From Verrucomicrobiota bacterium (GTDB lineage Bacteria > Verrucomicrobiota > Verrucomicrobiia > Limisphaerales > JADLHS01): a stretch of 35,109 nt of DNA. Positions 1 through 35,109 of this stretch are shown one piece after another. The position numbers and the translations under genes were made by a program. The first letter of the stretch is position 1. The number at the start of each line of letters is the position of its first letter. Where the stretch lies: the NCBI GenBank assembly GCA_025350905.1, contig JANXWY010000035.1, positions 1 through 35,109 of the forward strand, given 5' to 3'. The notes under the pieces are model-generated. The model was not told the DNA's origin. It saw nothing but the letters and a program-made list of their open reading frames with translations, and ran no database searches.

Positions 1-21
1 GGAAGCTACGAGTTGAATATC

Positions 22-201
22 CCGGGGCGATTTATTGATGAATCGCGGGGATCGGCGCGAGGAGAATTTCGGATATTCGTGGAATTTTGTGGCTAGGTAG
101 AGGAGGTTTTAGGCAATTTGAAAGCCCACTGCTTCATGCAAACACAGCGAGCACCACGCGCGCACGGCTCGCGGTCCTTGGATTCGCCGGGGCGATTTAT
201 T
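22..201. repeat. 15-bp direct repeat, two copies
   Basis: The 15-mer CCGGGGCGATTTATT occurs at 22-36 and again at 187-201. The first copy is followed by a short inverted repeat (GCGATT at 27-32, AATCGC at 41-46). I see no convincing gene in bases 1-294; the short open frames there do not look like protein families. The repeat may be a fragment of a dispersed intergenic element, but two copies in one gap are weak evidence. Confidence 0.4.
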
Positions 202-294
202 CGCTGCGCGGTCGTAGCAACAGAAGAAATAAGAACCCAACAGTCCCAAGCCAATGGGGTTCCTGTGGATCATTCCAACCGGAGCGAATTGGTT

Positions 295-933
295 TCAAAC
301 TAGATTTAGATACTTAAGAACTTCCGGCGGCGGGCCCTCAAAGCCCGGCAAGGCCACGTTACCAACGTAGCCGATGTCTTTCCAGCCGACGGGCGTGGTG
401 TAGAACCCACTGGCGGTCAGGTTGCGGAAGACCGTGAAGAATCTTGCGGCACGCTGGTACTTCGCCGCCGCCTTGGGGATATAGCAAATGTCGTTGCAGA
501 TTGCGGCCTGCTCAGGCTCGTTGAGATCGGCGAAGGATTTCTGAAATCGTTTTTTGGCCTCCTGGTCCATCCAGGCAAGTCCTGCCAAAATAATTTCCCG
601 CTGACTCCGCTGGAGGGCATAGGGGGCGCTGACCCATTCATCAATGAAATCCACCACATTCACGGTACTGGCCGCGGGAGATTTGTCGTCGGCGGGAATG
701 ATCACGTCGGACAACGCCGCCGCCGTCCGCCGCTGGGACTCGTTGAGCGTCAAGGGCCAAAGATCGCCGGGTGCGTAGGATTCCTTAAGCTTCGGGTCGG
801 TGCCGTAGCCGTTGGCCCGGACGGCGACCGTGGCGAAGCTGCGCGTATCCAGCAGGGAAACGGTGGCGGTGGCAGCGAGCATCCACTTGATGGCATCCCG
901 GCGGGGCAAACGCTGAGGAGCGGGTGATTTCAT
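295..933 (-). CDS. gluconate 2-dehydrogenase subunit 3 family protein, Tat-type signal
   Basis: A 212-residue protein resembling the small (gamma) subunit of membrane gluconate 2-dehydrogenases. In that family this subunit accompanies a GMC-type flavin subunit and is needed for its export or activity. The start at 933 is chosen because the protein then opens with a twin-arginine-like signal (RRDAIKWM followed by a hydrophobic stretch) and because the ATG overlaps the upstream GMC stop codon by four bases (ATGA). The body shows the family pattern of a segment rich in acidic and proline residues ([13 protein letters not shown]) after an alanine-rich helix. An ATG at 984 in the same frame is possible but would extend into the neighbour and bury the signal. 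The partner gene is truncated here, so this protein may have no functional partner at this locus. Assignment rests on family resemblance and context. Confidence 0.8.
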
Positions 934-1202
934 CCGAGGTTTCCTTTCCGCATTTCTTCGAGCAGATAATCGGTGGCGCGCCACGCGTTGGCCATAATGG
1001 TCAGGGTGGGGTTTTTATCCGCGTTGGAGACGAACGGGCCGCCGTCGGTGACGAACAGGTTCTTGACGTCCCAAGCCTGGCAGAATTGGTTCAAGACCGA
1101 ATGGCGCCGATCGCTGCCCATGCAAGTCGTGCCGACTTCATGGATGATCGCGCCACCTGGCAGGATGGCTTGCTTGCCGTCGAGTACGAGCCGAGCGGAA
1201 TA
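930..1202 (-). pseudogene. GMC oxidoreductase remnant (C-terminal ~90 residues)
   Basis: The minus-strand frame ending at 930 encodes the conserved C-terminal end of a glucose-methanol-choline oxidoreductase: [10 protein letters not shown], then [20 protein letters not shown], then [20 protein letters not shown]. These carry the catalytic His and Asn regions of the family. Reading upstream, an in-frame TAA lies at 1203-1205, and the EamA gene ends at 1213. Family members are usually 500 or more residues long, so the FAD-binding N-terminal part is missing. No start codon precedes the conserved block except an internal ATG at 1121. I read this as a gene truncated by deletion or rearrangement; an assembly join would look the same. 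The stop overlaps the ATG of the downstream subunit-3 gene, so the original two-gene operon order is preserved. Confidence 0.8.
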
Positions 1203-1212
1203 TTACAACCCC

Positions 1213-2094
1213 TCACTTCTGGCCGAGCACGACGCCGGTGCCGATGAACAGCAACGCCACCCAAAAGGTCGGCGTCGCCGCTTCCCCCAGACAAAAATAC
1301 GCCCACGTCACGGTGCTCAACGGGATCAAATTGTTGAACAGCAACACGCGACTCGTCGGCCAGTACCGCAGCGCTTGATTCCACAGGCCGAACGCCACCA
1401 CTCCACCGGCGACGATGCAGTAGGCTTGAACGCCGAGCAGATGCCGATTCATCGGCAAACCGGAGCGCATCACTTCGACGAGGCCGAAGGGCAACAGCCA
1501 CAGTCCCGCCCGCCACATGGTATGAGCCGTGACGGCCGCGCCATCCAACGTCGCCGCCAGTTGACGGCTCTGCCGACTGTAATTCGTCCACAGCCCACTC
1601 GCGGCGAGTCCGAGTAATTCCCCCCGTACGTCCAATCCGCTCGTCACCAAGGCCGGCCACAACAGCACGCCCACACCGGTGAGCGCCAATAACGCGGCGA
1701 ACAATCGGCTCGGCCGCAACGCGGTTCGATCCCTACCTGCCTCCCACAGCACCGCCCAAACGGGGGAGGCCCCCAGGTACAAAGCCATATGGGACGCCGA
1801 GATGAAACGGAGCGCGCCGTTAAACGCGACGATGTAAGCGGCGAGGCTCAAACCGCCCCGCCACCAGAGCTGCCGGTTCATCGCGCGCGTGGGGGTGACG
1901 TAGGGCCCAAACCAGGTCGTCACCCGCAGCAACAGGAGCAGCAAGAGTCCGGCACCCAGGAATCGCGTTCCTCCGGTCCAGACCGGTGGCCATGAGCCAA
2001 CCAGCCATTTGGTGGCGGTGTTATTGCCGCCCCACAAGACCACCGCCAGCAGGAGACCAGCGGCCAGCACGGGCGATTTTTTGGAGGCAGACAC
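1213..2094 (-). CDS. EamA/DMT-family transporter
   Basis: A 293-residue integral membrane protein of the drug/metabolite transporter superfamily. Its many hydrophobic helices fall into two halves, as expected for two EamA domains of about five helices each. The first helix contains WGGNNTATKW near the N-terminus, a typical EamA opening. The C-terminal half has FNNLIPLSTVTWAYFCLGE, matching the conserved end of the second repeat. The frame stays open far upstream but would then run antisense through aroB. The GTG at 2094 gives a normal-length protein beginning just before helix 1. The substrate cannot be told from sequence; family members export amino acids, nucleosides or other metabolites. 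It is divergent from aroB and ends ten bases from the break in the GMC gene. Confidence 0.88.
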   Translation of the reverse strand: MSASKKSPVLAAGLLLAVVLWGGNNTATKWLVGSWPPVWTGGTRFLGAGLLLLLLLRVTTWFGPYVTPTRAMNRQLWWRGGLSLAAYIVAFNGALRFISASHMALYLGASPVWAVLWEAGRDRTALRPSRLFAALLALTGVGVLLWPALVTSGLDVRGELLGLAASGLWTNYSRQSRQLAATLDGAAVTAHTMWRAGLWLLPFGLVEVMRSGLPMNRHLLGVQAYCIVAGGVVAFGLWNQALRYWPTSRVLLFNNLIPLSTVTWAYFCLGEAATPTFWVALLFIGTGVVLGQK

Positions 2095-2201
2095 CGGCCG
2101 AGTTAGCCAGTCAGCGGTCGCAAAAACCAGAACAGATTTGCCCGGACCGCCGCACGGATACCGAGTCCGAATTATTCGCCCCACCCGGCGCGGCGAAATC
2201 T

Positions 2202-2229
2202 TTGACAGTGCCGCGCCAGTTCTTATCCT
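2202..2229 (+). promoter_or_regulatory. sigma70-like promoter of aroB, start codon at predicted +1
   Basis: A perfect -35 hexamer TTGACA at 2202-2207 is followed, after 16 bases, by TATCCT at 2224-2229. Six bases then separate the -10 box from the GTG start at 2236, which places the start codon at the expected transcription start. This suggests a leaderless mRNA. There is no Shine-Dalgarno sequence in between. Confidence 0.6.
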
Positions 2230-2235
2230 TGGCCC

Positions 2236-3330
2236 GTGCACATCGTCAACGTTCCGCTGGGCCAACGCCGCTACGCCATTAAAATAGGGGACAGCCTGCT
2301 GAATCGCTTGGGTCAGGAATGTGCACGGCTCAAACTCGGCGCCCGGTGCGCGATCATCACGGACACCAACGTTGGCCGGCATTATGCCAAGCCCGCGTAT
2401 AATTCGCTCGTGCGGGCGGGTTTTGAACCATCCCTCATCGTGGTGCCGGCGGGTGAAACCGCGAAATGCCTGAAGACCGTGCATTCCTGTTACGACCGGC
2501 TCGCCGCCCACCGGCTCGAACGCCAATCTTTCATCGTGGCGCTCGGCGGCGGAGTGGTGGGGGATCTGGCGGGTTTCGTCGCCGCGACCTACCTGCGGGG
2601 CATTCCGTTCGTGCAGGTGCCGACCACCTTGCTGGCCCAGGTGGACAGCTCCGTCGGCGGCAAGGTCGGCGTGAACTTGAAGGCTGGAAAAAATCTGGTG
2701 GGCGCATTTCATCAACCGCGCCTCGTGCTCTGCGATCTCGGTACGCTCGGCACTTTGCCCAGATCCGAATTCCGCGCCGGGCTCGCTGAGGTTTTCAAAT
2801 ATGGCATCATCTACGACCCGGCGCTGTTTGCGCGGCTGGAGCGCGAACTGCCCGCGTTGTTGCGGAGCGAGCCGAAAATCCTTGCGGCCATCATTGCGCG
2901 CTGTTGCCAGATCAAGGCCGAAGTCGTCGGCCAGGACGAAACGGAGAATGGGCTCCGCGCAATTTTGAATTTCGGTCATACCATCGGCCATGCGCTCGAG
3001 GCCATTTCCGGTTACGGCAAATATCTGCACGGCGAGGCCATTTCCATCGGGCAGGTCGCGGCGGCGCGCCTTTCGGCGGCGCTCACGGGACTGCCCCAGA
3101 AAGACGTGCTGCGCATTACCGCGCTTTTCCGCGGGGCGGGCCTGCCGGAGCATGTGCCGCTGAACCGGCCACAGCGGACCAAACTGTTCGCCGCCATGAA
3201 GCTGGACAAAAAAGTGACCAACGGCGAGATCAAGTTCGTGCTCGCGCACCGCATCGGCAAGGTGGTTTGGGGACGGAAAGTGCCGCTGGCCGAGATTCAA
3301 AAAGTCCTAACCCTTGAGGAACACGGATGA
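2236..3330 (+). CDS. aroB: 3-dehydroquinate synthase
   Basis: Cytoplasmic NAD- and divalent-metal-dependent enzyme. It converts 3-deoxy-D-arabino-heptulosonate 7-phosphate to 3-dehydroquinate in the shikimate pathway to aromatic amino acids. The 364-residue protein has the family's full length. Visible signatures are GGGVVGD at 104-110 (NAD binding) and PTTLLAQVDSSVGGK at 129-143. The metal ligands are in expected contexts: E185 (LAEVFKYG), H248 (NFGHTIGH) and H265 (LHGEAIS). The start is GTG at 2236, giving the usual N-terminus. No other shikimate genes are adjacent; the next gene is 109 bases downstream on the same strand. Confidence 0.97.
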   Translation: MHIVNVPLGQRRYAIKIGDSLLNRLGQECARLKLGARCAIITDTNVGRHYAKPAYNSLVRAGFEPSLIVVPAGETAKCLKTVHSCYDRLAAHRLERQSFIVALGGGVVGDLAGFVAATYLRGIPFVQVPTTLLAQVDSSVGGKVGVNLKAGKNLVGAFHQPRLVLCDLGTLGTLPRSEFRAGLAEVFKYGIIYDPALFARLERELPALLRSEPKILAAIIARCCQIKAEVVGQDETENGLRAILNFGHTIGHALEAISGYGKYLHGEAISIGQVAAARLSAALTGLPQKDVLRITALFRGAGLPEHVPLNRPQRTKLFAAMKLDKKVTNGEIKFVLAHRIGKVVWGRKVPLAEIQKVLTLEEHG

Positions 3331-3439
3331 GCGCGGATAAGGACCGTTGCAACTTGAAGGTGGAAAGTTGCGCGTCGACGATCGCGCCGTGCCAACCTGT
3401 AACCTGTAACTTTCAACGAGCAATACTCCCGGTTTTGCC

Positions 3440-4033
3440 ATGAGCGCCGTCAGCGAAACCATCGTCCGCGAATACTTCGAACACCACGCGTTCTTGGTCC
3501 GGCAACCGCGCAAATACATCGCGCCCAACAAACCCGAGGACGACGATATTGATTTCTTCGTGCTCAATCCGCGCCCGCAACCACCGCCGGGAGATCGGCC
3601 GTTCGTGTTGACCTCGGAGGATCTGACTTTCGTCGAACGCGCAATCGTCGTGGTCAAAGGCTGGCACACGGAAACCTTCAGCTCGGCGCGACTGGCCAGC
3701 ACGCCGGAGATTTTTCGCTTCGTCGGCACCAAGGTTTTTCAGCAAGCCGCCCGCGTCTTCGGTGAAAACGGAGCCCCGTTGAAAATCCTGGTCGTCCCGG
3801 CCCTGCCCCACGAAGCGAAGGCCCGGGACGAAAGCATCGCCGTCCTCCGCGCCAAGGGCGTGGATGCCGTGATTCCATTTCGCACGATGCTGACGGACCT
3901 CATCATGCACACCGAAGCGAACCGCAATTACCAAAAATCCGACCTGCTCCAAATCATCCGCATCCTGAAGAATTACGATTTTTTCCGCGAACCGCAGTTG
4001 GAGTTGTTCAAGAGCAAGCGCCGGAAGCGATAG
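3440..4033 (+). CDS. conserved hypothetical protein, possible nuclease-like fold
   Basis: A 197-residue soluble protein that I do not recognise with certainty. It opens with a helix (IVREYFEHHAFLVRQPRKY), then an acidic stretch ending in DDIDFFVLNP, then a strand ending in AIVVVKGW. This order loosely resembles the N-terminal core of PD-(D/E)XK nucleases (helix, Asp in a strand, then E-x-K). However, the acidic residue two before the Lys is Val here, so a catalytic nuclease is doubtful. The second half alternates strands and helices (LKILVVPALP; GVDAVIPFRTML) and ends in a basic tail (SKRRKR). It has no signal peptide or membrane segment. It follows aroB after 109 bases and converges with rsmI. 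The coding call is firm from frame quality; the function is open. Confidence 0.8.
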   Translation: MSAVSETIVREYFEHHAFLVRQPRKYIAPNKPEDDDIDFFVLNPRPQPPPGDRPFVLTSEDLTFVERAIVVVKGWHTETFSSARLASTPEIFRFVGTKVFQQAARVFGENGAPLKILVVPALPHEAKARDESIAVLRAKGVDAVIPFRTMLTDLIMHTEANRNYQKSDLLQIIRILKNYDFFREPQLELFKSKRRKR

Positions 4034-4106
4034 TCCAATACCCGGACCAAGCCTCGCTCGATCAGCAAACGGCGGCGACCGCACTTGTCCCCACGCCGCG
4101 CGCGGA

Positions 4107-4811
4107 TCATCCGGCGGCACCAATCATCACCACAAACTCCCCTTTCAAACTCCGTTTCGCGGTCAGCTCCAACAACTCCGCCGGGTTGCCACGCAAGTAT
4201 TCCTCGAACTTTTTGGTCAGTTCGCGCGCCAGCACCACCGGTCGCTCGGGAAAGACTTCCTGCAGTTCGCCGAGCAATTTTTCAATCCGATACGGCGACT
4301 CATAGAGTACCAGCGTGCCGGCTACCGCTTTGAGGGCTTCGAGTTGATTGCGGCGTTGGCCGGATTTATGTGGCAAAAATCCGATGAAATGAAACTCATC
4401 CGTCGGCAACCCGCTCGCCGTCAGCCCAGCCACCAACGCACAGGCGCCCGGAACCGCCTCGACGCGCAAGCCGGCCGCGATCGCCGCCCGGACCACGCGT
4501 TCGCCCGGATCGCTGATGCCCGGACTGCCCGCGTCCGTGACCAGCGCCACTTTCTCGCCGCGCCGCAATCGCTCGATGATTTCCTCGCTGCGCTTCGCCT
4601 CGTTGAACTGAAAGTAACTGAGCAGGGGTTTGGAAGTCGCAAAATGCTTGAGCAACTGGCCGGTGCGTCGCGTGTCCTCGGCCGCCACCACGTCACATTC
4701 GCGTAACACGCGCAAGGCGCGCAGCGTGATGTCCTCCAAATTGCCGATCGGCGTGGCGACCAGGTACAAGGTGCCGGGCGTGAGGGGCGGGAGCGGGCGT
4801 TCAGCTTCCAT
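4107..4811 (-). CDS. rsmI: 16S rRNA (cytidine(1402)-2'-O)-methyltransferase
   Basis: S-adenosylmethionine-dependent enzyme of the tetrapyrrole-methylase fold that 2'-O-methylates C1402 in the decoding centre of 16S rRNA. The 234-residue protein shows the family blocks: LYLVATPIGNLEDIT near residue 16, AAEDTRRTG at 43-51, VTDAGSPGISDPG at 91-103, PGACALVAGLTASGLP, and LVLYESPYRI. It stops soon after the methyltransferase domain and is shorter than the roughly 286-residue E. coli protein, lacking its C-terminal extension; compact forms are common. It lies nine bases after lpxA on the same strand and is probably the last gene of the lpxC/fabZ-lpxA-rsmI unit. Confidence 0.95.
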   Translation of the reverse strand: MEAERPLPPLTPGTLYLVATPIGNLEDITLRALRVLRECDVVAAEDTRRTGQLLKHFATSKPLLSYFQFNEAKRSEEIIERLRRGEKVALVTDAGSPGISDPGERVVRAAIAAGLRVEAVPGACALVAGLTASGLPTDEFHFIGFLPHKSGQRRNQLEALKAVAGTLVLYESPYRIEKLLGELQEVFPERPVVLARELTKKFEEYLRGNPAELLELTAKRSLKGEFVVMIGAAG

Positions 4812-4820
4812 GGGCCGCCA

Positions 4821-5609
4821 TCATTTGCTGATGCCGCGGGCGCTGGTGCGGACAAAATTCACCAGATACGCCAGCTCAGGTAACGGCGGCAATTCCTTTT
4901 CGATCTGTTCCAACGAATTCGGAATCGTCAGCCCGGCACGGAACAAAATCTTGTACGCTTGCCGGAGGGCGATTTGCGCGGCCTCGGAAACACCGTTCCG
5001 TTCCAGCCCCACTTTGTTGACTGTGACCGTCCGGGCCGCGTTGCCGTCGGCGATCATAAACGGCGGAATGTCCTGCACGACCTTGGAGCAGCCGCCAATC
5101 ATGGACATTTTGCCCACCCGACAGAACTGATGAATCGCCACCAACCCACCAATCACCGCATGATCCTCCACGGTCACATGGCCGGCCAGGGTGGCGACGT
5201 TGGACATGATAACCCGGTGACCGATGGTGACATTGTGGGCCAGGTGGCAATAGGCCAGGATGTTGTTGTCGGAACCGATGGTGGTGACTTCGCCGTCGCC
5301 GGTGGCGCTGTGAACGGACACGTATTCGCGAAAGGTGTTGCGGTCGCCGATCTCGGTGCGGGTGAGGCCGCCGTTCCACTTCAGGTCCTGGGTCTTTAGT
5401 CCGATGCTGGCAAAGGGAAAAATTTCATTCGCCTGGCCCAGCCGGGTGTGGCCATCGATGACGACGTGCGCGTGCAGCCGGCAGTCATCCCCCAGTTGAA
5501 CGTGTTCGCCGATGATGCAATAAGGTCCTATCTGGCAGCGCGCGCCCAGGCGGGCGTGCGGATGAATAATGGCCGTGGGGTGGATTCTCTCCATGGTCAA
5601 CTCAGGCAT
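4821..5609 (-). CDS. lpxA: acyl-ACP--UDP-N-acetylglucosamine O-acyltransferase
   Basis: First enzyme of lipid A synthesis. It transfers a 3-hydroxyacyl chain from acyl carrier protein to UDP-GlcNAc in the cytoplasm and works as a trimer. The 262-residue protein is a left-handed beta-helix built of hexapeptide repeats from about residue 10 to 190, then a helical C-terminus. The catalytic His is in AHNVTIGH (H125 with this start). The later block IPPFMIADGN corresponds to the family's nucleotide/acyl region. The start at 5609 overlaps the lpxC/fabZ stop by eight bases. An internal ATG at 5594 (MERIHPTA) matches the usual N-terminus and is an equally good start. The gene order supports coupled translation within a lipid A operon. 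Confidence 0.95.
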   Translation of the reverse strand: MPELTMERIHPTAIIHPHARLGARCQIGPYCIIGEHVQLGDDCRLHAHVVIDGHTRLGQANEIFPFASIGLKTQDLKWNGGLTRTEIGDRNTFREYVSVHSATGDGEVTTIGSDNNILAYCHLAHNVTIGHRVIMSNVATLAGHVTVEDHAVIGGLVAIHQFCRVGKMSMIGGCSKVVQDIPPFMIADGNAARTVTVNKVGLERNGVSEAAQIALRQAYKILFRAGLTIPNSLEQIEKELPPLPELAYLVNFVRTSARGISK

Positions 5610-6954
5610 CGCGTACCACGAAGGTCACTTCGGCTTCGCTTACGATTTCACCGTCCACCTTGCACACGCCCTTGGCCTTGCCAATCTTGCTACGGACCTT
5701 GGTCAATTCCACTTCGATCACCAGGACGTCCCCCGGAAAAACCGGCCGCCGCCACTTCACATGCTCGGCGGCCATGAAATACGCCATCAGATTCGGCGTT
5801 TCCAATATCTTCAATTGCAAAATCCCCGCCACTTGCGCGATCGCCTCAAGCTGCAACACGCCGGGCATGATGGGATGTCCCGGAAAATGCCCCTGAAAAT
5901 AGCCCTCATTCATGGTCACGTTTTTCACGCCGACGATACGATTGCCGTCGATTTTCAGGATGCGATCGACCATAAGAAACGGATAGCGGTGCGGCAGCAT
6001 CTTCATCACTTCCTCAATGCCCATGGCGCCGTCGGCCGCCGGGAGCACGCGCGGCGGACTTTCGTTCCCTACCCCGGCGCGGATCGGTGGTGGGGCGAAC
6101 GTACGGGCGGCGCGCATCGGCTTGTTGATTTGGGCGACGATCTGCCGGACCAATTCGCAGTTCCCGCTGTGGCTCGGCTTCACGGCGATCAGGTGGCCGT
6201 GGAGTGGCCGGCCCAGCAACGAGAGATCCCCCACGATGTCGAGCATCTTGTGGCGGACAAATTCCTCCGCATACCGCAGTGGCTCGGTCGTCAGCACCGC
6301 GTCGTCGCGGATGACGACGGCGTTTTCCAGGCTGCCACCCTTGATCAGCCCGTTCTTGATGAGAAACTCGATCTCCTCGTAAAAGCAAAACGTCCGCGCG
6401 TGCGCCAAATCCTGCTCCCACGTCTTGGGCGTCACATCCGTGCTGTAAAATTGGGTGAAACGACCGTGTTTGTCCGCGCTCGTACAGGTGATCTTGAAGC
6501 CTTCATCCGGAAACAACGTCATTAAGGTCTCGCCCATCTCCAGTTCGATGGGTTCGGTGACCGTGTAGGGCTCGCGCTTTTCGTTTTGCGGAACGATACC
6601 CGCGGATTGGATCAGTTTGCAGAACTCCCGGGCGCTGCCGTCCGCGATGGGCGGTTCGTTCGCGTCGAGTTCCACAATCGCGTTGTCGATGCCATAGCCG
6701 GCGAAGGCGGCGAGCACGTGTTCCACCGTCTGCACCTTGGTGTTGCCCTTGGCCAGGGTGGTGGACCGGTTCGTTTCGGAAACATTCTCGACGCGGGCTT
6801 CGATCTCCGGCTTGCCTTCGAGGTCCATGCGCCGAAAACGAATGCCGGAATTCGCGGGCGCCGGCAGAAAGGTCATGCTCACCCGGTTGCCGCTGTGCAA
6901 GCCGATGCCGGTAAAGCTAGCGGAACGATTCAGGGTTTGCTGTTGTAGCACCAC
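5602..6954 (-). CDS. lpxC/fabZ: LpxC/FabZ fusion: UDP-3-O-acyl-GlcNAc deacetylase / 3-hydroxyacyl-ACP dehydratase
   Basis: A 450-residue bifunctional protein. Residues 1 to about 285 are LpxC, the zinc deacetylase that commits the cell to lipid A. Its zinc ligands are H79 (QTVEHVLAAF), H235 and D239 (RHKMLDIVGD), with the catalytic H262 in HSGNCELV. A short proline-rich linker (about 286-308) leads to FabZ. The FabZ part has the active-site His in GHFPGHP (H356) and Glu in QLEAIAQ (E370), fourteen residues apart as in known FabZ enzymes. Such fusions are known from Bacteroidota and PVC bacteria. The annotated first codon is GTG at 6954. The next codon, 6951, is also GTG and sits exactly at the predicted transcription start, so it may be the true start. 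The gene heads the lpxC/fabZ-lpxA-rsmI operon. Confidence 0.96.
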   Translation of the reverse strand: MVLQQQTLNRSASFTGIGLHSGNRVSMTFLPAPANSGIRFRRMDLEGKPEIEARVENVSETNRSTTLAKGNTKVQTVEHVLAAFAGYGIDNAIVELDANEPPIADGSAREFCKLIQSAGIVPQNEKREPYTVTEPIELEMGETLMTLFPDEGFKITCTSADKHGRFTQFYSTDVTPKTWEQDLAHARTFCFYEEIEFLIKNGLIKGGSLENAVVIRDDAVLTTEPLRYAEEFVRHKMLDIVGDLSLLGRPLHGHLIAVKPSHSGNCELVRQIVAQINKPMRAARTFAPPPIRAGVGNESPPRVLPAADGAMGIEEVMKMLPHRYPFLMVDRILKIDGNRIVGVKNVTMNEGYFQGHFPGHPIMPGVLQLEAIAQVAGILQLKILETPNLMAYFMAAEHVKWRRPVFPGDVLVIEVELTKVRSKIGKAKGVCKVDGEIVSEAEVTFVVRDA

Positions 6955-6957
6955 GAC

Positions 6958-6987
6958 ATTAGATCAAAAGGCGAGCGCGCTTGGCAA
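6958..6987 (-). promoter_or_regulatory. promoter of the lpxC/fabZ operon, probably leaderless
   Basis: On the minus strand TTGCCA (6987-6982) and TCTAAT (6963-6958) are separated by 18 bases; each matches the sigma70 consensus at five of six positions. Six bases after the -10 box comes GTG at 6951, the second codon of the annotated frame. The geometry is the same as at aroB. No Shine-Dalgarno sequence is visible. Confidence 0.55.
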
Positions 6988-7117
6988 GGGACAGATTCGC
7001 GGGCGGCGCGGGCCGCCATGCGACCTTCTCGATTTTCAACCCGGGTCCCAAATTGTTGAAACAGCGGTCGCGGTCGGAGCCGCGCCCGCTGCTATCGCCA
7101 AACACTGTTCGCTTTGA

Positions 7118-8158
7118 TTATTTGCCCAGCAGATGCTCGATCACCAACTGGTCAAGCGCCGCGTAGTCGCGATCCGCGATGAGTTGTTTCGCGGCGGCCT
7201 CGTCGTACGTGCGCGCTTTTTGCACCAGCCGCAGAAACGTGCGGCGGCTGTTGTCCAGATGGGCCATCCAATGTTCGACTTTCGTGGTCCGAAACGGATG
7301 CACGTCAAAGCAGACATACTCGCCCGCCTTGCCGTAGCCATTGCGTTCGAGGGCGCGCACCTGGTTGAAGGCGACGCGCAAATTGGCGCTGCCAAAGGGT
7401 TTGTCCTGATCGAATTTCAGTCCGTTCTGGTCGTTCAAGTGCAGCGACCACAGCTTGCCGAAGGCCATCGCAAAATCAATTTCATCCGCCGGATCGAGCC
7501 CGGCTAAAATCGCGTGCGCACTTTCGATGAGGCAGCCCACCCGTTTTGGGTCGCGCGTGAGTTGGGCGATGGCGAGCGCGTGGCCCGTGGTCGGTACGTA
7601 GGCGTGATCCATCGGCTCGTTGGGCTTGGGCTCGATGGAGATCCGAATCTTTTTGTCATGCGCCAGCATGCGGTCGAGCGCCTCGACCAGATAATCCACG
7701 CCGCGCCGGGCATTCTTGGATTCCCGAATGTAGGTGCCCTCGCGGGCCAGCCAAAGGACGATCAAATCCGTGCCCAGATAATTCGCCACGTCGATGCAAC
7801 GGAGCGAACGCTCAATGGCGTAACGGCGGAGCTTGGGATCGTTGTTCGTGTACCCGCCATCAATCGTCCGCGGATCGAACCACAGGCGCGGTGCCACCAT
7901 CTCGGCGGCCACGCCGGCGTCGGCGAGTTTCCGCTTCAATTCGCGGCTCTCTTTCCGTACTTGCGCGGCGGATTTGCTGTCAATGTCCGGCACGGCGTCG
8001 TCGTCGTGAAACATCATCGCGTCGTACCCGGACTGCTTGAGTTGCGCGAGCTTCCAGTCGAAGGCTTGAGGCGGGCGCGTGGTCAGCCCGTACGGATCCT
8101 GGCCTTCGCTGAGGTTCCAGGGCCCGAAGCAGAATTTATATGAGTGAGGTTTGGACAT
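7118..8158 (-). CDS. xylA: xylose isomerase (Actinoplanes/Streptomyces-type)
   Basis: TIM-barrel aldose-ketose isomerase that converts D-xylose to D-xylulose with two divalent metals. The 346-residue protein is slightly shorter than typical short-form enzymes. Family landmarks are all present: KFCFGPWNLSEGQDPYG at the N-terminus, H51 and D54 in FHDDD (proton shuttle pair), SIEPKPNEP with E176 and K178, ESAHAILAG with E212 and H215, LHLNDQNGLKFDQD with the metal-binding Asp residues, and FDVHPFRT for the last metal Asp. All catalytic and metal ligands therefore appear conserved. The in vivo sugar could differ from xylose. It stands alone, 163 bases upstream of lpxC on the same strand, and no xylulokinase or sugar transporter lies nearby. 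The 284 bases upstream of it (8159-8442) hold no gene I can support. Confidence 0.9.
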   Translation of the reverse strand: MSKPHSYKFCFGPWNLSEGQDPYGLTTRPPQAFDWKLAQLKQSGYDAMMFHDDDAVPDIDSKSAAQVRKESRELKRKLADAGVAAEMVAPRLWFDPRTIDGGYTNNDPKLRRYAIERSLRCIDVANYLGTDLIVLWLAREGTYIRESKNARRGVDYLVEALDRMLAHDKKIRISIEPKPNEPMDHAYVPTTGHALAIAQLTRDPKRVGCLIESAHAILAGLDPADEIDFAMAFGKLWSLHLNDQNGLKFDQDKPFGSANLRVAFNQVRALERNGYGKAGEYVCFDVHPFRTTKVEHWMAHLDNSRRTFLRLVQKARTYDEAAAKQLIADRDYAALDQLVIEHLLGK

Positions 8159-8442
8159 AAAATTTGTTGCGAAGTAACGTTAGCGGACAGGCCGGCGAAG
8201 AAAAGTAAAAAAGGTGGCCCCGGCAAAATTCCCGGCGTCGGCGCAGCTTGACGCGATAAGGCCGAGGGAAAAGAAAACCGCGCCTCCTGGCCGTCCCTCC
8301 CGAGTGTTGTGAAGGGTCAGCCATCATCGGTGACGGGATACCTCTCGGCCTGCGACGCAAGGGGCCGATAACGCGGTCGGCGATGGATTCTGGCCGCCGG
8401 CGCAGTTGGTCTCTCCCCACCCCCACGTCAGCCAAGCGTGAC

Positions 8443-11400
8443 TTATGGGGACTCCACGGCGCGGAAAAATCTCAGCGGAGAACTCTTCGTATCCAGGATA
8501 TCCAACCGAAGATAACCATTGCTCAGCACCAGCGAGTCGGGCAGTGGACTCCAGCTCGCAAACGGCAACGCGACATTGGTCGTGGCGTAGATCCGAATGT
8601 GCGCCGCCCGCTCGGCGGTGAGCGGGCAATTGTCGGAGCTTCCGAGAAATATCGGCAGCCCTCCGGCACTGGGCGGGCCGAAGGGCAGGAAGCGCAGGCG
8701 CGACCCGAGCGAGGCACTGGCGCTGAAGGCGCGGCCGTAGGGGTTGGCAACCACCACACTGTAATTGCCCACGTTGGCGGGTTGCACCTCAACCGTGAGC
8801 GCGCTGGCGGTCTGGCCGGGGAGATTGATCCTGTCCCGGCGCCACTGGTAGCTCAAGGGTTCGCCGCCGACCGCCGCGACGCTGTAAGTCACGAACGAGC
8901 CCACTTCACCAATTTGATTCACGGGATTCGTGACAATGGTGGGCGCGCATCTGCCGGCCCATAAGAGCGAGTTGGCCATAATGCGGGCGCCGTCCGTGCC
9001 GGCGACCCAACCACCACCCAGGGCATCGCTGGACGGCGGATAAAAATTCAGTCCGACTAATCGGCCGGCGGTTGGCTCCTTGGTGCCAACGAGCGGCTGC
9101 CCGTTACTCCAGTGTCCGATCAGGGTGGCCCCCGCAGCGAGGCTGAGCGGACTGTTGTGGTAGCTCGAAGTCCCTCCATTAAACGAGGCGACGCCGGCGA
9201 GAATGGGATGCAAGGGTAGGTCCGGGATCAGCGTCAGATTGAACCCACTGTTCTGGGTTGCGGGAGTAAACGGCAAATAACCGCCGGTGGCGAGCCGACC
9301 CTGGATGGACAGCCCGCCGGAATTGTAGTAGGCGAAAGTGCCCAGGACGACTCCGCCGCCCTGATCCATGTAATCGGCCAGCGCGTTGCCGAGATTGGTG
9401 TTGTTGTTGAAACCGGCATCGGAGTAAACCAACACCGCCTGATAGCGGCGCAGGTCGGCGAGGGTCGGCACGGGATTGCCGGCGGTCACCAGGTAAGCAT
9501 CAACTTGTGCCCCCGGCCCGGCGCCTTGAATTTTGGTTTGCACATCCGTGTTCCAGGTGGCGACCCCGGGCGCACCATAGACTGCCAGTTTTTCGCCGCT
9601 ACAAACGTCGTACCCGCGCCATGGTCCACTGGAAGCATCGACCACAAATACTTTTCCGTTGCAATAGCTGAAACTGTACGCGGAATCAAAATTGACTCCC
9701 GCTCCGGCCAGAGCGGACTGCATCACACGGTTGCCGGACGTGTCCCAAACCGAAAGGACGCCGTTGCCACTGTAGGTCAGCCAAAAGCCGCCCACGGCGG
9801 CGATGCCGCGATTCTGCGGCGAGCTGTTTTCGCCGCTTACGGCGCCAAATCCCTGCAGGCTGACGTTGCCGAGATACGTTCCGTTGGTGCTCCAAAGGGA
9901 AACCACGCCTCCGCTCATGGCAATGAATTCGGTGCCGGCGCCGTTCAACACCACGGACGATTGCAAATCGAGGGTCCCACCCGTGAGCGTGATGCCGGAA
10001 TTCACGAATATGCCGGGCCCGGTCTGGCGGTAAATCGTGGCATCATTGAAGGCGCGAGCCAGGACGTTACCGTTTTGGTCGGTGAAGACCGACCGGAAAT
10101 CGAGTCCGGGCGAAAAAGTGGCCAGGAGTCCGCCCGCCGCATCGTAGCGCGCGAAACGCACTCCGCCCGAACTACCGCCCGAGCAGGACCAGTAATTGGT
10201 GCCATCAAACGCAAGGCCGGTCGCGGCCGCGCCGAGTCCATCCGTGAAAATCTGGTTGGCGAAGTAATTCGACCGAAAGGAACACCCGCCGCTGATGATC
10301 ACCGGCACCGACGGCATGATAATCGACACGTTGGTGGCGGTGCTGGCGCCGCAACCGGAGGCATTGAAGACGGTCAAGCCCAGCGTCACGTTGCCGGCGG
10401 CGCCGGCGGTGTAGGTGATGGTTGGTTGATTCACCGGGCTCGTAATCGTTCCATTGCTGATGGTCCAAGCGTAGGCGGCGTAACCCGGCGGACCGCTGGC
10501 CGTATTGCCCGAGGACGAGGTGCAAACATTTGCCGGGACCGCGGCGATGGTCGGCGTCGGAACGGCGTTGAGGAAGGTGATCGTGGGATCATTCGCGCCG
10601 GCCACCGCCGGGTCATCCGTGAGTACATTCCCAAAGTTGGCGCCGGAAATGTTTCCCTGGTTGACCAGCTGACATACGCCAGCCGGCCAAGGTTTGTTGA
10701 TGGTGACCAGAAAAGTGATCGTGATGGATTTTCCCGCCGGGAGCGTTCCGATGGCTAGCGGAGTGAATACGAACTGGGTCCGCCTGATGGCCCCGGGGAG
10801 GGCGCCCGCGGCCTGGCCGGGGGCGGGCACCCGTCGTTCGCCCGTCGTGAGCGAACCATACATCAAGTTGTTGCGGAACCGGTCCTCGGTCAGATCCGCC
10901 AAGCCTGCCGCATGCCCCAGCTCGTGCAGGACGGTTGTCAGCAAATCAATGCGGCCGGCGGCCACGTTTGGGAGCGCAGGGGCATCGTCGGTCTTGGAAA
11001 CCCAGACGTTGAATTCGGCGTCCTCCTCGGGCGTGGGATCAATGAACCAGCCGCGGCCCGCGGCTGCGCGGTCAAGTTGCACATGGCCTTCGGAGGATGC
11101 CCCAAGACACCAGCCTCCGAGCTCAGTGAGTTCGAACGTCACGCGATTAACGGCCGCGAGTTGTGGCTCCGTGAGGCCCGCGGCCTGCCAGCGTAGTTTG
11201 GCCGCGACGATGATTCGGCTGAGTGCCTTTTCATCGAGCACGGATTCCGCGCGGGACACGGTTGGAGCGGGCTCGACGCGGTTGTCGCCTGGGAAAGGTG
11301 CCGTTTGCGAAGCCGCCGAAACGGCGGCCGTCGCGGGCAGGCTTCCGGCCGCCCCGTCGACCGCGGCGAGGAGGGGCAACACACAGGGCGAGCCGCCTTG

Positions 11401-13809
11401 GAAGCCGCCGCCGCGGCCACTCACGGAAGCCGCGCCATCCGGCAAGCCGAGGTTGTTGCCTTGCACGAAGGCAATGACCGTGCTCGAATCGTTCGCGGCG
11501 CCGGCATAGCCCGGCAGCTTGATCGTGGTGTTGAAACGCTGGCGCAAATTGAAATCATCGCCGGCGAGCGGGCCACTTCCGGCGAGGGTGTTGTTGCGAA
11601 TGTCCAGACAGGCAAAATTCGCGTCGGCCGCCGCCGCCCCGAGGTTGACTTGCAATCCGTTCAATCCGAACACATCCGGCTGGGCGATGGTGTTGTTGAG
11701 GATCGTGGCGTTGAGAGTACTGGCCCCGTCATTCGCTCGCACGTAGATGCCGTTTTCGTTGTAGCGATAGATGGTGTTGTGTTCAATCCGGGTGGTGTGG
11801 TTGCCGGTCCCGCTGCTGGTCACTTGGAGGCCGCTGGCCTGGGCGGACCCGGAGTTGGTCACACCGGAAACCCCAATAGTGTTGTTGGAAATCGTGCCGG
11901 AGAAATTTCCGCCGCCCGTGCCTTTGAAAACGTTGAGCGCTATGCCTTGCGCATCGCGGAAGGTATTATTGGAAATGTCATAAGTCACCGTGACCGCCGA
12001 GCCGGCCCCGCCGCCCGAGAAGGTGGTGCCGCCGGCGGCGCTGACGATACTCGGATGGCTGTTGGAAAAGGCGTTGCCGACGATGACCCAGTTCATCACG
12101 GCGTTGTTGAGTGCGTTGCATTGCAGCAAATCCCCGCGTGCGCTGGTAAAGACACAGTTACTGACGGTCACGTTGAGCACCGCTGTACCGCTCGCCTCCA
12201 CTAAAACGCTATCGTCACCCAGCGCGGTACTGTTGGCGCCAAAAGTGGTGTTCTCCAGGGTCAGGCGGTTCAACGCGCCGCTGCCATTGGTGACGCGCAC
12301 ATTATCCTCCAGCCCACCCGCGATATTGCACCCGGAAATCAACGCGGCGCCGAGCAGATCCGAAAAGCTCAGACTGCCTTCCGCAAACGCGGCGCTCGTG
12401 CCGTTGACGCCTTCGACCGTACTCGCGAGCAGATTGAAGCCCGTGACACTAGTGCCGCGGATGGCGAAATTGGGATGATCGCGCAGCGCCATGGAGGTGA
12501 GCGAAACTCCACTGGCGTTGCTAAGATAGACGCCGCAGCCGTCCGCCGAACCGTCCGCACCGATCGTATTTTGAATGGCCCCGCCCGAACCGGGCGGGCC
12601 GAGGCCCGTGACCGCAAAACTTCCGGTGGTGTTAACCAGCTTGATGCCGTTGGCGCCTCCACTGGACGAAACACTGGTGAACGTGGCCGCCAGGTCACCG
12701 CCCGCCAGGTTGATCGCAACCCCCGCGGTGTTGGTGACGGATGTGTCGGTGACCGCCAGATTGCCCACGCTGACGCCGAGCAACGCTGTGCCGCCGGCGT
12801 TGCTGAGGTTCAACCCGCGCACCAAATTACCGGTACTCAAGACGAGGTTATTGCCAGAAGCACTCACGGTCGGGCGGCCGCCACCGGTGGCTGGGAATGG
12901 CAGGCTGCCGGACGGGGGCGTTAGACCGGTGATGGCGACCAACGAAGCGGTCGCTCCCTGGCCAATCAGCTTCTGGTTGGTCTTTAGGCTCAAGCCGCCG
13001 GCATAGCTGCCGCTGTAGACAAAAATATTATCGCCGGGGTCGCTGGCGGCAAGCGTGTTGAAACTACCGGCGCCGGTCAGCGCGTTAAAGGGTGAGGTGA
13101 GTCGGCCATCGCCACCAGGCGCGGCAGCGCTGTTCACGAACCAGATCATTCCGCTCACCGTGATGAAAACCGTCGCCGTATCCGTGCCGGCGGGCGAGTC
13201 ATTGTCGTTGAGTGTGTAGGGAAACGTGTCCGAGCCCTCAAAGCCGGGAGGCGGATTGTAGGTGAACGAACCGTCGGCATTGAGAGCCACGTCACCGCCC
13301 TTGGTGCTCGCGCCGGTGTACGGCGTCACCGTCAGCGCCGGGCCAATTCCGTCCGGGTCGATGTCATTGGCGAGCACGCCGGGAGCGGCGATGCTGATCT
13401 GGACGTTGCCGAGGGCGGAATAATTGTCATCGCGGGCAAGGGGCGTCGTCATTACCGAGCCCGAAATCAGGGTGGTGTTGGTGTCGAGGAGGTCGCTGAA
13501 CACCACCCCGAGGGCGTCCGTTGTGCCAAAATTGCTGATGACCACGGTAAACTTGAGGGTGTCACCGGGGTCGGGTTGGGCGTTGCTGTTGTTGTCGACA
13601 ACCAACTGGTAAGTCTTGGTCGCGGCGATGGCGGGCGCGAGTTGGCCGTGAGCAGGCAAGAGAAAAATGATGAGGCCGATAATCGTGATCGCCATCATGG
13701 CCCACCACGGACTCGGCGCGGGGAGCCACATCCCCTGCCCCGCGTCGCCGGCCGCAAATCTCAGCTGCGAATCATTGACGCCGTCCCTGCGGGTCGAAAA
13801 AGTTGTCAT
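8443..13809 (-). CDS. giant multidomain surface protein (DUF11, beta-helix, zincin-like, PKD, Ig)
   Basis: A 1788-residue protein that is probably exported. It starts with an unusual ~37-residue extension before a hydrophobic segment (about 38-56, ending PAHGQLA). Approximate order: DUF11-like repeat (65-125); cadherin-like segment with VLANDIDPDG (125-218); long Gly/Asn/Thr-rich parallel beta-helix (220-830); zincin-like domain with HELGHAAGLAD (H962, E963, H966, D972); second DUF11-like piece (1015-1060); PKD domain (about 1085-1170); propeller-like region (1180-1400); an amidotransferase/ThuA-like segment (1430-1620); Ig-like domain (1630-1710); and a C-terminal tail ending RFFRAVESP. There is no autotransporter barrel and no PEP-CTERM or IPTL-CTERM tail, so the anchoring mode is unknown. 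The ATG overlaps the GNAT stop by four bases, indicating coupling to the tail-collar cluster. Domain assignments are by eye. Confidence 0.88.
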   Translation of the reverse strand: MTTFSTRRDGVNDSQLRFAAGDAGQGMWLPAPSPWWAMMAITIIGLIIFLLPAHGQLAPAIAATKTYQLVVDNNSNAQPDPGDTLKFTVVISNFGTTDALGVVFSDLLDTNTTLISGSVMTTPLARDDNYSALGNVQISIAAPGVLANDIDPDGIGPALTVTPYTGASTKGGDVALNADGSFTYNPPPGFEGSDTFPYTLNDNDSPAGTDTATVFITVSGMIWFVNSAAAPGGDGRLTSPFNALTGAGSFNTLAASDPGDNIFVYSGSYAGGLSLKTNQKLIGQGATASLVAITGLTPPSGSLPFPATGGGRPTVSASGNNLVLSTGNLVRGLNLSNAGGTALLGVSVGNLAVTDTSVTNTAGVAINLAGGDLAATFTSVSSSGGANGIKLVNTTGSFAVTGLGPPGSGGAIQNTIGADGSADGCGVYLSNASGVSLTSMALRDHPNFAIRGTSVTGFNLLASTVEGVNGTSAAFAEGSLSFSDLLGAALISGCNIAGGLEDNVRVTNGSGALNRLTLENTTFGANSTALGDDSVLVEASGTAVLNVTVSNCVFTSARGDLLQCNALNNAVMNWVIVGNAFSNSHPSIVSAAGGTTFSGGGAGSAVTVTYDISNNTFRDAQGIALNVFKGTGGGNFSGTISNNTIGVSGVTNSGSAQASGLQVTSSGTGNHTTRIEHNTIYRYNENGIYVRANDGASTLNATILNNTIAQPDVFGLNGLQVNLGAAAADANFACLDIRNNTLAGSGPLAGDDFNLRQRFNTTIKLPGYAGAANDSSTVIAFVQGNNLGLPDGAASVSGRGGGFQGGSPCVLPLLAAVDGAAGSLPATAAVSAASQTAPFPGDNRVEPAPTVSRAESVLDEKALSRIIVAAKLRWQAAGLTEPQLAAVNRVTFELTELGGWCLGASSEGHVQLDRAAAGRGWFIDPTPEEDAEFNVWVSKTDDAPALPNVAAGRIDLLTTVLHELGHAAGLADLTEDRFRNNLMYGSLTTGERRVPAPGQAAGALPGAIRRTQFVFTPLAIGTLPAGKSITITFLVTINKPWPAGVCQLVNQGNISGANFGNVLTDDPAVAGANDPTITFLNAVPTPTIAAVPANVCTSSSGNTASGPPGYAAYAWTISNGTITSPVNQPTITYTAGAAGNVTLGLTVFNASGCGASTATNVSIIMPSVPVIISGGCSFRSNYFANQIFTDGLGAAATGLAFDGTNYWSCSGGSSGGVRFARYDAAGGLLATFSPGLDFRSVFTDQNGNVLARAFNDATIYRQTGPGIFVNSGITLTGGTLDLQSSVVLNGAGTEFIAMSGGVVSLWSTNGTYLGNVSLQGFGAVSGENSSPQNRGIAAVGGFWLTYSGNGVLSVWDTSGNRVMQSALAGAGVNFDSAYSFSYCNGKVFVVDASSGPWRGYDVCSGEKLAVYGAPGVATWNTDVQTKIQGAGPGAQVDAYLVTAGNPVPTLADLRRYQAVLVYSDAGFNNNTNLGNALADYMDQGGGVVLGTFAYYNSGGLSIQGRLATGGYLPFTPATQNSGFNLTLIPDLPLHPILAGVASFNGGTSSYHNSPLSLAAGATLIGHWSNGQPLVGTKEPTAGRLVGLNFYPPSSDALGGGWVAGTDGARIMANSLLWAGRCAPTIVTNPVNQIGEVGSFVTYSVAAVGGEPLSYQWRRDRINLPGQTASALTVEVQPANVGNYSVVVANPYGRAFSASASLGSRLRFLPFGPPSAGGLPIFLGSSDNCPLTAERAAHIRIYATTNVALPFASWSPLPDSLVLSNGYLRLDILDTKSSPLRFFRAVESP

Positions 13810-14342
13810 TGATTTAGGTTAATCGCGCCCGTGGGGACAGCGGGAACACCGGCGGGGAGCCAATGCAGCAGATGGTAAACGCCGTTATCCGCGACCCGTC
13901 GGAAGCCGAGTCGTTTGTACAATTGGAGTGCCGGATTGAAAGCCTCCACATGAATCGTGACCCGGCTACCCGAGCGCTCGCCCTCGGCCAGAATCTCCCG
14001 CAGCAGTTGCGTGCCTATACCCCGCCGCCGATAACCCGGCAAAAGCGCGAGTTCCATAATGCGAATCTCGGCATCCCGACGATGCAGGTACAGCCGACCT
14101 ACAGGCTCTCCGCCAGCCAGAATGACCTGAAATTCGGCGCCAGGATATTCCGACTCGTAGTAACGGCGCTGGGCATGGAACTGAGTCTCCAGAAAGCTGT
14201 GCTTTTGTTGCTCGCTCCAACCAACCACCGCCAATTCTTCGAGCCGCGTGCTTACGTAAACCGCCACCAAAAACGGCTCATCGGCGGGGCGTAAAGGCCG
14301 AAGCGTAACTGATTCGTGCTGGGTCGCGGGGGTGAGGTTCAT
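13806..14342 (-). CDS. GNAT-family N-acetyltransferase
   Basis: A 178-residue acetyltransferase of the GNAT fold, which transfers an acetyl group from acetyl-CoA to an amine; the substrate is unknown. It begins with a typical strand (VTLRPLRPADEPFLVAVY). It has the acetyl-CoA pyrophosphate loop RRRGIGT within ELALLPGYRRRGIGTQLL (about 116-133), and a later NPALQLYKRLGFRRV block characteristic of the fold. It lies 33 bases after the third tail-collar gene, and its TGA overlaps the ATG of the giant surface-protein gene. It is therefore cotranscribed with them and may modify one of the cluster's proteins. That role is inference; many GNAT enzymes act on small molecules. Confidence 0.9.
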   Translation of the reverse strand: MNLTPATQHESVTLRPLRPADEPFLVAVYVSTRLEELAVVGWSEQQKHSFLETQFHAQRRYYESEYPGAEFQVILAGGEPVGRLYLHRRDAEIRIMELALLPGYRRRGIGTQLLREILAEGERSGSRVTIHVEAFNPALQLYKRLGFRRVADNGVYHLLHWLPAGVPAVPTGAINLNQ

Positions 14343-14375
14343 GGCGCAGCCAGTCCGTTCGTTCGCGGGAGCGCT

Positions 14376-14900
14376 TCAAGTTCGCGGGGGAAACACACCT
14401 TGCAAGGCGATGCAGAAGTTAAAAGTGAGGTAAGGCATCATGTTGTTGTGCGGCAGGCCGCCGCCGACCACGGTGAGTGATTGGGGCGCGAGGTTCACCG
14501 GATTCGCCGGGGACTGTTGAAACGCAAACCCGCCCGACGACCTTGCGAGGGCACGGTCCGGCGCCGGCGCGTTGAGACTGGCCGCAGCGCTCACCGCCAT
14601 GAAGGTGTGGCTGTGCGCCGGCAGCTCCGATTCGAGCAAGGTGACGGATTCCGTCCCGCTCGTTTCGCCGAGGTCATGGAGCGACAAGCCCGGGCCCTGA
14701 CCCGGATGCATGGGCGCGCTGCCTTGCAGGTTTGGCAGGCCGAAATTGGTGCGCCCATCCCCGCCGTAGGTGGTGCCGAGGAGTGAAAACAGCGCCGTGT
14801 TCTGCGAGATGGGTAGCAACTGGCCATCGCAAAACGCCCAGCCCCGCGGCGCAAAGTTGAAGGGATAGATCCGAATCTCAGCTACAAATGGGTCGGCCAT
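14376..14900 (-). CDS. tail-collar domain protein (MdpB-like), copy 3 of cluster
   Basis: A 174-residue protein of the phage tail collar / microcystin-dependent protein family. The N-terminal half carries the family signature in pieces: EIRIYPFNFAPRGWAFCDGQ, LLPISQNTALFSLLGTTYGG, then FGLPNLQGSAPMHPGQGPG. The C-terminal block GGGLPHNNMMPYL and NFCIALQGVFP also recurs in its two neighbours. The fold is known as the foot domain of short phage tail fibres, where it forms trimers. A reasonable Shine-Dalgarno AAGGAT stands nine bases before the ATG at 14900. No baseplate, sheath or capsid gene is near, so this is not part of a prophage in this window. It lies ten bases after copy 2. Confidence 0.92.
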   Translation of the reverse strand: MADPFVAEIRIYPFNFAPRGWAFCDGQLLPISQNTALFSLLGTTYGGDGRTNFGLPNLQGSAPMHPGQGPGLSLHDLGETSGTESVTLLESELPAHSHTFMAVSAAASLNAPAPDRALARSSGGFAFQQSPANPVNLAPQSLTVVGGGLPHNNMMPYLTFNFCIALQGVFPPRT

Positions 14901-14910
14901 GACGATATCC

Positions 14911-15414
14911 TTAGGTTGGAGATGGAAAAATGCCGAACAGGCTGATGATGAAGTTCACGCAGAGGTACGGCTGGAAATTATCGTGGGGCTGATTCCCCCC
15001 GACCAGCGAGAGCGCAGCGGCGTTCAAGCCCGCATTGGGCACGTCGGCTTCGTACAGTGCAATCGACGGCGACTGCCCGGGCACGGCGATCACAGGGTTA
15101 GCGGTGGTGGCGAGGTTGGCAGAAGCCAGCAAAAGATGAGCGTGTATGGGCATCTGGTTTGAGTTGAGTGCAACCGATTCTGTCCCGCCGGCCTGGGCCA
15201 AAACAAACCCGTTGCCATAATGTATCGGAAGCCGTCCGCGCAGGTCTGGCAGTCCAAAAGTGCTTTGGCCATCGCCACCGTAGGTCGTGCCGATCAACTG
15301 GAACAACGTCTCGTTGTCCACGATGGGCAGCAGTTGCCCGTCACAAAACATCCAACCCGCCGGGGCAAAATTGCCACCGAAGATTCTAATTTCTCCAATA
15401 TAGGGTTGGCCCAT
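14911..15414 (-). CDS. tail-collar domain protein (MdpB-like), copy 2 of cluster
   Basis: A 167-residue paralogue of its two neighbours. It has GEIRIFGGNFAPAGWMFCDG, LLPIVDNETLFQLIGTTYGG, FGLPDLRGRLPIHYGNG and the C-terminal blocks GGNQPHDNFQPYL and NFIISLFGIFP. The middle region, which in phage fibres carries the receptor-contacting loops, differs from the other copies (LASANLATTANPVIAVPGQ). The three proteins are therefore diverged and not recent duplicates. It has no signal peptide. Gaps are 12 bases to the upstream copy and 10 to the downstream one. Possible role: one of three subunits of a fibre tip or surface polymer; this is inference. Confidence 0.92.
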   Translation of the reverse strand: MGQPYIGEIRIFGGNFAPAGWMFCDGQLLPIVDNETLFQLIGTTYGGDGQSTFGLPDLRGRLPIHYGNGFVLAQAGGTESVALNSNQMPIHAHLLLASANLATTANPVIAVPGQSPSIALYEADVPNAGLNAAALSLVGGNQPHDNFQPYLCVNFIISLFGIFPSPT

Positions 15415-15426
15415 GAAAGTTTCGCT

Positions 15427-15924
15427 TTAGTTTTGGCTGGGAAAAATTCCTTGCAGCGCGATGCAGAAGTTGAGGGTCAGGAACGGCTGCATGTTCGAGT
15501 GGGGTTGGCTGCCCCCGGCATTGGCAATGCTCGCCGGATGCAGAGTGGTGAGATTGGCGGGTGGGGCGTAGAGATTATTGGCGCTGGCGAGGAGGTTATT
15601 TCCCGGAACAGGTGCATCCGCATTCGTCGGCGAGGCGTGGACGCCGTGTGAATGCTGCGGGATTTCGGCCAGAGAAAGCGTATGGTTCTGCTCGCCGGCA
15701 AATTCGCCGAGCGTGTGGCCATTGCCCCGGTGGAGCGGCACGCGGCCCTGTAAATTGGGGAGCGCGAAGGTCGTCTGGCCGTTGCCGCCGTAAGTAGTGC
15801 CCAGCAGGGCAAATAAAGCCTGATTTTGATTGATCGGCAGGAGTTGTCCGTTGCAAAGCGCCCAGCCCTTCGGTGCGAAGTTGAAACTGAACACTCGAAT
15901 CTCGCTCAAAAAGGGTTCCGCCAT
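15427..15924 (-). CDS. tail-collar domain protein (MdpB-like), copy 1 of cluster
   Basis: A 165-residue protein and the first of three collar-domain genes. Signature pieces are SEIRVFSFNFAPKGWALCNG, LLPINQNQALFALLGTTYGG, FALPNLQGRVPLHRGNG, then the C-terminal GGSQPHSNMQPFL and NFCIALQGIFP. A His/Ser-rich middle stretch (LAEIPQHSHGVHASPTNA) resembles the metal- or receptor-binding loop region of phage fibre tips. The start ATG at 15924 follows the Tat-signal gene by 21 bases. It has no signal peptide, so if it reaches the surface it must use a non-Sec route or a partner. The related cyanobacterial protein MrpB/MdpB was named from microcystin work; the biochemical role remains unclear. Confidence 0.92.
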   Translation of the reverse strand: MAEPFLSEIRVFSFNFAPKGWALCNGQLLPINQNQALFALLGTTYGGNGQTTFALPNLQGRVPLHRGNGHTLGEFAGEQNHTLSLAEIPQHSHGVHASPTNADAPVPGNNLLASANNLYAPPANLTTLHPASIANAGGSQPHSNMQPFLTLNFCIALQGIFPSQN

Positions 15925-15945
15925 AGTATTGGATGCCCGCCGCCA

Positions 15946-16518
15946 TTATTCGGCGTCGTCACGAAGCTGCCGGCGCCTGGGATCCCAAGCGGGTCGGTTG
16001 AAGATCGCCTCGTAATAACACTGACTCGGATCCAAGCAACCGATCGGCACAATAAAAATCGCAAAATTCCCGACCTGCGGGTGGGCGAAAGTGTAGGTGT
16101 TCTGCGCGAGCGGAGCGGTCAACGGGCCGGCAAACAGGAGCGAGAATTTTTCGTTGCGCGCATCCTCCGCGGACGGCGACGCGGCTGGCGACGCCATCAG
16201 CGACCGGATCTCGACCAGCACGAGGGTGGTCGGGGCGCCGTGCGGCGGGCGTGCTATGAAATTGGTATTTACTTGCCGCGCGAAATTCCCCGGGCCGATC
16301 GGTTCCAGCGGCAGCGCCATCGTTCGGCCGCGCAATGGCGCGCCGAGCGCCGCCGGCACGACCGCGGCGGTAAACGCCAGGGTCGAGCAATTGACAATGA
16401 ACTGGCGGCGCGTTGGCTTCGTGGCTGGCACAATATGATCAACGGTCGCGCGCGACGGAGGCTGGTTGCCGCTGCGCAGGTTCGTCGCCTGGCCAAAGGT
16501 TGGGGTCGAGTTGTTCAC
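15946..16518 (-). CDS. DUF6916-like protein with Tat-type signal
   Basis: A 190-residue protein. Its last ~110 residues match the neighbour at 16613-16981 in layout: a segment ending in LVEIRS, then EKFSLLFAGPL, NTYTFAHPQVGNFAIFIVPIG and YYEAIFNRP. I know this type from memory as DUF6916, a family of unknown function. The N-terminus carries a twin-arginine-like motif (TRRQFIV, about residues 36-42) followed by a hydrophobic stretch ending ALGA, so export through Tat is likely. The 35 residues before the RR are long for a Tat signal; the GTG at 16518 could be upstream of the real start, but no better one is obvious. It directly precedes the three collar genes. Confidence 0.82.
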   Translation of the reverse strand: MNNSTPTFGQATNLRSGNQPPSRATVDHIVPATKPTRRQFIVNCSTLAFTAAVVPAALGAPLRGRTMALPLEPIGPGNFARQVNTNFIARPPHGAPTTLVLVEIRSLMASPAASPSAEDARNEKFSLLFAGPLTAPLAQNTYTFAHPQVGNFAIFIVPIGCLDPSQCYYEAIFNRPAWDPRRRQLRDDAE

Positions 16519-16527
16519 TAAAGCAAA

Positions 16528-16533
16528 ATTTTA
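16528..16533 (-). promoter_or_regulatory. possible internal -10 box before the Tat-signal gene
   Basis: TAAAAT (five of six to consensus) lies nine bases before the GTG at 16518, within the 94-base gap. I see no good -35 element at normal spacing, so this is a weak candidate for a secondary promoter of the collar cluster. Confidence 0.2.
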
Positions 16534-16612
16534 CTCATCCTCATCTGAGTCATGCATGCCAACTTTCGATCGCCAACTTCTGAATAGTTAGGAATCGGGT
16601 CAAGCACTTATT

Positions 16613-16981
16613 TCACGACTCGGGCGCCGAGGTTTGCGCGAGCAACCGATTGAACACCGCCTGATAGCGAATGCGCTCGCCCTCCGCGGCGATGGGCACA
16701 ATGAACACCTCGAAGCGACCGAGCTTTTCGTGCTGAAACCGATACGTCCTCTGCGGCAACCGATCCTCCGCGGCACCCGCGAAGATCAGCGAGAAATGTT
16801 CGTACGGAAGGACGTTCGGCTTGGACGTTGCCCCTGCATCGGCGCACTCCACTTCAATCAATTCCAGCTCGACCGTGGTTGTCGGCGCGACCTCGACGCG
16901 GAAGCGCGTCCGCACCAGGTCCCGAAGGCGGCTGAAACTTAGTTGATCAGGTGGCGTTTGATTCATCGGCGCGATGGCCAC
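16613..16981 (-). CDS. DUF6916-like protein, no signal peptide
   Basis: A 122-residue paralogue of the C-terminal part of the next gene. Shared pieces are ELELIEVECAD, EHFSLIFAG, QRTYRFQHEKLGRFEVFIVP and RYQAVFNRL. It has no signal sequence and is probably cytoplasmic. The frame opens with GTG at 16981; an ATG at 16966 (MNQTPPDQ) is an alternative. It is the first gene of the run leading to the three collar proteins, separated from the second by 94 bases. A chaperone or assembly-factor role for the collar proteins fits the position but is not shown by sequence. Confidence 0.8.
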   Translation of the reverse strand: MAIAPMNQTPPDQLSFSRLRDLVRTRFRVEVAPTTTVELELIEVECADAGATSKPNVLPYEHFSLIFAGAAEDRLPQRTYRFQHEKLGRFEVFIVPIAAEGERIRYQAVFNRLLAQTSAPES

Positions 16982-17004
16982 GGCAACTTAAGAATCCGCC
17001 GCGC

Positions 17005-17035
17005 ATTGTAAAGCCGACAAGCCTCCAGTGCGCAA
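17005..17035 (-). promoter_or_regulatory. possible promoter of the tail-collar cluster
   Basis: On the minus strand TTGCGC (17035-17030) and TACAAT (17010-17005) are 19 bases apart, upstream of the first gene of the cluster. The -10 box is good, but the spacing is long and the -35 box imperfect, so confidence is low. Confidence 0.3.
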
Positions 17036-17098
17036 TCCGGTCGGCGGTTGCTTGCCCCACGGGCTGTCGGGCAACCCTTCCGGCTGGAAAACCGCCGT

Positions 17099-18796
17099 TC
17101 ACTTCGCCACGGCCTTCCATTCCAGCACCTGTTTGTCCGCGAGCAATCGGGCCCGGAGTTTCTGGTAATTGATTTTTTGCACCGGCACGTTGTCGTCGAG
17201 CGCGAGCGCGGCCGCGGTGGCGGCGGATTCCCCGAGGATCATGAACACCGGCTCCATGCGGATCGATCCGTACGCGATGTGGGTGGCGGACAGGCAAAGC
17301 GGCACGAGCAGATTCTCGCACTCGGCTGCTTTTGGCACGATGGCGCGATAGGAGATTGGATAGGGTGGAAATCCGCCGACCTGGACGTCGCCTTCGTTTT
17401 CCACGCGGCCATTTTTCACAAGGCGCTGACAATTGTGCGAGTCCATCGTATAGGCGGCGAGTGAAACCGGGTCTTCGGCAGTCATCGTGCCACGGCAATT
17501 GTGCTCCGTCATTACGTACTCCGAAATCATGCGCCGGGCCTCTCGCACATAGAGTTGGTGCGGCCAGCCGCCAGTGGCGACAAATTCGTCTTTCGCCGGT
17601 CCCCACGCCTGCATCTCGCGCCGCAGATTTTCCGGCACCCGCGGACTGGTGGCGAGGAAATAGACCAAGCCTCGGATATAATCCTGGTGCGCCAACCAGA
17701 TCCGGGCCCGCGTCGAGTAATCGGCGTTGGGATAATCGTAGTTCGCGCCGATGAAGTCCGTGGAAAACCCGCCGTTGTTGTTGATGTCCGTCTTGCCATT
17801 GGGCATCCAGATCGGATTCCAAAATTCACTCAACTGGGGTTTGCGGCCGGCGGTTACCAAGGCTTCAAGATAACGCGCCAGCAATTCATACTGATCCGGT
17901 TCGTAGTTCGCCGGCTTTATGTGCGGGAGGCGGTTCGTCGCAATCTTAGTGTAGCAGAGCCGGAAATTATACGCCTGCACCCGGACATCTCCTTCGCCTG
18001 GCGTGCCGCCATCGCCAGGTTGGATGTAGGGCAGCAGGCCGCTGCTCGGATCACCGGGTTTGAGGTAAGGATCCACCGACACGGTGAATTGATGCTTCGG
18101 CGTCTCGTCGCGAATCCCGTTGATTGTCTCGGCATACTTTGCGTTCGGCTCGCGACCCACGGTGAAACTGACGCCGGCTTTCGCCATCAAATCCCCTTCA
18201 TAGGTCGCGTCGATGAACATTTTCGCCCGATAGACGCGGCCGTTCTCCATCACGATTTCCAAGAGTTGCCGGCCGTCCTTTTTCACCGCCGCAAGGCGTT
18301 GCATGAAATGGACCGGCACTTTGGCCGCCGCGAGCATCTGGAATAAAATGGCCTCCGCCACATGCGGCTCAAAGGTCCACTGCGTGGCCCCGGGGGCATT
18401 CATTTCTGCCAGCGAGGAACGCCCGCCGTGCTGCGCAAAATAATCCTCGCGCTTTTCAAACTGCCAAGCAGCGGGGGCGGCATAATATTGGGCGACGCGC
18501 TGGTAATACTCACGGGCAATCCCACCGATGGCCGCCTTGTTGCCGATGTCCGTCGCGCCAAGTCCGCCCGACGTCATGCCGCCCAGCGACGGGCCGAACT
18601 CGGCGATGACGGCGCTCCGTCCCATGCGCGTGGCTTGCACCGCGGCCGCCACTCCGCCCGCGGTACCGCCGTAGATGCAAAGGTCAGCCGAGATGATTTC
18701 AGCGGCCGGCGTCCACTGACTTAACGCCAGAATTGTGAGCCCGACCCAGATTCGGAGAGGTCGGGCGGGTCCACCGAACCTTTGCGGCGATAACAT
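17099..18796 (-). CDS. exported FAD-dependent oxidoreductase
   Basis: A 565-residue flavoprotein. The ATG at 18796 is chosen because it gives a signal peptide (basic start, LRIWVGLTILALSQ, cleavage near PAAE), and the frame upstream of it does not look like protein. The Rossmann FAD-binding motif follows at once: ADLCIYGGTAGGVAAAVQA (about 38-56), then a glycine-rich block GPSLGGMTSGGLGATD. This is the FAD_oxidored type common in Planctomycetes and Verrucomicrobia, usually periplasmic and of unknown substrate. The C-terminal region has IRMEPVFMILGESAATAAALA, the usual second FAD contact. It is divergent from the propeller/cytochrome gene at 19078. The 281-base gap between them (18797-19077) must hold both promoters, but I could not pick convincing elements. 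Confidence 0.9.
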   Translation of the reverse strand: MLSPQRFGGPARPLRIWVGLTILALSQWTPAAEIISADLCIYGGTAGGVAAAVQATRMGRSAVIAEFGPSLGGMTSGGLGATDIGNKAAIGGIAREYYQRVAQYYAAPAAWQFEKREDYFAQHGGRSSLAEMNAPGATQWTFEPHVAEAILFQMLAAAKVPVHFMQRLAAVKKDGRQLLEIVMENGRVYRAKMFIDATYEGDLMAKAGVSFTVGREPNAKYAETINGIRDETPKHQFTVSVDPYLKPGDPSSGLLPYIQPGDGGTPGEGDVRVQAYNFRLCYTKIATNRLPHIKPANYEPDQYELLARYLEALVTAGRKPQLSEFWNPIWMPNGKTDINNNGGFSTDFIGANYDYPNADYSTRARIWLAHQDYIRGLVYFLATSPRVPENLRREMQAWGPAKDEFVATGGWPHQLYVREARRMISEYVMTEHNCRGTMTAEDPVSLAAYTMDSHNCQRLVKNGRVENEGDVQVGGFPPYPISYRAIVPKAAECENLLVPLCLSATHIAYGSIRMEPVFMILGESAATAAALALDDNVPVQKINYQKLRARLLADKQVLEWKAVAK

Positions 18797-19077
18797 GAAC
18801 CCACGATGCGAGAGCCCGTGCCGCCTTTCAACCCCAAAGCCGCCTGGCGGCAAGCGCTGGCTGGTTCGGCTGTTTTCGTTTTTTTCGCGACCCCCAAGGA
18901 AGCACACCCGCTCCGCGAGGGAAACGCTCTGGCCGATTTTTCTGCACGGACGGCGGCTCGCGCCGCAGCCGGGTGCGAATCCGAATTCCTGACTCGACGC
19001 GCGCCGAGTAACTTTGCATTCTCCGCAGCGTAAATTTTTTTAAACCCAGTTTCGCTTCCGAGCGACCCTAGACAACT

Positions 19078-21693
19078 ATGACGATGACCATGACCAAATT
19101 CCTTTGCCACCATCCTCGCTCGCTCCGGCTGACCGGCCTGTTGACCCTGTGCCTCGCGGCCGGGCCCGGGGGCGAACAAACCAGCCTCGCGGCCGACGCC
19201 ACGCCTGCCGAAAGCCTGGCGGTTTTGCCCGGATTCAAAGTGGAATTGCTGCACTCGGCGGACACCAATGAAGGCTCCTGGATCTGCATGACCAAGGACA
19301 ACAAGGGGCGCCTGATTGTTTCGCCGCAAAAAGATTCCCAGCCCTTATTGCGCATCACGCTCGACCGCGGGGGCCAGGTGGCCAAGATTGAACCGATTCC
19401 CGCACCCGTGAAACAAGCCATGGGCCTGTGCTACGCCCACGACAGCCTCTATGTGAACGGCCACGGGCCGGAAGGGACGGGACTTTACCGCCTCATCGAC
19501 AAAAACCACAATGACCAGTTCGACGCGGATGAAGTGCACTTCCTGAAAAAATTCAAGGGCGAAGGCGAACATGGTTACCACGCGGTGGTCGCGGGGCCCG
19601 ACGGCATGATTTACGTGATGAACGGCAACCACACCAAGGTGCCGGAAGACATCGCCCCAAATTCACCGCATCGCAATTACCAGGAGGATTTTCTGTTGTC
19701 GCGCCTTTGGGATGCCAACGGTCATGCGGTCGGCATTCTAGCCCCGGGCGGGTACGTATTGCGCACCGACCCGGAGGGAAAGCGGTGGGAACTCATGCTT
19801 GCCGGGTTTCGCAACTCGTATGACTTTGATTTCAATGCGGCCGGCGAATTGTTCACGTTCGACAGCGACATGGAGTGGGATTGGGGGATGCCGTGGTATC
19901 GGGCGACGCGCATCGTGCATGGGGTCACCGGCGGCGAGTACGGTTGGCGTTCCGGCACCTCGAATGAGCCGGAATATTACGCCGACACGTTGCCGCCCGC
20001 AGTGGACATCGGCCTCGGCTCGCCCACCGGGGTGAAGTTTGGCACGCAGAGCAAGTTCCCGGAGATCTATCGGAAAGCCCTCTTCGCGATGGATTGGGCT
20101 TACGGAAGGATCGTGGCCGTCCAACTCACGCCCCATGGCGCCAGCTACACGGGCGACTACGAAACGTTCATCAAAGGCAAACCGCTGAACGTCACCGACC
20201 TCGAATTTGGCAAGGACGGTGCCATGTATTTCATCACCGGCGGCCGCGGCACGCAATCCGGCTTGTATCGCGTGAGCTATATCGGCGACTCCAAGCCGCG
20301 CTTCGCCAGCCCGGCGGACCCAAAAGCGACCCGCAAGGCGCGCGCCCTGCGGCACAAGCTCGAAGGCTTCATCGGCAAAGCGGATCCGAAGGCGATCGAT
20401 TTTGCCTGGCCCTACCTGAACAGCGACGACCGGTTTCTCCGGTTCGCCGCGCGTCTCGCCATCGAATCGCAGGACTTGGCGTTGTGGCAGAACCGGGCGC
20501 TGGCCGAAACCAAGACAGAGGCCGGCCTGACCGCGCTGCTCGCCCTGGCCCGATGTGGCGGGAAGGAATCACAAACCGATTTGCTCCTGGCGCTGAAAAA
20601 ATTCCCATTCACCGCGCTCACCGAGGATCAACAACTGACGAAACTGCGCCTGATCGAGTTGAGCTTCATTCGACAGGGCCGGCCGACCCCGGAGCTGGCA
20701 AAACTGGGGGTGGAAAAATTGGGAGCGCTTTACCCGTCGGCGAGCCCACGCCTCAACCGCGAACTGGTCCAACTGCTCGTGTACCTGGAAGCGCCGGACG
20801 TGGTCGCCAAGACGCTGAAACTGCTGGACCAAGCGGCGACGCAGGAGGAACAGGCCACGTATATCTTTTATCTGCGCAACTTGAAGTCCGGCTGGACCCT
20901 CGAGCAGCGCCAGAAATATTTCGAATGGTTTCTGAAAGTGAGTCCGGCTGCGAACAAGACCGCCAGCACCCAGCCCGGGAGCGACCGCCGGCATCCGCTG
21001 GAACTCATCCAATGGTTCAAGGATGTGGATCGGGATTACACCGATGGCGCCAGCTACGCCAAATTCCTCATCAACATTCGCAAGGATGCCATCGCCCAGC
21101 TGACGAGCGCCGAACGCACAGCGTTGCGCCCGCTGATCGAACAAAGCATTGCGGCACCGGCCTGGAAACCGAGCCAGGACCGCAAGTTCGTCAAGGACTG
21201 GGCGGTCGCCGATCTGGAAGCGTCGCTCTCCGAAGTGGCCAGTGACCGAAACTTTGTTCAAGGCAGGATCGCCTTCAACGACGCCCAATGCCTCGCCTGT
21301 CATCGCTTGGGCAACGAGGGCGGCTCGGTGGGCCCGGAACTGGCCGGGGCGGGCAGCAAATATTCGCGCCGCGACATCCTGGATTCCCTCCTCGAACCCT
21401 CAAAGGTGGTGTCCGACCAGTTCCAAAACATGACCATTGTGAAAACGGACGGAGACGACGTCACCGGACGGATCATCGACGAAAACGCGGAGCGCATCAT
21501 CGTATTGCCGAATATGCTCGCCCCCGAAACTACCGTGGAAGTCCGACTCAAGGATATCGCCCGCCGGGAGCCATCGAAGGTGTCCCCGATGCCGACCGGA
21601 CTGTTAAACCAATTATCGCGCGACGAAATTCTGGATTTGCTCGCCTACATTGAGAGTGCGGGAAATGCGAACGCGGCGAATTTCAAGAAATGA
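19078..21693 (+). CDS. PVC-type beta-propeller / HEAT-like / c-type cytochrome protein
   Basis: An 871-residue exported protein. The start region reads ATG at 19078, 19084 and 19090 (MTMTMTKF), so the exact start is uncertain; a signal peptide ends near residue 35-40. Residues about 45-410 form a glucose-dehydrogenase-like beta-propeller (GFKVELLHSADTNEG; GVTGGEYGWRSGT; GKDGAMYFITGGRGTQSGLY). Residues about 420-700 are helical repeats. The C-terminal 130 residues are a cytochrome c domain: the heme motif CLACH is at 738-742 and a candidate axial Met at 838 (SPMPTG). This is a familiar PVC family annotated as a membrane-bound dehydrogenase or heme-binding protein. It presumably oxidises a sugar or similar substrate in the periplasm, but the substrate is unknown. 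Confidence 0.92.
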   Translation: MTMTMTKFLCHHPRSLRLTGLLTLCLAAGPGGEQTSLAADATPAESLAVLPGFKVELLHSADTNEGSWICMTKDNKGRLIVSPQKDSQPLLRITLDRGGQVAKIEPIPAPVKQAMGLCYAHDSLYVNGHGPEGTGLYRLIDKNHNDQFDADEVHFLKKFKGEGEHGYHAVVAGPDGMIYVMNGNHTKVPEDIAPNSPHRNYQEDFLLSRLWDANGHAVGILAPGGYVLRTDPEGKRWELMLAGFRNSYDFDFNAAGELFTFDSDMEWDWGMPWYRATRIVHGVTGGEYGWRSGTSNEPEYYADTLPPAVDIGLGSPTGVKFGTQSKFPEIYRKALFAMDWAYGRIVAVQLTPHGASYTGDYETFIKGKPLNVTDLEFGKDGAMYFITGGRGTQSGLYRVSYIGDSKPRFASPADPKATRKARALRHKLEGFIGKADPKAIDFAWPYLNSDDRFLRFAARLAIESQDLALWQNRALAETKTEAGLTALLALARCGGKESQTDLLLALKKFPFTALTEDQQLTKLRLIELSFIRQGRPTPELAKLGVEKLGALYPSASPRLNRELVQLLVYLEAPDVVAKTLKLLDQAATQEEQATYIFYLRNLKSGWTLEQRQKYFEWFLKVSPAANKTASTQPGSDRRHPLELIQWFKDVDRDYTDGASYAKFLINIRKDAIAQLTSAERTALRPLIEQSIAAPAWKPSQDRKFVKDWAVADLEASLSEVASDRNFVQGRIAFNDAQCLACHRLGNEGGSVGPELAGAGSKYSRRDILDSLLEPSKVVSDQFQNMTIVKTDGDDVTGRIIDENAERIIVLPNMLAPETTVEVRLKDIARREPSKVSPMPTGLLNQLSRDEILDLLAYIESAGNANAANFKK

Positions 21694-21839
21694 GCGGCGC
21701 GGACTTAGGCTGACGCAAGCGACCGTTCCGTAATCAAAACCGGCGGACCCCAGGACAGCGGGAAGCAGCTGATGTCCGGCCGGCACACGAGTGCCTTCGT
21801 CCCCACGGACCCGCGACCGTGGCGTTCTGCGACTAATTT

Positions 21840-21880
21840 CCACAGGCGCATTTCTGAGGAAATGGGCCTATTCTCTGTGG
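21840..21880 (+). promoter_or_regulatory. nested hairpin and -10-like box at the transglycosylase start
   Basis: Outer arms CCACAG (21840-21845) and CTGTGG (21875-21880) enclose an inner hairpin CATTTC-TGAG-GAAATG (21849-21864). The outer arm ends one base before the GTG at 21882. TATTCT at 21869-21874 is placed as a -10 box for a leaderless start, but no clear -35 element is seen. The structure could also be chance. Confidence 0.35.
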
Positions 21881-21881
21881 C

Positions 21882-22814
21882 GTGAAATATCGATGCCTAC
21901 TCGCGTTGATGGTGACACTCACCGCATCGGGCCAGCAGGAGCTAGACCTCGACGTCGGCCAGATCCTCGACTCCGCGCAGGATTGGGCGGAAGAAAACCT
22001 GGATGAGAGCCTGCTTCGCGCGCTCCCAGAAGTGGATCGGGACCAGGTCGAAAAGTTCCTGCACCAGTTTCAAGCTCAACTCCAGCAGGACTACGTCCTG
22101 GATCTGGCCGGGTTGAAGGCGACGGCGCAATTCGTCCTGCCCTTGCTGGATGCCCACCCCGATACGCAACCGTACGCCGCCTGGCTGCGGACCCGGCTGG
22201 ATTACTTTGAGATCGCGGAGGAACTCCGCCGGCAAGCGCCCCCGCTGAAACCGAAGTCGGGTCAAACCCCGAAGCCAGCCGTGAATCCTTCTGCTGCCGT
22301 CGAACGCAAGGTCTGGGAACAAAAGCTGAGTCGTCGGGATCGCCCCTCGGCGGCAAACGCGCTCGTGCCGAAACTAAAATCCATCTTCGCGGCGGAACGG
22401 GTGCCAGAGCCGCTGGTGTGGCTCGCGGAGGTGGAGTCAGGTTTCAATTCAAGGGCGCGCAGTCCGGCGGGCGCGGGCGGTTTATTTCAGCTGATGCCCG
22501 GCACAGCGAAGGAACTCGGTCTGCGCCGCTGGCCGTTCGACCAGCGTTATCAAATGGAACCGAGCGCGCAAGTGGCGGCGCGTTATCTGAAGCGCTTGCA
22601 CACGCAGTTCGGCGACTGGCGGCTCGCCCTGGCGGCCTACAACGCCGGCCCGGGAAAAGTTCAGGAACTGCTCGACCGCAAGTCGACCCGGAGTTTCGAT
22701 GGCATTGCCACGGCCCTGCCGGCGGAGACGCAACTGTTCGTCCCGAAGGTGGAGGCGACGATCCTCCGGCGGGAAGGGATTTCGCTCGCGAGATTGCAGC
22801 TGCCGAAAAAGTGA
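21882..22814 (+). CDS. lytic transglycosylase (SLT domain)
   Basis: A 310-residue cell-envelope enzyme of the soluble-lytic-transglycosylase type, which cleaves peptidoglycan glycan strands with formation of 1,6-anhydro-muramic acid. The GTG at 21882 gives a short signal peptide (CLLALMVTLTASG). Residues about 20-130 are an alpha-helical region, then a Pro/Lys linker, then the catalytic domain. That domain has the Glu in AEVESGFNSRARS (E185), the GLFQLMPGTAKELGL block, and AYNAGPGKV. These are the standard motifs I-III of the family. It is a monocistronic gene converging with the DUF1552 gene. It resembles MltD/MltC-like N-terminal SLT enzymes without LysM domains. Confidence 0.92.
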   Translation: MKYRCLLALMVTLTASGQQELDLDVGQILDSAQDWAEENLDESLLRALPEVDRDQVEKFLHQFQAQLQQDYVLDLAGLKATAQFVLPLLDAHPDTQPYAAWLRTRLDYFEIAEELRRQAPPLKPKSGQTPKPAVNPSAAVERKVWEQKLSRRDRPSAANALVPKLKSIFAAERVPEPLVWLAEVESGFNSRARSPAGAGGLFQLMPGTAKELGLRRWPFDQRYQMEPSAQVAARYLKRLHTQFGDWRLALAAYNAGPGKVQELLDRKSTRSFDGIATALPAETQLFVPKVEATILRREGISLARLQLPKK

Positions 22815-22903
22815 AGTGGGATGGACTGAGGCCTGGCCATTTGGAGACGGAGCTACGACTGGCAGTGAGGACAAGTGTCCGTTCTTACTCTTAATCTTCA
22901 TCG

Positions 22904-22962
22904 TAATCTTAATCTCCCCAGCCGAATTCCATCCGGGTACTTTCCAGAAACGATTAAGATTA
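22904..22962. repeat. inverted repeat in a convergent intergenic gap
   Basis: TAATCTTAATC at 22904-22914 pairs with GATTAAGATTA at 22952-22962, with a 37-base loop. A related word (CTTAATCTTCATCG) lies just upstream, and a small palindrome GGACA-AG-TGTCC at 22869-22880. The element sits between the ends of two convergent genes, so it could act as a bidirectional terminator, although no uridine tract follows. It could also be a dispersed repeat. Confidence 0.4.
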
Positions 22963-23027
22963 AGACCGACTCGAATCCAACCACCACTTCCGATTGCACT
23001 TTTGCGCCCTGCCGCCGAAAGTCCGAT

Positions 23028-24335
23028 TTATACTTCCGCCAGGGGTTCGGTCGCGTCGCCGAATTTCGGGAGGCGCACGTTCATCTTATCCATCATCGAC
23101 AGATAGAGGCGACACATCTGACGCTCGGGCTTCTCCTTGTAGTCGAGCACTCGCCCGCCCTGGATCCGCCCGCCCGCGCCACCAAGAAGGACCACCGGGA
23201 GTTGGTTGGCGTCGTGGTTCCCGGTCAACATGCTGGAGCAGTAAAGCAACATCGAGTTGTCGAGCAACGTGCGTTCCCCTTCCTGGATGCCGTCAAGTTT
23301 GCGCGCGATGTAGGCGAGTTGTTCCAGGAAAAACCGGTTGACCTTGAGCCAGTCCGCCGTGTCGCTGTGCGAGAGCAGGTGGTGAATCATGTAATCCACG
23401 CCCAGGTTCGGGAATCGCAGCGAGCTGTGGTCGTTGTTCAGCTTGAGCGTGCAGAGCCGCGTGGTGTCGGTCTGAAACGCAAGCACCAGAAGGTCGCTCA
23501 TCAGCCGCATGTGCTCGGCGATGTCCTGCGGGATGCCATCGGCGGGGCGCGGGATGTTTGGGGCGGAAAGGGTGGGACGCCAGCCTTGCAATTCGCCCTT
23601 CTGACCGGCGTTCTCAATGCGCTGTTCCACTTCGCGGACGGAGTCGAGGTATTCGTCGAGCTTGCGCTGATCCGTCGCGCAGATCTGACGGCGAAAATCC
23701 TTCGCGTCGGATTGGACGGCGTCGAGCACGCTCTTGTCGCCACGATTCACCTCGTCCTTGAACAACCGGTCAAAGGCCAGGGCGGGATAAAGTTCGAGCG
23801 GCGTCGGGGTGGTCGGCGAACTCCACGAGATGTGCGAGCTATAAAGCATCGAGTAGTTCTTATGGACGGACGGATTCGATTTCTCGCACCCGAGCACGAG
23901 GCTCGGCACTTTGGTCGAGCGACCGTACCGCTGGGCGAGCAACTGATCAATGCTCGTGCCGGAACGGATGTCGCCCCCGGACGCAAGCGGGGCGCCGGAG
24001 AGCAGGTTGCCCGTTTGCGAACTGTGGATGTTTCCTTTCAAGGCCTCGGCGTTGTAGAGGCCGCGGATGAAGAGCATCTTTTCGCGGAGGTCAGTCAGCG
24101 GCGCCAGCACGTTGCCCAGTTCCATGGCCTTGCCTTCGCCCTTGGCCCACCATTCCTTGCTGTGAAAACCATTGCCGGAAAAGAGCACGGCCATCCGGAC
24201 GGGTGCTTCGCTGGCGGGCTTGATGCCGGCCGGTGGCGTGTCGCCCCAGACATTGAAGGATTCCATCCACGGCAGCGCCATGGTGACGCCGACGCCGCGG
24301 AGGAACGCGCGGCGGGAGAATTGGTGGTGGCTCAT
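23028..24335 (-). CDS. DUF1552 protein, Tat-type signal
   Basis: A 435-residue exported protein of the DUF1552 family, which in Planctomycetes and Verrucomicrobia is nearly always encoded next to a DUF1592-type cytochrome protein. The start at 24335 is chosen because it gives a twin-arginine motif at once (SRRAFLRGVG, followed by MALPWM). The body has the usual family pieces MAVLFSGNGFHSKEWW, FIRGLYN, LLSGAPLASGGDIRSGTSIDQ, LVLGCE and MLLYCSSMLTGNHDANQLPVVLLGG. The fold may be alkaline-phosphatase/sulfatase-like; this is weak recall. It lies 31 bases after the DUF1592 stop. An upstream ATG at 24389 would overlap the partner gene. Confidence 0.93.
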   Translation of the reverse strand: MSHHQFSRRAFLRGVGVTMALPWMESFNVWGDTPPAGIKPASEAPVRMAVLFSGNGFHSKEWWAKGEGKAMELGNVLAPLTDLREKMLFIRGLYNAEALKGNIHSSQTGNLLSGAPLASGGDIRSGTSIDQLLAQRYGRSTKVPSLVLGCEKSNPSVHKNYSMLYSSHISWSSPTTPTPLELYPALAFDRLFKDEVNRGDKSVLDAVQSDAKDFRRQICATDQRKLDEYLDSVREVEQRIENAGQKGELQGWRPTLSAPNIPRPADGIPQDIAEHMRLMSDLLVLAFQTDTTRLCTLKLNNDHSSLRFPNLGVDYMIHHLLSHSDTADWLKVNRFFLEQLAYIARKLDGIQEGERTLLDNSMLLYCSSMLTGNHDANQLPVVLLGGAGGRIQGGRVLDYKEKPERQMCRLYLSMMDKMNVRLPKFGDATEPLAEV

Positions 24336-24366
24336 ATTTAGGGTGGGTTGGAGCGTTGGTCGATAA

Positions 24367-27300
24367 TTATTCTTCGGAGACAGTATCACGTCCGCGGATT
24401 TCGCGAAACTGTTTACTCCGCACGATCGTCTCCACGGCGGCGCTGAAGCGGTAATCGTGCGCGGCCAACTGCCGTTGCATTTCCGTCACCAACGGTTTGT
24501 CGGACAACCTCACGCTGCGGCCCAGTGCGTAGCCCAGCAGTTTGCGACAGAATTGGCGGAGCACCGCATCGCGCTTTTTCGTCAGGAGATAATCCCGCAG
24601 ACCTTCCGCGCCTTCGACCTCTGTGCCGTCGAACAGCTTCGCGTGGGTGTCAATCGGCCGGTCGCCCAGGTCGCGGGTGCGGGTGCGGCCAATGGTGTCG
24701 TAGCCTTCGAGCGCGTAGCCGTAACCATCCATGCGCGCATGGCAACCGGCACAACGCGGATCACTGGTATGTTTTTCGGTCAACTGACGCACGGTCAGAG
24801 TCTCCAGGGCTTCGTCCTCGGGTAACCGCGGAACATCCTTGGGCGGACGCGGGAGTTTTTCACCGAGGAGCACTTCGGAGAACCAGTTCCCCCGGAGGAT
24901 GGGACTCGTGCGGGAGGCGCCGGAATGTTTCGCCAGGGTCGCGCTTAGGCCCAGAATGCCGCCGCGCCCAAATTTCTTCACGCCCTCCACCCGCCGCCAT
25001 TCCGGCCCAGTCACCCCAGGGATGCCGTAGTTCAGCGCGAGACTCTCATTGAGAAAAGTGTGATCCGTGTCGAACAGTTCCAGCACCGAGGCATCGTTCT
25101 GGAACGCGTCGGTGAAGAAGCGGATCGCTTCCTCGTACATCGGGCCGCGCAGACTGGCAAAGGTCGGGAAATGCCGCTCGCTCTTTTCGTCGAGTGACTC
25201 GAAATCGTGAATGTGCAACCAGGCACAGGCAAACTCGATGGCCAGCCGGCGCACCCGGGGATCAGGCAACATCCGTCGGGCCTGCGCCACGAGATTGTCT
25301 GGAGGGTGAAGTTTTCCCGCCGCCGCGGCGTTGCGCAATTCCGAATCGGGCAGTGAAGACCAAAGGAAATAACTTAACCGGCTGGCCAGCTCCCAGTCCG
25401 ACACCGGCCCCGACGTCGTTCCGGGAGCGGCCTTTTCCAAGCGATACAAGAATGCCGGCGCCACGAAAACGCGAGCGAGCGTGAGCCGGATGGCTTCATC
25501 GTGCGGCAGTTCCTCCGCGCGCAACTGGCGGTATAATCCGCGTAAATCAGCTTGCTCGCTGGTGGTCAGCGGCCGCCGATAAGCGCGGCTGGCGAATTCC
25601 AGCACGCTCTCAACGTGCTGCGGTTGTGAGTTGGTGAGCAACTGCCGAAACGCCGCGGCCCGGTCATTGATCGGCTTGCGCATCGGCTCGAAGACCTTCG
25701 GGTCGGCGTCCTGAGTGGCGTATTGCCAGAGTTGTTCGAAGGCGTCCACCAGCGTGAGCGCGTCCTGGCTGACGTAGTGCAACTCGTCCCACAGCCGGTC
25801 GAGCCGGGCCTGCTGCGCCTCGTCGAGCATCAAGCGAGAAAGGTGGTCGTCTTCGCGGTAGAACAACGTGAGGGTCACCACTTCATCCACCGGCACGATT
25901 TTGGTGTAGCAGAGGGCGGCGGGGAACCAGTAGCGAAATTCCTCCAAGTTGCCCTCGATTCGCTTATGCGCCGCACTGCCTTCCACGATGACGATCGGGG
26001 TGCTATGGATGACCGGCTTATCCGGATCGGTCCAGGTTCCCTTGCTGTTCTGGGTGGTGGACGCACCGGGCAGCAGTGTTTTGGTATCGGTGGGTCTGGT
26101 GGTGAGGGCCTGCAATTGAACACTGCCTTCGGCGCCGGTTTTCGGATCCAGAATTCCGGTCGTCACAAACTCGGCGCCCGCCACGAGGTCAGCGGGCAGG
26201 CGGATTTCAAGCACTGACGGGGCCTGCACGCACAAGCTGCCCGCGTCGATCTCAGATCCGTCGGGACGATGGCCGAAGCGAGCGGCGTCGAGGCCCACTG
26301 TACTCGTAGCCGCCGACGTGAGGAGGCTCTGATTTTTCGGAGCGGAAGTTTGAGCCTCCTTACGTCGGCGGCTACGAAAAGCACGAGCGTCCTTGAACAA
26401 TGGCCCGCTCAGCGAAGCCATCTGTTTATAGAGTTTGGCGTCCGGACTGTCCTTCGCCGCCGGCGCGCCGGAGGTCAACAGCGTCTGCACCGCTAGCGCG
26501 AGGCTGAGCTGCTCCTCGGCGCGTTCGGCGGATTGCCATTGGGCCAGCAGCGAGCCGGCCGGAATGACCGGGCCGCTTTCGCCGCCAGACACGGGCTCGG
26601 TATAGAAATGCCAGATCCCGTCGTTGCCGAAACGGTCGGCGTGGGGATTGCCCGCCAACACATCCGGCGAAACGTCGCCCGTCAAACTCCATTCACGCCC
26701 GCCTTCCCCTGCGCCCTGGAGCACGAGTTCAATATCTGTGAGGTCGCACGAATGATTGCCATCGCGCGCGCCGATGACCAGCGAAACCAGATCTCCCGTC
26801 TGCACGGCGAGCTTTTCAATCGGGCCGAACTTCACTTCCTTGCCGCCCTGAGCCGTGCCTTGAGCCAGCCGCTGACGGGTGGGGCCGCGACGGAGTTCGA
26901 GCGACCACTCGATGCCGTTGCCGCATTCGGGATGCGCGTGCGTCACCCGGCCTTCGACCCGCATCGTTCCGGCGAGCGGGCTGCGCCAGCCCACGGCCAC
27001 GTTCCGGGTTGGCGAAGGATGAACGACGACGCCGTGCGGCTTCATGTTTCCGGGAATGCGCACCGGCTGGTCGGAGGAATTGGCGAGCAACAGCGGAGTC
27101 TCGGCGGAACCCCAGCCGTTGACGAAGTCATAGCCGGAGGACTTGTGCATCTGGTTCGTGAAATAATCGAGCCGGGGCGCAGTTCGCGAACCAATCCCAA
27201 AATAATCGAACCACGCTTGAAGCGCGGCGGGGTCCACGGTGTGACGGCGAGCAAGCTCGGCAACATCAGGCTGGTTGGTGGCGGCGCTGACCTCAGCCAC

Positions 27301-28653
27301 GGCGGCAAGGCACTGCGCCGTGGCTGTGAAAATAATATCCCGCCGCGCCGTCAACTCGCGGGTGACGTCCCCGACGTCGCGCAGCAGCAGATCGGGTTGG
27401 CCGGCCACCACCAGTCTTGGCTGTTGCCAGAGCACAAAATCATTGGTGTTGCCATCGCCCGCATCGCCCGCCACAAGATAAATCACGACTTCGTTGCCGT
27501 TCGTCGGCGCGGCGAGTTGGAGGCGGACTTCCTGTTTCGAGCTCAACGGGCTGATCGGCTCCAACCATGCCTTCGGACCGCCGACCTTGCCGATGTGCCC
27601 TACGCTGCTGAATTTCCACAGGACCTTTTGCCACTGCGCGATGTCGGCCGCGAGTGAAGCCACATCCGCGGGAGTGGCAACGCGCCAACGCGCACGCACC
27701 GGGTCAAGCAGGAGGGAGGGCTCATTGCGGTTGAGCAAGTCCCAAAGCCCGGCAAGATATTTCGCGCTCAGACCGCGTTGGCGCGCGACCGTTTGGAGCT
27801 GCGTTGCATCCGGGCGCAACGCCAGCGTCGCGGACAGATATTTTTCCAACGGCAACCGCCCGCCCTTGTTCTTGTCCAACTCCATGCCCTGCTGGGTCAC
27901 CGTTTCCGCCCCGCCGACCTCGGTGAAGGCGGCATAGAACCCGCGAATCTCCGCGAGGATTTCCTCGGTCCAATCGCGCCGGGTCGTCCCCGGGGAGAAG
28001 CGCAAACCCGCCGGCAACAGGACGGCGTGGCTGGCGATGTCCTTGCCCGCGTCGAGATATTTGGTGATGAGCGCGGGCGACATCACGAGCGCATTGCCCG
28101 TGTTCATGAAGCCTTCACCGGCCGCACTGTCCGCCGGAAATTCCTTCACCGGATTGAGCGACTCGACCCCCGTGAGATCGCGTACGGTGTAGGTGTATTC
28201 GGCATTATTGAGCCGGCGCAGCACAACCGGGCCCGGATCGCCCGCGTGGGCCAGCGCCGCTTCATCCAGCGCGCGATCCACCCAACGGAGCAATCGCTGC
28301 CGCTCGTCGTTCGTCGGCTGCGGTTTTTCCTTCGGCGGCATTTCGCCAAGGGACAATTGCTCGACCACGCGCTCCCACTCCCTGGGGTGCTTGAGCACTT
28401 CGCGGAATGAAGTAAAGCGTTCCAGATCCAGATCGCCCTTATGCTTCTCGGTCGAATGGCATTTGAGGCAATACGCCTGCAGCAACGGGCGGACGCTCGC
28501 GCCGAATTCTTTGGCCGGGTCTCCGGCCGCTTGGGCGGCGCCACCGCATACCGACGCGAATAAAAAAGCGATCCCAATGCGCGCCGGCAGGCCGACACTA
28601 CCAAATCGCGCTGCCGCGAAATGGCGTGGGCCGCTGGTAGCTGGAGAATTCAC
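24367..28653 (-). CDS. DUF1592/DUF1588/DUF1585 PSD cytochrome protein
   Basis: A 1428-residue exported protein with the PVC-specific set of domains (PSD1 cytochrome, DUF1587, DUF1595, DUF1592, DUF1588, DUF1585). The start is GTG at 28653, giving a signal peptide (IGIAFLFASVCGGAAQAA). The first heme-binding motif CLKCH is at 62-66, followed by the family pieces EMPPKEKPQP, VVLRRLNNAEYTYTVRDL and EFPADSAAGEGF. The C-terminal third has FASRAYRRPLT, YRLEKA, ELASRLSYFLWSSLPD, FDTDHTFLNESLA, RTSPILRGNW, a second CAGCH at 1301-1305 and the DUF1585 end. About 700 residues separate the N- and C-terminal modules and include a carbohydrate-binding-like region. Residues about 759-784 are encoded by an inverted repeat and look foreign. 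The protein is presumably a periplasmic electron carrier or dehydrogenase; the substrate is unknown. Confidence 0.93.
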   Translation of the reverse strand: MNSPATSGPRHFAAARFGSVGLPARIGIAFLFASVCGGAAQAAGDPAKEFGASVRPLLQAYCLKCHSTEKHKGDLDLERFTSFREVLKHPREWERVVEQLSLGEMPPKEKPQPTNDERQRLLRWVDRALDEAALAHAGDPGPVVLRRLNNAEYTYTVRDLTGVESLNPVKEFPADSAAGEGFMNTGNALVMSPALITKYLDAGKDIASHAVLLPAGLRFSPGTTRRDWTEEILAEIRGFYAAFTEVGGAETVTQQGMELDKNKGGRLPLEKYLSATLALRPDATQLQTVARQRGLSAKYLAGLWDLLNRNEPSLLLDPVRARWRVATPADVASLAADIAQWQKVLWKFSSVGHIGKVGGPKAWLEPISPLSSKQEVRLQLAAPTNGNEVVIYLVAGDAGDGNTNDFVLWQQPRLVVAGQPDLLLRDVGDVTRELTARRDIIFTATAQCLAAVAEVSAATNQPDVAELARRHTVDPAALQAWFDYFGIGSRTAPRLDYFTNQMHKSSGYDFVNGWGSAETPLLLANSSDQPVRIPGNMKPHGVVVHPSPTRNVAVGWRSPLAGTMRVEGRVTHAHPECGNGIEWSLELRRGPTRQRLAQGTAQGGKEVKFGPIEKLAVQTGDLVSLVIGARDGNHSCDLTDIELVLQGAGEGGREWSLTGDVSPDVLAGNPHADRFGNDGIWHFYTEPVSGGESGPVIPAGSLLAQWQSAERAEEQLSLALAVQTLLTSGAPAAKDSPDAKLYKQMASLSGPLFKDARAFRSRRRKEAQTSAPKNQSLLTSAATSTVGLDAARFGHRPDGSEIDAGSLCVQAPSVLEIRLPADLVAGAEFVTTGILDPKTGAEGSVQLQALTTRPTDTKTLLPGASTTQNSKGTWTDPDKPVIHSTPIVIVEGSAAHKRIEGNLEEFRYWFPAALCYTKIVPVDEVVTLTLFYREDDHLSRLMLDEAQQARLDRLWDELHYVSQDALTLVDAFEQLWQYATQDADPKVFEPMRKPINDRAAAFRQLLTNSQPQHVESVLEFASRAYRRPLTTSEQADLRGLYRQLRAEELPHDEAIRLTLARVFVAPAFLYRLEKAAPGTTSGPVSDWELASRLSYFLWSSLPDSELRNAAAAGKLHPPDNLVAQARRMLPDPRVRRLAIEFACAWLHIHDFESLDEKSERHFPTFASLRGPMYEEAIRFFTDAFQNDASVLELFDTDHTFLNESLALNYGIPGVTGPEWRRVEGVKKFGRGGILGLSATLAKHSGASRTSPILRGNWFSEVLLGEKLPRPPKDVPRLPEDEALETLTVRQLTEKHTSDPRCAGCHARMDGYGYALEGYDTIGRTRTRDLGDRPIDTHAKLFDGTEVEGAEGLRDYLLTKKRDAVLRQFCRKLLGYALGRSVRLSDKPLVTEMQRQLAAHDYRFSAAVETIVRSKQFREIRGRDTVSEE
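26304..26377. repeat. 26-bp inverted repeat inside the DUF1592 gene
   Basis: Arms at 26304-26329 and 26352-26377 are complementary at 25 of 26 positions (G at 26320 faces T at 26361), with a 22-base loop. The element begins TCGTAGCCGCCGACGT. It is in frame and stop-free on the minus strand and adds about 25 residues rich in Ser, Arg, Lys and Ala (SRRRKEAQTSAP then SLLTSAATST) to the protein. Confidence 0.85.
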
Positions 28654-28662
28654 CGGAAGACT

Positions 28663-28690
28663 TTTACACGGACCCGACGCAGATTGTCCA
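28663..28690 (-). promoter_or_regulatory. probable promoter of the DUF1592-DUF1552 operon
   Basis: TGGACA (28690-28685) and TGTAAA (28668-28663) are 16 bases apart on the minus strand, nine bases before the GTG at 28653. The leader would be only a few bases long. There is no Shine-Dalgarno sequence. Confidence 0.4.
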
Positions 28691-28745
28691 GCGCTTTGGG
28701 CGTGAACTCATGCGCCCGCTTGCCGTAACGGTCGAGCTGGTACTA

Positions 28746-28842
28746 GCTGGGCCCTCCGGCATCCTTGCCGGCGGGTTTCCGCTTTTCCCAATGTCGTCAC
28801 TTTTCAAAACCATTCGCCGGCACGGATGCCGGCGCTCCCAGC
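28746..28842. repeat. REP/BIME-like palindrome pair
   Basis: Two 28-base units in opposite orientation lie at 28746-28773 and 28815-28842. They match at 24 of 28 positions as an inverted repeat, and each carries its own small hairpin (CCGGC-ATCCTT-GCCGG at 28756-28771; CGCCGGC-ACGGAT-GCCGGCG at 28815-28834). The 41 bases between them are AT-richer. This is the geometry of bacterial interspersed mosaic elements. It lies in the 227-base gap upstream of the DUF1592 gene. Confidence 0.7.
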
Positions 28843-28880
28843 CACACTGGCAACTGGCACAGTATCTGGCCCGCCTCAGG

Positions 28881-29594
28881 TCAGATAAAAGTCAGCAATT
28901 GCACATCGGTCAAATGCGGTACGGCATTGAACGTCACCAGGGAAAATCGGTCGCGGGAAAATAAGAATTCACTGCAAGCCGCATTGCGGACGACCCAGCT
29001 CAACTCCAAAGTCTTTTCATCGTCGAGGTTCAGGGCGAATCCCGTCGCGGCCGCGACGGGGCCGCCGGAACTAAACGCGGCGATCCGCTTTTTGCGGCCG
29101 CCCGTTTCCGTCATTTTCGCCAGCCCCCGACCGACTCGTTCCCGAAAAACATGCCACGCCTCCAATTCGGGCAGCTGCAGCTCCCGACGCACCCACAGCC
29201 GCGTGACTTTTTGGTAGAGGCGTAAATAATCGCGCTGCACCGTGTCCGAATCCTTGCGCAGCTTCTCCCGCATTTCCCGGATGACCGGGTCGCGCTTTAT
29301 CAAATCGGGTAACGAACGGGTGAGCACGTCCTGACCAGAATGTTCGTCCAACTCGGGCAGTTCCATCGGCTCGGGCCACTTAAGTTCGCGTTCGCGATAC
29401 ACGGCGGCAACCGCCTCCAGGGTTTGCCGGTGACGCCGCCGCGGGCCGACGTAAACGTGATCGAAGCTCAGGTTCAGTTCCGCCCAGTGCCGTCCCAACT
29501 GGCGCGCTTGTTCCACCCCCCGCGTCGAGAGTTGATCGTAATCATCGGCGTGAAACGAAGCCTGGCCATGGCGAACCAAAAACAAGAGACTCAT
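28881..29594 (-). CDS. histidine phosphatase superfamily protein
   Basis: A 237-residue cytoplasmic protein of the phosphoglycerate-mutase-like fold. It begins with the phosphate-binding RHG motif (FLVRHGQAS, His9 as the nucleophile) and has the expected Arg region GPRRRHRQT (about 50-59) and an acidic LPELDEHSG block (about 79-86). The second catalytic His, normally in a SHGG motif, is replaced: the site reads FSSGGPVAA (Ser176). The enzyme may be an atypical phosphatase or a non-catalytic relative; members with SGG are common in environmental genomes. It lies 12 bases after the SDR gene and is cotranscribed with it. The substrate is unknown. Confidence 0.9.
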   Translation of the reverse strand: MSLLFLVRHGQASFHADDYDQLSTRGVEQARQLGRHWAELNLSFDHVYVGPRRRHRQTLEAVAAVYRERELKWPEPMELPELDEHSGQDVLTRSLPDLIKRDPVIREMREKLRKDSDTVQRDYLRLYQKVTRLWVRRELQLPELEAWHVFRERVGRGLAKMTETGGRKKRIAAFSSGGPVAAATGFALNLDDEKTLELSWVVRNAACSEFLFSRDRFSLVTFNAVPHLTDVQLLTFI

Positions 29595-29606
29595 GCTGCT
29601 ACGGGT

Positions 29607-30368
29607 TCACTCGGCGACTATTCCGCCATCCATCACCAGCGCGTGCCCCGTGATGAATGCGGCCGCCTCGGAAAAAAGATAGATCACGGCCTCCGCGATT
29701 TCCTCCGCCGTTCCCAGCCGCCGCAGTGGGACGCGGGAAATCAACTTCGTTTCGAGCTCGGGTTTTTGCTCGAGCATCCGGGACAGCATGGGGGTCCGCG
29801 TATAGGCGGGACAAATGGCGTTGACCCGGATCCCCGCCTGGGCGTAGTCCAGCGCGGCGGTCTTCGTCAATCCGATGACGCCATGTTTGCTCGCGGTGTA
29901 GGCCGCGTGGCCCGGAAAGCCGGTGACCCCCGCAACCGAAGACATGTTGACAATCACTCCGCCGCCTTGCTCGACCAGGATGGGCAGTTCGTACTTCAAA
30001 CAAAGAAAAACCCCGGTCAGGTTGAGGTTGATGACTTGATGCCAAACCTCCTCGGGGTAATTGGCGGTGCGCGCGCGGACGCCGTCAATGCCGGCGTTAT
30101 TCAGGGCGAAATCGAGACGACCGAAAGCCTTGACGGCCGCTTGGACCATGGCTTGCACTTCCCGCGACTGCGTCATATCCGCCTGAGTGAAAAGGGCCGC
30201 TCCGCCCGTGGAAGTTATCATTTGCACGGTGGCCTCGCCCTCGCTCTCCGCCACGTCGGCTACCAGGACCTGGGCGCCTGCTCGAGCCAGGGCCAGGGCC
30301 GAAACCCGACCCAAACCGGAAGCGCCACCGGTCACCAAAGCTACTTTGCCAGAGAATTGTTTTGTCAT
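29607..30368 (-). CDS. short-chain dehydrogenase/reductase (SDR)
   Basis: A 253-residue classical SDR oxidoreductase. It has the cofactor motif TGGASGLG at 13-20, acidic D38 at the end of the second strand (suggesting NAD over NADP), NNAG at 90-93, the catalytic Ser in NMSSVAG (S143/S144), and Y157 and K161 in YTASK. The C-terminal end reads GHALVMDGG, as in the glucose-1-dehydrogenase/FabG-like group. The substrate cannot be told. It is the first gene of a two-gene unit with the histidine-phosphatase protein and is divergent from the gamma-glutamyltransferase across a 254-base gap (30369-30622) with no other gene. Confidence 0.95.
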   Translation of the reverse strand: MTKQFSGKVALVTGGASGLGRVSALALARAGAQVLVADVAESEGEATVQMITSTGGAALFTQADMTQSREVQAMVQAAVKAFGRLDFALNNAGIDGVRARTANYPEEVWHQVINLNLTGVFLCLKYELPILVEQGGGVIVNMSSVAGVTGFPGHAAYTASKHGVIGLTKTAALDYAQAGIRVNAICPAYTRTPMLSRMLEQKPELETKLISRVPLRRLGTAEEIAEAVIYLFSEAAAFITGHALVMDGGIVAE

Positions 30369-30622
30369 GCTCCAGGAATTTCACCGGAGCATAGTGGAAA
30401 CTTTCTCCAAGTGCCATGGCTAAACGCATCCAAACTTAGGGAAACCGCGGCGCAGCAATGGGCCGCGGGATTGGGCGTGGCCGGCAAGAAACGGAGCCGA
30501 TCCCAGCAGACCTAGCGCACCCAGGTCGGTCGGTGCGGCGGCGGGCGTCCAACTCGATGAACGAGATTTTCACGCGCTGGGGGATTGCTTCATCAGACCA
30601 AAAGCGGAATGATCATTCTCAC

Positions 30623-32320
30623 GTGCATAACTCAACAAAATCAACCTGGTTGTTGGTCGGGCTGCTGATTTTCCCAGCCCTGGATTCCCCGCCGGCGCGA
30701 GCCCAAGATCGCACCCAGGCGCGTTCCATGGTGGTGTCGGCCGGAGGCATCGTGGCCACGGAACATCCCCAGGCGTCGCAAGCCGGGGCCACCATTTTGG
30801 CCCAGGGCGGCAACGCCATTGATGCCGCGATTGCCGCCAATGCCATCATGGGTGTAGTGGCGCCGATGATGTGTGGCATTGGCGGTGACCTGTTCGCGAT
30901 TGTTTATGAAGCGAGGAGTGGAAAAGTATACGGCCTTAACGCGAGCGGCTGGGCCCCGAAGGCACTGAGTATCGAGTTTCTCCGAAGCAAGGGATTTGAA
31001 ACGATGCCGGCGAAGGGAATTCATTCCGTAACGGTCCCGGGCGCGGTGGAAGGTTGGGCCAAGCTCCATCGCCGCTTCGGCAAAATGAGACTCGCGACGG
31101 TGCTGGCACCGGCCATTCACTTTGCGGAACGAGGGTTTCCGGTCAGCGAACTGGATGCCGAATACTGGGCGGGCGGCGAAAGCCTGTTGCGCCAGGACGA
31201 AAACGCGGCCCGCACTTTTTTGCCCGGCGGCCACGCGCCGCGACTCGGGGAAATTTTCCGGAATCCGGACTTGGCGGCCGCGTACCAGCGGATTGCCGCC
31301 CGCGGCCGCGATGGTTTTTACCGGGGCGAAACGGCTCGCCGGCTGATTGCGTATGCGCAGCGCCAGGGCGGGACGATGACGGCCGATGACCTGGCCAAAT
31401 ATGTCAGTGAATGGGTCGAGCCGATTTCCACGACTTATCGCGGCTGGACAGTTTATGAAATTCCGCCGAACGGACAGGGAATCGCCGCACTCCTGATGTT
31501 AAATCTGATGGAGAATTTCCCGCTTGCCGAGAACGGACACAACTCCGCGTCGACGCTCCACGTGATGATTGAAGCCAAGAAGCTGGCCTACGCCGACATG
31601 CTGCGGTACGTGGCGGATCCAAAATTCAGCCAGATTCCGGTGGCGGGACTACTCTCCAAAAATTACGGCCGGCTGCGGGCCAAGATGATTGATATGGACA
31701 AAGCCAACTGTCACGTCGAGGCCGGCGCTCCGCCCGCGGCGGGCAATGACACCACTTACCTCTGCACCGTGGATCGTGACGGGAACATCGTTTCATTGAT
31801 TCAAAGCAACTACGGTTCGTTCGGCGCTGGGCTGGTGCCGGATCATTGCGGGTTCGTCCTGCAAAACCGGGGCGGCTTGTTCTCGCTGGACGCCGCGCAT
31901 CCGAATCATCTGGCCGGCCACAAGCGACCCTTGCACACCATCATACCCGCGCTGATGGCCAAAGGTGATGTCCGTATTGCCTTCGGCATCATGGGCGGTT
32001 GGAATCAATCGCAGGCGCACGCGCAATTCGTGTCCAATGTGGCCGATCACCAGATGAACATCCAGGCGGCGCTCGAAGCGCCGCGCTTCAGCAAAGGATC
32101 ATTCGCCGGTTGCGACGTGGCGCTCGAAGCGCGTATTCCCGCGACGGTCATCAGCGCTTTGGAAAACAAGGGCCACCAGGTCGAGGTGAAAGGCAGTTTC
32201 AGTCAGACGGTCGGCGGCGGTCAGGCGGTGATGCGGAATTTTTCCACCGGCGTAAACTATGGCGCTTCGGATCCCCGCAAAGACGGCGCCGCCATCCCCG
32301 AGCCGGGATGGAAACAATAA
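30623..32320 (+). CDS. ggt: gamma-glutamyltransferase
   Basis: A 565-residue periplasmic Ntn-hydrolase that cleaves gamma-glutamyl bonds, for example in glutathione, and matures by self-cleavage into two subunits. The start is taken as GTG at 30623 because it gives a clean signal peptide (KSTWLLVGLLIFPAL, ending ARAQ). The frame is open further up, with ATG at 30557 and 30458, but that extension is not signal-like. Family motifs are GGNAIDAAIAANAIMGVVAP, MCGIGGDLFAIVY, SVTVPGAVEGW, IPPNGQGIAALLMLN and the maturation site GNDTTYLCTVDRDGN. Thr377 is the likely nucleophile, the first residue of the small subunit. The C-terminal QTVGGGQAV block is also typical. Confidence 0.93.
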   Translation: MHNSTKSTWLLVGLLIFPALDSPPARAQDRTQARSMVVSAGGIVATEHPQASQAGATILAQGGNAIDAAIAANAIMGVVAPMMCGIGGDLFAIVYEARSGKVYGLNASGWAPKALSIEFLRSKGFETMPAKGIHSVTVPGAVEGWAKLHRRFGKMRLATVLAPAIHFAERGFPVSELDAEYWAGGESLLRQDENAARTFLPGGHAPRLGEIFRNPDLAAAYQRIAARGRDGFYRGETARRLIAYAQRQGGTMTADDLAKYVSEWVEPISTTYRGWTVYEIPPNGQGIAALLMLNLMENFPLAENGHNSASTLHVMIEAKKLAYADMLRYVADPKFSQIPVAGLLSKNYGRLRAKMIDMDKANCHVEAGAPPAAGNDTTYLCTVDRDGNIVSLIQSNYGSFGAGLVPDHCGFVLQNRGGLFSLDAAHPNHLAGHKRPLHTIIPALMAKGDVRIAFGIMGGWNQSQAHAQFVSNVADHQMNIQAALEAPRFSKGSFAGCDVALEARIPATVISALENKGHQVEVKGSFSQTVGGGQAVMRNFSTGVNYGASDPRKDGAAIPEPGWKQ

Positions 32321-32741
32321 CCAAGGAAATTCCGCCCGGCGCCGGGTGGGTGGCCTGAGGATCGGACTTATGGGATGCGGAATCGCAGCTCCCGTGGTGG
32401 AGTTGCAAACCGCACGAACGCCGAAAATCCCAGTAGCGAAGGGCACGCGTCACGGTTTCGGGTGGAATCCTCTATGACATTCACTTCGAGGCAAGGGGGG
32501 TGATTCGATTCCACTCATCCCTTCCTCGGTTTACCCACATGAGTTATTATTCAATGAAGCAAAGTGGAAGCGATCGAGCCGTATCGGCGGGATCGATCCT
32601 GGACCCGCTTTCGTGTCTGAGTCGGAGTCGTTTTTCGAATCCCCTGTCGTCGCATGCCAAAGAAACGGCGGTGAACAAATTCCAATGATTGTTGCGGCAG
32701 TGCTTTTCCGCATATATGAGTAACCAGCGAAAGCTTTTGCC
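32321..32741. other. 421-base gap without a supported gene
   Basis: The stretch between ggt and the kinase gene is AT-richer than its surroundings in its second half. It holds a 12-base perfect palindrome CCCGGCGCCGGG at 32335-32346 with no loop and no T tract. A 62-codon open frame at 32500-32688 has no family resemblance, and I do not call it. No tRNA and no sigma-factor gene is seen, although kinases of this type often have one nearby. Confidence 0.6.
32692..32720 (+). promoter_or_regulatory. possible promoter of the kinase gene
   Basis: TTGCGG at 32692-32697 and TATGAG at 32715-32720 are 17 bases apart, within the AT-rich run CATATATGAG. The GTG start is 21 bases further on and has no visible Shine-Dalgarno sequence. 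Confidence 0.35.
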
Positions 32742-35109
32742 GTGAGCGAACGCGATCCGAAATCCGAAGAGACGATCTTTTCGACTGCGCTACACTGTGC
32801 GCCCGCCGAGCTGGCTTCCTACCTTGACGAGGCCTGTGCCGGACAACCCGCGTTGCGTCAACGGATCGAGGAACTCCTCCAAGCGCAGCCCCAGCTCGCG
32901 GAATTCATGGAGCACCCAGCTAACGTCGACATGCCGGGCGCGCCGGAATCAATCCGGCTGACCGTCCCGCCCGAAGAACGGCCTGGAACCCGGATTGGCC
33001 GCTACAAGCTGCTCCAGAAGCTCGGCGAAGGGGGCTGTGGCGTGGTGTATATGGCTGAGCAGGAAGTACCGGTCCGCCGACGGGTGGCGCTCAAAGTCAT
33101 CAAGCTCGGCATGGACACCAAATCCGTCATTGCGCGCTTCGAGGCGGAGCGCCAGGCGCTGGCGCTGATGGATCATCCGAACATTGCCAAGGTCCTGGAT
33201 GGCGGCGCGACGGAGACGGGCCGGCCCTACTTTGTCATGGAACTGGTTCGGGGTACCAAAATCACCGAGTTCTGCGACCAGAATCGACTTCCCACACGTG
33301 AACGGCTCGTTCTCTTCCTTCAAGTCTGCCAGGCGGTTCAACACGCCCATCAAAAAGGCATCATCCACCGGGACCTAAAGCCATCGAACATCCTGGTAAC
33401 CATCCATGATCCCTGCGCACCGGGACTGCCCATGATCATTGATTTCGGGATCGCCAAGGCGACGCAGGGACGGCTCACCGACCAGACGGTGTTCACCGCG
33501 TTCGAACAGTTTCTCGGCACGCCCGCCTACATGAGCCCCGAGCAGGCGATGATGACCGCCCTCGACATCGACACGCGCAGCGACATCTATTCGCTGGGGG
33601 TGCTGCTCTATGAATTGCTCACGGGCCACACGCCCTTCGACGCGAAGGATCTCCTCGCGGCCGGCTTTGAGGCTATGCGTCGCACGATCCGGGAGAAAGA
33701 ACCGTTCCGCCCTTCCACGCGCCTGAGCACGATGCTGGCGGCCGAACAAACCACCACCGCCAGCCTGCGCCAGACGGAGCCGCCGAAATTGGTTCACCTG
33801 GTGCGCGGCGATCTGGACTGGATCGTGATGAAGTGTCTGGAGAAAGATCGCACGCGGCGCTACGACACGGCGAACGGTCTGGCCATGGACATCCAGCGCC
33901 ATCTCTCGCATGAGCCGGTTGGGGCGCGGCCACCGAGTCAGCTCTACAAACTTCAGAAATTCGCTCGACGAAACAAACTGATTTTTGGGGCCGGTACCGC
34001 CGTCGTCGCCTCTCTGGCGGTTGGACTGACCATTGCCACGATGATGTTTTGGCGCGAAAAACGCGAACGTGACCGGGCCGTCAAAGCCGAGCGCTCCGAG
34101 CAACAGGCTTTGGCGACAGTCGAAAGCGCACGCGCACGGTCAGAGCGCGGCCGCTTGGAGGAGCAAAGACGAGCCTACGCGAGCGACATGAAAATCACGC
34201 AACAGGTCCTGGAACGATTCGATCTGGAGCATGCGCTGGCCATCCTCAATCAATACATCCCGAAACCGGGAGATACGAACGATCTGCGCGATTTCGTGTG
34301 GCGGTATGAGTGGCAACTTTGTCAGGGAGATCCGCACGATATTCTGCCTCAAGCTGTGGACCTTCCCTGGTCGATGGCGATCTCACCCGATGGCCAATAC
34401 CTCGCCTTGGGCAGCACTTCAGGAATCGAGGGGAACGTGGTGGTCTGGCGAATCGCAACCAAGTCGATTGTTGCGCACCTCGAGCGCGATCCTTCCGCTG
34501 AGGGTGACGTTTCCGGCGCTGGCTTCACGCGCGACGGCAAAATGCTGGTCACCGCTTGTCACCGGAGGGTGAAGTTTTTTGATACGGCGACGTGGGCGGA
34601 ACGCCCGGAGCTGACCATCACGAATGTTTCCGGTCCGATTGACATTCGCGGTGACACGCTGGTGACAATGGCGCCGGGCTACTGGGGTCTTGGCAGAATT
34701 TGGAAGCAGCTCAAAATTTGGAATCTTCAAACGCGCACCTCACAAACGCTCACCAACGTGGACGGCCCACCTACCCTGGCCCCCGATGGCAAGCGGGTGG
34801 TGCTCAACTCGCCCGAAGGACTTAAGGTGTGGCGCACCGATCAACTCGAGGTGGCTCCCCTGTTTCTGGCGGGGTCCTCGAACCTGCTGAACTTTGGAAG
34901 CGGTTACCAGGGGCTGTACCGGTGTCTTGCATTCTCCCCGGATGGGACGAAAATTGCCACGGTCGGGAACCTGGATAGCCAGCGAAGTGAAATCCCAATC
35001 ATCGTGTGGGATGCAATGACTGGGGCCCGGCTGGACGGCGGCAAATTAGTTGGTCACCAAGCCAAGATCCATGGCGTCGCCTGGTCGCCGGATAGTCGTT
35101 CGATTGCGA
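32742..35109 (+). CDS. Ser/Thr protein kinase with WD40 repeats, 3' end outside window
   Basis: The frame from GTG at 32742 stays open to the end of the window (789 codons), so the gene is partial. Residues 1-85 are an acidic helical lead-in. The Hanks-type kinase domain follows with the Gly loop LGEGGCGVVY (from about 94), VALKVIK, the catalytic loop HRDLKPSN (H209, D211), IDFGIAKA, and the APE-type site YMSPEQA. A single membrane helix lies at about 413-436 (LIFGAGTAVVASLAVGLTIA), then a charged coiled-coil-like stretch, then WD40-type repeats from about residue 540 (SMAISPDGQYLALGS; FSPDGTKIATVG; VAWSPDSRS). The kinase should be cytoplasmic, with the repeats on the other side of the inner membrane. 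This architecture is common in Planctomycetes and Verrucomicrobia; the targets are unknown. Confidence 0.94.
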   Translation, partial: MSERDPKSEETIFSTALHCAPAELASYLDEACAGQPALRQRIEELLQAQPQLAEFMEHPANVDMPGAPESIRLTVPPEERPGTRIGRYKLLQKLGEGGCGVVYMAEQEVPVRRRVALKVIKLGMDTKSVIARFEAERQALALMDHPNIAKVLDGGATETGRPYFVMELVRGTKITEFCDQNRLPTRERLVLFLQVCQAVQHAHQKGIIHRDLKPSNILVTIHDPCAPGLPMIIDFGIAKATQGRLTDQTVFTAFEQFLGTPAYMSPEQAMMTALDIDTRSDIYSLGVLLYELLTGHTPFDAKDLLAAGFEAMRRTIREKEPFRPSTRLSTMLAAEQTTTASLRQTEPPKLVHLVRGDLDWIVMKCLEKDRTRRYDTANGLAMDIQRHLSHEPVGARPPSQLYKLQKFARRNKLIFGAGTAVVASLAVGLTIATMMFWREKRERDRAVKAERSEQQALATVESARARSERGRLEEQRRAYASDMKITQQVLERFDLEHALAILNQYIPKPGDTNDLRDFVWRYEWQLCQGDPHDILPQAVDLPWSMAISPDGQYLALGSTSGIEGNVVVWRIATKSIVAHLERDPSAEGDVSGAGFTRDGKMLVTACHRRVKFFDTATWAERPELTITNVSGPIDIRGDTLVTMAPGYWGLGRIWKQLKIWNLQTRTSQTLTNVDGPPTLAPDGKRVVLNSPEGLKVWRTDQLEVAPLFLAGSSNLLNFGSGYQGLYRCLAFSPDGTKIATVGNLDSQRSEIPIIVWDAMTGARLDGGKLVGHQAKIHGVAWSPDSRSIA

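Follow-up and report, generated by a model that had tools for sequence, protein, structure and literature searches.

A GTAG-tagged REP doublet in frame in a DUF1592 gene of Limisphaerales and the recurrence of palindromic repeats in the same protein loops

Introduction

A long palindrome lies inside the coding sequence of a DUF1592 gene in a Verrucomicrobiota bacterium of the order Limisphaerales (assembly GCA_025350905.1, contig JANXWY010000035.1), and this raises the question of how a sequence of this kind became part of a protein. The stretch of DNA that was analysed, here called the window, comprises 35,109 nucleotides and is contig 264 of the source assembly (6.27 Mb, 489 contigs, 95% complete). 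A first-pass annotation, based on the letters of the DNA, had described the palindrome as a mobile intergenic repeat captured in frame. Here we investigated the element itself, its copies in this and related genomes, and the loops of host proteins in which such copies are found.

The palindrome and its host gene

The inverted-repeat listing of the window placed the element at 26304-26377 first among 17 inverted repeats. Its 26-nt arms (26304-26329 and 26352-26377) are 96% complementary, with one mismatch, and are separated by 22 nt. Arms and open reading frame thus confirmed the annotated palindrome within coding sequence. The features of the locus are as follows.

24367..28653, minus strand: host gene of the DUF1592/PSD type with an N-terminal cytochrome c-like domain, 1428 aa, GTG start at 28653 (ORF and Pfam)
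26304..26377, minus strand: whole element, a REP doublet (REPIN type), stop-free as residues 760-783 (repeat, ORF and fold data)
26306..26329, plus strand: REP half-site GTAGCCGCCGACGTGAGGAGGCTC, the right arm in gene orientation, 24-base extent, with no mismatch to the family pattern of 22 bases
26330..26351, minus strand: variable 22-nt loop between the arms, whose length and sequence vary from copy to copy in the genome
26352..26375, minus strand: REP half-site GTAGCCGCCGACGTAAGGAGGCTC, the left arm in gene orientation, 24-base extent, with no mismatch to the family pattern of 22 bases
28746..28842, no strand assigned: a different palindrome from a separate multi-copy family, no part of the captured element (inverted-repeat listing and pattern count)

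The element strand folded into a single long hairpin of -30.8 kcal/mol as DNA (z -8.6) and of -51.1 kcal/mol as RNA (z -9.7). In both cases 0 of 200 shuffles folded as well, thus the palindrome goes beyond what is expected by chance.

The host protein contains the domains PSD3/DUF1587, PSD5/DUF1595, PSD4/DUF1592, PSCyt3/DUF1588 and PSD2/DUF1585. As annotated, the element was read through without stops, as R760-T783 (RSRRRKEAQTSAPKNQSLLTSAAT), and this insert falls between PSD3 (146-211) and PSD5 (1016-1073). The annotated gain of about 25 low-complexity residues held for the length, which is 24 residues, but the peptide is polar and charged and not really of low complexity. In an AlphaFold (AF2) model of residues 480-1010 the pLDDT was below 50 at 746-794, around the insert. 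The model was of mediocre quality, with a mean pLDDT of 64.8 and low values elsewhere as well; as far as it can be read, the predicted insert region is consistent with a floppy linker. The best seven named matches to the host gene were labelled Limisphaerales or Verrucomicrobia/Verrucomicrobiales, and the lower-ranked named matches had mixed titles, many of them Planctomycetes.

The second palindrome, directly upstream of the host gene, has 28-nt arms (86%) and a 41-nt loop. Within the sampled 0.93 Mb its arm GGAGCGCCGGCATCCGTGCCGGCG gave 12 matches with at most 4 mismatches, the window copy counted, versus 0 for the reversed control, and we therefore regard it as another repeat family. A palindrome resembling it was seen in the PrmC loop of a relative (G011, L331).

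A high-copy family of GTAG-tagged half-sites

The arm core GTAGCCGCCGACGTNAGGAGGC was found in the own genome as 101 + 92 = 193 half-sites at up to 3 mismatches, and the reversed-pattern control gave 0 + 0. This copy number rules out a lone chance palindrome; copies elsewhere in the genome, which the first-pass annotation had named as support for a mobile repeat, were thus present. A BLAST search with the whole element against the same genome returned 65 matches, including the self match and matches of one place on both strands. Among 56 relatives, at least one half-site was detected in 46 and at least ten in 29, with a maximum of 204 + 175. As the reversed control gave 0 to 3 matches per genome in these relatives, single matches there may be due to chance.

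To describe the doublets we used a sample of 69 stretches (0.93 Mb of the own genome), picked for holding matches; these loci, L051-L119, were drawn from the first 100 of the 193 half-sites and from the BLAST matches. At up to 4 mismatches the sample contained 190 half-sites, which formed 69 inverted pairs with a span of 60-101 nt and 52 singles. The GTAG tag was intact in 107 of the 138 arms of the doublets. Within an arm, bases 6-12 can pair with bases 17-23 around a GTNA loop. Over 189 half-sites, stem pair 12-17 was C-G 155 times and G-C 22 times (Fisher 1e-22), and pair 6-23 was A-T in 119, C-G in 33 and a C-T mismatch in 29 (7e-17). At positions 10-19 and 11-18, G-A and A-G mismatches predominated (170 and 171 of 189). 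The common single arm folded no better than shuffled sequences (z -0.15; 86 of 200 as good), and the single arm of the window slightly better (z -1.4). A variant with a perfect stem, form B (GTAGCAGCGGACGTGAGTCCGCTC), was present in the own genome (G000) and in G004 and folded well alone.

With a short stem-loop tagged at one end with GTAG, compensated changes at pairs 12-17 and 6-23, and high-copy dispersal in the genome, the repeat has the anatomy of a GTAG REP, apart from the weak fold of the single arm. Inverted REPs and their spacer also behave as a unit, in 69 pairs whose arms match each other at position 6 (68 doublets, p = 0.005). With a GTAG-tagged REP half-site as each of its arms, the element at 26304-26377 is a REPIN-type REP doublet.

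Doublets in frame in other genes

The same open coding frame was found on both sides of 26 of the 69 doublets, which were called in-gene when both 240-nt flanks scored as coding; given how the loci were chosen, this fraction applies to well-conserved doublets. Of the remaining 43, 34 had at least one flank that was not clearly coding, 6 had flanks on the same strand but in another frame, 1 kept the frame but contained a stop, and there was 1 each with convergent and with divergent flanks. When random positions in the same loci were subjected to the same test, 245 of 600 were called in-gene, thus the doublets are not visibly depleted from genes. The claim of a mobile repeat captured in a gene was supported in this way and widened from one gene to many.

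The frame of the first arm was of the SRREEA type in 21 of the in-gene doublets and VAADVRR in 5. The span from GTAG to CTAC had a remainder of 1 on division by 3 in 21/26 in-gene doublets versus 21/43 of the others (p = 0.011), the outcome expected if the two arms have to share a reading frame. Pfam families were matched by each of the 23 proteins that hold the 26 inserts, namely the DUF1592 protein of the window and 22 others. RecQ, PrmC, ArgJ, HsdM, ValS, an SNF2 helicase, XseA, DnaK, BioA, AcrB and HrpB are among the hosts, and NCBIfam names were assigned for ten host proteins. Similar REP-coded peptides were found in unrelated proteins. A UvrA-like ORF of 2047 aa (L052:12385-18525) contained two in-frame doublets, and a hybrid histidine kinase ORF of 2352 aa (L080:4782-11837) contained three.

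The DUF1592 linker in orthologues

Orthologues of the host gene were matched in 119 of 320 genomes of the order, the own genome included. From these 98 loci were taken, of which 86 rows passed the coverage filter and 12 were dropped. Among the 86 rows the linker between ...GPLF/L and GLDPALFG was variable. REP-positive rows were recognized by visual inspection of peptide and DNA. In 10 rows from 8 families the linker had a doublet at one common position and in one common frame: the congeneric L021 and L022 (f1), L222 and L258 (f27), L227 (f8) with most of the left arm lost, L253 (f28), L037 (f39), L134 (f51) in decayed form, and L025 (f26) and L033 (f46) with form B stems. In the right arm of L037 the 12-17 pair was flipped. 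The REP-coded peptide was absent or not intact in the other 76 rows, some of which had decayed remnants (L032, L028, L035, L130, L233, L255 and L257).

The first-pass annotation had proposed a clean gap in orthologues as support for an insertion, and the same residues in distant orthologues as evidence against it. The peptide was indeed missing in most rows, but the gap was not clean, since the length of the DUF1592 linker is variable; a clean gap was found in ValS, described below. Residues of this kind did occur in distant orthologues, although as differing subtypes and not in one clade. The closest orthologue (G004, 80% identical) also has the element, thus no empty site was available within the genus for this gene.

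On a gene tree with the linker removed, parsimony required 8 changes when the partial rows L032, L233 and L255 were counted (13 rows) or 7 for the strict ten, with gain and loss not separable. A single clade of doublet rows was rejected (p-AU 7e-6) on a quick tree of 34 rows of our choice that included 9 of the 10 doublet rows. Family f7 was scattered over the host-gene tree, which conflicts with the genome families, so transfer or paralogy of the PSD gene plays a part.

Other repeats were seen in this linker as well. In L267 and L268, the orthologues in G141 and G143, a long palindrome (CTCACCCC...CTCTCCC / GGGAGAGGG...GGGGTGAG) lies in frame and translates as LTPALSPGER...LPLPAGEGRGEGE. Several f27 rows had a tandem repeat in the same linker (GCAATTC in L225).

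Taken together, the differing subtypes, the lack of a single clade and the unrelated repeats in the linker point to recurrent capture plus some inheritance. Inheritance is likely in two DUF1592 clades. On the same grounds the insert as ancestral protein sequence was rejected.

The same loops in ValS, PrmC, XseA and DnaK

Five genes were compared (DUF1592, ValS, PrmC, XseA and DnaK), all selected for having an insert in G000; for PrmC, XseA and DnaK the alignments held the best-scoring 30 rows each. The ValS loop was 18 residues long in 11 of 17 rows, the congeneric G002 and G004 included. Three distinct doublet subtypes occupied it in G000, G007 and G009, which belong to three genera, and other long repeats were found in G010, with a REP arm at the end, and in G014. 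The congeneric G003 had a short different insert. As the unfilled loop is constant in length, the direction of change in ValS is gain.

In PrmC and XseA the doublet was present in G000 and G001 only, among 30 rows each; the loop had at most 18 residues in 20/30 PrmC rows and at most 20 residues in 18/30 XseA rows. Some of the longer loops of these two proteins hold other repeats, among them a second GTAG-type repeat and other palindromes. The XseA loop of L362 (G009) and L375 (G034) contained a different GTAG-tagged palindrome of the GTAGCGGCGGTC...GACCGCCG type, and that of L363 (G036) a TTCAAGCTTCAGCTTG palindrome. The DnaK loop varied from 9 to 45 residues, with doublets in G000, G001 and G004 and an altered form in G010 and G011. 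The reading frame of the left arm in DnaK differs between G000 (L088) and the congeneric G001 and G004 (L409, L390), and the protein frame is regained past the element. More than one kind of repeat was thus found in the loop in four of the five genes examined, and more than one doublet subtype in DnaK.

Search for a mobiliser

The own genome gave 16 matches to Y1_Tnp, 15 of them above the cut-off. Of the 16 loci, one lay about 0.9 kb from a doublet, and another had a single half-site with 4 mismatches. In nine relatives, with 57 matches in total, a half-site was found at one of the 30 loci scanned. No RAYT gene directly flanked by the REP was found among the 16 own and 30 relatives' loci (1.9-3.3 kb each; 489-contig genome). 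The half-sites near Y1_Tnp loci correspond to about the number expected from background density, thus no RAYT association was observed and a RAYT gene flanked by this REP was rejected as a candidate. The element looks mobile, judged indirectly from the filled and unfilled ValS loops.

Interpretation

We consider it quite probable that doublets inserted repeatedly, that selection filtered the insertions and left copies in permissive loops, and that the DUF1592 element is one of these genome-wide GTAG REP doublets. The source pool would be the GTAG-tagged doublets (REPIN type) dispersed in the genomes of Limisphaerales, and a single-strand transposase of the HUH/Y1 type would act on the single-stranded GTAGCAGCCGACGTGAGGAGGC hairpin. 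Insertion into the DUF1592 gene would have occurred in a phase where both arms stay open, the commonest one (CGT AGC MGC CGA CGT ... TCG GMG GCT ACG). Owing to this stop-free phase the gene would have stayed open, the protein gaining a loop of 24 residues, and the copy may have been retained because the interdomain linker tolerates extra sequence. Intragenic insertions elsewhere are assumed to have been purged. The loop is probably translated and harmless, and its recurrence would reflect selection rather than target preference.

That the DUF1592 linker captured a doublet once, early, followed by decay or deletion and by subtypes arising through mutation or gene conversion from other copies, appears unlikely to us. 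Position and frame agree in all ten doublet rows, the congeneric L021 and L022 share the doublet, and the 7 or 8 parsimony changes could be losses as well as gains. Inheritance with decay is also the simplest account within two clades, that of f27 and that of L025, L033, L037 and L134, in which degraded remnants were recognized by eye in L032, L028, L035, L130 and L257. Against a single event, however, the subtypes are distinguished by compensated changes in the stem (form B in L025 and L033, the flipped pair of L037), nine of the ten doublet rows do not form one clade, and in ValS the unfilled loop is constant over most rows. Recurrence could alternatively be an insertion bias and not survival alone, if the mobile element or its single-stranded state preferred loop-coding sites, and the several doublet subtypes and unrelated palindromes in the same loops would suit such targeting. 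But the LTPALSPGER-type palindrome, the tandem GCAATTC, another GTAG repeat and the TTCAAGCTTCAGCTTG palindrome use these loops as well, and such unrelated repeat types fit tolerance better than the target choice of one machine, so that we regard targeting as improbable.

Recruitment of the insert, either for a protein function (as a loop for binding, or in contact with a membrane or partner) or for control of the mRNA via the hairpin, is in our judgement very improbable. The strong RNA hairpin inside the message and the perfect match of both window arms to the family pattern would agree with it; yet the peptide is dictated by the repeat and recurs in similar form in unrelated proteins, and most orthologue rows are without an intact copy. 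It is hardly credible that the segment escapes translation by bypass or excision, or reflects an assembly artefact, since a stop-free frame and a span bias would be needless in a skipped segment and like inserts occur in many separate assemblies, those in PrmC and XseA at matching positions in G000 and G001.

Beyond the preferred reading of repeated insertion and selective survival, we propose tentatively, and at rather less than even likelihood, that in Limisphaerales fixed loops of DnaK, ValS, PrmC, XseA and PSD proteins, all regarded as core proteins, are landing pads which different repeats refill independently, perhaps with an insertion preference. If this is true, palindromic mobile repeats would be a steady source of new protein segments, and the same loop would have been rebuilt independently many times. 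The in-frame doublets described here show that mobile palindromes can contribute protein sequence genome-wide in bacteria outside Rickettsia. The sampled part of one genome provided 26 in-frame insertions, for which the insert-free orthologues of relatives serve as controls, and several of the insert-bearing host proteins are universal and structurally well known. Such a set could reveal which loops of proteins can accept about 25 foreign residues, and whether a function is acquired by any of these loops.

Comparison with known systems

The first-pass annotation had likened the element to the palindromic elements of Rickettsia. The analogy is valid insofar as Rickettsia RPEs, as described in parts of PMC10969869 and PMC3733652, are palindromic repeats in frame in many unrelated genes that add tens of residues, and the doublets studied here likewise occur in frame in unrelated genes (26/69 doublets, 23 proteins). 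In contrast, the tag of R. conorii RPEs is CGTC (PMC3733652, in the part concerned), the RPE is about 150 bp long (PMC10969869, likewise) and the phylum is another one, whereas the tag here is GTAG. Membership in the Rickettsia RPEs was rejected on the tag.

REPINs (Bertels and Rainey 2011, PMC3116915) resemble our doublets, in the sections of that paper considered, in being inverted REP doublets with a variable spacer, a long hairpin and compensated changes, the doublet being the unit. In the same sections REPINs are studied extragenically and linked to RAYT, whereas here a good part of the sampled doublets lies in frame in genes and RAYT adjacency was not found at the loci scanned. TnpA-REP recognition is treated in part of PMC8266576.

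GTAG REPs inside ORFs have been reported before, most of them in Opitutus terrae (Verrucomicrobia) (Di Nocera et al. 2013, PMC3733652). According to the relevant passages of that study, dimers or groups, coding for 20-30 residues, make up over half of the intragenic inserts, and uvrA genes of Opitutus terrae have double REP inserts, to which the double insert in the UvrA-like ORF of L052 is parallel. The same passages describe recB of two Xanthomonas species, X. campestris and X. oryzae, in which different REPs occupy roughly one position, and further genes of a category whose insertion sites differ. Our limited literature search returned no report of intragenic REPs in Verrucomicrobia beyond PMC3733652, and no report of the same loop being reused by different repeats across species in several genes. 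Compared by description and not by consensus, the GTAG REPs of Di Nocera et al., as presented in these passages, and ours have in common the GTAG tag, the stem-loop, paired inverted units, many copies and the location in ORFs. They differ in that another order is concerned here and that, in the genes examined, a given loop of a gene holds different repeats in several species. In-frame GTAG REPs are therefore already published, and recurrent capture by the same loop is the newer part.
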